Origin: Calditrichota bacterium
Lineage (GTDB): Bacteria; Zhuqueibacterota; Zhuqueibacteria; JANLFK01; Oleimicrobiaceae
Direction of reading: 5' to 3'
Length of the DNA stretch: 37,941 nt
Assembly: GCA_014359355.1 (NCBI GenBank)
Contig: JACIZP010000345.1
Location: 1 to 37,941 of the forward strand
Part shown: piece by piece, positions 1-37,941 of the stretch
Layout: the number at the start of each line of letters is the position of its first letter
Numbering within the stretch: position 1 is the stretch's first letter
Translations under genes and position numbers: made by a program
Notes under the pieces: generated by a model
Seen by the model: only the letters and a program-made list of their open reading frames with translations
Database searches by the model: none
What the model was told of the DNA's origin: nothing

Positions 1-1099
1 TGAGTTGCACCTCGCCCGTCTTGCCATTGATGCCGTCCATCGGCAGGAAGCCCTTGTGCACAAAAACGATGTCGTCTCTGCTGATCTCCCCCCCGGGATA
101 GGCGCTGTTGACCTCGGTGAGGAATTGTTCTATCTCCTGCTCGGTCACGTGCAAGTGGACTTTGTTGTCCACATAAGGGCGGTGGAAAGTGCCGATGATG
201 GTGTAGCCTCGCCAGGGCGCCATGAACAGGACGTGGCGGCCGGCATGGGTGCGTCCTCCCGGTGTCGGATAGGTGAAGCGACCGTACACGCCGGCTGCAT
301 AGCCGTTGAGCAGCTGCTTGCGCACGATGATGTTCATGGCGGTGGAGAGCTGGAAAGGTACAGGCTGCAACCCGCTCGCGGCCAGGAGTTCGTTCACCCA
401 CCCGCCCGCGGCGTTGACCACCAGCTTGGCGCGCACCTCAAAGGTGTCGCCGGACAGCACGTCGCGGGCATGCACTCCCCTCACCACTCCCTTGTCTGAG
501 GCCAACGACACTGCTTCCACATAGTTGGCGAGCTGGGCACCCTGGCTGGCAGCGGAGAGCAAGAAGGCCAAGGTCATCCGCTCGGAGTTGTACATTTGGG
601 CATCGGTCCAGCAAGCGCCGCCAGTCACGCCTGCGGGGTCAATTCCTGGCAAGAGCTCGAGGACCTGCTTGCGCGAGATGACCCGGCCGGCCGGTATCCA
701 CTTGTCGGGGTCGCCTAAGTGATTGCGGTCGAAGCTGAAAAGATCGTTGGCCAGGAGCCCAAGGCGCATGACCTCCTTGCCTTTCATCAGGTGGCCGTAG
801 GTGGGCATCACGCAGGGCAGCGGGTGGACCAGATGCGGAGCGATGGCCAGAAGGATGCGGCGCTCCCGCACTGACTCCCGCACGCGCTTGATGTCCAAGT
901 GCTGGAGGTAACGCAGCCCGCCGTGGATGATTTTCAGGCTGTTTGCGGAGGTGCCGGAGGCAAAGTCGCCGCGCTCGATGAGGGCCACAGACAGGCCGCG
1001 CAGCGAGGCCTCCCACGCCACCGTCGCGCCGTAGATGCCCCCGCCGACGATCAGGAGGTCGAATTCAGTTGCGGCTAAAGCGTTCAGGTCCCGTTTCAT
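1..1099 (-). CDS. glpD: FAD-dependent glycerol-3-phosphate dehydrogenase, N-terminal part (runs off left edge)
   Basis: Oxidises sn-glycerol 3-phosphate to dihydroxyacetone phosphate at the inner membrane, passing electrons from FAD to quinone. I translated the minus strand from the window edge; 366 codons are open and uninterrupted. Residues about 13-20 read DLLIVGGGIYGA, the FAD-binding Rossmann motif, followed by the family signature around SLKIIHGGLRYLQ (about 54-66). The rest matches the DAO/GlpD fold, and the C-terminal part lies beyond the edge. The start is uncertain: an AGGAG lies about 12 bases upstream of the ATG at 1099, and another in-frame ATG sits directly against that AGGAG. 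The glycosyltransferase upstream ends 75 bases away, so co-transcription is possible but not shown. No promoter was recognised. Confidence 0.92.
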   Translation of the reverse strand, partial: MKRDLNALAATEFDLLIVGGGIYGATVAWEASLRGLSVALIERGDFASGTSANSLKIIHGGLRYLQHLDIKRVRESVRERRILLAIAPHLVHPLPCVMPTYGHLMKGKEVMRLGLLANDLFSFDRNHLGDPDKWIPAGRVISRKQVLELLPGIDPAGVTGGACWTDAQMYNSERMTLAFLLSAASQGAQLANYVEAVSLASDKGVVRGVHARDVLSGDTFEVRAKLVVNAAGGWVNELLAASGLQPVPFQLSTAMNIIVRKQLLNGYAAGVYGRFTYPTPGGRTHAGRHVLFMAPWRGYTIIGTFHRPYVDNKVHLHVTEQEIEQFLTEVNSAYPGGEISRDDIVFVHKGFLPMDGINGKTGEVQL

Positions 1100-1174
1100 G
1101 CAGTTGTGCATCTCCTGGCAAGTTCCGGAATGATGAACAATGGTGAAGGTGTGCAGAGGGGCCAGTGGCGTTGC

Positions 1175-2386
1175 TCATGGGCGAGTGTTTTCCTGCTGCT
1201 GCCTCGGGCGTCTGTCGATGACCTGCTCCACTAGCGCGCGGAGCTTGGCGCGGTAAACTGCGGGGCTGTATCTCTCCTCAGCCAGCCGTTGGGCGGCGAT
1301 CACCAGCCGCCGTGCCAGCGCAGGGTCAGTGAGGACGCGCACAATCCCTTGCGCCAAGGCGGAGGGCTCGATTCCCGTGAGCACGGCCACCTGGCGGCTC
1401 AGCACCTGCGTGTGCGTGATGTGATCGGTGGCCACGATGGGCACCCCAGAGCGGAGATATGAGTAGATTTTCAGCGGCGTATTGGTGCCCTCAAATCGAG
1501 GACTCACCAGCACGTCAGCTACTCCGCAAAAGTCCTTGATCCGCTCCGGTGCCACCGCCCCCGCGAAGACGCAGTAGTCGGCAACCCCCTGCTCCTCGGC
1601 CAAATGCCGATAGTACGCTACCTGGTCAGGCCTCCCCCCCACTAGCAAGAAGGTCGCCTTTGGCTCTTGTCTGATTACCTCGGAGGCGGCGCGAATGAGG
1701 AGGTCGATGCCCTGGTAGGGCTCGAACGTGCCGGTGTAGAGCACCACCTTTCGGCCATGCAGGTGGTATCGGTCGCAGAGAGCCTCGGGGGTGAGGGGGC
1801 GATCACCCGGGGGTGGTTCAAGCTCCAGCACGTTTTCAATGACCGTGATCGGCGTGCGCGGGGCGATGCTCCTGGCGTGGGCCGCCAACTCCGGACAGAT
1901 GGCAATCACGCCGTCCGCATTGCGCAGGGTCTTCTTCTCCGCCCAGCGGAACAGGCCCAAGGCCAGCCCAGAGGTGGTGAATTTGAAATTGAGCAATTGC
2001 TGGGGCAGGCTGGAGTGCATGTCGTACAGGTGGGGAATGCCCCGCCAGCGTGCCAGCACCGCGCCCCAAAAACAGGCCTCCTCGTGAGTGTGGATGAGGT
2101 CATAGCGCCTGCGCAACACCATCCGCACAGAGAACGGGATCATCCACACCATGTCCAGGAGCAGCTTCTCGCGGGAGGGCCCCACGCGCGCCCCCCGAAT
2201 GAACGGCAGCCGCGGGATGCGCACGATGCGCACGTTGCGGTGGGAGATGTCGCGCCCAAAAGGATAGGTGAGAAGGTCAACCTGGTGCCCCATATCCGCC
2301 AAGGTGCGCAGTCGATGCAGAGAGCTAAAGGAGGTCCCCCGTGGTTCAAAAAAGGGCTGGGGCAAAAGCATCAGGATTCTCGCCAC
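1175..2386 (-). CDS. GT-B glycosyltransferase (GT4-like)
   Basis: Predicted retaining glycosyltransferase of the GT1/GT4 superfamily, about 403 residues, acting at the cytoplasmic side on a cell-envelope or exopolysaccharide glycan; donor and acceptor are not inferable. It begins MARILMLLPQPFFEPRGT, with the usual glycine/proline loop of GT-B enzymes. The second Rossmann half starts near VVLYTGTFEPYQGIDLLI. The nucleotide-sugar motif SPRFEGTNTPLKIYSYLRSG holds the E-x7-E type glutamate region. I chose the GTG at 2386 because GAGG lies five bases before it (GAGGTGAGTGTG). A longer reading from a GTG at 2404 adds six residues but lacks a good ribosome site. It lies 35 bases after the TPR gene, so they are probably one transcript. 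Confidence 0.86.
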   Translation of the reverse strand: MARILMLLPQPFFEPRGTSFSSLHRLRTLADMGHQVDLLTYPFGRDISHRNVRIVRIPRLPFIRGARVGPSREKLLLDMVWMIPFSVRMVLRRRYDLIHTHEEACFWGAVLARWRGIPHLYDMHSSLPQQLLNFKFTTSGLALGLFRWAEKKTLRNADGVIAICPELAAHARSIAPRTPITVIENVLELEPPPGDRPLTPEALCDRYHLHGRKVVLYTGTFEPYQGIDLLIRAASEVIRQEPKATFLLVGGRPDQVAYYRHLAEEQGVADYCVFAGAVAPERIKDFCGVADVLVSPRFEGTNTPLKIYSYLRSGVPIVATDHITHTQVLSRQVAVLTGIEPSALAQGIVRVLTDPALARRLVIAAQRLAEERYSPAVYRAKLRALVEQVIDRRPRQQQENTRP

Positions 2387-2421
2387 ACTCACCTCACTTC
2401 CCACGCTGATGCATAGAGGGA

Positions 2422-3432
2422 TTACGACGCTTCTTCTTGCTCCCTGCCGGTAGCTTCTTCCAATTTGCGCTGGAGCTCTTCGATCCGCTGCCGGAAACGG
2501 GGGTTGTCCGGGTGCTTACGTGCCAGGATCGTGAACACGCTGATAGCCTTTGCGTACTGCCCTTGCGCAGCGTAGATCTCCCCCAGAGTCGGTGTGACGA
2601 TGCGCTCCTCCTCTGTTTTCGGGGTCTCCTCCGTGGGCTCCGCCACGGGCTTCGGCACCTCAGGCTGCGGTGGCGGCGGAGGGACCTCCTCTTCGGCCTC
2701 GAATAGTTCCTCGGCCAGTGGTTCCGCTTCTTCTTCGACCTGAGGCGGAGGCGGAGCAGGAGCCTCAGTTGCCTCCACTGGTCCTGGCTCAGGCTCCGGC
2801 CAGAAGATATCCCGTAAGTCCGCAGTTGGCCCAGGAGCCTGCTCTTCGTCTTCTATGGTTGGTGCCGCGCCTTCCTCCTCGCTAAAGATGTCGTCCAAAA
2901 TGTAAGAGAAGCGGTCCTCCACAGCTTCAGAGACGGCGGGCTCTGCCACAGCCTCTCCTGCAACAGACGGAGGTGGAGAGGGAGCCTCTTCAGCCGGAGG
3001 CGCCAACCGCTGCTGGCGCAAGGCGGTCAGCATGGCGCGCACGTCCTCGTTCAGCGGGTCTATGGCCAGCAGTTCACTGTAGCTGCGCTCGGCGGCTTCT
3101 TCCTTTCCCAAACTCTTCTGCAGGTCGCCGTAGCACTTCCAGCCCAAGGGATGGCGCGGGTCCAGGTCCAGGAGCGACTTTAAGGCGTGAAGGGCCTTGG
3201 TATGCTCATGCTGCGCCAGGAAAGCCTTGGCCAGTACCAGCCTGCCAGTCACGTAGCGCGGATGATGCTTCAGCCCTTGTTCGCAAAGTTCCACCGCTTT
3301 GTCGGGCCGGCCTATGGCAATGTAGGCATCCGCCAGCCGGGCAAAGCGCATTGAATCCGGATGGCGGGCGAGAATCGGCTCCAGCTCGCGAATGATGTCT
3401 TGCGCAATGTGCGAAGGTGTCGTCATGTTCAA
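2422..3432 (-). CDS. Tetratricopeptide repeat protein with acidic proline-rich linker
   Basis: A 336-residue protein of two TPR blocks joined by a disordered linker. Residues about 10-140 contain three to four TPR units (for example FARLADAYIAIGRPDKAVELCEQGL). Residues about 145-275 are rich in Glu, Pro and Ala with runs such as EEEAEPLAEELFEAEEE. Residues about 280-325 hold one more TPR (LGEIYAAQGQYAKAISVFTILARKHP) and a charged coil. No signal peptide or membrane segment is visible, so it is probably a cytoplasmic scaffold; partners are unknown. The start may be TTG at 3432 or ATG at 3426, six bases apart. It follows the LptE-like gene by 121 bases, and its neighbours suggest an envelope role by association only. 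Confidence 0.85.
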   Translation of the reverse strand: MNMTTPSHIAQDIIRELEPILARHPDSMRFARLADAYIAIGRPDKAVELCEQGLKHHPRYVTGRLVLAKAFLAQHEHTKALHALKSLLDLDPRHPLGWKCYGDLQKSLGKEEAAERSYSELLAIDPLNEDVRAMLTALRQQRLAPPAEEAPSPPPSVAGEAVAEPAVSEAVEDRFSYILDDIFSEEEGAAPTIEDEEQAPGPTADLRDIFWPEPEPGPVEATEAPAPPPPQVEEEAEPLAEELFEAEEEVPPPPPQPEVPKPVAEPTEETPKTEEERIVTPTLGEIYAAQGQYAKAISVFTILARKHPDNPRFRQRIEELQRKLEEATGREQEEAS

Positions 3433-3553
3433 TCCCCACGTTCGCGGTTGCTCCCCACGGCAGCGGCGGCGCCGTATAGGCCTTTGGCAGCGCGCCGCAC
3501 CTTTTTCATACGGCAGAACCGGTGCATGTGCTGATAGTTAATTCGGACGTGTG

Positions 3554-4057
3554 CTACCACCCTGACACCGTGCGGTTGAGAATCTCCGTGACCAACTTGC
3601 GGATTGCCTCGTTGATCCCTTCCTGCCGCGCACTGGTGCCGCCAGCGTTAGGGTCGTAGGCGCCCCACTGCGTAAGGCGGTCTTTCCAGACCTCCTGGTT
3701 CTTCTTCAAATCGAAGTAACGGACATCCACGGTGATGTAAACCTTGAGTTCCTGCACCATCTCCTGCTTGTCGTAGGGTCCGGCGCGGTCATCAACCGCC
3801 ACGATGACCCCCTCAAGCACAGAGTCGGCGCTGTGCCGCTCGGCAATGCGCAGCGTGTTGTCACGGGTGAACTCTTGCACGAGCGCCTCGGTGAGCTGCT
3901 CCCGGATGCCAAACTCCGCAGTGCGATCCTCAAACACCGGGATGGCCACCGTCTTGATGTGGGAGGCACTCCCCGGCGAGAAAGAGTAGTAGCCACACGA
4001 GCACACCAAAGACGTGACCAAAGAAAGCAAGACGAGGCGCAAGAGTCTACAGGCCAT
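3554..4057 (-). CDS. lptE: LptE-like LPS-assembly lipoprotein
   Basis: Predicted outer-membrane lipoprotein of 167 residues resembling LptE, the partner that plugs LptD during lipopolysaccharide insertion. The first 20 residues are a lipoprotein signal ending in VCSC, giving lipidated Cys21 followed by GYYSFSPGS, the CGYxF-type opening of this family. Further family-like segments are KTVAIPVFEDRTAEFGIREQLTEALVQEF and the closing IRKLVTEILNRTVSGW. The length fits LptE-family members. The start overlaps the end of the sigma-54-type activator by 11 bases, so the two are translationally coupled. Assignment rests on overall pattern rather than a catalytic motif, hence moderate confidence in the symbol. 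Confidence 0.78.
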   Translation of the reverse strand: MACRLLRLVLLSLVTSLVCSCGYYSFSPGSASHIKTVAIPVFEDRTAEFGIREQLTEALVQEFTRDNTLRIAERHSADSVLEGVIVAVDDRAGPYDKQEMVQELKVYITVDVRYFDLKKNQEVWKDRLTQWGAYDPNAGGTSARQEGINEAIRKLVTEILNRTVSGW

Positions 4058-5204
4058 ACTGCTTGATCTTCCGGTAGATGGTGCGCTCCGAGATGCCCAA
4101 GAGTTTAGCTGCCTCCCGGCGGTTGTTGTTGGCCGCCTGCAGCGCCTTACGGATGGCCTCGCGCTCGCTGTCGCGCAGCGGGTGCACAGGAGCTTCGTGC
4201 GGCTCGTCCACGGCGACGTCCACCACCGGCTCCGGGTGGGTTGCCCGCCACGGCATTAGGCCACGGGGGGCGATCAGGCCATCGTAGATGAGGCGGCGCA
4301 GCTCGGCGATCTCATCGCGCAACTCCAACAGGGCGCGGTAGATGAACTCGCGCTCTACCTGCTCCACCGTCTTGCCCACGCGCACCGGCAGACTGCGCTC
4401 GCCTTCGCCTGCCGGACGCAGGTGGCGGGCAAGCACGCGTTCATCGATCCTCTTGCCCTTTTCCAGGACGATGATGCTCTCCACCAAGTTCTTGAGCTGC
4501 CGGACGTTTCCCGGCCAGGTGTAGTTCTCCAACAGGTGGTAGGCCGACTCGGTAAAGCCCTCGAACTCGATGTGGTTCTCGCGGCAGAAGCGCCGCACAA
4601 AGAGGTCCACCAGCGGGCGAATATCCTCGCGTCGCTCGCGCAGAGGGGGCACATGAATAGTGACGGCATTCAGGCGGAAGAAGAGGTCCTGCCTGAAGGT
4701 GCCTTTCTTGACCTCGGCCTCCAACTCCTTGTTGGTGGCAGCGATCACACGCACGTCCACGCGCACCGTGGTGCTGCCCCCGACGCGCATGAACTCCTTG
4801 TACTCCAACACGCGCAGGATCTTCACCTGGGTTGCCAGCGGCATCTCCCCGATTTCGTCGAGGAAGATGGTGCCAGCGTCGGCAATTTCAAAGTACCCCT
4901 TTCTTGTGCCGATGGCGCCGGTGAAGGAGCCCTTCTCGTGCCCAAAAAGCTCTGATTCCAGTATTCCTTCGGGGATGGCGCCGCAGTTGACCACCACCAG
5001 CGGGCGATCCCTGCGCAAGCTGCCGGCGTGGATGGCTTTGGCAATGACCTCCTTGCCGGTGCCGCTTTCGCCGGTGATGAGCACCGAAATGTCCGTGGGG
5101 GCCACCTGCTCCACCGCGCGCAGGACGCGCTGCATGGCCTCAGAGGCGGCGACAAACCCCTCCTCTTCCAGCCAGTTTGTGGTCTTCTGCGGTTGGTCGC
5201 TCAC
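4047..5204 (-). CDS. Sigma-54-dependent transcriptional activator (AAA+ plus Fis-type HTH)
   Basis: A 385-residue bacterial enhancer-binding protein that would remodel RNA polymerase-sigma54 using ATP. Walker A GESGTGKE is at residues 45-52, the sigma54-contact loop reads GSFTGA at 92-97 (usually GAFTGA), and Walker B GTIFLDEIGE is at 111-120. An arginine-finger region LFFRLNAVTI and sensor WPGNVRQLKNLVES follow. The last 40 residues are a Fis-type helix-turn-helix (REAAKLLGISERTIYRKIKQYGL). There is no receiver, GAF or PAS domain: only about 18 residues precede the AAA+ core, so it is probably controlled in trans or by level. It lies 3 bases after the galE-like gene and overlaps lptE, so it travels in an envelope and housekeeping operon. 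No -24/-12 promoter was recognised nearby. Confidence 0.95.
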   Translation of the reverse strand: MSDQPQKTTNWLEEEGFVAASEAMQRVLRAVEQVAPTDISVLITGESGTGKEVIAKAIHAGSLRRDRPLVVVNCGAIPEGILESELFGHEKGSFTGAIGTRKGYFEIADAGTIFLDEIGEMPLATQVKILRVLEYKEFMRVGGSTTVRVDVRVIAATNKELEAEVKKGTFRQDLFFRLNAVTIHVPPLRERREDIRPLVDLFVRRFCRENHIEFEGFTESAYHLLENYTWPGNVRQLKNLVESIIVLEKGKRIDERVLARHLRPAGEGERSLPVRVGKTVEQVEREFIYRALLELRDEIAELRRLIYDGLIAPRGLMPWRATHPEPVVDVAVDEPHEAPVHPLRDSEREAIRKALQAANNNRREAAKLLGISERTIYRKIKQYGL

Positions 5205-5207
5205 CCG

Positions 5208-6134
5208 TCACACCTTTGCCTGCGTCCGAAACCACGCCACCGTTCGCGCCAGTCCATCGTCCAGGCTGACCTCTGGCTCCCAGCCCAACACGGCTTTTGC
5301 CTTGGCGATATTGAGCACGCTGCGGCGCTGTTCCCCTTCTTTCGGGGCGTCGTGCACCTCCTTTTGGTGGGCCCCACACAGCGCATTGAGCTTGGCGAAA
5401 ATGGTGTTGACGTCGGTCTCGATGCCGGTGCCAATGTTCACGTAATTGTTTCCCGAACTCCGCAGAGCGAGCAGGTTGGCGCGCACCACATCGCACACGT
5501 ACACATAGTCCCGCGTCTGTTTGCCGTCGCCATGAATGACCGCTTCCTTGCCGGCCAGCAAGCGGCTGGTGAAGATGGCAACCACCCCCGCTTCGCCGAA
5601 GGGGTTCTGGCGCGGCCCGTACACATTGGCATACCTGAGGATGCAGTAGCGCATGCCATAGGTGGTGGCATAGAAGTGGATGTACTTCTCGCAGGCCAAT
5701 TTGGTGATGCCGTACGGACAGGCTGGCCAGGTGGGATGTTCTTCGTCCGCGGGGAAGGTCTGCTGCTCGCCGTAAACCGCGCCGCCGGTGGAAGCGAAGA
5801 TGAACGCCCCCACGCCGTGCCGCTTGCAATTTTGCAGGAGGTTGATGGTGCCCAGCACATTCACCTGCGCGTCGTAGATGGGGTCTTCCACCGAGCGCCG
5901 CACGTCCATTTGCGCCGCGTGGTGGTTCACCAGATCGAAGTGCCCTTCTGCGAATACGGCACCGAGCTGCCCATCGCGAATGTCCACCTCGTAGAAGCGC
6001 GCCTTGGGGTTGATATTCTCACGGCGCCCGGTGGACAGGTTGTCCACCACGGTGACCTCATGTCCTTCAGCGATGTATGCATCAACTACGTGACTGCCGA
6101 TGAAACCTGCGCCTCCGGTTACCAGTATCCTCAT
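5208..6134 (-). CDS. galE: NAD-dependent nucleotide-sugar epimerase/dehydratase (GalE-like)
   Basis: Extended short-chain dehydrogenase of 308 residues, probably UDP-glucose 4-epimerase or a close relative feeding sugar nucleotides to glycan synthesis. The NAD site is ILVTGGAGFIGSHVVDAY at residues 3-20. HHAAQMDVRRSVEDP matches the HxAAxxxV-S region, and the catalytic tyrosine and lysine are in YGITK, with upstream FASTGGAVYGE. RYANVYGPRQNPFGEAGVVAIF is the substrate-loop signature of the UDP-hexose epimerase group. The start ATG overlaps the purD stop by one base (TGATG). Exact sugar specificity cannot be read from sequence alone; UDP-glucuronate epimerase or another UDP-hexose epimerase are alternatives. 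Confidence 0.88.
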   Translation of the reverse strand: MRILVTGGAGFIGSHVVDAYIAEGHEVTVVDNLSTGRRENINPKARFYEVDIRDGQLGAVFAEGHFDLVNHHAAQMDVRRSVEDPIYDAQVNVLGTINLLQNCKRHGVGAFIFASTGGAVYGEQQTFPADEEHPTWPACPYGITKLACEKYIHFYATTYGMRYCILRYANVYGPRQNPFGEAGVVAIFTSRLLAGKEAVIHGDGKQTRDYVYVCDVVRANLLALRSSGNNYVNIGTGIETDVNTIFAKLNALCGAHQKEVHDAPKEGEQRRSVLNIAKAKAVLGWEPEVSLDDGLARTVAWFRTQAKV

Positions 6135-7435
6135 CAGTCCTGTCCCTTTCCCAGCTGTGTGCGTCGCAGGTGTTCCAAAGCGCGTGCCCCGATGTCCTTG
6201 CGGTAGTAGGCGCCGTCAAAGGTTATCTGCTTAACTGCCGCGTAAGCATCGCGGATGGCCTGGGGGATGCTGTCGCTCACGGCCGTGACGCCCAACACGC
6301 GGCCGCCGTCGGTGAGCACCTGGCCGTTGCTTTTCTTCGTGCCTGCATGGAAGAGGAGCACGTTGTCCGGAAACTCGTGGTCCAGGCCGGAGATAGGCTT
6401 GCCTTTCTCGTAGGCGCCTGGGTACCCTGCGGAGGCGAGAACCACGCACACGGCGGCGCCGTTGTGGTGGGCAAAACTCTCCTTTGCCAGCGTCCCGTCG
6501 ATGGTGGCGTTCATGAGCGCCGCCAAGTCGCCGTCCACAAGCGGCAGCACGGCCTGCGTCTCCGGGTCGCCGAAGCGGCAGTTGTACTCCACCAGACGTG
6601 GGCCCTCAGCGGTGAGCATCAGCCCCAGGTAGAGCACGCCGCTATAGGGATGCCCTTCCTCTTGCATCCCCTGAATGGTCGGCCTCACCAGCTCCTCTTC
6701 GACGCGACGGAGCTGCTTGGCGTCCACCACCGGCGCTGGCGCATAGGCCCCCATGCCGCCGGTGTTGGGCCCCTGGTCTCCGTCAAATATGCGCTTATGG
6801 TCCTGGGCCGGAGCCATACAGCGGTAGGTGTCGCCGTCCGTGAGCACGAGGAGCGAGGCTTCCTCGCCGTGAAGGAACTCCTCGATGACGACGACGTCCC
6901 CGGCGGCTCCAAAGGCCCGCTGCACCATGACGGTGTCCAAGGCTGCGCGCGCCTGTTCCAGCGTCTCGCAAACGATGGCTCCTTTGCCGGCAGCCAGGCC
7001 GTCCGCCTTCACTACCAGAGGCAAGGGGTGGTGCTCTATGTACTGCCAGGCGGTCTGCGGATCCCGGAAAATGGCGAAAGCGGCGGTGGGAATGCCGTGG
7101 CGATGGGCAAACTCCTTGGCAAAGGCCTTGCTGCCCTCCAGAGCTGCTGCCGCCGCAGTCGGCCCAAAGATGCGCAGTCCCTTTTTCGCGAACTCGTCGA
7201 CGATCCCCAGCACCAGGGGCGCCTCAGGTCCCACGACCGTCAGGTCGACGCGCTGCTTCTTGGCGAACTCCAGCAGGCGTCGGATGTCGGTAGGTGCAAT
7301 ATCCACGCATTCAGCTATCTGGGTGATGCCTGCATTGCCGGGCGCGCAGTAGAGCTTGCGCACCTGGGGACTCTGGGCGAGCTTCCAGACTAAGGCGTGT
7401 TCTCTTCCTCCACCGCCGACGACCAGTACCTTCAT
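6134..7435 (-). CDS. purD: Phosphoribosylamine-glycine ligase (GARS)
   Basis: Second step of de novo purine synthesis: ATP-dependent ligation of glycine to 5-phosphoribosylamine. At 433 residues it is the usual length. The N-terminal domain begins MKVLVVGGGGREHALVWKL and carries the family motif CAPGNAGI. The ATP-grasp domain shows VVKADGLAAGKG, EEFLHGEEASLLVLTDG and the signature DHKRIFDGDQGPNTGGMG. The C-terminal domain closes with GRVLGVTAV and the usual helix. It follows uvrB by 45 bases and shares a one-base stop/start overlap with the epimerase gene. No other pur gene is in view. The role is certain; the odd part is only its operon company. Confidence 0.98.
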   Translation of the reverse strand: MKVLVVGGGGREHALVWKLAQSPQVRKLYCAPGNAGITQIAECVDIAPTDIRRLLEFAKKQRVDLTVVGPEAPLVLGIVDEFAKKGLRIFGPTAAAAALEGSKAFAKEFAHRHGIPTAAFAIFRDPQTAWQYIEHHPLPLVVKADGLAAGKGAIVCETLEQARAALDTVMVQRAFGAAGDVVVIEEFLHGEEASLLVLTDGDTYRCMAPAQDHKRIFDGDQGPNTGGMGAYAPAPVVDAKQLRRVEEELVRPTIQGMQEEGHPYSGVLYLGLMLTAEGPRLVEYNCRFGDPETQAVLPLVDGDLAALMNATIDGTLAKESFAHHNGAAVCVVLASAGYPGAYEKGKPISGLDHEFPDNVLLFHAGTKKSNGQVLTDGGRVLGVTAVSDSIPQAIRDAYAAVKQITFDGAYYRKDIGARALEHLRRTQLGKGQD

Positions 7436-7480
7436 CTTCCTCTTCCGTTTAACCGCAAAGGAATGGCATCCCCCAGGGGC

Positions 7481-9505
<2,025 letters not shown>

Positions 9506-9534
9506 GGTCTCACCCTGTGTCATCTTTCCGGCTA

Positions 9535-9563
9535 AATATATCCCACTTCTGCCAAAATGTCAA
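9535..9563 (-). promoter_or_regulatory. Sigma-70-type promoter for uvrB operon
   Basis: On the minus strand TTGACA (9563-9558) is followed by exactly 17 bases and TATATT (9540-9535). It lies about 30 bases upstream of the uvrB start, the right place for its transcription start. This is the best match to the classic consensus in the window. Confidence 0.85.
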
Positions 9564-9635
9564 GCCGAAAAAGGGGAATGTGTTGGAGTCGGCGGAGGGT
9601 CGGCCTTACGTCTCCAGAGAATCTGAAGTTTTTGC

Positions 9636-9664
9636 TTGACATTGTCTCGCCTGCCGGCTAAATT
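9636..9664 (+). promoter_or_regulatory. Sigma-70-type promoter for the outer-membrane protein/S41 pair
   Basis: TTGACA (9636-9641), 17-base spacer, TAAATT (9659-9664). It faces away from the uvrB promoter, the two -35 boxes being 72 bases apart, so the region is a divergent control zone. The predicted leader is about 170 bases long and contains a perfect 6-bp hairpin, CAGGCC-ctca-GGCCTG, at 9783-9798. Confidence 0.75.
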
Positions 9665-9844
9665 TCGCGTAGGCCATGCGTCCGCGCTGAATCTGAGCCC
9701 CAGCCGCGTGCGGGACAGGTAGTGCTGCTCCATGCGAAAGCCTCTCCTGCCTTTGGCGGTCCCGCCTCAACCGTTTGGCCTACAGGCCCTCAGGCCTGCC
9801 GGAAGGTAGGTGGCCTGTGCGAGTCGTGAAGTAAGGACAGAATC

Positions 9845-10636
9845 ATGGGGTCCTTCAAGGTGACGTGCAGAGCGGTCACGCTCCTGGTAGCTATCGTCTG
9901 CGTTGGGGAATGGCTCGGCGCTCAGACCGGGACAGTGCCTAGCCCCGCGGGCCCGCGAGAGCTCAGCGTGGCAGTGGGTGGCAGCCACCATGCGGTGCGC
10001 GATGAGCTTATTTCCCGACAGAAGTACGCGGGGGGATCGTGGTGGTGGGCTATTGGCTGGCAGAACGGGAACGGTCGGAGCTCCTCCGTGTTCACCCTGG
10101 ACCTGGCCGCTGGGAACGTCAGCAACCACAGTGTTTCTGCCCAGCTCCTGGCTGGAAGTCTGCGGCTGGCGTGGACCTATCCGCTCGGCCAGTGCAGCCT
10201 GCTCGGGCAACAACTCCTCTTCTGCCTGGGGCCGAGTAGCGGCCTCACGCTCTATTCGCGCACGCAGAACATCGCTCGGGGCGGCGCAACCTTCTTCGAC
10301 GCCTACTCGCTTGCGGGGCTCATCGTTCTGGGGCCACGTTGCGACCTCAGCTACCGGCCGCGGGAGCGGCTAAGGGCAGACCTCACACTTGACGCGAATG
10401 CCCTTGCGCTGGGCGGCAAGCTCATCGACTTGCGAGAGGACAAATCGTCCATGGTGAAGATCCTCGCGCCCTGGCAAGGGTTCGACGCAGTCGGCGAAAT
10501 GGCGCTCTCCTATCTCCTCGCACCGCGGTTGGTGGTGCGCGCCGGTTACCGCCTGCACGTGCTGCGGCTTAGCGCTTGGGACTTCCTGCTTCTGGCTACC
10601 GACACAGTCTATTGCGGCATCGGGGTGCGGCTATGA
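9845..10636 (+). CDS. Predicted outer-membrane beta-barrel protein, function unknown
   Basis: 263 residues with a signal peptide (hydrophobic VTLLVAIVCVG, cleavage probably after LGAQ near residue 27). The mature part alternates polar and hydrophobic residues in strands ending in aromatic residues (for example SWWWAIGWQNGNG, LAGSLRLAWTYPL, VVRAGYRLHVLRLSAWDF) and ends GIGVRL, as in small outer-membrane barrels; this is inference from pattern. No family was recognised. AAGGA lies seven bases before the ATG. The stop overlaps the next start as ATGA, so it is coupled to an S41 peptidase lipoprotein; the two may act together at the outer membrane. Confidence 0.7.
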   Translation: MGSFKVTCRAVTLLVAIVCVGEWLGAQTGTVPSPAGPRELSVAVGGSHHAVRDELISRQKYAGGSWWWAIGWQNGNGRSSSVFTLDLAAGNVSNHSVSAQLLAGSLRLAWTYPLGQCSLLGQQLLFCLGPSSGLTLYSRTQNIARGGATFFDAYSLAGLIVLGPRCDLSYRPRERLRADLTLDANALALGGKLIDLREDKSSMVKILAPWQGFDAVGEMALSYLLAPRLVVRAGYRLHVLRLSAWDFLLLATDTVYCGIGVRL

Positions 10637-11709
10637 CTGCAGCACAATCGGCAGAGGCGCTTCTCATTACCTTGGCCATCGTCTGCTGTTCGTGTGGGGA
10701 ACTCCTCGTGCCAGAGGCCGAGCCCGAACTGAACATGCAGGACTTTGAAGAGGTTTGGCAGATAGCAGACACCTACTACCCTTTCTTCGCCTTCAAGAAG
10801 GTTAATTGGGACAGTCTCCATGCGGTTTTCAAGCCAAGGGCGGCCAGCGCGCGCGGTGACGAAATCTATCCCGTGCTTTTCGAGTTGCTCCTCCCGCTCC
10901 GCGATAGCCACATCGAGGTGCAATCCGAAGCCGGCTACCCAGTGGTCAACTACCGGCCGGCAAGAGCAAGGGATGCCGAGGGGTATAGCCCGACGGTGGT
11001 ACGCTCCTATTTCGCTCAGCCGCTGCGCCTGGCGGGAGGGAAAAGACTCGAATTCGGGCTCCTTGCGCCGGACATAGGGTATCTGCGCTTCACCACGTTT
11101 GCCCCCGGGGACTGGGTGCGGGAGGTGGATTGGGCCCTCTCCTATCTGAGCGGCACGAGTGGGTTGATAGTCGACGTGCGGAACAACTCCGGAGGCAGCA
11201 GCACGAGTTATGACTACGTGCTGGCTCGCCTCATCGACCGGCCGATCGTGGAGACGTCGTACTACTGGGATGGTCGGGTGGTTTCGGGAATGGTTCAGCC
11301 GGCCACTACCCCTTACCGAGGAAACGTGGTGGTACTCATCAATGGCGCGTCGCTCAGCGCTGCCGAGACCTTTGCCGAGCTCCTCCGCCAGATGCCCTAC
11401 GTGACGGTGGTGGGCGACACCAGCGGCGGCAGTGGCGGAGATGCCCGGCTCTTCGTGCTCCCCAGCGGCAAGAGGCTCAAGCTGCCGGTCAAGTACATGC
11501 GCCGCCTGGACGGCGAAATGATCGAGTGGAATGGTGTCATCCCCGACGTCGTGGTGGAACAGACGGCGGACGATGTGACCCGGGGCAGGGATCCACAACT
11601 GGAGATGGCCATCGTGCTTCTGCGGGGCCGAAGACCTGCCGAGAAGAGCACCCGCCCAGCGCCCTCCGTGTCTCTCCGCTCTAGCGGTAATTGCCTCGCG
11701 GCCCACTGA
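10633..11709 (+). CDS. S41-family serine peptidase, probable lipoprotein
   Basis: 358 residues from the ATG that overlaps the upstream stop (ATGA). A short hydrophobic signal ends in CCSC-GE, giving a possible lipid Cys21, although the -3 residue is Cys rather than Leu. The body is a tail-specific-protease (TSPc) fold: LPLRDSHIEV places a probable catalytic His near 93, GLIVDVRNNSGGSS is the conserved strand, and INGASLSAAETFAELL places the nucleophile near Ser242. The CtpA-type lysine (GKG motif) is replaced in VVGDTSGGSGGDA, so it looks closer to the tricorn/IRBP branch, which uses His and Glu. No PDZ domain is visible. The substrate is unknown; the location is probably periplasmic or outer membrane. 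Confidence 0.85.
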   Translation: MTAAQSAEALLITLAIVCCSCGELLVPEAEPELNMQDFEEVWQIADTYYPFFAFKKVNWDSLHAVFKPRAASARGDEIYPVLFELLLPLRDSHIEVQSEAGYPVVNYRPARARDAEGYSPTVVRSYFAQPLRLAGGKRLEFGLLAPDIGYLRFTTFAPGDWVREVDWALSYLSGTSGLIVDVRNNSGGSSTSYDYVLARLIDRPIVETSYYWDGRVVSGMVQPATTPYRGNVVVLINGASLSAAETFAELLRQMPYVTVVGDTSGGSGGDARLFVLPSGKRLKLPVKYMRRLDGEMIEWNGVIPDVVVEQTADDVTRGRDPQLEMAIVLLRGRRPAEKSTRPAPSVSLRSSGNCLAAH

Positions 11710-11777
11710 CCCACAGCTCCATCCCACGTGCCCAGACGATGCCCCTGGGCCCTCTTCCCTGAAAAGGGAAAAAGACC

Positions 11778-11806
11778 TTGCATTTGTGCGGGGCTAAGCA
11801 TATATT
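11778..11806 (+). promoter_or_regulatory. Sigma-70-type promoter for the PpiD/SurA-like gene
   Basis: TTGCAT (11778-11783), 17 bases, TATATT (11801-11806), about 77 bases before the start codon. Just upstream, 11755-11770 forms a perfect hairpin TTCCCT-GAAA-AGGGAA without a T-run, of unclear role. Confidence 0.7.
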
Positions 11807-11883
11807 TCAAACGTTTTGCAGCAAGGGCCCTGGTGTCGGGGCTCACAGCGAAGGAGAAGTGACGTCGCGAAAGGGAACTGCAT

Positions 11884-13704
11884 ATGCCTGTTATGACCAA
11901 GATGCGGCAGAGCATGAAGACCATTCTCATGATCCTGGTGCTGGCCTTCCTCGCCACCATCGTCTTTGAATGGGGCATGGGTGGGCTGAAGTGCGGCACC
12001 TCTACCAGGTTCCAGCAAGGAGTGATCGCCGTGGTCAACGGCCAGGACATCACCCGCGAGCAGTACGACGCCGCCTTGGAGAATGAGCTGACCGCCTACC
12101 GCCAGCGCACCGGCCAGGACGTGGACGAATACGGCATGGAAAGCATCCGCAGCAGCGTCTGGGACCGTCTGGTGGAGAATGTGCTCTTGAGCCAGGAGGT
12201 CAAGAAGCTTGGCCTGGAGGTGACCGACGAAGAGATCAAACACCACATCTTCGAGCAGCCGCCTGACTTTGTGCGCGAGGTCGAAGTGTTCAAGGGCGAG
12301 GACGGCAACTTTGACCTGCGTCGCTACCAGGCAGCGCTGCAGGACGAACGTTTTCGGGAGTACTGGATCCAGCTGGAGCGACTCTTGCGCCTCTACCTGC
12401 CCCAGCAGAAGCTTCAGGACGCCATCACCGCCAGCGTGCGCGTCACGGACGACGAAGTGCGCCGAGAATATCAGCAGCAGAGACAGCGGGCACGCGTGAA
12501 ATACATCTTCTTCGACCCCACGGCGCACGGCCAGGAGGAGCCGGAGATCTCGCCCAAGGAAGTGCTCGAGTACTACCAAAAGCATCGCAAAGACTTTACC
12601 GAGCCGGAGAAGCGCAAGATCGATTATGTGCTTTTCAGCACGCAGGCCACTGCCGCAGACACAGCCGAGGTGTGGCGCTTGGCTGAGGAAATCCTCGCCC
12701 GGGCGCGACAAGGGGAGGACTTTGCCGACCTTGCCGAGACCTACTCCGAGGACCCGGGCACCTCGGACAAAGGGGGTGACCTGGGGTACTTCGAGCGCGA
12801 AGCTATGCTCGAGGCCTTCTCGGACGCCGCCTTTGCCGCGCCCATTGGGGCAGTGGTCGGGCCAGTGAAGACCATCCACGGCCTGCACATCATCAAGGTC
12901 GAAGATAAGAAGAAGGAAGACGGCAAAGAGAAGGTCAAAGCACGCCACATTCTGCTCAAGTTTGGGCCGCTGCGCGCCACTATCGAAAACGCCAACTACG
13001 CGGCGCGCAACTTTGCCGATCGCCTGCGCGAGGGGGAGGACTTTTACGCCCTGGCCAAGGCAGAGACTCTTGAGGTCCATCACAGCGACTTTTTCCCGGC
13101 AGGCGGATTCATCCCAGAGTTGGGACGGGATCCGCAGACCTCGCGCTTCATCTTCACCGCCCGGCAGGGCACGACCAGCGGTGCGATCCGCACAGACCGG
13201 GGCTTTGTCGTCCTTGTGGTGGCCGGCATCCAGAAGGAGCACGTTCGGCCTGTAGAGGACGTAGAACCACAAATCCGTGCCGTCCTCACCCAGGAGCGGA
13301 ACCGCGAGCGCTCCCGACGCATGTGCGAGCAAGCCTACCAAAAGGTGGCCGCGGGCATGACCCTTGAGGAGATCGCCGCCCAGGACTCGCTGGAAGTGAA
13401 GACGACGGACTGGTTCAGCATGGCCGGCTTTGTGCCGGGAGTCGGCCGCGAGCCGCAATTCCTGGGCGCAGCGTTCGGACTCGAGATAGGTAAAATCTCC
13501 AAACCCATCGAAGGGAGGCGCGGCTACTACCTCTTGCAGGTGGTCGACAGGGAAGAGTTCAACACCGCCGAGTTTGAGGCGCAGAAGCAAGTGCTCAAAC
13601 AGCAACTTCTGCAGCGCAAGCGGAACCGGGTGTTCCAGGACTGGTTGACGGATTTGAAGAAGAAGGCCTCGATCAAGGACTTTCGCGGCTACTACGGGTA
13701 TTGA
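11884..13704 (+). CDS. Periplasmic peptidyl-prolyl isomerase/chaperone (PpiD/SurA-like)
   Basis: 606-residue membrane-anchored chaperone. One transmembrane helix spans about residues 12-28 (ILMILVLAFLATIVFEW). A SurA_N-type helical domain follows (VIAVVNGQDITREQYDAALENEL through the long helices to about 200). A parvulin (PPIC) domain occupies roughly 245-345, with DFADLAETYSEDPGTSDKGGDLGYF and GPVKTIHGLHIIKVED. A second, more divergent parvulin-like module begins at KARHILLKFG and lacks parts of the signature. The architecture matches PpiD: anchored at the inner membrane and assisting folding of exported proteins. It has its own promoter and ends in a strong terminator, so it is monocistronic. 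Confidence 0.9.
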   Translation: MPVMTKMRQSMKTILMILVLAFLATIVFEWGMGGLKCGTSTRFQQGVIAVVNGQDITREQYDAALENELTAYRQRTGQDVDEYGMESIRSSVWDRLVENVLLSQEVKKLGLEVTDEEIKHHIFEQPPDFVREVEVFKGEDGNFDLRRYQAALQDERFREYWIQLERLLRLYLPQQKLQDAITASVRVTDDEVRREYQQQRQRARVKYIFFDPTAHGQEEPEISPKEVLEYYQKHRKDFTEPEKRKIDYVLFSTQATAADTAEVWRLAEEILARARQGEDFADLAETYSEDPGTSDKGGDLGYFEREAMLEAFSDAAFAAPIGAVVGPVKTIHGLHIIKVEDKKKEDGKEKVKARHILLKFGPLRATIENANYAARNFADRLREGEDFYALAKAETLEVHHSDFFPAGGFIPELGRDPQTSRFIFTARQGTTSGAIRTDRGFVVLVVAGIQKEHVRPVEDVEPQIRAVLTQERNRERSRRMCEQAYQKVAAGMTLEEIAAQDSLEVKTTDWFSMAGFVPGVGREPQFLGAAFGLEIGKISKPIEGRRGYYLLQVVDREEFNTAEFEAQKQVLKQQLLQRKRNRVFQDWLTDLKKKASIKDFRGYYGY

Positions 13705-13719
13705 GAGCCCCAGTAAGCA

Positions 13720-13757
13720 AAGAGGCCGGTGGATTTCCGCCGGCCTCTTCTTTTTTT
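13720..13757 (+). terminator. Rho-independent terminator after the PpiD-like gene
   Basis: A 13-bp stem (left arm 13720-13732, right arm 13737-13749, one T-G wobble) with loop ATTT is followed by C and seven Ts (13751-13757). It sits between two convergent genes; on the minus strand it is followed only by TTTGCTT, so it may work weakly in that direction. Confidence 0.93.
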
Positions 13758-13798
13758 GGACCAGAACAGTCGCGGTATGTGCCCGCAGAGCCAAGGGC

Positions 13799-14494
13799 TC
13801 AGAAGCGCATGTTGGCGAACTCCTCATAGAGCGCCAGCACGGCAGGCAGGTACTCCCTGGTCTCGCGCGGCAGCATGCGGTCGTCCCTTCCGCTCCTCAC
13901 CCACAGCGCTGCCCATTTCTCCCCGCCGTTGTACGCCGCCAACCCGCCGTCCACGTCATAGTACTCGATCTGGCTTGCTAAGAAGCGGGCGCCGAGCCGG
14001 ATGTTGTAGACGGGATTGAAAAGCACCTCCTCCGGCGAGCTCCAGTTGAGGCCTTCGTAGCTTGCCAGGAACATGCCAGTGGCAGGCATGATCTGCATGA
14101 GCCCCATGGCGCCGGCCGGGGAGACGATCTCCGGGTCCCAAGTGCCAGCAGTCTCGTGGGTGATGGTCGCGCACAAGAGATCGACGTCGAGATTGGTGTA
14201 CTTCAGGGTCATGTTGTAGATTTCGTTGGCGATCTCATAGCGCTGGCTCGACGGCATCTCCGGATTGTACATCTGGATGATGGCCATCACCTTCTGGATG
14301 TGGTACTGCCGGATGCTGTCGGCATTGAGCGATGCGCGCAGCTGTTGCAGGGACTGCTCCAGCTCTCGCACGCGGTGTCTGGGACCTAAGTCCAGAAGCC
14401 GGAAGAGGAGGCCGCCGGTGGCCAGCAGAGCCACGACGATCACTGCACCGACCGCCACGCGCGTACGCTTGTGGTGTGTCCTCCGATTTGCCAT
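13799..14494 (-). CDS. Membrane-anchored lytic transglycosylase (SLT family 1)
   Basis: 231 residues from the ATG at 14494, preceded by GAGAGGGAGTAG. It cleaves peptidoglycan glycan strands to 1,6-anhydromuramic products. A basic N-terminus (MANRRTHHKRTR) and one transmembrane helix at about 13-33 anchor it in the inner membrane; a short coiled coil follows (about 40-60). The SLT domain carries catalytic Glu114 in ITHETAG, the signature SPAGAMGLMQIMP (125-137), NPVYNIRLGARFLA, and AAYNGG. A longer reading from 14584 is possible but would start inside the predicted leader hairpin. The gene has its own promoter and a structured leader of about 300 bases, so post-transcriptional control is likely. 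Confidence 0.93.
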   Translation of the reverse strand: MANRRTHHKRTRVAVGAVIVVALLATGGLLFRLLDLGPRHRVRELEQSLQQLRASLNADSIRQYHIQKVMAIIQMYNPEMPSSQRYEIANEIYNMTLKYTNLDVDLLCATITHETAGTWDPEIVSPAGAMGLMQIMPATGMFLASYEGLNWSSPEEVLFNPVYNIRLGARFLASQIEYYDVDGGLAAYNGGEKWAALWVRSGRDDRMLPRETREYLPAVLALYEEFANMRF

Positions 14495-14537
14495 TCTACT
14501 CCCTCTCACACTTCTCAGGTACACACAATACACAAAA

Positions 14538-14575
14538 GGCAAGTCGCCCACCGTATGGTTGGTGGCAGACTTGCC
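14538..14575 (-). promoter_or_regulatory. Stem-loop just upstream of the transglycosylase start
   Basis: On the minus strand GGCAAGTC (14575-14568) pairs with GACTTGCC (14545-14538), enclosing an inner CCACC/GGTGG stem. TTTTGTGT follows immediately, then the ribosome site and ATG 40 bases on. It resembles an intrinsic terminator or attenuator in the leader. The perfect 8-bp outer stem is certain; function is inference. Confidence 0.65.
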
Positions 14576-14657
14576 GGTCCTCATGAGCTATCCTCACCCC
14601 CTACGCGTCCTTTCCACAAGCCTCCCACACCTCCACCATCGCAGTCGGGGCAAAAAA

Positions 14658-14726
14658 GAAACCGAGCATTGATGTGAACCGGGATTAGGGGGGTTACCGG
14701 TTTCGGAGTATCAAGCTCGGCTTCTT
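14658..14726 (-). promoter_or_regulatory. Leader RNA structural unit 2
   Basis: A 12-bp outer stem pairs 14726-14715 (AAGAAGCCGAGC) with 14667-14656 (GCTCGGTTTCTT), one G-U pair. An inner 6-bp stem AACCGG/CCGGTT (14702-14697 with 14682-14677) closes a 14-base loop holding six Cs. The 3' arm runs into a T tract (14657-14652), so this unit looks terminator-like. Its core is identical to unit 1 over 27 bases. Confidence 0.6.
14675..14701 (-). repeat. 27-base direct repeat, copy 2 (transcript order)
   Basis: Positions 14675-14701 are identical to 14750-14776 over all 27 bases, offset 75 bases. The repeat contains the apical loop and inner stem of the leader unit and includes a run of six Cs on the transcribed strand. 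Confidence 0.95.
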
Positions 14727-14730
14727 GAAT

Positions 14731-14800
14731 CGTAACCAAGCCTTGAACTTGAACCGGGATTAGGGGGGTTACCGGTATCAGGGGGTCTGGCTCGGTTACG
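14731..14800 (-). promoter_or_regulatory. Leader RNA structural unit 1
   Basis: A 12-bp outer stem pairs 14800-14789 (CGTAACCGAGCC) with 14742-14731 (GGCTTGGTTACG), one G-U pair. The inner stem ACCGG/CCGGT (14757-14753 with 14776-14772) closes the same 14-base loop as unit 2. The unit begins at the predicted transcript 5' end and is separated from unit 2 by four bases. Confidence 0.6.
14750..14776 (-). repeat. 27-base direct repeat, copy 1 (transcript order)
   Basis: Identical to 14675-14701 over 27 bases. The flanks are diverged, about 12 of 19 bases matching on one side, so the shared core is under constraint or recently duplicated. Confidence 0.95.
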
Positions 14801-14805
14801 GTGCA

Positions 14806-14834
14806 AATATACAAAACTTGGCCCCGCGTGTCAA
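14806..14834 (-). promoter_or_regulatory. Sigma-70-type promoter for the transglycosylase gene
   Basis: On the minus strand TTGACA (14834-14829), 17 bases, TATATT (14811-14806). The predicted start of transcription is near 14800, exactly where leader unit 1 begins, giving an untranslated leader of about 300 bases. Confidence 0.82.
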
Positions 14835-14869
14835 GAGTTTTTTTTCGCGAGCGCGCATTTTTTGCAGCT

Positions 14870-16177
14870 CTATTCGAGGCGAATGGTGGCCAGGGTGCGG
14901 AACTGCCCCGGAGAGATCTCCTCTCTGGCCAACCGCCGCACGTCGCGCATCCTCACGGCGATTTGCATGCGCGTCACCTGGGGGTCGCCATAGGAGCCGA
15001 CCTCCAGGAGCACTATGACAGACTCGCCCTCCGGCACGGAGCTGAGTGCTGGGCAGTACCGCCCGAGCAGGTCAACGAGCTCGTTGGCCAAGCTGCGCAT
15101 CTGCTGGTCGCGGGACTCCTTCTCTTTGCGCGCCGCCTCCGCCTTGGCTGTGCGACTCTTGGGCTTGGGGGGTTCAACTGCAGGGCCGGCGGTTGTATCC
15201 CGCGCCACAGTGTCGGCGCGAAGCCGCGCCAGGAGGCCATCGAGCGCCTTCAATTGTTGCATCTGGATTGTGTAGGCTTTCATCGCCTCGGCGTAGCCCT
15301 TCATCGCCTGTTCGAATGCACTCAGGGTGGAGTGCGGGGGCAGGCGCGAGCCGCAGACCAGCACCACACCCAAATCGGGCACGCGCAGGGCACGTGTCGC
15401 CTCGCCAAGGAGATTGCCACCCAAGGAGCTGCGCAGATGGGTATCCAGAATGTCGGCCAGAATGGCCAGCTCGGAGTCGGCTGCTTCCTCGCCCTTTTCT
15501 TCGGTGAGGCGAATGGCGCGCTGCAGCCCTACCAAGGGCGCGCTCCCCTTCCGCAGACTCGTGATGTCGGCGAAACGCGCGGAGGCGATCAGACGGCGGG
15601 TCAGGTCCTTGGACCCCTTTGAGAAGATGGACAACCCCACGGGCTGAAAGTCGACCACCACCGTTACCCGGTGCTCGGGTTGGAGGCCGGTTATGGCCCC
15701 CGCCCATCGGGAGAAAAACGCGAGCAACGCCGTTTTCACCGAGTCCACCGCCGCACGCGCGCTTGCAGGTCTACGCCGCTGGGTGACCTGGTAGTACAGA
15801 GCTGCCACGTCCGGGTACAATTTGCTCCAGGTGGATAGCGCAGCAGTGTCGGGCTGCACTGCATAGCCGGCCCTCTTGCGCAACAGCGATGGCTCGGCCT
15901 TCCGAAGGGATAACGCCGCAGTGTCGGGCTCCACAGCATAGCCAACCAGTGCGTAAGGGACGCTGAAGAGAACTCCATGGCCTTCGAGCCATATCCCTCT
16001 GGTTTGGGTGCGCGCAGAGGGCGCCTCGCCCAGCACGAGACGATCGAGAATCCGCTCCATGGCTCGGAGGTCGGTGCTGGCCGCACTTTGCGCAGTACAT
16101 GCGGGCGGCACTGCCATCTGTCCCACTGTGCCCCAGCCCACAGCAGTGATGGCGCAAAGCCACACCAATCGCTTCAT
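14870..16177 (-). CDS. Exported protein of unknown function
   Basis: 435 residues from the ATG at 16177, chosen because GAGGAG lies seven bases before it. The N-terminus is a signal peptide (KRLVWLCAITAVGWGTVG, cleavage near the Ala-rich CTAQSAAS). Two 12-residue segments, GYAVEPDTAALS (79-90) and GYAVQPDTAALS (104-115), are repeated 25 residues apart. A basic, Ala/Lys-rich segment at about 325-350 suggests a linker, followed by a C-terminal domain with regular beta-strand pattern (SVIVLLEVGSYGDPQVTRMQIAVRMRD). No family was recognised. It is last in the ECF sigma-factor operon, 62 bases after the barrel gene, and is likely periplasmic or envelope-associated. Confidence 0.75.
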   Translation of the reverse strand: MKRLVWLCAITAVGWGTVGQMAVPPACTAQSAASTDLRAMERILDRLVLGEAPSARTQTRGIWLEGHGVLFSVPYALVGYAVEPDTAALSLRKAEPSLLRKRAGYAVQPDTAALSTWSKLYPDVAALYYQVTQRRRPASARAAVDSVKTALLAFFSRWAGAITGLQPEHRVTVVVDFQPVGLSIFSKGSKDLTRRLIASARFADITSLRKGSAPLVGLQRAIRLTEEKGEEAADSELAILADILDTHLRSSLGGNLLGEATRALRVPDLGVVLVCGSRLPPHSTLSAFEQAMKGYAEAMKAYTIQMQQLKALDGLLARLRADTVARDTTAGPAVEPPKPKSRTAKAEAARKEKESRDQQMRSLANELVDLLGRYCPALSSVPEGESVIVLLEVGSYGDPQVTRMQIAVRMRDVRRLAREEISPGQFRTLATIRLE

Positions 16178-16239
16178 TTTCCATCTCCTCACGCTCATTC
16201 TGCCCCTTTTGGGCACTCAAGCCCATCTTACTGCGAGGC

Positions 16240-17532
16240 TCACATGCGAATTATGACCCCCTGCGTTTCGAAGCGGGGGTTGACAATCGTGCTGTACACC
16301 GAGCCGAAAGTGTAGCTTATGCCGAAAGAGACAAAGTAGTTGTACGAAGTCTCCAACAGACGTTGGCGCAGCAGCACCTCTTCCAGCGAGGCACCGCGGC
16401 GGGGCAACGACAACTGGTCACGCAGGAAGGTGACGTAGCCACCAGTGGTCAGCCGCAAGCCCTTAAAGACTCGTACCTCTAATGAGCCGTAGAGCTCCAC
16501 GTGATACTTCTTGACGTCGTGCAGATAGTTGGCCGCCTCGAGGCTGGTGGTCACCGATCCCCACGGGCGTTTGATAACATAGGAAGCGGTTAGGCTCTGG
16601 TCAAAAAGGTACTCCGCGGTCTTCAAGAAGATGGTCTCCTCGTGGTAGCGGCATTTTTGTGCACCCAGGGCATATTGGAACGTCATCTGGCGCTGGGTGG
16701 ATTGACTGTAGGGGAAAATGTCGAACTCGAAGGCTGGCGCCACCCGCAGCCCGAGGTCGACGTTGTCGTAGGTCGACCACCAGGCCGAGGCGCGGCCGCC
16801 CACCGACCAGTGCTCGTTGATGCTGCGCACCACCATTGCCTTTGCTCCGCCCCCTCGCTGGATGTTGACCACGGTGTAGTCGTCACCGATCTCGTAGCGG
16901 CTCTCGGAGTAGTAGTCACTGGCCGAGAGTCGGATCTTCCACGTCTCGGTGGTGCGATTGGCCGACGCGCTGGTGGATAGGTAGGAGTTCTTGTAGGATT
17001 TTTCCCCATTGCCGTAACCCCTCAGATTGATGCTGAATGTCCAATAGTTCCAGGGGTCAACCACCTTCTTCGCGACAGTGTCCGGCGGGGCAGTGTAAGA
17101 GACGGCCAGCCGGTCGAACGTCTCCGTGCGCGCCAGGTAGGGGACGAGGCCGATCGCCATGGAGCGCACCAGCCCACGGCGGATCTCGTCCTCGGTGGCC
17201 CGCTGGCTGACCACATAGCGGAGGGTATCCTCTCGTCCCGCAAAGGCACGCAGCCCAATGAAATTCAACGTGAACTCCATGCCCCCGCTGCCTGTTTCTT
17301 GAGAGGTGATGAGCACGTGCACATCGGCATCCTTGCGGTCGCGCACATGATTGACGTAGCGTAGCTCGGTGCGGAAGAAATCGTAGTCGCAGAAATAGTC
17401 AGGACAATCGATGAAGACGTTGATTGTGGCGGGGCGCTGCTCCTGAGCAAGGGCAAAATGCGGGACCACGACTGTGACGAGCACTGCTGCAGCCCATGCC
17501 AGCAACGATCCAGTCCGTTTCATCTTTGCCAT
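16240..17532 (-). CDS. Predicted outer-membrane beta-barrel protein of unknown function
   Basis: 430 residues, start fixed by AGGAGG six bases upstream. The signal peptide ends near FALAQ (about residue 29). The first mature segment has two cysteines in FIDCPDYFCDYDFFRTELRYVNHVRDRKDADVHVLIT, which looks like a soluble N-terminal module. From about residue 150 the sequence turns into amphipathic strands with aromatic girdles (NYWTFSINLRGYGNGEKSYKNSYLSTSASANR, WKIRLSASDYYSESRYEIG, YNYFVSFGISYTFGSVYSTIVNPRF), consistent with a 12- to 14-stranded barrel. I have seen such cysteine-bearing proteins only as conserved hypotheticals. It follows the anti-sigma gene by 48 bases, so it is probably controlled by the ECF sigma factor. 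Confidence 0.8.
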   Translation of the reverse strand: MAKMKRTGSLLAWAAAVLVTVVVPHFALAQEQRPATINVFIDCPDYFCDYDFFRTELRYVNHVRDRKDADVHVLITSQETGSGGMEFTLNFIGLRAFAGREDTLRYVVSQRATEDEIRRGLVRSMAIGLVPYLARTETFDRLAVSYTAPPDTVAKKVVDPWNYWTFSINLRGYGNGEKSYKNSYLSTSASANRTTETWKIRLSASDYYSESRYEIGDDYTVVNIQRGGGAKAMVVRSINEHWSVGGRASAWWSTYDNVDLGLRVAPAFEFDIFPYSQSTQRQMTFQYALGAQKCRYHEETIFLKTAEYLFDQSLTASYVIKRPWGSVTTSLEAANYLHDVKKYHVELYGSLEVRVFKGLRLTTGGYVTFLRDQLSLPRRGASLEEVLLRQRLLETSYNYFVSFGISYTFGSVYSTIVNPRFETQGVIIRM

Positions 17533-17580
17533 GGCTTGCCTCCTTGGTGTCTTGCCATCCAGCCTCGCAACGCGCTTTCC

Positions 17581-18237
17581 TCAGTCCCGCAAACCCTGCT
17601 CGTAGACAGCAAGGCGCGCCAGCTCTTCAAGGAAACGGTCTGTGCGGTCCAGCCGGGTGAGGGTGCGAATGTGCAGTTCCTCCAGTCCACGCCCCACCAG
17701 GCCAAGATCAGCTTGGCGCTGCAGCTCGACATCCCGAGCAAACTCCTGGAGGGCACGCGCAAAGTCCGCGCGCTGCCGCTGTTCGCTGGACTGCACCATG
17801 TCCTGGACTGCGGCCAGTGTGGCCCTTTGCAGGGCAAGAACCTCTTCTCGGGTGACTGCCGGGGCCGGACGCCGCCACAGGCTGGCGCTGAACTGCAAGC
17901 TGCCATCTTTGTACGAGACGGTGGTGTTGCTGACCGCAAGACCCACCAGGAGCGCTGCCAGGGCAAAGCCCACGGCCAAGCCCGCACGTTGCCAGCGGCG
18001 CAGGGAGCTCCAGGCGTCGGAGAGCAGCGGTTGTCGTGCAGCGACAAAGGTGAGACGCAGGCCTGGGTCTTGGTCCGGCCAATCAGCTAGCACCTTCGTG
18101 GTGGCCTGCAGCTTGCGCAGTGCCGTCCGACAGGCAGTACAAGCCCGTACATGCTCTTCTAGGCGACGCGCGAGCTCTTCTTCAATCTCCTCGTAGAGGT
18201 AATCTGGAATGTGCTGCTGACACTCATCACATTTCAT
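17581..18237 (-). CDS. Anti-sigma factor, zinc-binding ZAS type
   Basis: 218 residues that would hold the adjacent ECF sigma factor inactive. The N-terminal zinc-finger domain shows Cys3 and Cys6 (MKCDECQQHI) and the HxxxCxxC motif HVRACTAC (His29, Cys33, Cys36). A single transmembrane helix lies at about 86-106 (GLAVGFALAALLVGLAVS), and the periplasmic part is a long charged helical region from about 125 to 218, likely coiled coil. The start ATG overlaps the sigma gene stop by 11 bases, which gives stoichiometric, coupled translation. A longer reading from 18261 is less likely. What signal releases the sigma factor is unknown. Confidence 0.92.
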   Translation of the reverse strand: MKCDECQQHIPDYLYEEIEEELARRLEEHVRACTACRTALRKLQATTKVLADWPDQDPGLRLTFVAARQPLLSDAWSSLRRWQRAGLAVGFALAALLVGLAVSNTTVSYKDGSLQFSASLWRRPAPAVTREEVLALQRATLAAVQDMVQSSEQRQRADFARALQEFARDVELQRQADLGLVGRGLEELHIRTLTRLDRTDRFLEELARLAVYEQGLRD

Positions 18238-18823
18238 GGTCCAACACCTCCTGGGCGACACCCCATTCCTCCAATATCTGGCGCAGCGCCAGCAGGCCGT
18301 GGTACAAGCGCGACTTGACCGTGTTGACCGGCTGCCCCAGCACGTCGGCGATCTCGCGGAACTTCAGGCCCTGATACTGCTTCATGATGATGACCACTCG
18401 CTGCTCTTCGGGTAGCGACAGCACGGCGCGCTTCAACACCGCCGCCAGATGGCTGTTGTGTGCCACGCAATCGGGTCTATCTTCCGGCAAGTCGGGCAAC
18501 TCTGCCGGCAATGGATGGCCGTCCTCTGTCGGGCGCTGCTCGCTGTCTATGGACAACGATGGTCGCCTCCTCTTGAGCTCGTCTCGGCTGAGGTTGAGCG
18601 CGATCTGGTGCAGCCAGGTGGAGAAACATGCCGTGCTCTTCAGGCGCCGCAGGCCCGTGTAGGCGCGAATAAAGGTTTGCTGGGTGACCTCTTTGGCTGC
18701 TTCCGCGGTGCCCAGATAGCGGTAGGCAAAGTTGTAGATCGGCTTTTCCCAGCGCCACACCAGCGTGTTGAAAGCGGCCACATCGCCAGCAAGGAACCGT
18801 TCGATCAACGTCTGGTCATCCAT
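18227..18823 (-). CDS. ECF-type RNA polymerase sigma factor
   Basis: 198-residue sigma-70 family member with only regions 2 and 4. Region 2 is AAFNTLVWRWEKPIYNFAYRYLGTAEAAKEVTQQTFIRAYTGL, with the -10-melting helix reading AKEVTQQTFI instead of the common DAEDVVQETF. A variable, proline- and acid-rich linker (about 95-125) precedes region 4, LPEEQRVVIIMKQYQGLKFREIADVLGQPVNTVKSRLYHGL, which contains the helix-turn-helix for the -35 element. GAGGG precedes the ATG. The gene is first in an operon with its anti-sigma factor and two envelope proteins, so envelope stress or composition is the likely signal. It probably activates its own promoter (18860-18889). Confidence 0.95.
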   Translation of the reverse strand: MDDQTLIERFLAGDVAAFNTLVWRWEKPIYNFAYRYLGTAEAAKEVTQQTFIRAYTGLRRLKSTACFSTWLHQIALNLSRDELKRRRPSLSIDSEQRPTEDGHPLPAELPDLPEDRPDCVAHNSHLAAVLKRAVLSLPEEQRVVIIMKQYQGLKFREIADVLGQPVNTVKSRLYHGLLALRQILEEWGVAQEVLDHEM

Positions 18824-18859
18824 AATCCCTCGTCAACGGATGGGGCGGCTACCGTTCAT

Positions 18860-18889
18860 AAGACGGCGCATCCGGGAAAAAAGTTGTCA
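18860..18889 (-). promoter_or_regulatory. Predicted ECF-type autoregulated promoter
   Basis: On the minus strand TGACAAC (18889-18883) is followed by a T-rich 17-base spacer and CGTCTT (18865-18860), about 37 bases before the sigma gene. AAC with a T-rich spacer and CGTC is the classic shape of ECF promoters. It differs from the five sigma-70-type promoters in this window. Confidence 0.6.
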
Positions 18890-18944
18890 GCGATCGGCGC
18901 AGGGAGCGCGTTGTTTCGGGCCCCGCGGGCAGGGATGGCAGATG

Positions 18945-20231
18945 TCAGCCGATGACGGTGCCGGGTGGGATGACGGCGTTCTTGGGCACGATGACGATGC
19001 CGTCGCGAATGACAAAGTTGTCCGCTTTGACAAAGCCCTCGCGATGGCGATTCAAAATCTGCACGTTGGCGCCGATGCGCGCGTTCTTGTCGATGATCGC
19101 GCGCTCGATGAGGCAGTTGTGGCCGATGCCGACCTCCGGGATGCCCTGCGCAGCCGCTGCCTGGCACTCCTGGTCGGTCTCGTAGAAATCGGCGCCCATG
19201 ACGATGGATCCGTAGATGCGCGTGCCGGAGCGCACGATGGAGCGGATGCCGAGAATGGAGTCCTTGATCTCGCATTGCTCCACTATGGAGCCGTCGGCGA
19301 GGATAGTGCGCTCGATGAGGCTGGAGGTGATTTTCGCCCCGGGCAGATAGCGCGGCCGCGTGAAGATCGGCGCGCGCTGGGTGTAGAAGTTGAACTTTGG
19401 CACCGGCCGCGTCAGGTCGATCATGGCCTCGTAGAAGGAGCTGATGGTGCCGATGTCCTCCCAATAGCCATCGAAGAGGTAGGCGTACACTCTGCGCGTC
19501 TTGATGGCATAGGGAATGATCCCCTTGCCAAAGTCTTCTTCGGCGCTTTCGTTGAGGATGTCGAAAAGGGTTTGGCGTTCAAACACATAGATGCCCATGG
19601 AGGCAATCAGCTCGCGGCCGTTGCTTTGCACACCAAAGTTGCGCAGCACTTCGGCCGGCACGAGCAGCGACTCCACCACCGCCGGGTCGTTGGGCTTTTC
19701 CACGAATTTGGTGATGCGGCCGCGGGTGTTTGTCTTGAGAATGCCGTAGCGGTGGGCCACCTCACGGGAGACGGGAATGGCGCTGACCGTAACCTCCGCC
19801 TTGCTGCGCACATGCCAGTCGATGAGCTTGCGGAAGTCCATGGAGTACAGGTGGTCGCCAGCCAGGATCAGGAAGCGCTCGTTGTTGGGCGCATCGAAGT
19901 ATGGCAGGTTGCGGCGTACCGCGTCGGCGGTGCCCTGATACCAGGCGGTGCTTTCGGGTGTCTGTTGCGCGGCGAGGATCTGCACGAATCCGCCGCGGAA
20001 AGGATCGAAGTGGTAGGTGGCCGCCACGTGCTGGTTCAGCGAGCGCGACATGTACTGCGTCAGCACGAAGATGCGGTTCACCTCGGAGTGGAGGCAGTTG
20101 CTGATGGGGATGTCGATGAGGCGGAACTTGCCGGCGATGGGCACTGCCGGCTTGGCGCGCTTGGCGGTGAGCGGCCACAACCTCTCGCCGGCACCCCCAG
20201 CCATGATGATCGCGGCCACGTTTCTGGTCAT
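18945..20231 (-). CDS. glgC: Glucose-1-phosphate adenylyltransferase
   Basis: Makes ADP-glucose from glucose 1-phosphate and ATP for glycogen synthesis. 428 residues from the ATG at 20231; GGGAA lies five bases upstream, and an extension to 20258 would add nine residues. The nucleotidyltransferase domain shows AAIIMAGGAGERLWPLTAKRAKPAVPIAGKFRLIDIPISNC (pyrophosphorylase motif with activator-site lysine region), WYQGTADAVRR, LILAGDHLYSMDF and YWEDIGTI. The C-terminal part is a left-handed beta-helix (hexapeptide-like IGHNCLIERAIIDKNARIGANVQILN). It follows araB by 23 bases and is the end of the pfkA-araB-glgC operon. Confidence 0.96.
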   Translation of the reverse strand: MTRNVAAIIMAGGAGERLWPLTAKRAKPAVPIAGKFRLIDIPISNCLHSEVNRIFVLTQYMSRSLNQHVAATYHFDPFRGGFVQILAAQQTPESTAWYQGTADAVRRNLPYFDAPNNERFLILAGDHLYSMDFRKLIDWHVRSKAEVTVSAIPVSREVAHRYGILKTNTRGRITKFVEKPNDPAVVESLLVPAEVLRNFGVQSNGRELIASMGIYVFERQTLFDILNESAEEDFGKGIIPYAIKTRRVYAYLFDGYWEDIGTISSFYEAMIDLTRPVPKFNFYTQRAPIFTRPRYLPGAKITSSLIERTILADGSIVEQCEIKDSILGIRSIVRSGTRIYGSIVMGADFYETDQECQAAAAQGIPEVGIGHNCLIERAIIDKNARIGANVQILNRHREGFVKADNFVIRDGIVIVPKNAVIPPGTVIG

Positions 20232-20254
20232 ATGAGGTTCCCTTTCCCGGGTGC

Positions 20255-21934
20255 TCAATCTGAATCGGACGCCGCTGCCCTGAGGCGGCGAAGCACCTTC
20301 ATGGCGTCATTCACCCCGCGGCCGAAGTAGTCGTGCAGCCGGACGTATTCCCCATACAGTTGCGTGTAGACTGCATGGTGGGTCGGCACCGGCCGATAGA
20401 CGGTCTCTTTTTGCTTGGCCATGCGCTTAGTTGCTTCGGCAAAGTCGTCAAACCCGCCGCCGGCGCGACCGGCAGCGATTGCCCCGATGATGGCCGCCCC
20501 TAACGCCGTCGCCTGGGCCGAGGCCGCGAGACGGATCTCCCGCCCGGTCACGTCCGCGTAGATCTGCATGAGCATCGGGCTCTTCTCAGCAATCCCGCCG
20601 CAGGCGTAGAGCTCGTGCACCGGAATGCCCTGCTCCTCGTGGTTGTCGATGATCTTCTTTGTGCCGAATGCCGTCGCCTCCACCAAGGCGCGGTAGACCT
20701 CCTCCGGTCTGCTGGCCAGGGTGAAACCGACGATGAGCCCGGATAGCTCCGCGTCCATGAGGATAGAACGGTTCCCATTCCACCAGTCCAGTGCCAACAA
20801 TCCGCTTTGGCCAGGGCGGAGGCGTGCAGCGCGTTGCTCCAGCACCTTGTAGGGATCAAGACCGTTGCGCTTGGCCTCTTCCTGCAATTCTGCCGGCAAG
20901 TGGTGGCGCACATACCAGGCGAAGATGTCGCCCACGGCTGCCTGACCTGATTCATAGCCTACGTAGCCGGGTACAATGCCGTCCTCGACGATGCCGGCGA
21001 TGCCCGTGGCAGACACTTTCGGCCCGAGCACCATGTGGCAGGTGGAGGTGCCCAGGACCAGCACCATCTTTCCTGGCTCCGCCACGCCGGTGCCCAGCAC
21101 CGCAGAGTGGGCATCGATGATGGCCACCCCCACAGGGGTGCCTGCGCGCAAGCCGAGGCGCTGGGCCACTTCGGCGCGGAGTGCTCCGGCGCGCGTCCCT
21201 ACAGGGTAGATGCTGGTGCTCAACTTTTCGCTAACGACGTTCGCGAAGCGCGGGTCCAATGCAGCGAAAAAGTCGTGGCTGGGATACCCTGCCTGTTTGT
21301 CCCAAAGGGCCTTGTACCCAGCTTGACAGGCGCTGCGCTTCTCCTCGCCGGTCAGATACCACACCAGCCAATCGCCGCCCTCGATAATGCGGGATGCGGC
21401 CTGGTATACCTCTGGCGCCTCGCGCAGAATCTGCAGCGCCTTGGGAAAGAGCCATTCAGAGGAGATCTTGCCTCCGTAGCGCGCCAGGAAGGGTTCGCCC
21501 CGCTGCGAAGCCAGGTGGTTGATGTCGTCCGCCTCCGGCTGGGCAGCGTGATGCTTCCAGAGCTTGGGCCAGGCATGAGGTTGCGCGGCAAACTCTTCCC
21601 TCAGGCAGAGAGGAGTGCCGTCAGCCGCGGTGGGCAGCACCGTGCACGAGGTAAAATCGACGCCAATTCCCACCACCTGCTCCGGTCCGACCTTTGCCTC
21701 CCGGAGGGCGCGCGGCACGATCTGTTCTAAGGCGTGCAGCCAATCCCCGGGGTGCTGCAGTGCCCACGCGTCGCCCAACTTGACGCCGGACTTGGGGAGC
21801 TCCTGAGAGATGACCCCATGGGGATACTGCTCAACCGCGGTGGCAAGCTCTTCCCCTGAAGAGAGGTCGACCACCACAGCGCGCGCCGATTCTGTGCCGA
21901 AGTCGAGCCCCAGGCTCACCATCCTTCTGTCCAT
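20255..21934 (-). CDS. araB: Ribulokinase (FGGY family)
   Basis: ATP-dependent phosphorylation of L-ribulose to L-ribulose 5-phosphate. 559 residues, the usual ribulokinase length. The N-terminus SLGLDFGTESARAVVVDLSSGEELATAVEQYPHGV is diagnostic of AraB rather than glycerol or xylulose kinase. VGIGVDFTSCTVLPTAADGTPL, GTSTCHMVLGPK and the ATP-site YACGGIAEKSPMLMQIYADVTGREI follow. AGGAGAG precedes the ATG. It sits 30 bases after pfkA and no araA or araD is nearby, so its pentulose substrate may differ from arabinose-derived ribulose, for example a polyol-derived ketose. Specificity is an inference from family alone. Confidence 0.93.
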   Translation of the reverse strand: MDRRMVSLGLDFGTESARAVVVDLSSGEELATAVEQYPHGVISQELPKSGVKLGDAWALQHPGDWLHALEQIVPRALREAKVGPEQVVGIGVDFTSCTVLPTAADGTPLCLREEFAAQPHAWPKLWKHHAAQPEADDINHLASQRGEPFLARYGGKISSEWLFPKALQILREAPEVYQAASRIIEGGDWLVWYLTGEEKRSACQAGYKALWDKQAGYPSHDFFAALDPRFANVVSEKLSTSIYPVGTRAGALRAEVAQRLGLRAGTPVGVAIIDAHSAVLGTGVAEPGKMVLVLGTSTCHMVLGPKVSATGIAGIVEDGIVPGYVGYESGQAAVGDIFAWYVRHHLPAELQEEAKRNGLDPYKVLEQRAARLRPGQSGLLALDWWNGNRSILMDAELSGLIVGFTLASRPEEVYRALVEATAFGTKKIIDNHEEQGIPVHELYACGGIAEKSPMLMQIYADVTGREIRLAASAQATALGAAIIGAIAAGRAGGGFDDFAEATKRMAKQKETVYRPVPTHHAVYTQLYGEYVRLHDYFGRGVNDAMKVLRRLRAAASDSD

Positions 21935-21964
21935 GGATCTCTCCTGAAGGGGTAGGGTCCGAGC

Positions 21965-23059
21965 TCAATCTCCCAGGCAAGTGCCGACACTGCGTGCCAC
22001 GGCAATCAGTGGCGAGTCCAAGGGGACTTTGCGCGTCTTGCCTCCCACCTCTTTGATGGGGACGTGCTTCAGCTCGCCTCCCTGGATGCCCACCATGTGG
22101 CCAAAGTTGCCGTTCACCACCATCTTCACCGCTTCGACGCCGAAGCGCGTGGCAAGGATGCGGTCGTAGGCAGTCGGTACACCGCCCCGCAGCAGGTGGC
22201 CCAACACGGTGACCCGCGTCTCCACCTTGGTGCGTTGCTCAATATCCTTGGCCACCACGCTGCCGATGCCGCCCAGGCGGATCTTGTCCGGACTCCCTTC
22301 GATCAGCTCGCGCACCACCATCTTGCCGCCCTTGGGGGCTGCCGCCTCTGCGACGACCAGGATGCTGAAGCGGCTCCCCCGGAAGTTGCGCTCCTTCACT
22401 CGTTCGCAGACGATGTCGATGTCGTAGGGAATTTCCGGGATGAGGATAATGTCGCCGCCGCCGGCGATGCCGATGGTCAGGGCCAACCAGCCGGCATAGC
22501 GACCCATTACTTCCACTACCATGACGCGGTGGTGCGACTGGGCAGTGGTGTGCAGGCGGTCGATGGCTTCGGTGCCGGTGGCGACCGCCGAATCGAAACC
22601 AAACGTCACATCCGTACCGTACAGGTCGTTGTCGATGGTCTTCGGTACTCCGACTACCGGCAGGCCCTTGTCCATCATGCGCGCCGCCGCTGCCATGGTG
22701 CCGTCGCCGCCGATGCAGACCAGGGCATCCAACCCGAGGTTTTCGAAGTTATGCATCGCCTGGTCGGAGCGGTCGCGGTAGACCATCTTGCCGCCTTCCA
22801 GCATCGGATAGTTGAAAGGATCGGCCCGATTGGAGGTACCAAGGATGGTGCCGCCCCTCGTCAGGATGCCGGAGACCGCTGCATAGTCCAGATCCACGTA
22901 GCGGTTCTCGAGCAGGCCTTCGAACCCATCCATGAAACCCACCACTTCCATGTCGTATTCCAGCAGCGCAGTCTTGGTGACCGCGCGAATCACGGCATTG
23001 AGGCCGGGGCAGTCACCACCGCCGGTCAGCAGCGCCAATCGCATTCGTTTCTTCGGCAT
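21965..23059 (-). CDS. pfkA: 6-phosphofructokinase
   Basis: Commits fructose 6-phosphate to glycolysis. 364 residues from the ATG at 23059, preceded by GGAGGAGAGG; a 5-residue longer form is less likely. It shows LTGGGDCPGLNAVIRAV, CIGGDGTMAAA, VPKTIDNDLYGTDVTFGFDSA, VVEVMGRYAGWLAL and VLGHLLRGGVPTAYDR. In E. coli numbering, position 104 is Gly (GGDGT), the ATP-type state, but position 124 is Lys (PKTIDND), the state seen in PPi-dependent enzymes. This Gly/Lys pair is known from ATP-using members of the PPi-related clade, for example in actinomycetes. First gene of the pfkA-araB-glgC operon with its own promoter. Confidence 0.95.
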   Translation of the reverse strand: MPKKRMRLALLTGGGDCPGLNAVIRAVTKTALLEYDMEVVGFMDGFEGLLENRYVDLDYAAVSGILTRGGTILGTSNRADPFNYPMLEGGKMVYRDRSDQAMHNFENLGLDALVCIGGDGTMAAAARMMDKGLPVVGVPKTIDNDLYGTDVTFGFDSAVATGTEAIDRLHTTAQSHHRVMVVEVMGRYAGWLALTIGIAGGGDIILIPEIPYDIDIVCERVKERNFRGSRFSILVVAEAAAPKGGKMVVRELIEGSPDKIRLGGIGSVVAKDIEQRTKVETRVTVLGHLLRGGVPTAYDRILATRFGVEAVKMVVNGNFGHMVGIQGGELKHVPIKEVGGKTRKVPLDSPLIAVARSVGTCLGD

Positions 23060-23153
23060 CTTCCTCTCCTCCACGTCCTCGTGCTAGGTGCAAGTGCAGG
23101 AATCCTTCGCTCGCCGTCTGGAATTGTGGTTCCGAGCAACTGGACGGCGCGAA

Positions 23154-23182
23154 AATATACACACTTACGGCCCAAATATCAA
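23154..23182 (-). promoter_or_regulatory. Sigma-70-type promoter for pfkA-araB-glgC
   Basis: On the minus strand TTGATA (23182-23177), 17 bases, TATATT (23159-23154), about 95 bases upstream of the pfkA start. The surrounding 23060-23379 stretch has no gene; apart from this promoter and a small CCGAG/CTCGG hairpin around 23290 I see nothing in it, including no terminator for the GH16 gene. Confidence 0.82.
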
Positions 23183-23379
23183 GGAAGAAATGCCCAGCGA
23201 ATGGAGAGGAGGGTTTGCCGAGCCCAACGTAGCTCGAATGGCGTCATGGCCGGCTTCGTCCTTCCGGTCGTGACAAAGAGAGAGCGAGCGCCGAGGGCTT
23301 CTCGGAAGAGTGTGCTTCGGGGGTTTTGAGAGCCTGCCAAGCTGCGCCGGCCAGCCGCCCTGAAGCACAAAGAGGGTGA

Positions 23380-25188
23380 TTACCTTCTCAGCGTGAGCTT
23401 CCTGACGAGGGAGGAGCGAGGTGTTTCAACCCGCAGGAAGTAGATGCCGCTGGGCAGGGGGCATCCCTGGCTGCCGAGCCCATCCCAGGTGAGCGTGTAA
23501 AGCCCGCGCGCCTGCTCACCCGCGAACAGCTGCCGGACCACTCTACCGAGAGGGTCATAGACTACCAGACGCACCTGCTGATGGCCGGGCAGCGCGTAGC
23601 GGATTAGTGCCGGTGGCGCACACGGGTTCGGGTAGAGCTCGCAGGAAAGCTCCTCAGTTGGCATGCGGCTCTGTCCTGGTCCAACAGCCGAGGAGGCTTC
23701 CTCGACCACCAGTCCGCACAGCAGCGTGGAGTCGCGGCCGGCAGCAAAGTGGATGTCCAACACACCATCGGTCACGGGCACTGGGTCCGCCACCAGCTGG
23801 AAGGCAACCACGTGACCGGCCTCCGCGGCCAGGTCCAACTCGCGGGCGACCGTGCGCCCTTCCACTACCACATCGAAGCGGCGCTGTCCTGGCGCCGTGA
23901 AGCGCGTCTCCGCAAATAACAAGGTCACGCGATAGTTGCCGGGCTGCACCCGCACCATGTAGCGCACCAGGCCACGGCGTTGCGCGCGATAGACCGCAGG
24001 TATCTCGGTCTGCGCAATTGGCACAGAAGCAGGCTCCTGCACTTTCTTGCCATCGGTGTAGCCGTACTCGCTGCGCTCGTTCCATTCCTGGTCGGGCAGA
24101 AAACCCTGGAAGGCCTCTCCACCCACGTTCACCTTCACCGGCAAAGAGAGCGGGGTGGCAGAGATAAGGTTGACCACCTGGCCGGTGAGTCTGTTGGGCT
24201 GCGGCGCTCGATCCTTGATCCCCATGACGACGAGGGTACCGGTGCTGTTCTCGAGCCCATGGGCCTCGAGGGTGACGGTGCGCAGGTCTTCGGCAAGCGA
24301 AGCGCGCGAAACGGTGGCGCCTGGGACGAGGAAATTGGCCGCCTTCTCAGCGCTCTCCTTGTCCACCTCCTCAGAAAAGCGAACCAGGACTCTGTCATTT
24401 TCCGCCCGTGCCCAGAGGACGGTGGGCGGTTTGTTGTCGACATACCCAAGGTTGAGCGGATCGGTGAGACAGAGGATCATCAGGCCGTCCTTGAAGACCA
24501 CATTCTCCGGGACAAAGTCGCAGTCGTTGCCAGGAAAGGTGTGGGTGGCCTTCTCCCACCTGGACTGGTCCCAGCTGTCGAAGTGGTCCGTCCACTGATG
24601 CGTGAAATTGTGGTCAGTACCGGTGTCACCGACGCCGGGCGTGTAAGAGGCGTAGCTGACATAGTCATAGTAGGCAAAGCGGGGCAGGATGGCATCCGAC
24701 CACGCTCCCACCCAATCGTGGTAGGCCGGGTTCCAGATGTTCATCATGATCTTCTGTGGGCGGCGCAAGGTGAGCACGTGCGGCTCGGTCTGCCGATACA
24801 CTTCCTCCCCATCCACAAACCAGGCCACGTACTCTGGCGTCCACTCAATGGCGTAGACGTGAAAGCCCACATGCGGATTGAAAGGCACCCACTGGTGGCG
24901 GAGGTGGATCATCTGCCGCGGGGTGATGGTAGTAATCTGCACGTCGTCCGTGTACCTGCCGTGGATTTCGATGTCGATCTCGTTCCAGTTCTCCGTCGGG
25001 TCGATGTCGTTGTAGGTGAAAAAGGTCGACACATGACCGTCGCCTGCAGAGGCCTTGTAGCGTACCTCAAAGCGGCCGTACAGGTACGACTCGCGCGTGC
25101 GTAACTCGGCCCCCTTGTAGTTTTTGGCGTTGGTCGGTGCTACGAACCATGCCAAGAGAATGACGGAACAAGCAGCGCTCCACTTCAT
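23380..25188 (-). CDS. Secreted GH16 beta-glucanase, circularly permuted, with Ig-like, malectin-like and T9SS sorting domains
   Basis: 602 residues from the ATG at 25188 (GAGGAT eight bases upstream). Signal peptide 1-22. The GH16 domain (about 24-245) carries EIDIE at 70-74, so Glu70 is the nucleophile and Glu74 the acid/base. The strand order is permuted: GAELRTRESYLYGRFEVR (26-43) comes first, and the usual N-terminal segment WTDHFDSWDQSRWEKATHTFPGN (199-221) comes last. This is the layout of Fibrobacter succinogenes 1,3-1,4-beta-glucanase. An Ig-like domain (about 253-345), a malectin-like domain (about 350-497) and a FlgD-like sorting domain (about 513-602, ELYPNPCAPP through SGIYFLRV) follow. 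Predicted to act on lichenan or mixed-linkage glucan at the cell surface. Confidence 0.93.
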   Translation of the reverse strand: MKWSAACSVILLAWFVAPTNAKNYKGAELRTRESYLYGRFEVRYKASAGDGHVSTFFTYNDIDPTENWNEIDIEIHGRYTDDVQITTITPRQMIHLRHQWVPFNPHVGFHVYAIEWTPEYVAWFVDGEEVYRQTEPHVLTLRRPQKIMMNIWNPAYHDWVGAWSDAILPRFAYYDYVSYASYTPGVGDTGTDHNFTHQWTDHFDSWDQSRWEKATHTFPGNDCDFVPENVVFKDGLMILCLTDPLNLGYVDNKPPTVLWARAENDRVLVRFSEEVDKESAEKAANFLVPGATVSRASLAEDLRTVTLEAHGLENSTGTLVVMGIKDRAPQPNRLTGQVVNLISATPLSLPVKVNVGGEAFQGFLPDQEWNERSEYGYTDGKKVQEPASVPIAQTEIPAVYRAQRRGLVRYMVRVQPGNYRVTLLFAETRFTAPGQRRFDVVVEGRTVARELDLAAEAGHVVAFQLVADPVPVTDGVLDIHFAAGRDSTLLCGLVVEEASSAVGPGQSRMPTEELSCELYPNPCAPPALIRYALPGHQQVRLVVYDPLGRVVRQLFAGEQARGLYTLTWDGLGSQGCPLPSGIYFLRVETPRSSLVRKLTLRR

Positions 25189-25231
25189 GGCAGATCCTCT
25201 TGCCGGCATCCTGACGGAAAGGGGAGGGGTG

Positions 25232-26794
25232 TTACCCTCCCATTTTGCGCCCATAGTCGAGAGGGTGGAGGGTGGTGAGCAGCGGGAACATCGGCACCAC
25301 TACCGGGTACGGCGCCCCGCGTTGCAGGACCAACATGTCCAGACGCGTGAGTTTGAGGCGCTCGAAACGGTCCGTGTCGATCTCGATCTGGTCGCTGTAC
25401 TTTTTCTGCAGTTCGCGCACGTAGGGGTTGAGGTGTTGTTCAATCACCGCGACATTCACCTGCGAGAGGTCATCTTCCTGGCCTCGGGCACGGAGGAAAA
25501 GGTTGCGCTGATAAAGGGCAAGAATGTGGTCTTGCCACATCTGCACGTTGCGCTGCACCGAGAGGGCCTTGTCGTATCCTCGCTTGTAAGCCTCTTGGGC
25601 AATGTACTTGTCGCGGATGAGGTCTGCAATGGCCAGGCGCAGCTGGGCGGGGAACTCGCCTCTCTTGATGTGCCGCGTTCGGAACACCAGCGGATGCGCG
25701 TCGAGCTCCTTTTCCAGGTCCGCCACGGTCCACGTCGTGCCGTCGATGCGTAGCAGCGGGAGAGCGCGTAACTGGGCGATGTCGTCACCAAAGCGGTCGA
25801 CGACGAGCTCTTCGTCCCCCTGTTGCCAGAAGTTCCGGTTGAAGGCTTGCCTCTTCTCTTGTGGCGAGGCCAAGAAGAGCGGCGCCAGGGTGGCGGCCAG
25901 ACGGTAGAAGGTGTCCTCCACCAGAACCATCTTCTTGCCGCGCATGACCTTCTGGACGAACTGCAGGTAGGCGTGCTCGGCGCGCTCCTGGCGGATCGCC
26001 TCTTCCACATCGGTCCACTGTTGGCGCATCTGGGTGTCCGAGAGGAGGAGCGCCTGCTTCCAGCCCTGCACTTGCATCACCGTATACAGGGTGTCGTCGA
26101 TCTGCACCGGGCCGATGACGTCCCCCTGGGCAAATGGCTTAGAGAAGAGCGCCCGCCTGATGGCCTCGTGTTCGGCGCGGCTCCAGGCGACCTCGCGCTC
26201 GGGTATCAGGCCCACGCCTCCAACTAAGGGGAACCCTTGGGCGAACGAGCCGCCGGAGGTAAAATGCTGGCGCAGCACTTCGGCGAGGCTGTCGCCACTG
26301 AACGAGTAATAGGCAACTCGATAGGTGCGTGTGGACGCCTGAAAACGGGGGGCGACATCTTTTGGCTTCAGCCTCACTCGCGTGTAAAAGTCGCGGTAGA
26401 ACAACCACTGGCGCATGGCCTGCTCCTGGCGGCCGCGCAGATAGGCACGGAACTGTGCGTTGCTGAGGAGCTCATTCTCTGTCCCCGCCTCCAGGGCGAG
26501 CAGCTTTTCGGCAATGAGGGTGTTGAGGACGATCTTGCGGTGGACGTAACTGTCGCCCCGGCAGTACGGAGGGCGCGGTGTGTACTCGGCGCGACGAAGG
26601 AACTCATCCACCGTGATCACGCGGTCGCCTACGCGCGCTAAGGGCACCTCGGCGGGCAATTCGGGCTTCTTGTGGCAAGCGAGCGTGACGAGCGCCGCCG
26701 TGAGCAGGACAAGCAGCACGCTCACCAGCCAAGCCAGCCAACGCTGCTGTGCAAACACCCCCGGGGTGATCTTTCTGCGCATGGCAAAGTTCAA
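25232..26794 (-). CDS. SurA/parvulin-like periplasmic chaperone
   Basis: 520 residues. An N-terminal hydrophobic segment (about 20-38, LAWLVSVLLVLLTAALVTLAC) is either a signal anchor or a lipoprotein signal with an unusual TLAC box. A SurA_N-like domain follows (VPLARVGDRVITVDEFLRRAEY, VLNTLIAEKLLALEA), then a divergent middle with parvulin-like pieces (GGVGLIPEREVAW, GDVIGPVQIDDTLYTVMQVQGW) and a second VADLEKELDAHP/LADLIRDKY helical repeat. The start is probably TTG: AGGAG lies seven bases upstream and the TGA of the PorV-like gene overlaps it. An ATG 12 bases on is the alternative. It sits between the PorV-like protein and the glucanase, suggesting a dedicated folding helper for this locus. 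Confidence 0.78.
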   Translation of the reverse strand: MNFAMRRKITPGVFAQQRWLAWLVSVLLVLLTAALVTLACHKKPELPAEVPLARVGDRVITVDEFLRRAEYTPRPPYCRGDSYVHRKIVLNTLIAEKLLALEAGTENELLSNAQFRAYLRGRQEQAMRQWLFYRDFYTRVRLKPKDVAPRFQASTRTYRVAYYSFSGDSLAEVLRQHFTSGGSFAQGFPLVGGVGLIPEREVAWSRAEHEAIRRALFSKPFAQGDVIGPVQIDDTLYTVMQVQGWKQALLLSDTQMRQQWTDVEEAIRQERAEHAYLQFVQKVMRGKKMVLVEDTFYRLAATLAPLFLASPQEKRQAFNRNFWQQGDEELVVDRFGDDIAQLRALPLLRIDGTTWTVADLEKELDAHPLVFRTRHIKRGEFPAQLRLAIADLIRDKYIAQEAYKRGYDKALSVQRNVQMWQDHILALYQRNLFLRARGQEDDLSQVNVAVIEQHLNPYVRELQKKYSDQIEIDTDRFERLKLTRLDMLVLQRGAPYPVVVPMFPLLTTLHPLDYGRKMGG

Positions 26795-27861
26795 AAGAGG
26801 ACTCCTATGGTGTACGCGTGCACTTTGCCGAGGATGCCCAGACCGCGGTAGGCGTACTCAAACTTGAGCGCAGTGTTGTGCATCATGTAGATCGTGGCGC
26901 CGCCCCCGAAGGCCAGACCGTATTCTGAGTCCTCCATGAACAGTGCCTTGTAGCCAGCACGGAGGAAGAAGGAACCGGTGGCGGGCAGGACCCATTGGTA
27001 CTGTGCCCCCACGTTCACCGACTCGCTGTTGTTGTTGGGATGCAGAGCGTCAATTGCCAAGGTCAAGCGGTGACGCTCCCGCACCAACGGGTGAACGGCC
27101 ACGCCGATCCTGAAAAGCAGAGGCAACTCCCAGGACTCGAGGCGGAATTGGCCGCGGACGTCCCGGTAATTGCCTTGCTCCAGCGGCAAGATGTCGATCG
27201 GCTGCAATAGGTCCATGCCGTCGTAGCGCATTTTCGTGCCAAAGTTGGAGATGCTCATGCCGATGCTCATCCCGTCGGACCGTTCGCCCGTCGCCGAGAA
27301 GAAGTGGGTCTGCAGCAGGACCCCCAAGTCGGCGGCCACGGCGTAGGCGCCCACGTGCCAGATCTGGGAGGACACGTACTTTGCCGAGGCGCCAAATGAG
27401 AACCACTGCGCCAGTCGCCGAGAATAGGAAAAGGCAAAGGCAAAGTCGGTGGCGCTGAAAGTTTCGCCTGTCCCCTCCTGGCTGGCCACAGTGGTGACCT
27501 CCATTTCGCCGTAGCCAGTGTGGTAGAGGCTCAAGGCAAAGGTTCCCAGGCGCGGCAACACCAGGCCAACAGCCGCGGCCGAGGTGTTGATGTCCAATAG
27601 CCACGGCTGGTAGGTGAACTGCGCCTCGCTGCGCGCCATGTACCCCAGCCCGGCTGGGTTCCAATAGGTGGCAGAGAGGTCTGTGGCGACGCCCACGTAG
27701 GCATCGCCCATGGCGGCCCCGGCGCAGCCGAAGCCTATCTCCAAGAAGTTGGCGGCCGTGGTCCCTGCCCGGTGCGGCTTCTGGCCGTAGGAGAGGGAGT
27801 ACCAGGCTAGACAGAGGACTGCGACCGCCGTCCCCACTCGCTGCCAGTTGCTGTTCATCAT
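26791..27861 (-). CDS. PorV/UPF0164-family outer-membrane protein
   Basis: About 356 residues with a signal peptide ending near SYGQ. The N-terminal signature ANFLEIGFGCAGAAMGDAYVGVATDLSATYWNPAGLGYM is the UPF0164/PorV pattern (LxIGxGxRxxxMGxAxxAxAxDxxAxxWNPAGL). The rest is a FadL-like beta-barrel ending HAYTIGVLF. In Bacteroidota, PorV shuttles type IX secretion cargo; in deeper FCB lineages relatives form large paralogous families of less certain role. GAGGG precedes the start. The stop overlaps the chaperone start, and the gene follows the large exported protein by 35 bases. Whether it serves secretion of the neighbouring sorting-domain proteins is inference. Confidence 0.85.
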   Translation of the reverse strand: MMNSNWQRVGTAVAVLCLAWYSLSYGQKPHRAGTTAANFLEIGFGCAGAAMGDAYVGVATDLSATYWNPAGLGYMARSEAQFTYQPWLLDINTSAAAVGLVLPRLGTFALSLYHTGYGEMEVTTVASQEGTGETFSATDFAFAFSYSRRLAQWFSFGASAKYVSSQIWHVGAYAVAADLGVLLQTHFFSATGERSDGMSIGMSISNFGTKMRYDGMDLLQPIDILPLEQGNYRDVRGQFRLESWELPLLFRIGVAVHPLVRERHRLTLAIDALHPNNNSESVNVGAQYQWVLPATGSFFLRAGYKALFMEDSEYGLAFGGGATIYMMHNTALKFEYAYRGLGILGKVHAYTIGVLF

Positions 27862-27896
27862 ATCGCCCTCATGTGCTATTTCGTCTTGCGTCTGGC

Positions 27897-30800
27897 TCAC
27901 TTGATGATGGCAAACTTGCCCATCTGCTCATCACCAGTGGCGTGGGCCTTCACATGGTAGAGGTACATCCCGGCGGCCACCTCCAGGCCCTCCTTGGTGA
28001 GCAGGTCCCAATGGGCGGTGCCATCGTCGAGGGGATTGTCCACCTCCAACACATCCACCAGCACGCCGCTGACCGTGAAGATTTTGATGGTGCATCTGGC
28101 GGGCAGGTGGGTGAACATCAGTCGGCGACGCTGGTTCAAGCGCCAATTGGATACCGCCGGCTCCATGGCATTGGTGGCCACATACGGGTTGGGCACGACT
28201 TTGATAGTGCGCATGGTCTGGCGCAGGGCGGCCACATCCAAGGGGCCGGCCTCACTGACCTTGAACGACAGGGTGTCGCCGGAGAAAAACGGCCGCCTAA
28301 AGGTGACTCGATACACGTCATTGGGTTTCGGGAGTCGGCTGCTGTCGCCAGCTACAGTGAAGTCCAGGATGAAGGCGGTCCCTGCCCACTTGTTATCGGT
28401 GGTCACGGGGCCAACCAGCACGCGGTCCTGGAGAATGTCGAAACGGAGGTTGGCATTTCTGTCCTGTACCACAAGGTCCAGGAGCTCAGGGGCGCCTCCC
28501 GGGCCGGCGAACGAGCGGTTCACCACGTAGAAGCTGAAGGGCAGATTGACCAACAGCGCAGAGCGACTGACCCGTTGCCCAGTCTCGTCGCGCATGGTCT
28601 TGGTGCTCACCCTGCCCACATATGCGGAGTCATTGCCGGTGAACACGATTTCATAGTCCCAGGGGAATAAGTTGCTCTCGGGTGTTTGCACCAGCCGCAT
28701 CGGGCTTGAGCCCACCAACCACCCGCTACGCGCCACGTCCAGTTCGGCGGTGATGACCGGATGCAACATTTTCAAGCGCACGCCGTCGAAGATATCGGTG
28801 TAGATCTCTTGGCCGGCGACGAAGTGGGAGTACGGCTTGAGGACGGAATCCACGCGCGCGATGTTGTTGTAGGCGAAGCGAAGCGGGGTCTCTTCGTAGA
28901 CCAAGGCATTGTCCGCAGTGACGTCGAACACGTGAATGCCGCTGGTGGTGTAAAGCAGGCCGTGGGCATAGTTGGCCACCGCCGAGAGCGTGTCGATGGT
29001 GAAGGTCACCTTGTAGGTGTGTCCGGTCTTCAGGCTCTTCTCGGCCAGGATCTCCGGCTCGATGGAGCCGCAACCAAAGATCAAGCCCTCGCCCTGGCTT
29101 CCTACGGTGGGCGGCACGTAGCCAGCAGCCGTTTGATGCGGGGTGACGATCTGCACGTTCTTGCCGACCGCTCGCACTTCCTCAGCCTCGTCCAGATCGA
29201 TGTAGATGCTGTTTTCTGAGGGAGCGATGCCGGGCCCGATATTCACCGCCCCAGAGTCGTAGGCGACCAGCGCGTAGTAGTAAGTGCGCCCGTTCTGCAC
29301 TTCGCGGTCGATGAAGTAATGGGTGATGCCCGAGTCGTCGCCGAGGTAGTAGCCGGCACCGTTCACTAGGCCGTAGTTGGTGAAGCCGCGCTTGCCGTCC
29401 TTCAGGTCACACTGAAAAATCGGCTTGCGGAACATCGGCGTGCCGTACCCGTCGGTGATGACCTCGCAATCGGACATCTTCTTGTCGGTGGCGCGGAAGA
29501 GTTTGTAGCCCTGGAAATCGTTGACGTTCTTGAGAAACGGGTCACGCGTGCGCGTATCCGCGACGTTGTCCCAGGTGAGGATCACGTAGCCATCTCCCGG
29601 GGTGGCGGTCAACGTGGGCATCTCAGGCGGCTTGGCGAAGCGGTAGTCGCTTTCGTAGACGACCTGCACAATGCGCTTGACCTCGAAGAGGGCAGGTGCG
29701 CTGTGTTGTGCCGAATTCAGGCCTTCCAGGGGGTCATAAGAATGGAGCTCGGACATGGAGATGCGTTCGGTGCGCCCTTTGTACAGCGGGAACGGCCCCG
29801 AGGCAAAGACCTCGATGAGGTTGGAGATCTTCCCATAGTACTCGACGAGTGTGTCGGAGGCCATGATCTCCCACATCGATTTGTCACCGCGGAACCAGCG
29901 GTAGTCGGAGGCGTGGCTGGGCACCGGGAAGAGCAGGAAGGCGGTGAGGCCGATCATGTCGGATTCGGAGACGTCGGTTTCCGCGAAGTTTGGTTCTGCT
30001 TGTCCCTCCACGCGGTCAGGGCGGTGGTTGCACTCGCCTTCGTCTGGACCGGTGTAGTTGAGTTCGGCAGGGCCGACCCCATCCAGCCCCACGTCATCGC
30101 CTGGATTTTCAGTTATCTGATACGCGCCATCGCCGTTGCGGTCCTCGCCGTCTTGCCAATCCTGGTCCTCGTCGGCATCCCAGTGCGGACGGAGATCCTC
30201 GACCTTCAGGTTGTAGAAAGAAAGGAAGGCGCTCAAGTCTGCGATGCCCTCGGTGGGTCCGATGATTCTCGTGGCGTCGTTGTCGCGCTTTTCGTCAATC
30301 AGCCCGTCCTCGTCGTTATCCACCCCGTCCCAGCCAATGCCCGGGCTTTCCAGGTAGGCAAAGCCCATGGTGCCCGTGGGCAACCCTCCCTGTCCAATAC
30401 CGTCCACGTCCCAGGAGTAGGCCATATCCACCTTCTTGTCGAAGAAGCCGAGCTCGTCGTCGCTCTCGCCACCGATGGCGTTGTCGACCCAGTAGCCGAA
30501 GCAGACCTGGGGCAGGTCGTAGTCAGAGATGTTGGCGATGGTGTATTCCCAGAAGATGGCGTCCCGCGCTTGCGGGTTGTTCCACTGGAAGCCGCGCTGT
30601 TCGACGCGGATGCCGATGCCACCCCACGGTTTGCCCTTCTGGATGGTCACCTGCGGACGGATGTCGCCAATCCTGACGCCGGGGCGGGGATAGTACTTCA
30701 CCCGATCCTCGGGCCCGAGGTACTCCTGGTCCTGGGCATCGTTGGCGACGAAATAGGTCTCCAGGTCGGCTTCCATTTTGCCGCGGCCGAACCGCCCGTC

Positions 30801-31358
30801 CCACTCACCAGGCCAATGGAGGAGATGATCGGTGTAGGGCCACCCTTGGGGCGGCCACGAGTCGGGCCGGTTGCTCATGGCCGGATATTCGCCCGCTTCG
30901 TTGAAGTAGCCGAACACGGGATAGAGACCCCATTCGATGGTGCCGGTGGGGTCGCGATCCATCTCCTCGCGGTAGCTGGTCTGCAAGAAGTAGAGCGTGT
31001 CCAGGTCCTTGCGTGTGCTGATCTGCACCGGGTCGGTGACTGGGATGGAATCGTTCTCCACGAAGACCCGCGCCCCGATGAGCAGGCCGACGCCGTCGGT
31101 CATGCGCACGCCGCTCATGTTGTTCGGCCAGCGCGACCACTGCGAGCCCACCACGCCCGAAACCCACTTGGCCAGCTCGGTCGTGTTCTTGAAGTAGATG
31201 AAGACCCGATTCCCGGTCATGTACCCCTCCCTTATGGCGGCGATGTCGCCGGCAGGGTCATCGGGTCCCTCGTACTTTCGCCCCTGAGCGAAGAGCAGAC
31301 TGCTTAGCGCACAGAGCAACGCCAAGGCGATTCCCGCGAATTTGGCTGACTTGAGCAT
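27897..31358 (-). CDS. Large exported protein with Ca-site repeats, FN3-like region and C-terminal sorting domain
   Basis: 1153 residues from the ATG at 31358; GAGGTGA lies seven bases upstream and a signal peptide follows (KFAGIALALLCALSSLLFAQ). Two clusters resemble thrombospondin-3/EF-like calcium loops: DGVDNDEDGLIDE near 344-356 and DADEDQDWQDGEDRNGDGAY near 394-413. A fibronectin-III-like region lies at about 575-705 (PPEMPTLTATPGDGYVILTWDN to YYYALVAYDSGA). The end (VVPNPYVATNAM, IKIFTVSGVLVDVLEVDN, GMYLYHVKAH) is a FlgD-like type IX sorting domain. It lies 67 bases after the TonB-dependent receptor and before the PorV-like gene. It is not SusD-like; it may be a surface glycan-binding partner of the receptor, which is inference. 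Confidence 0.85.
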   Translation of the reverse strand: MLKSAKFAGIALALLCALSSLLFAQGRKYEGPDDPAGDIAAIREGYMTGNRVFIYFKNTTELAKWVSGVVGSQWSRWPNNMSGVRMTDGVGLLIGARVFVENDSIPVTDPVQISTRKDLDTLYFLQTSYREEMDRDPTGTIEWGLYPVFGYFNEAGEYPAMSNRPDSWPPQGWPYTDHLLHWPGEWDGRFGRGKMEADLETYFVANDAQDQEYLGPEDRVKYYPRPGVRIGDIRPQVTIQKGKPWGGIGIRVEQRGFQWNNPQARDAIFWEYTIANISDYDLPQVCFGYWVDNAIGGESDDELGFFDKKVDMAYSWDVDGIGQGGLPTGTMGFAYLESPGIGWDGVDNDEDGLIDEKRDNDATRIIGPTEGIADLSAFLSFYNLKVEDLRPHWDADEDQDWQDGEDRNGDGAYQITENPGDDVGLDGVGPAELNYTGPDEGECNHRPDRVEGQAEPNFAETDVSESDMIGLTAFLLFPVPSHASDYRWFRGDKSMWEIMASDTLVEYYGKISNLIEVFASGPFPLYKGRTERISMSELHSYDPLEGLNSAQHSAPALFEVKRIVQVVYESDYRFAKPPEMPTLTATPGDGYVILTWDNVADTRTRDPFLKNVNDFQGYKLFRATDKKMSDCEVITDGYGTPMFRKPIFQCDLKDGKRGFTNYGLVNGAGYYLGDDSGITHYFIDREVQNGRTYYYALVAYDSGAVNIGPGIAPSENSIYIDLDEAEEVRAVGKNVQIVTPHQTAAGYVPPTVGSQGEGLIFGCGSIEPEILAEKSLKTGHTYKVTFTIDTLSAVANYAHGLLYTTSGIHVFDVTADNALVYEETPLRFAYNNIARVDSVLKPYSHFVAGQEIYTDIFDGVRLKMLHPVITAELDVARSGWLVGSSPMRLVQTPESNLFPWDYEIVFTGNDSAYVGRVSTKTMRDETGQRVSRSALLVNLPFSFYVVNRSFAGPGGAPELLDLVVQDRNANLRFDILQDRVLVGPVTTDNKWAGTAFILDFTVAGDSSRLPKPNDVYRVTFRRPFFSGDTLSFKVSEAGPLDVAALRQTMRTIKVVPNPYVATNAMEPAVSNWRLNQRRRLMFTHLPARCTIKIFTVSGVLVDVLEVDNPLDDGTAHWDLLTKEGLEVAAGMYLYHVKAHATGDEQMGKFAIIK

Positions 31359-31425
31359 TTGGCATTCACCTCTTTGTCTGAACGACCTTGCCTCGGATAA
31401 CAACTCTTCTTGCTGTGCCGTGCCT

Positions 31426-34116
31426 TCAGAACACCAGGCCGATGCCGAACTTGACCAGCCGCGGCGCCGCGAACATTGAGGGGTTGTGCACCCGATCCAT
31501 GTAGTCGTTAAAGTCGCTGCGATGCCCCGCAATGTCAGAGGGACGCACCACTGCCGTGTACGCGCGGCCAGTCTGGCTGTTCACCCACACTTCGTTGAGC
31601 CTGTCTAAGAGATTGTAGACGTTCAGGGTCAATCGGCACTTGAACGACGCGGACAATGGAATCGTGTAGAAGCTGCTCATGTCGACGCTCACGCGGGCCG
31701 GTCGCCAAGCGTTGTTGGGATAGAGATTCACCCGTGCCAGCATGCTTTCGGGCAAGGGATCCCAGGTGTACGGAGCACCGGAGTTGTAGTAGCCGGTGAG
31801 TGTGGCCCCGTAGCGGGCAGTGTTGTAGCCTACCGTGACGTTGAGCGTGTGGCGCTGGTCCCAGCTCATGGGGATCAGCCGCACCACAGGGTCCATGCTG
31901 TTGCCAGCACGGTCGAAGGTCTGCGTCGGATAGTCAGCATTGCCGCGCGTGTACTGCAGCGTATAGTTGAGATAGGCGGAAAGTGGGCCCCGCACAAAGT
32001 CGTACTTGACCTCCAGGCCTTTGGCGTTGCCATAGTCCTTGTTGCTGTAAAGGCCGTACTCAATCTGGTTGAAGGTGGTGATGACCTTGGCACTGAGGAG
32101 GTCGTAGATGTCACGATAGAAGAGCGCCACCTCCAAGCCCATGCCGGGGATGAGCTCTTGCCAGAGCCCGACCTCGTACTGCACGGTTTTCTCAGCCTTC
32201 AGTTGCGGGTTGCCCATGACGGTCACAAAATCGGTGGGCGCCACCCTGAAGTCGTGATTCTGGTAGAGGGCGTACAACGGCGGCATCTGGAAGAAGTGCC
32301 CATAGCTGAAGCGCAGGAGGGCAGTTCTTCCAAGCTGGTAGGAGAGGCCAAAGCGCGGGCTGATCTGCACCTTCGGGTCTGCCTTTGGATAGGTGGACAT
32401 GCGGGACGGGTCATCGAACGTGAGCTGGTTGGCCGGATTGCGGAGTTGCGAGGGGTAGACCGTCCGCGGGTCGAAATAGTCATAGCGCACCCCCACGTTG
32501 ATGACCATCTCGTCGAATTCCATCTTGTCTTGTACATACGCGGAGAATTCGACAGGCTTGACCCGGTACAAGTCGGTGTAGATGGAAGAGTCGGGCAGCA
32601 CCACAGGCTGGTAGAGCTCGCTTTCCAGGTCGGTGTTGTAATAGAGGTTGCGAATTTCTTTGTACCGATTGTGCAGGTCGTAGCGGGTCACCTGGAAGCC
32701 ACTCTTCAGGCTGTGCCGAGAGGTAGCCTGCCAGGTTACGTCGTATTTGACAGACTGCTCCCGCATCAGCCGCTCGTCATGGCCTTTTTGTTGGCCCCCG
32801 GTGAAAAAGCCGGGACCGGTGTCGCGCAGGAACTTGTCGTGCACATATCTCTTGTCCAGTGGGTCCTTGAACACGTACCAGCCGTGGTCATGGTAAAGGG
32901 CCGAGAGCTTGAGCTCGTAGAAAAGGCGTGGCGAGAGCATATGGTTGAGCTGCAGCGCTCCCATATGGGCATCGCGGTGGGTGGCAGCCATGCCGTCCGG
33001 GTTGTACTTGAAGGCATGGTTGTAGTCGTGCCACTCGTCGCGGTTGAGTGTGTAGAGGAGGCCCAACTTGAGGTTGGGCGTCGGCCGCCAGGAAAGCTTG
33101 CCCATGAGAGAGAGATTCTTGCTGCGGTTCATGGGCACGTAGGCGCTGTCGCCAGTATGCTCGGAGTACCACTGCGCTGGGTTATCGGATTCGAAATTGC
33201 TGTAGTCAGAGGGACGAAAGCGGCGCACGCCGTTGAGGTGGTTCTTATTGTCCTGATAGCGAAAGTCGGCAAGAAAAGTGAGCTGCTCGCCCAGGAGCGG
33301 CCCGCTCAGCTGCGCCTTGTAGTCCTGGTTGCGCGTGAGCTCTTCGTCGCGCAGCCCGATGAAGATGTCCTTGTGCGTGGTGAGAAAGTTGGCCAGGTCA
33401 GCGGAGAGCGCGCCGTGCAATTGACTGCCGCCGTCCTTGGTGACGGCGTTAACCACACCGCTCATGGCCCTGCCGTACTCGGCATTGAAGGTGCCGGTAA
33501 TGACCTCGAGGTCAGCGATGGCGGTGGGCTCAAGGTCCACGTGCCGCCCGGAGCCACCGAACGACTCGGTCACCTTCATGCCGTCGATGAGGTAGGCAAC
33601 CTCGGTGAGGCGACCTCCTCGAAAATGGCCTTCCACCACGCCGGCCTGCAGGCCGATGACCGCTCCGACGTTCTCCACCGGGAGGATATCCATGAGTTCG
33701 GAGGAGACATTGCGGATGGAGCTGGTCTGGTCCTTCTTGATGACCACCCGCTCTGCCTGCACGACAACTTCTTTGCCTTCAAGCACGGTGGGGTTCAGGC
33801 GGATTGTCACCTCCTCGGTGCGGTTGACGGAGACCCGAACGTTTTGCAGGTGCACGGCCTCGTAGCCGATCATCGTGGCACGCAGGGTGTAGGTGCCGGG
33901 TGGCATGTTGAGGATGAAAAACTGCCCGTTCTCGTCGGTGGCGGCCCCTCTGGTGGTGCCTTCAACGACGACGTTCACCCCAGGCAACGGGCCGCCCGTG
34001 CTGGCATCCAGTACCCGGCCGACGATCTTGCCTGTGGTTTGCGCCCCCGCCAGTGGGGCAAAGGCCAGCAACGCGGTCGCCAGCACGATAAACGATGTCA
34101 TCTGTCCACGGCGCAT
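31426..34116 (-). CDS. TonB-dependent outer-membrane receptor
   Basis: 896 residues, signal peptide ending near AGAQ (about 25). A carboxypeptidase-regulatory-like beta-sandwich (about 28-110, GKIVGRVLDASTGGPLPGVNVVVEGTTRGAATDENGQF) is typical of FCB receptors. The plug follows (VAYLIDGMKV, LEPTAIADLEVITGTFNAEYGRAMSGVVNAVTKDGG), then a 22-strand barrel ending LVKFGIGLVF. It would import a substrate or oligosaccharide using TonB energy. AGGA lies seven bases before the ATG. The neighbouring secreted binding protein, PorV-like protein and GH16 enzyme make a glycan the most likely substrate. There is no SusD gene in the window. Confidence 0.94.
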   Translation of the reverse strand: MRRGQMTSFIVLATALLAFAPLAGAQTTGKIVGRVLDASTGGPLPGVNVVVEGTTRGAATDENGQFFILNMPPGTYTLRATMIGYEAVHLQNVRVSVNRTEEVTIRLNPTVLEGKEVVVQAERVVIKKDQTSSIRNVSSELMDILPVENVGAVIGLQAGVVEGHFRGGRLTEVAYLIDGMKVTESFGGSGRHVDLEPTAIADLEVITGTFNAEYGRAMSGVVNAVTKDGGSQLHGALSADLANFLTTHKDIFIGLRDEELTRNQDYKAQLSGPLLGEQLTFLADFRYQDNKNHLNGVRRFRPSDYSNFESDNPAQWYSEHTGDSAYVPMNRSKNLSLMGKLSWRPTPNLKLGLLYTLNRDEWHDYNHAFKYNPDGMAATHRDAHMGALQLNHMLSPRLFYELKLSALYHDHGWYVFKDPLDKRYVHDKFLRDTGPGFFTGGQQKGHDERLMREQSVKYDVTWQATSRHSLKSGFQVTRYDLHNRYKEIRNLYYNTDLESELYQPVVLPDSSIYTDLYRVKPVEFSAYVQDKMEFDEMVINVGVRYDYFDPRTVYPSQLRNPANQLTFDDPSRMSTYPKADPKVQISPRFGLSYQLGRTALLRFSYGHFFQMPPLYALYQNHDFRVAPTDFVTVMGNPQLKAEKTVQYEVGLWQELIPGMGLEVALFYRDIYDLLSAKVITTFNQIEYGLYSNKDYGNAKGLEVKYDFVRGPLSAYLNYTLQYTRGNADYPTQTFDRAGNSMDPVVRLIPMSWDQRHTLNVTVGYNTARYGATLTGYYNSGAPYTWDPLPESMLARVNLYPNNAWRPARVSVDMSSFYTIPLSASFKCRLTLNVYNLLDRLNEVWVNSQTGRAYTAVVRPSDIAGHRSDFNDYMDRVHNPSMFAAPRLVKFGIGLVF

Positions 34117-34146
34117 AGCTCTGTCCTTGCATGGTATGCTCAGCTG

Positions 34147-34161
34147 GACTCCAAAGGAGTC
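34147..34161. promoter_or_regulatory. Perfect dyad upstream of the TonB-receptor gene
   Basis: GACTCC-AAA-GGAGTC, a 6-bp perfect inverted repeat 31 bases upstream of the receptor start, usable as an operator or small RNA hairpin. Function unknown. Confidence 0.35.
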
Positions 34162-34231
34162 GGTGTTTGATACGGGAAGACGGCACTTCCGGCGTCCTTT
34201 GCCTCTCGATGCGCACGCTGCCCAGCCTGGT

Positions 34232-34258
34232 CAACCCCGCCGCTGGGCGACGGGGTTG
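34232..34258. promoter_or_regulatory. Large GC-rich hairpin between the CBM9 gene and the TonB-receptor gene
   Basis: A 12-bp stem (34232-34243 with 34247-34258, one G-U pair in RNA) with a three-base loop, 31 bases past the stop of the CBM9 gene. No T tract follows on either strand, so it is more likely an mRNA stabiliser or partial terminator than a full terminator. Confidence 0.5.
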
Positions 34259-34288
34259 CCCACTACGGCTGACTGGAGGAGGCAGCAC

Positions 34289-36889
34289 CTAACGCATCAG
34301 CACCATTTTCTTGGCCTGCACAAAGTCGCCTGCCCGCAGGCGATAGATGTACACGCCGGACGGCAACCCCTCAGCGTTCACGGTCACCGAGTGCGTCCCC
34401 TCCGGCTTCAGCTCGTCCACCAGGGTCCTCACCTTCTGCCCCAAGGGGTTGTAGAGCTCTAACTTTACCACCCCTGGCTTCTGCAGGGTGAAGGTGATGA
34501 CGGTGGCCGGGTTGAACGGGTTCGGGTAGTTCTGGCGAAGCTCGTAGGCCAACACCGTCTTGGCTTTCGGGCCTGTCGGCACCTCGGTGCGGACAAACAT
34601 GGTGTCGCCTATCCAGGTGTAGGTCCACTCCTGCGGGTTCTGCCACTGGTGGTCGGTGCTCACCGGTGACAGCCCAAGATTGCCCTGCCACGTGCCCCCA
34701 TCGTTGTCGTGGAAGTAGAGGTCGATGGGGATGCGCATGCCGCGTACTGGGTGGAAGCGGACGTCATCTTGCACTGGCAGCGAGTCCAGCGGTATCTTCG
34801 CCTCCAGCACGTAGTCTCTCCCGCCGAGATCGGAGAAGTAGTAGTTCTCGTGCTCCGGGGTGTAGAGCGTGCCGCCACCCGAATAATCGAGCTGCAGGCG
34901 GTCTTGCACAAAGTAGATGATGTAATCGGGTTCGGCACCGCGCTTGATGGCGCTATGCTGCAGGCCCCGCTGGTCGTAAAGGCCAATGAACATCTGGAAG
35001 GCGTCCTGATCCCACCAGTTGCCCGGGCCGTAGAAGTAGGAGTCATCCACCACATCTGCGGCGACGTAGAGGAAGGTGTCGTCCACCGCCAAGTAGACCG
35101 TGCCCGTCAGGTCGGCTTCGTTGTTGACATCGCCCACTGGCACATGGTGGGTCTCCGGCTTGATCACGAACGGCATGATGCCGCTGGCGTCCCACTCACC
35201 CAAGTCGCCGTCAGCCGCAAAATTGGCCGGCGGCTCCAGCGAAATGGTGGCGATGCCTTGCGCGGTGTTGGTGGCTGGTCCGGACAGGCCCAAGGCGCTG
35301 ACGTTGCCAGCAGCATCCTTGCACTCCACCGCATAGTAGTAGGTCAGCTCCTTGTCCACCAGCGGATGGTAGAGCCAGTGCGTCACCGCCTGGGTATTCT
35401 CCGGCACCTTGGCTGCCACCACGTCCAACCCGGCCAAGTTGGCAGGGTCGATGGGCTGCAGGCTGGCGTAGACCGTGTAAGTCTCGTCCTTTTCGCCGGG
35501 GACGTCTTGCCATATCACCAGGTTGTAGTAGGCTCCTGCGACGCCGCGGACGTTCTGCGGTGCCTCTGGTGCCGTGATGTCGATGGGCGGGTTACCGGTC
35601 CAGATGTCGTCCAGGTAGACCTCCTTGCCCAGACCGCTGGCCTCCTTGATGTTAAATTTGAGCCCGGCTACTTTGGTGCAGTCCATCTCGCCCCCTTGCC
35701 ACTGGTTGGTCGTGGGGTTCCAACCGCCGGCAAAGCGGTTAAAGTCCTTGAGGGCGATCTTTACCTGCTTCCAGGTGCCATCGTAGCCCACCGCCGCTTC
35801 CTCCAGGAGGTAGATGGCGTTGTACTCCAGGTCCGGTTCCACGCCCCAGCCGTCTTCATCCGGGTCGAAGAGCACTACCTCCAGCTGCCCCAGCCCGGCG
35901 TTGGCTTTAATCTTGAACTGCAAGGAGTCGGTGCGCCACGACGCCTGGAGGTTCTTGGGCGAGGCCAGGAAGAGGCCCATACCGTCGCCCAGTGCCCACG
36001 ACTCAGTTGGTGTCCTCCACAGGATGGAGCGCGTGCCTGGGGTGGAGGCCTCGACATCGGTCACCTCGGCTGAGCCTGTGCCGCTCCAGCCGCCCCACAG
36101 GGTCACATTGCCGGGCACCTCCCGCCCGTTGAAGAAGATGATTTCCACACGAGTGGGCGAGAACAGGGCCAGATGGTCGAGGATCACGGTGCCAGTACAC
36201 ACATCTCCTGCACCGCTCCCGCTGATGGAGAACTCGAAGGAGAAACCCTTGATCTTGTCCAAGTCCAGGATGTCGTTTCCCTGGATTCCTGCCCAACCGG
36301 TGCGATTGAAAGCGCCGCCACCCCACTCATCCAAATTGGGGTCGAATCTGCCGTCCAGCAGCGGCATGGCGATGCGATGCCAGCCGGGGGCGTTGTCCAA
36401 GACGTAGTGGAACGAGTAGTAGTACTCCGACTCCATCACGTTGTAGGTCTTCACCCCGTTGGGCGAATCGCTCACGTCGTGCAGGTTGAACCTCAGGTGC
36501 ACGCGCCCAGGCAGCGACTGCGGCGTTTCGTTGTAGTACCAGAACATCACCGAGTCGTAGGCGGACCAGTCGTAGAGCCCGTTGGAGTCTGGGTTCCAGT
36601 GCTCCAGCTTCACGTAGCCCCCCCAGCTTTCGATGTCGTGCACGCTGTATTCCAGGCGCATGGCGCCGGCCCCCTCTTCTGCCGGACTCGGCACATAGCT
36701 GACCTTCAGCCAGCACTTGGCAGAGTCGGCGTGCTCGCTGGTCTGATAGTGCTGCCCGCCGTGGTTGGGGAAATAGGCCCAGTAGTTCGTGTCTGCCGGT
36801 GCCGCGTCAAAGCTGTTGATCATAAGCTCTTGGGCAACCGCCAAGAATGGGGCCGCCAGCAAAGCAGCAACAAGCAAAACTGTCTTCAT
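34289..36889 (-). CDS. Secreted multidomain carbohydrate-binding protein with CBM9-like module and T9SS sorting domain
   Basis: 866 residues with a clean signal peptide (KTVLLVAALLAAPFLAVAQ). Two jelly-roll-like regions come first (about 20-255 and 255-430; SYDSVMFWYYNETPQ-like and QFKIKANAGLGQLEVVLFDP). An FN3-like module follows (about 435-545, APQNVRGVAGAYYNLVIWQD to YYYAVECKDAAGNVSAL). Residues about 550-775 resemble a CBM9 domain (NFAADGDLGEWDASG, LAVDDTFLYVAADVVDDSYF, WWDQDAFQMFIG, RIPIDLYFHDND). A linker and the sorting domain end the protein (LRQNYPNPFNPATVITFTL to SGVYIYRLRAGDFVQAKKMVLMR). GGAGG precedes the ATG. No catalytic residues are evident, so it probably binds glycan at the surface. 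Confidence 0.88.
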   Translation of the reverse strand: MKTVLLVAALLAAPFLAVAQELMINSFDAAPADTNYWAYFPNHGGQHYQTSEHADSAKCWLKVSYVPSPAEEGAGAMRLEYSVHDIESWGGYVKLEHWNPDSNGLYDWSAYDSVMFWYYNETPQSLPGRVHLRFNLHDVSDSPNGVKTYNVMESEYYYSFHYVLDNAPGWHRIAMPLLDGRFDPNLDEWGGGAFNRTGWAGIQGNDILDLDKIKGFSFEFSISGSGAGDVCTGTVILDHLALFSPTRVEIIFFNGREVPGNVTLWGGWSGTGSAEVTDVEASTPGTRSILWRTPTESWALGDGMGLFLASPKNLQASWRTDSLQFKIKANAGLGQLEVVLFDPDEDGWGVEPDLEYNAIYLLEEAAVGYDGTWKQVKIALKDFNRFAGGWNPTTNQWQGGEMDCTKVAGLKFNIKEASGLGKEVYLDDIWTGNPPIDITAPEAPQNVRGVAGAYYNLVIWQDVPGEKDETYTVYASLQPIDPANLAGLDVVAAKVPENTQAVTHWLYHPLVDKELTYYYAVECKDAAGNVSALGLSGPATNTAQGIATISLEPPANFAADGDLGEWDASGIMPFVIKPETHHVPVGDVNNEADLTGTVYLAVDDTFLYVAADVVDDSYFYGPGNWWDQDAFQMFIGLYDQRGLQHSAIKRGAEPDYIIYFVQDRLQLDYSGGGTLYTPEHENYYFSDLGGRDYVLEAKIPLDSLPVQDDVRFHPVRGMRIPIDLYFHDNDGGTWQGNLGLSPVSTDHQWQNPQEWTYTWIGDTMFVRTEVPTGPKAKTVLAYELRQNYPNPFNPATVITFTLQKPGVVKLELYNPLGQKVRTLVDELKPEGTHSVTVNAEGLPSGVYIYRLRAGDFVQAKKMVLMR

Positions 36890-36961
36890 AGGACGGACCT
36901 CCTGTTTCTTTTGGCGTCATCTGACAACTCTTCACACTTTGTGGAGCATCAGGCCGCGCCA

Positions 36962-37032
36962 TCACCTCCTTTCTTCACCTCTTACCGAAAGCCTTGGCAT
37001 CCACCGAAAAGTCTCGCCTCTCACCTCCTTTC
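36962..37032 (-). repeat. Two near-perfect anti-anti-Shine-Dalgarno boxes in an intergenic leader
   Basis: GAAAGGAGGTGA occurs twice on the minus strand (37032-37021 and 36973-36962), 59 bases apart, in the 190-base gap before the CBM9 gene. Each is almost the exact complement of the 16S rRNA 3' end but has no start codon at a proper distance: the second is fused to an ATG with no gap. Only very short reading frames follow. Confidence 0.7.
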
Positions 37033-37079
37033 GTCTGCCTGGTGAAACGTTCAGCATGCTGTTCTGCATCTCCCTCGGC

Positions 37080-37941
37080 TCACCGGAAGTAAATGCGCAG
37101 CGTATCGAAAATGGCCCGAGCCGCCAGCGAATCGATGTCGCCCACTCTGCGACTGACGCGGAAGATGCCCCACCACTCCTCGTTGGAGAAGCCGTCAGGG
37201 TGCGCAGAGGAGGCATATCCACCGAGGTCGTGTGACCAGGGATCCCCCGCTTTCCACCACTCGTCGGAGTAGGCCATCAGGGTGGCGCCAATGCAGAAGG
37301 GGTAGCGCTTCATTTCCAGAAGTCGATTTCTTGCAAAGGTGGCCTGGGTGAGCTCATACTCGCAACCATTGCGGTTGTCATAGGCATCGATGCCGTATTC
37401 CGAGATCCACAGGGGCTTGGACGAGAAGGCCGAGTAGAGGAGGAAGGTGGGCCCGAACCCTTCCCGGTCCGACTTGTACAGGTTTAACCCCCAGATGTCG
37501 AGATACGGTAGATCGCTGTCGCGGGCCAAGTAGTCAGCAAGGCCTATGCGCGTGCGGTCGCCATTGGGACAAGCAACCGGGTGGTAACCGGCACCTTCAG
37601 CAAGAAAGGCGGTCACCGCCAGGTCCTCGACCAGGGAGTACCAGGCCCAGTTGTCGCCATTGGTCAGGTTCTGCTCGTTGCCCAACGACCAGGCCAAGAG
37701 CGCCGGGTGGTCCTTGATGGTGCGCACGTACTGCTCGAATTCCTCGATGATTCCCAGACGTTCACGTGGGGCGAAAAAGTCCGCCTCGGTGGACACCCAG
37801 AACCCGGCGAGCACTTTCAGGCCGCAGCGGTCTGCCTGGTCGAGGAGGAGCTGCTCCGCCTTGCCCCAGGTGCGGATGGCGTTGCAGTTCATCGTGCGTA
37901 GAAGGGGCATGTCTCGTGCGTACACTCGTTCCGGAAAAACC
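37080..37941 (-). CDS. Clan GH-A glycoside hydrolase, C-terminal part (cut by right edge)
   Basis: A TIM-barrel glycosidase (GH2/GH5-like) whose 5' end lies beyond the window; the frame is open to 37941. ERVYARDMPLLRTMNCNAIRTWG is the beta-alpha start of the barrel. The acid/base Glu is in LLAWSLGNEQN, and the nucleophile Glu is in KPLWISEYGIDAYDN. The order and spacing match clan GH-A. LRIYFR ends the protein without a sorting domain. Substrate is not determinable; the neighbouring GH16 and CBM9 proteins suggest a beta-glucan or oligosaccharide. Confidence 0.85.
   Translation of the reverse strand, partial: VFPERVYARDMPLLRTMNCNAIRTWGKAEQLLLDQADRCGLKVLAGFWVSTEADFFAPRERLGIIEEFEQYVRTIKDHPALLAWSLGNEQNLTNGDNWAWYSLVEDLAVTAFLAEGAGYHPVACPNGDRTRIGLADYLARDSDLPYLDIWGLNLYKSDREGFGPTFLLYSAFSSKPLWISEYGIDAYDNRNGCEYELTQATFARNRLLEMKRYPFCIGATLMAYSDEWWKAGDPWSHDLGGYASSAHPDGFSNEEWWGIFRVSRRVGDIDSLAARAIFDTLRIYFR

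What the first reader, a model, noticed from the sequence alone, without database searches (positions are those of the whole stretch)
14658..14800. Tandem covarying hairpin units in the leader of a lytic transglycosylase: possible new cis-regulatory RNA
Seen: the promoter at 14806-14834 should start RNA near 14800. The first 145 bases fold into two units 75 bases apart, each with an outer 11-12 bp stem, an inner 5-6 bp stem and an identical 27-base core with a 14-base C-rich loop. Aligning the outer stems on their shared CCGAGC gives two double compensatory changes (U-A in unit 1 versus A-U in unit 2; C-G versus A-U) and two G-U versus Watson-Crick differences, so pairing is kept while sequence changes. 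Unit 2 ends in a T tract. A downstream UAGGGGG (14603-14597) could pair with the CCCCCUA in either loop, and a second U-flanked hairpin (14538-14575) precedes the start codon. Inference: a tandem riboswitch-like or protein-bound attenuator. I know no described RNA family with this core.
Basis: partly seen in the sequence, partly recalled or inferred. Interest (0 to 1): 0.85.

Follow-up and report, generated by a model that had tools for sequence, protein, structure and literature searches.

The report
Phylum-wide C-rich-loop small RNA family
The two hairpins are a small RNA gene of their own, one copy of a previously uncatalogued RNA family found across an uncultured bacterial phylum (KSB1); in related bacteria the same hairpin ends the gene for ribosomal protein S20 or stands alone, so it is probably a regulator acting at a distance rather than a switch in front of the neighbouring cell-wall gene.

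Summary
Two hairpin units lie at 14658-14800 (minus strand; fold z = -7.4), start where a TTGACA-17-TATATT promoter would start RNA, and end in a T6 tract. It is a new structured RNA family: no Rfam match, 86 copies, 57 of 82 genomes of its phylum (candidate division KSB1), none in about 300 genomes outside. All 18 pairs show two-sided compensatory changes, while the loop CCCCUAA is invariant. It is probably not a leader switch of the transglycosylase. About half of the copies are the 3'-UTR terminator of rpsT (S20), usually convergent with guaB. The others stand alone, with unrelated neighbours on either strand; several begin 8-12 nt after a sigma54-type promoter. In five families the rpsT copy is gone and only a stand-alone copy remains. 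This points to a trans-acting small RNA working through its C-rich loop. The partner is unknown: searches for mRNA or rRNA pairing targets were negative, so I lean slightly to a protein partner over 6C-RNA-like pairing.

The parts
14806..14834 (-). sigma70-type promoter TTGACA-17-TATATT; RNA start expected near 14800
   Evidence: 11 of 12 consensus matches, 0.1 expected; -35/-10 kept in both sister genomes
14731..14800 (-). Unit 1 of the RNA: outer stem, 3-bp stem, one-base bulge, 5-bp stem, 14-nt loop
   Evidence: R2 match 68.9 bits; fold z = -7.4 for both units together; covariation
14758..14771 (-). Unit 1 loop UAACCCCCCUAAUC containing the invariant CCCCUAA
   Evidence: core position; loop conservation
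14657..14725 (-). Unit 2 of the RNA; its outer stem is the stem of the intrinsic terminator
   Evidence: R2 match 73.8 bits, E 1.4e-11
14683..14696 (-). Unit 2 loop UAACCCCCCUAAUC containing the invariant CCCCUAA
   Evidence: core position; loop conservation
14652..14657 (-). T6 tract; expected 3' end of the RNA (about 149 nt in all)
   Evidence: T runs follow 73 of 86 family members

Best explanation
The window carries one gene of a new, phylum-wide small-RNA family. A sigma70-type promoter starts an RNA of about 149 nt at the foot of hairpin 1 and transcription ends at hairpin 2, an intrinsic terminator (sequence-based, not measured). Each hairpin is a covarying stem with a bulge, displaying an invariant single-stranded loop, RAC(U)YCCCCUAA. 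In most relatives a one-hairpin version is the 3'-UTR terminator of rpsT, and could be released as a 3'-UTR-derived RNA; in others it is a stand-alone gene with its own promoter. Because lineages that lost the rpsT copy keep a stand-alone one, the RNA most likely acts in trans. The conserved loop is the working site (inferred). I lean to it binding a protein, as decoy or adaptor in the manner of CsrB-type RNAs, slightly over pairing with mRNAs, because every target test was negative. Coupling to ribosome synthesis (rpsT) or to sigma54-controlled conditions is inferred from promoters.
For: Structure: 18 of 18 pairs with two-sided compensatory changes, 92.4% of cells paired, covariation 0.58 against 0.23 shuffled and at most 0.12 for slid partners (also 22 and 30). 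Loop: CCCCU in 86 of 86, following AA in 84-85 of 86, while stems change. Strand: T run of 4 or more just 3' in 73 of 86, against 16 of 86 with an A run 5'. Distribution: 57 of 82 phylum genomes, all 53 hits in 388 relatives inside the phylum. Two contexts: rpsT 3' UTR and stand-alone. Fifteen genomes of families f4, f7, f10, f12 and f13 have only stand-alone copies; where an rpsT was found in them it ends in other sequence. Promoters: TGGCAC-N5-TTGC 8-12 nt before the hairpin in seven single-unit loci and further upstream in four tandem loci; no rpsT-linked copy scores as high. Conserved island in the genus.
Against: No expression data: 5' and 3' ends, stability and processing are inferred from sequence. 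No protein partner is identified and no protein binding was tested. Twenty-five phylum genomes have no detectable copy, so it is dispensable in some lineages. The rpsT-linked copies could simply be terminators. All pairing tests were negative, but they cover seeds of 7-8 nt or more or whole-RBS averages, and would miss a few short, lineage-specific targets. The A-to-B relocation was read from family-level presence and absence, not from a tree.
Confidence: 0.5

Rival explanations
1. 6C-RNA-like antisense regulator: the C-rich loop pairs with G-rich stretches near mRNA start sites and represses translation; two loops give two binding sites.
For: Architecture of the window copy (two hairpins, six C in each loop, terminator) is that of the actinobacterial 6C/B11 RNA, where either C-rich loop represses an mRNA with a G6 tract in its 5' UTR (PMC10470900). 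In the invariant part of the loop the commonest changes (A/G, C/U) would keep pairing with a fixed G/U-rich partner.
Against: UUAGGGG is not enriched before start codons: 0, 1 and 1 sites in parts of three genomes. The real loop pairs with start regions worse than most shuffled loops. The 12-nt complement in the window's genus occurs only at the RNA itself. Genes with an 8-nt complement in G000 and G002 are unrelated. No UUAGGGG in the 23S rRNA-containing loci examined, no suitable G run at rpsT starts.
Confidence: 0.3
2. The hairpin is only an unusually conserved transcription terminator or mRNA 3'-end stabiliser, mostly of rpsT, with no trans function.
For: About half of the copies directly follow rpsT, and most copies end in a T run.
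Against: Terminators do not need an invariant 7-nt loop. Stand-alone copies start at the hairpin, just after their own promoter, so they terminate nothing else. Lineages whose rpsT ends differently keep the RNA elsewhere.
Confidence: 0.13
3. One reading: tandem riboswitch-like or protein-controlled attenuator in the transglycosylase leader.
For: In the window's genus the transglycosylase follows on the same strand behind the terminator, and no separate promoter for it was found by the sigma70 scan. A transglycosylase also follows the tandem RNA in two f5 genomes.
Against: Most copies are in 3' UTRs or face convergent genes; downstream genes are diverse. f5 transglycosylases have their own sigma54-like promoter. 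No alternative antiterminator pairing is conserved; the UAGGGGG partner is missing in G002.
Confidence: 0.07

Closest known systems
6C RNA / B11 (Rfam RF01066, Actinobacteria)
   Same: Small RNA with C-rich hairpin loops; the window copy, like B11, shows two loops of six C and ends in a terminator.
   Different: No match of the 6C model to the window or its genome; other phylum; most members have one hairpin; invariant CCCCUAA rather than only a C run; linked to rpsT or sigma54; RBS-targeting not supported here.
3'-UTR-derived small RNAs (e.g. GlnZ from glnA, PMC9731577)
   Same: The rpsT-linked copies sit in an mRNA 3' UTR at the terminator; GlnZ-type RNAs are also released from a 3' UTR and tied to RpoN.
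   Different: Here the same RNA also exists as an independent gene in sister lineages; no processing data.
CsrB/RsmZ-type protein-sequestering RNAs (own knowledge)
   Same: Hairpins with covarying stems and an invariant loop motif, sometimes in tandem.
   Different: Loop is C-rich, without GGA; one or two hairpins rather than many; no partner protein known.

Membership tests
6C RNA (RF01066) | Match to the Rfam covariance model | tested here: not met
   No hit at E up to 10 in 14480-14900, none in the window's genome, none in 20 homologous loci at E up to 0.5
6C RNA (RF01066) | Two hairpin loops with runs of about six C | tested here: inconclusive
   Met by the window copy; most family members are single hairpins with 4-6 C
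6C RNA (RF01066) | C-rich loop pairs with G-rich 5' UTR sites | tested here: inconclusive
Riboswitch or attenuator (cis-regulatory leader) | Same-strand downstream gene conserved with the element | tested here: not met
   17 same-strand versus 14 opposite-strand next genes at stand-alone loci, diverse products; rpsT copies lie 3' of the gene
Riboswitch or attenuator (cis-regulatory leader) | Conserved mutually exclusive alternative pairing | tested here: not met
   Only candidate partner UAGGGGG is absent in G002
Riboswitch or attenuator (cis-regulatory leader) | Ligand binding | not testable with these tools
   Needs probing experiments
3'-UTR-derived small RNA | Located at the 3' UTR terminator of an mRNA | tested here: met
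   rpsT in 42 of 82 phylum genomes; S20 confirmed by Pfam. Not true of the window copy, which has its own promoter
3'-UTR-derived small RNA | Released as a separate stable RNA | not testable with these tools
   No transcript data
CsrB/RsmZ | Repeated GGA-bearing hairpin loops | tested here: not met
   Loop consensus is RAC(U)YCCCCUAA without GGA

The most novel reading that the evidence does not exclude
A phylum-wide trans-acting RNA that presents an invariant CCCCUAA loop to an unknown RNA-binding protein and has moved, during evolution, between the rpsT 3' UTR and independent genes under sigma54 or housekeeping promoters: a global regulator linking ribosome synthesis with stress or nutrient signals in uncultured KSB1 bacteria.
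Probability: 0.3. Interest if true: 0.8.

Novelty: new variant of a known kind. Interest (0 to 1): 0.62.

Why it matters
It adds a strongly supported, Rfam-unknown RNA family for a whole uncultured phylum, with a built-in natural experiment: the same hairpin as an rpsT 3'-UTR terminator in some families, as a stand-alone promoter-driven gene in others, and both in yet others. That makes the origin of small RNAs from mRNA 3' ends, and their relocation, directly testable. The invariant loop gives a ready bait for finding a partner protein or RNA in an FCB-group phylum where I found no described regulatory RNAs in the papers searched.

Tried and rejected
Rfam at gathering and permissive thresholds: nothing relevant. 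Exact-core scan of viral contigs: none. Named-genome scan: eight true loci in KSB1/'Calditrichota'/unnamed MAGs plus two chance matches, Actinoplanes L058 and an archaeon L060, rejected because R2 does not match them. Possible mRNA targets: seven-, eight- and twelve-base complements, duplex energies and rpsT start regions, all negative. Ribosomal RNA as a fixed pairing partner: no UUAGGGG. Avoidance of UUAGGGG: counts equal the Markov expectation. Opposite strand as the functional RNA: rejected by the T-run asymmetry and the rpsT orientation. A more sensitive model in the 25 hit-less genomes found only one weak match.

Full report
WHAT IS THERE. On the minus strand, 14800-14658 holds two hairpin units that fold far better than shuffled sequence (-53 against -29.6 +/- 3.2 kcal/mol, z = -7.4). 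A promoter TTGACA-17-TATATT lies at 14834-14806, so RNA should begin at the foot of unit 1. Unit 2 runs directly into T6 (14657-14652), so unit 2 is an intrinsic terminator and the whole is a transcription unit of about 149 nt. No Rfam family matches.

HOMOLOGUES. The loop core with up to one mismatch occurs in 15 of 60 related genomes (1 of 60 for the reversed control). A covariance model from 12 units (R1) found matches in 44 of 63 genomes of the class, including sequences left out of the model. A second model from 37 units (R2) found 57 of 82 genomes of the phylum. In a search of 388 relatives, all 53 positive genomes were inside the phylum, so none of roughly 300 outside it matched. A third model added one weak match among the 25 negatives. 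In the named-genome collection, matches to outer stem plus loop that also match R2 were candidate division KSB1, 'Calditrichota' or unnamed MAGs. The window's genome is therefore a KSB1 (Zhuqueibacterota, PMC11683472) relative; this is inferred from these hits.

STRUCTURE. Across 86 aligned copies, 92.4% of pair cells are standard pairs, all 18 pairs have changes on both sides (308 cells), and the covariation score is 0.58 against 0.23 for shuffles and at most 0.12 for slid partners. The alignment was fitted to the structure and leans towards it, but the first hand-checked set of 12 gave the same picture. The architecture is: outer stem (commonly CCGAGC/GCUCGG), linker or extra stem, 3-bp stem, one-base bulge, 5-bp stem ending GG/CC, and a 13-15-nt loop. 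In the loop CCCCU is found in 86 of 86 copies, followed by AA in 84-85. So stems change while keeping pairing, and the loop does not change: the loop is the likely working site.

WHICH STRAND, AND WHERE IT ENDS. A run of at least four T follows 73 of 86 units, against 16 of 86 with an A run before them. Several of the 13 exceptions are the first unit of a tandem pair.

TWO CONTEXTS. Class A: the hairpin starts shortly after the stop codon of an ORF of about 84 aa, which is ribosomal protein S20 (rpsT), usually with guaB (IMP dehydrogenase) convergent beyond it (S20 and IMPDH confirmed by Pfam in examples). Class B: the hairpin stands alone. Upstream neighbours differ by lineage: LuxR-type response regulator, TLC/MFS transporter, ABC auxiliary lipoprotein and others. 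The next gene is on the same strand in 17 and on the opposite strand in 14 of 31, with diverse products. By genome: 25 have class A only, 17 both, 15 class B only (compiled by hand from the locus lists; two class A assignments, G013 and G042, rest on copies at contig ends, and G006 was read by eye). The class-B-only genomes fall in families f4, f7, f10, f12 and f13, and where an rpsT was found in them it ends in other sequence. A hairpin that mattered only as the rpsT terminator would not need to be kept elsewhere, so this distribution argues for function in trans.

PROMOTERS. In seven class B loci (L021, L042, L046, L049, L098, L103, L109) a sigma54-type element TGGCAC-N5-TTGC (9-10 of 12 matches) ends 8-12 nt before the hairpin, which puts the RNA start at the hairpin. 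Four tandem loci (L015, L037, L038, L107) have it further upstream, before their first short unit. No class A locus scored above 8. The window's genus uses a sigma70-type promoter instead.

THE TRANSGLYCOSYLASE. The downstream gene has an SLT domain. Within the genus, G000 and G002 are about 92-95% identical through the RNA and about 23-37% identical just after the T tract. An SLT gene also follows the tandem RNA in two f5 genomes, but there a separate sigma54-like element (TGGTAC-N5-TTGCA) lies between the RNA's terminator and the gene. A G042 relative has its SLT-like gene about 1 kb further on (by reading its translation). A leader function in the window's genus through read-through is possible but is not the shared role. 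The UAGGGGG that could pair with the loops is present in G001 and absent in G002.

MECHANISM TESTS. If the loop worked like the actinobacterial 6C/B11 RNA, whose C-rich loops repress an mRNA with a G6 tract in its 5' UTR (PMC10470900), complements should gather at start sites. They do not: UUAGGGG occurs 0, 1 and 1 times in the 35 nt before starts in parts of three genomes. The real loop pairs with start regions more weakly than 55-60 of 60 shuffled loops in one genome and 47-59 of 60 in the other. Full complements in the window's genus are only the RNA genes themselves. Eight-base complements in G000 and G002 lie at unrelated genes. The 23S rRNA loci examined hold no UUAGGGG. These tests weaken, but do not exclude, pairing with a few short targets. 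I therefore lean to a protein partner, without direct evidence for one.

VERDICT. Shown: a conserved, covarying RNA family with an invariant loop, confined to one phylum as far as searched, in two genomic contexts, with an own promoter and terminator in the window. Inferred: trans action, the loop as the active site, protein over RNA partner, coupling to ribosome synthesis or sigma54 conditions. Not known: expression, ends, partner, phenotype.

Noticed in passing
window 14538-14575 (-): A second hairpin (GGCAAGTC...GACTTGCC) followed by TTTTGT precedes the likely transglycosylase start codon; its arms are kept in both sister genomes although the surrounding sequence is not. Could be a second terminator or a leader element.
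   Followed up: partly
L015 and L107, between the RNA's T tract and the SLT gene: Sigma54-like element TGGTAC-N5-TTGCA before the transglycosylase gene, so RNA and neighbour may both be sigma54-controlled in family f5.
   Followed up: partly
L067:7-2990: Genes that look like a lipid-transport ABC operon (permease fragment, ATPase, substrate-binding-type protein, auxiliary lipoprotein) directly precede the sigma54-driven tandem RNA.
   Followed up: no
L029:1090-1373 and 457-1098: Group II intron pieces (Rfam) and a reverse transcriptase domain close to a stand-alone copy of the RNA in genome G059.
   Followed up: no
L022:2849-3017: Cobalamin riboswitch match near another stand-alone copy.
   Followed up: no
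window 18467-18512: Only tandem repeat found in the window: 2.2 copies of a 21-base unit, lying within a sigma-factor-like ORF (18227-18823, minus strand).
   Followed up: no
genome G057, contigs C184 and C238: Two contigs begin with the same copy of the RNA at the same position and then differ, perhaps an assembly break at a duplicated locus.
   Followed up: no
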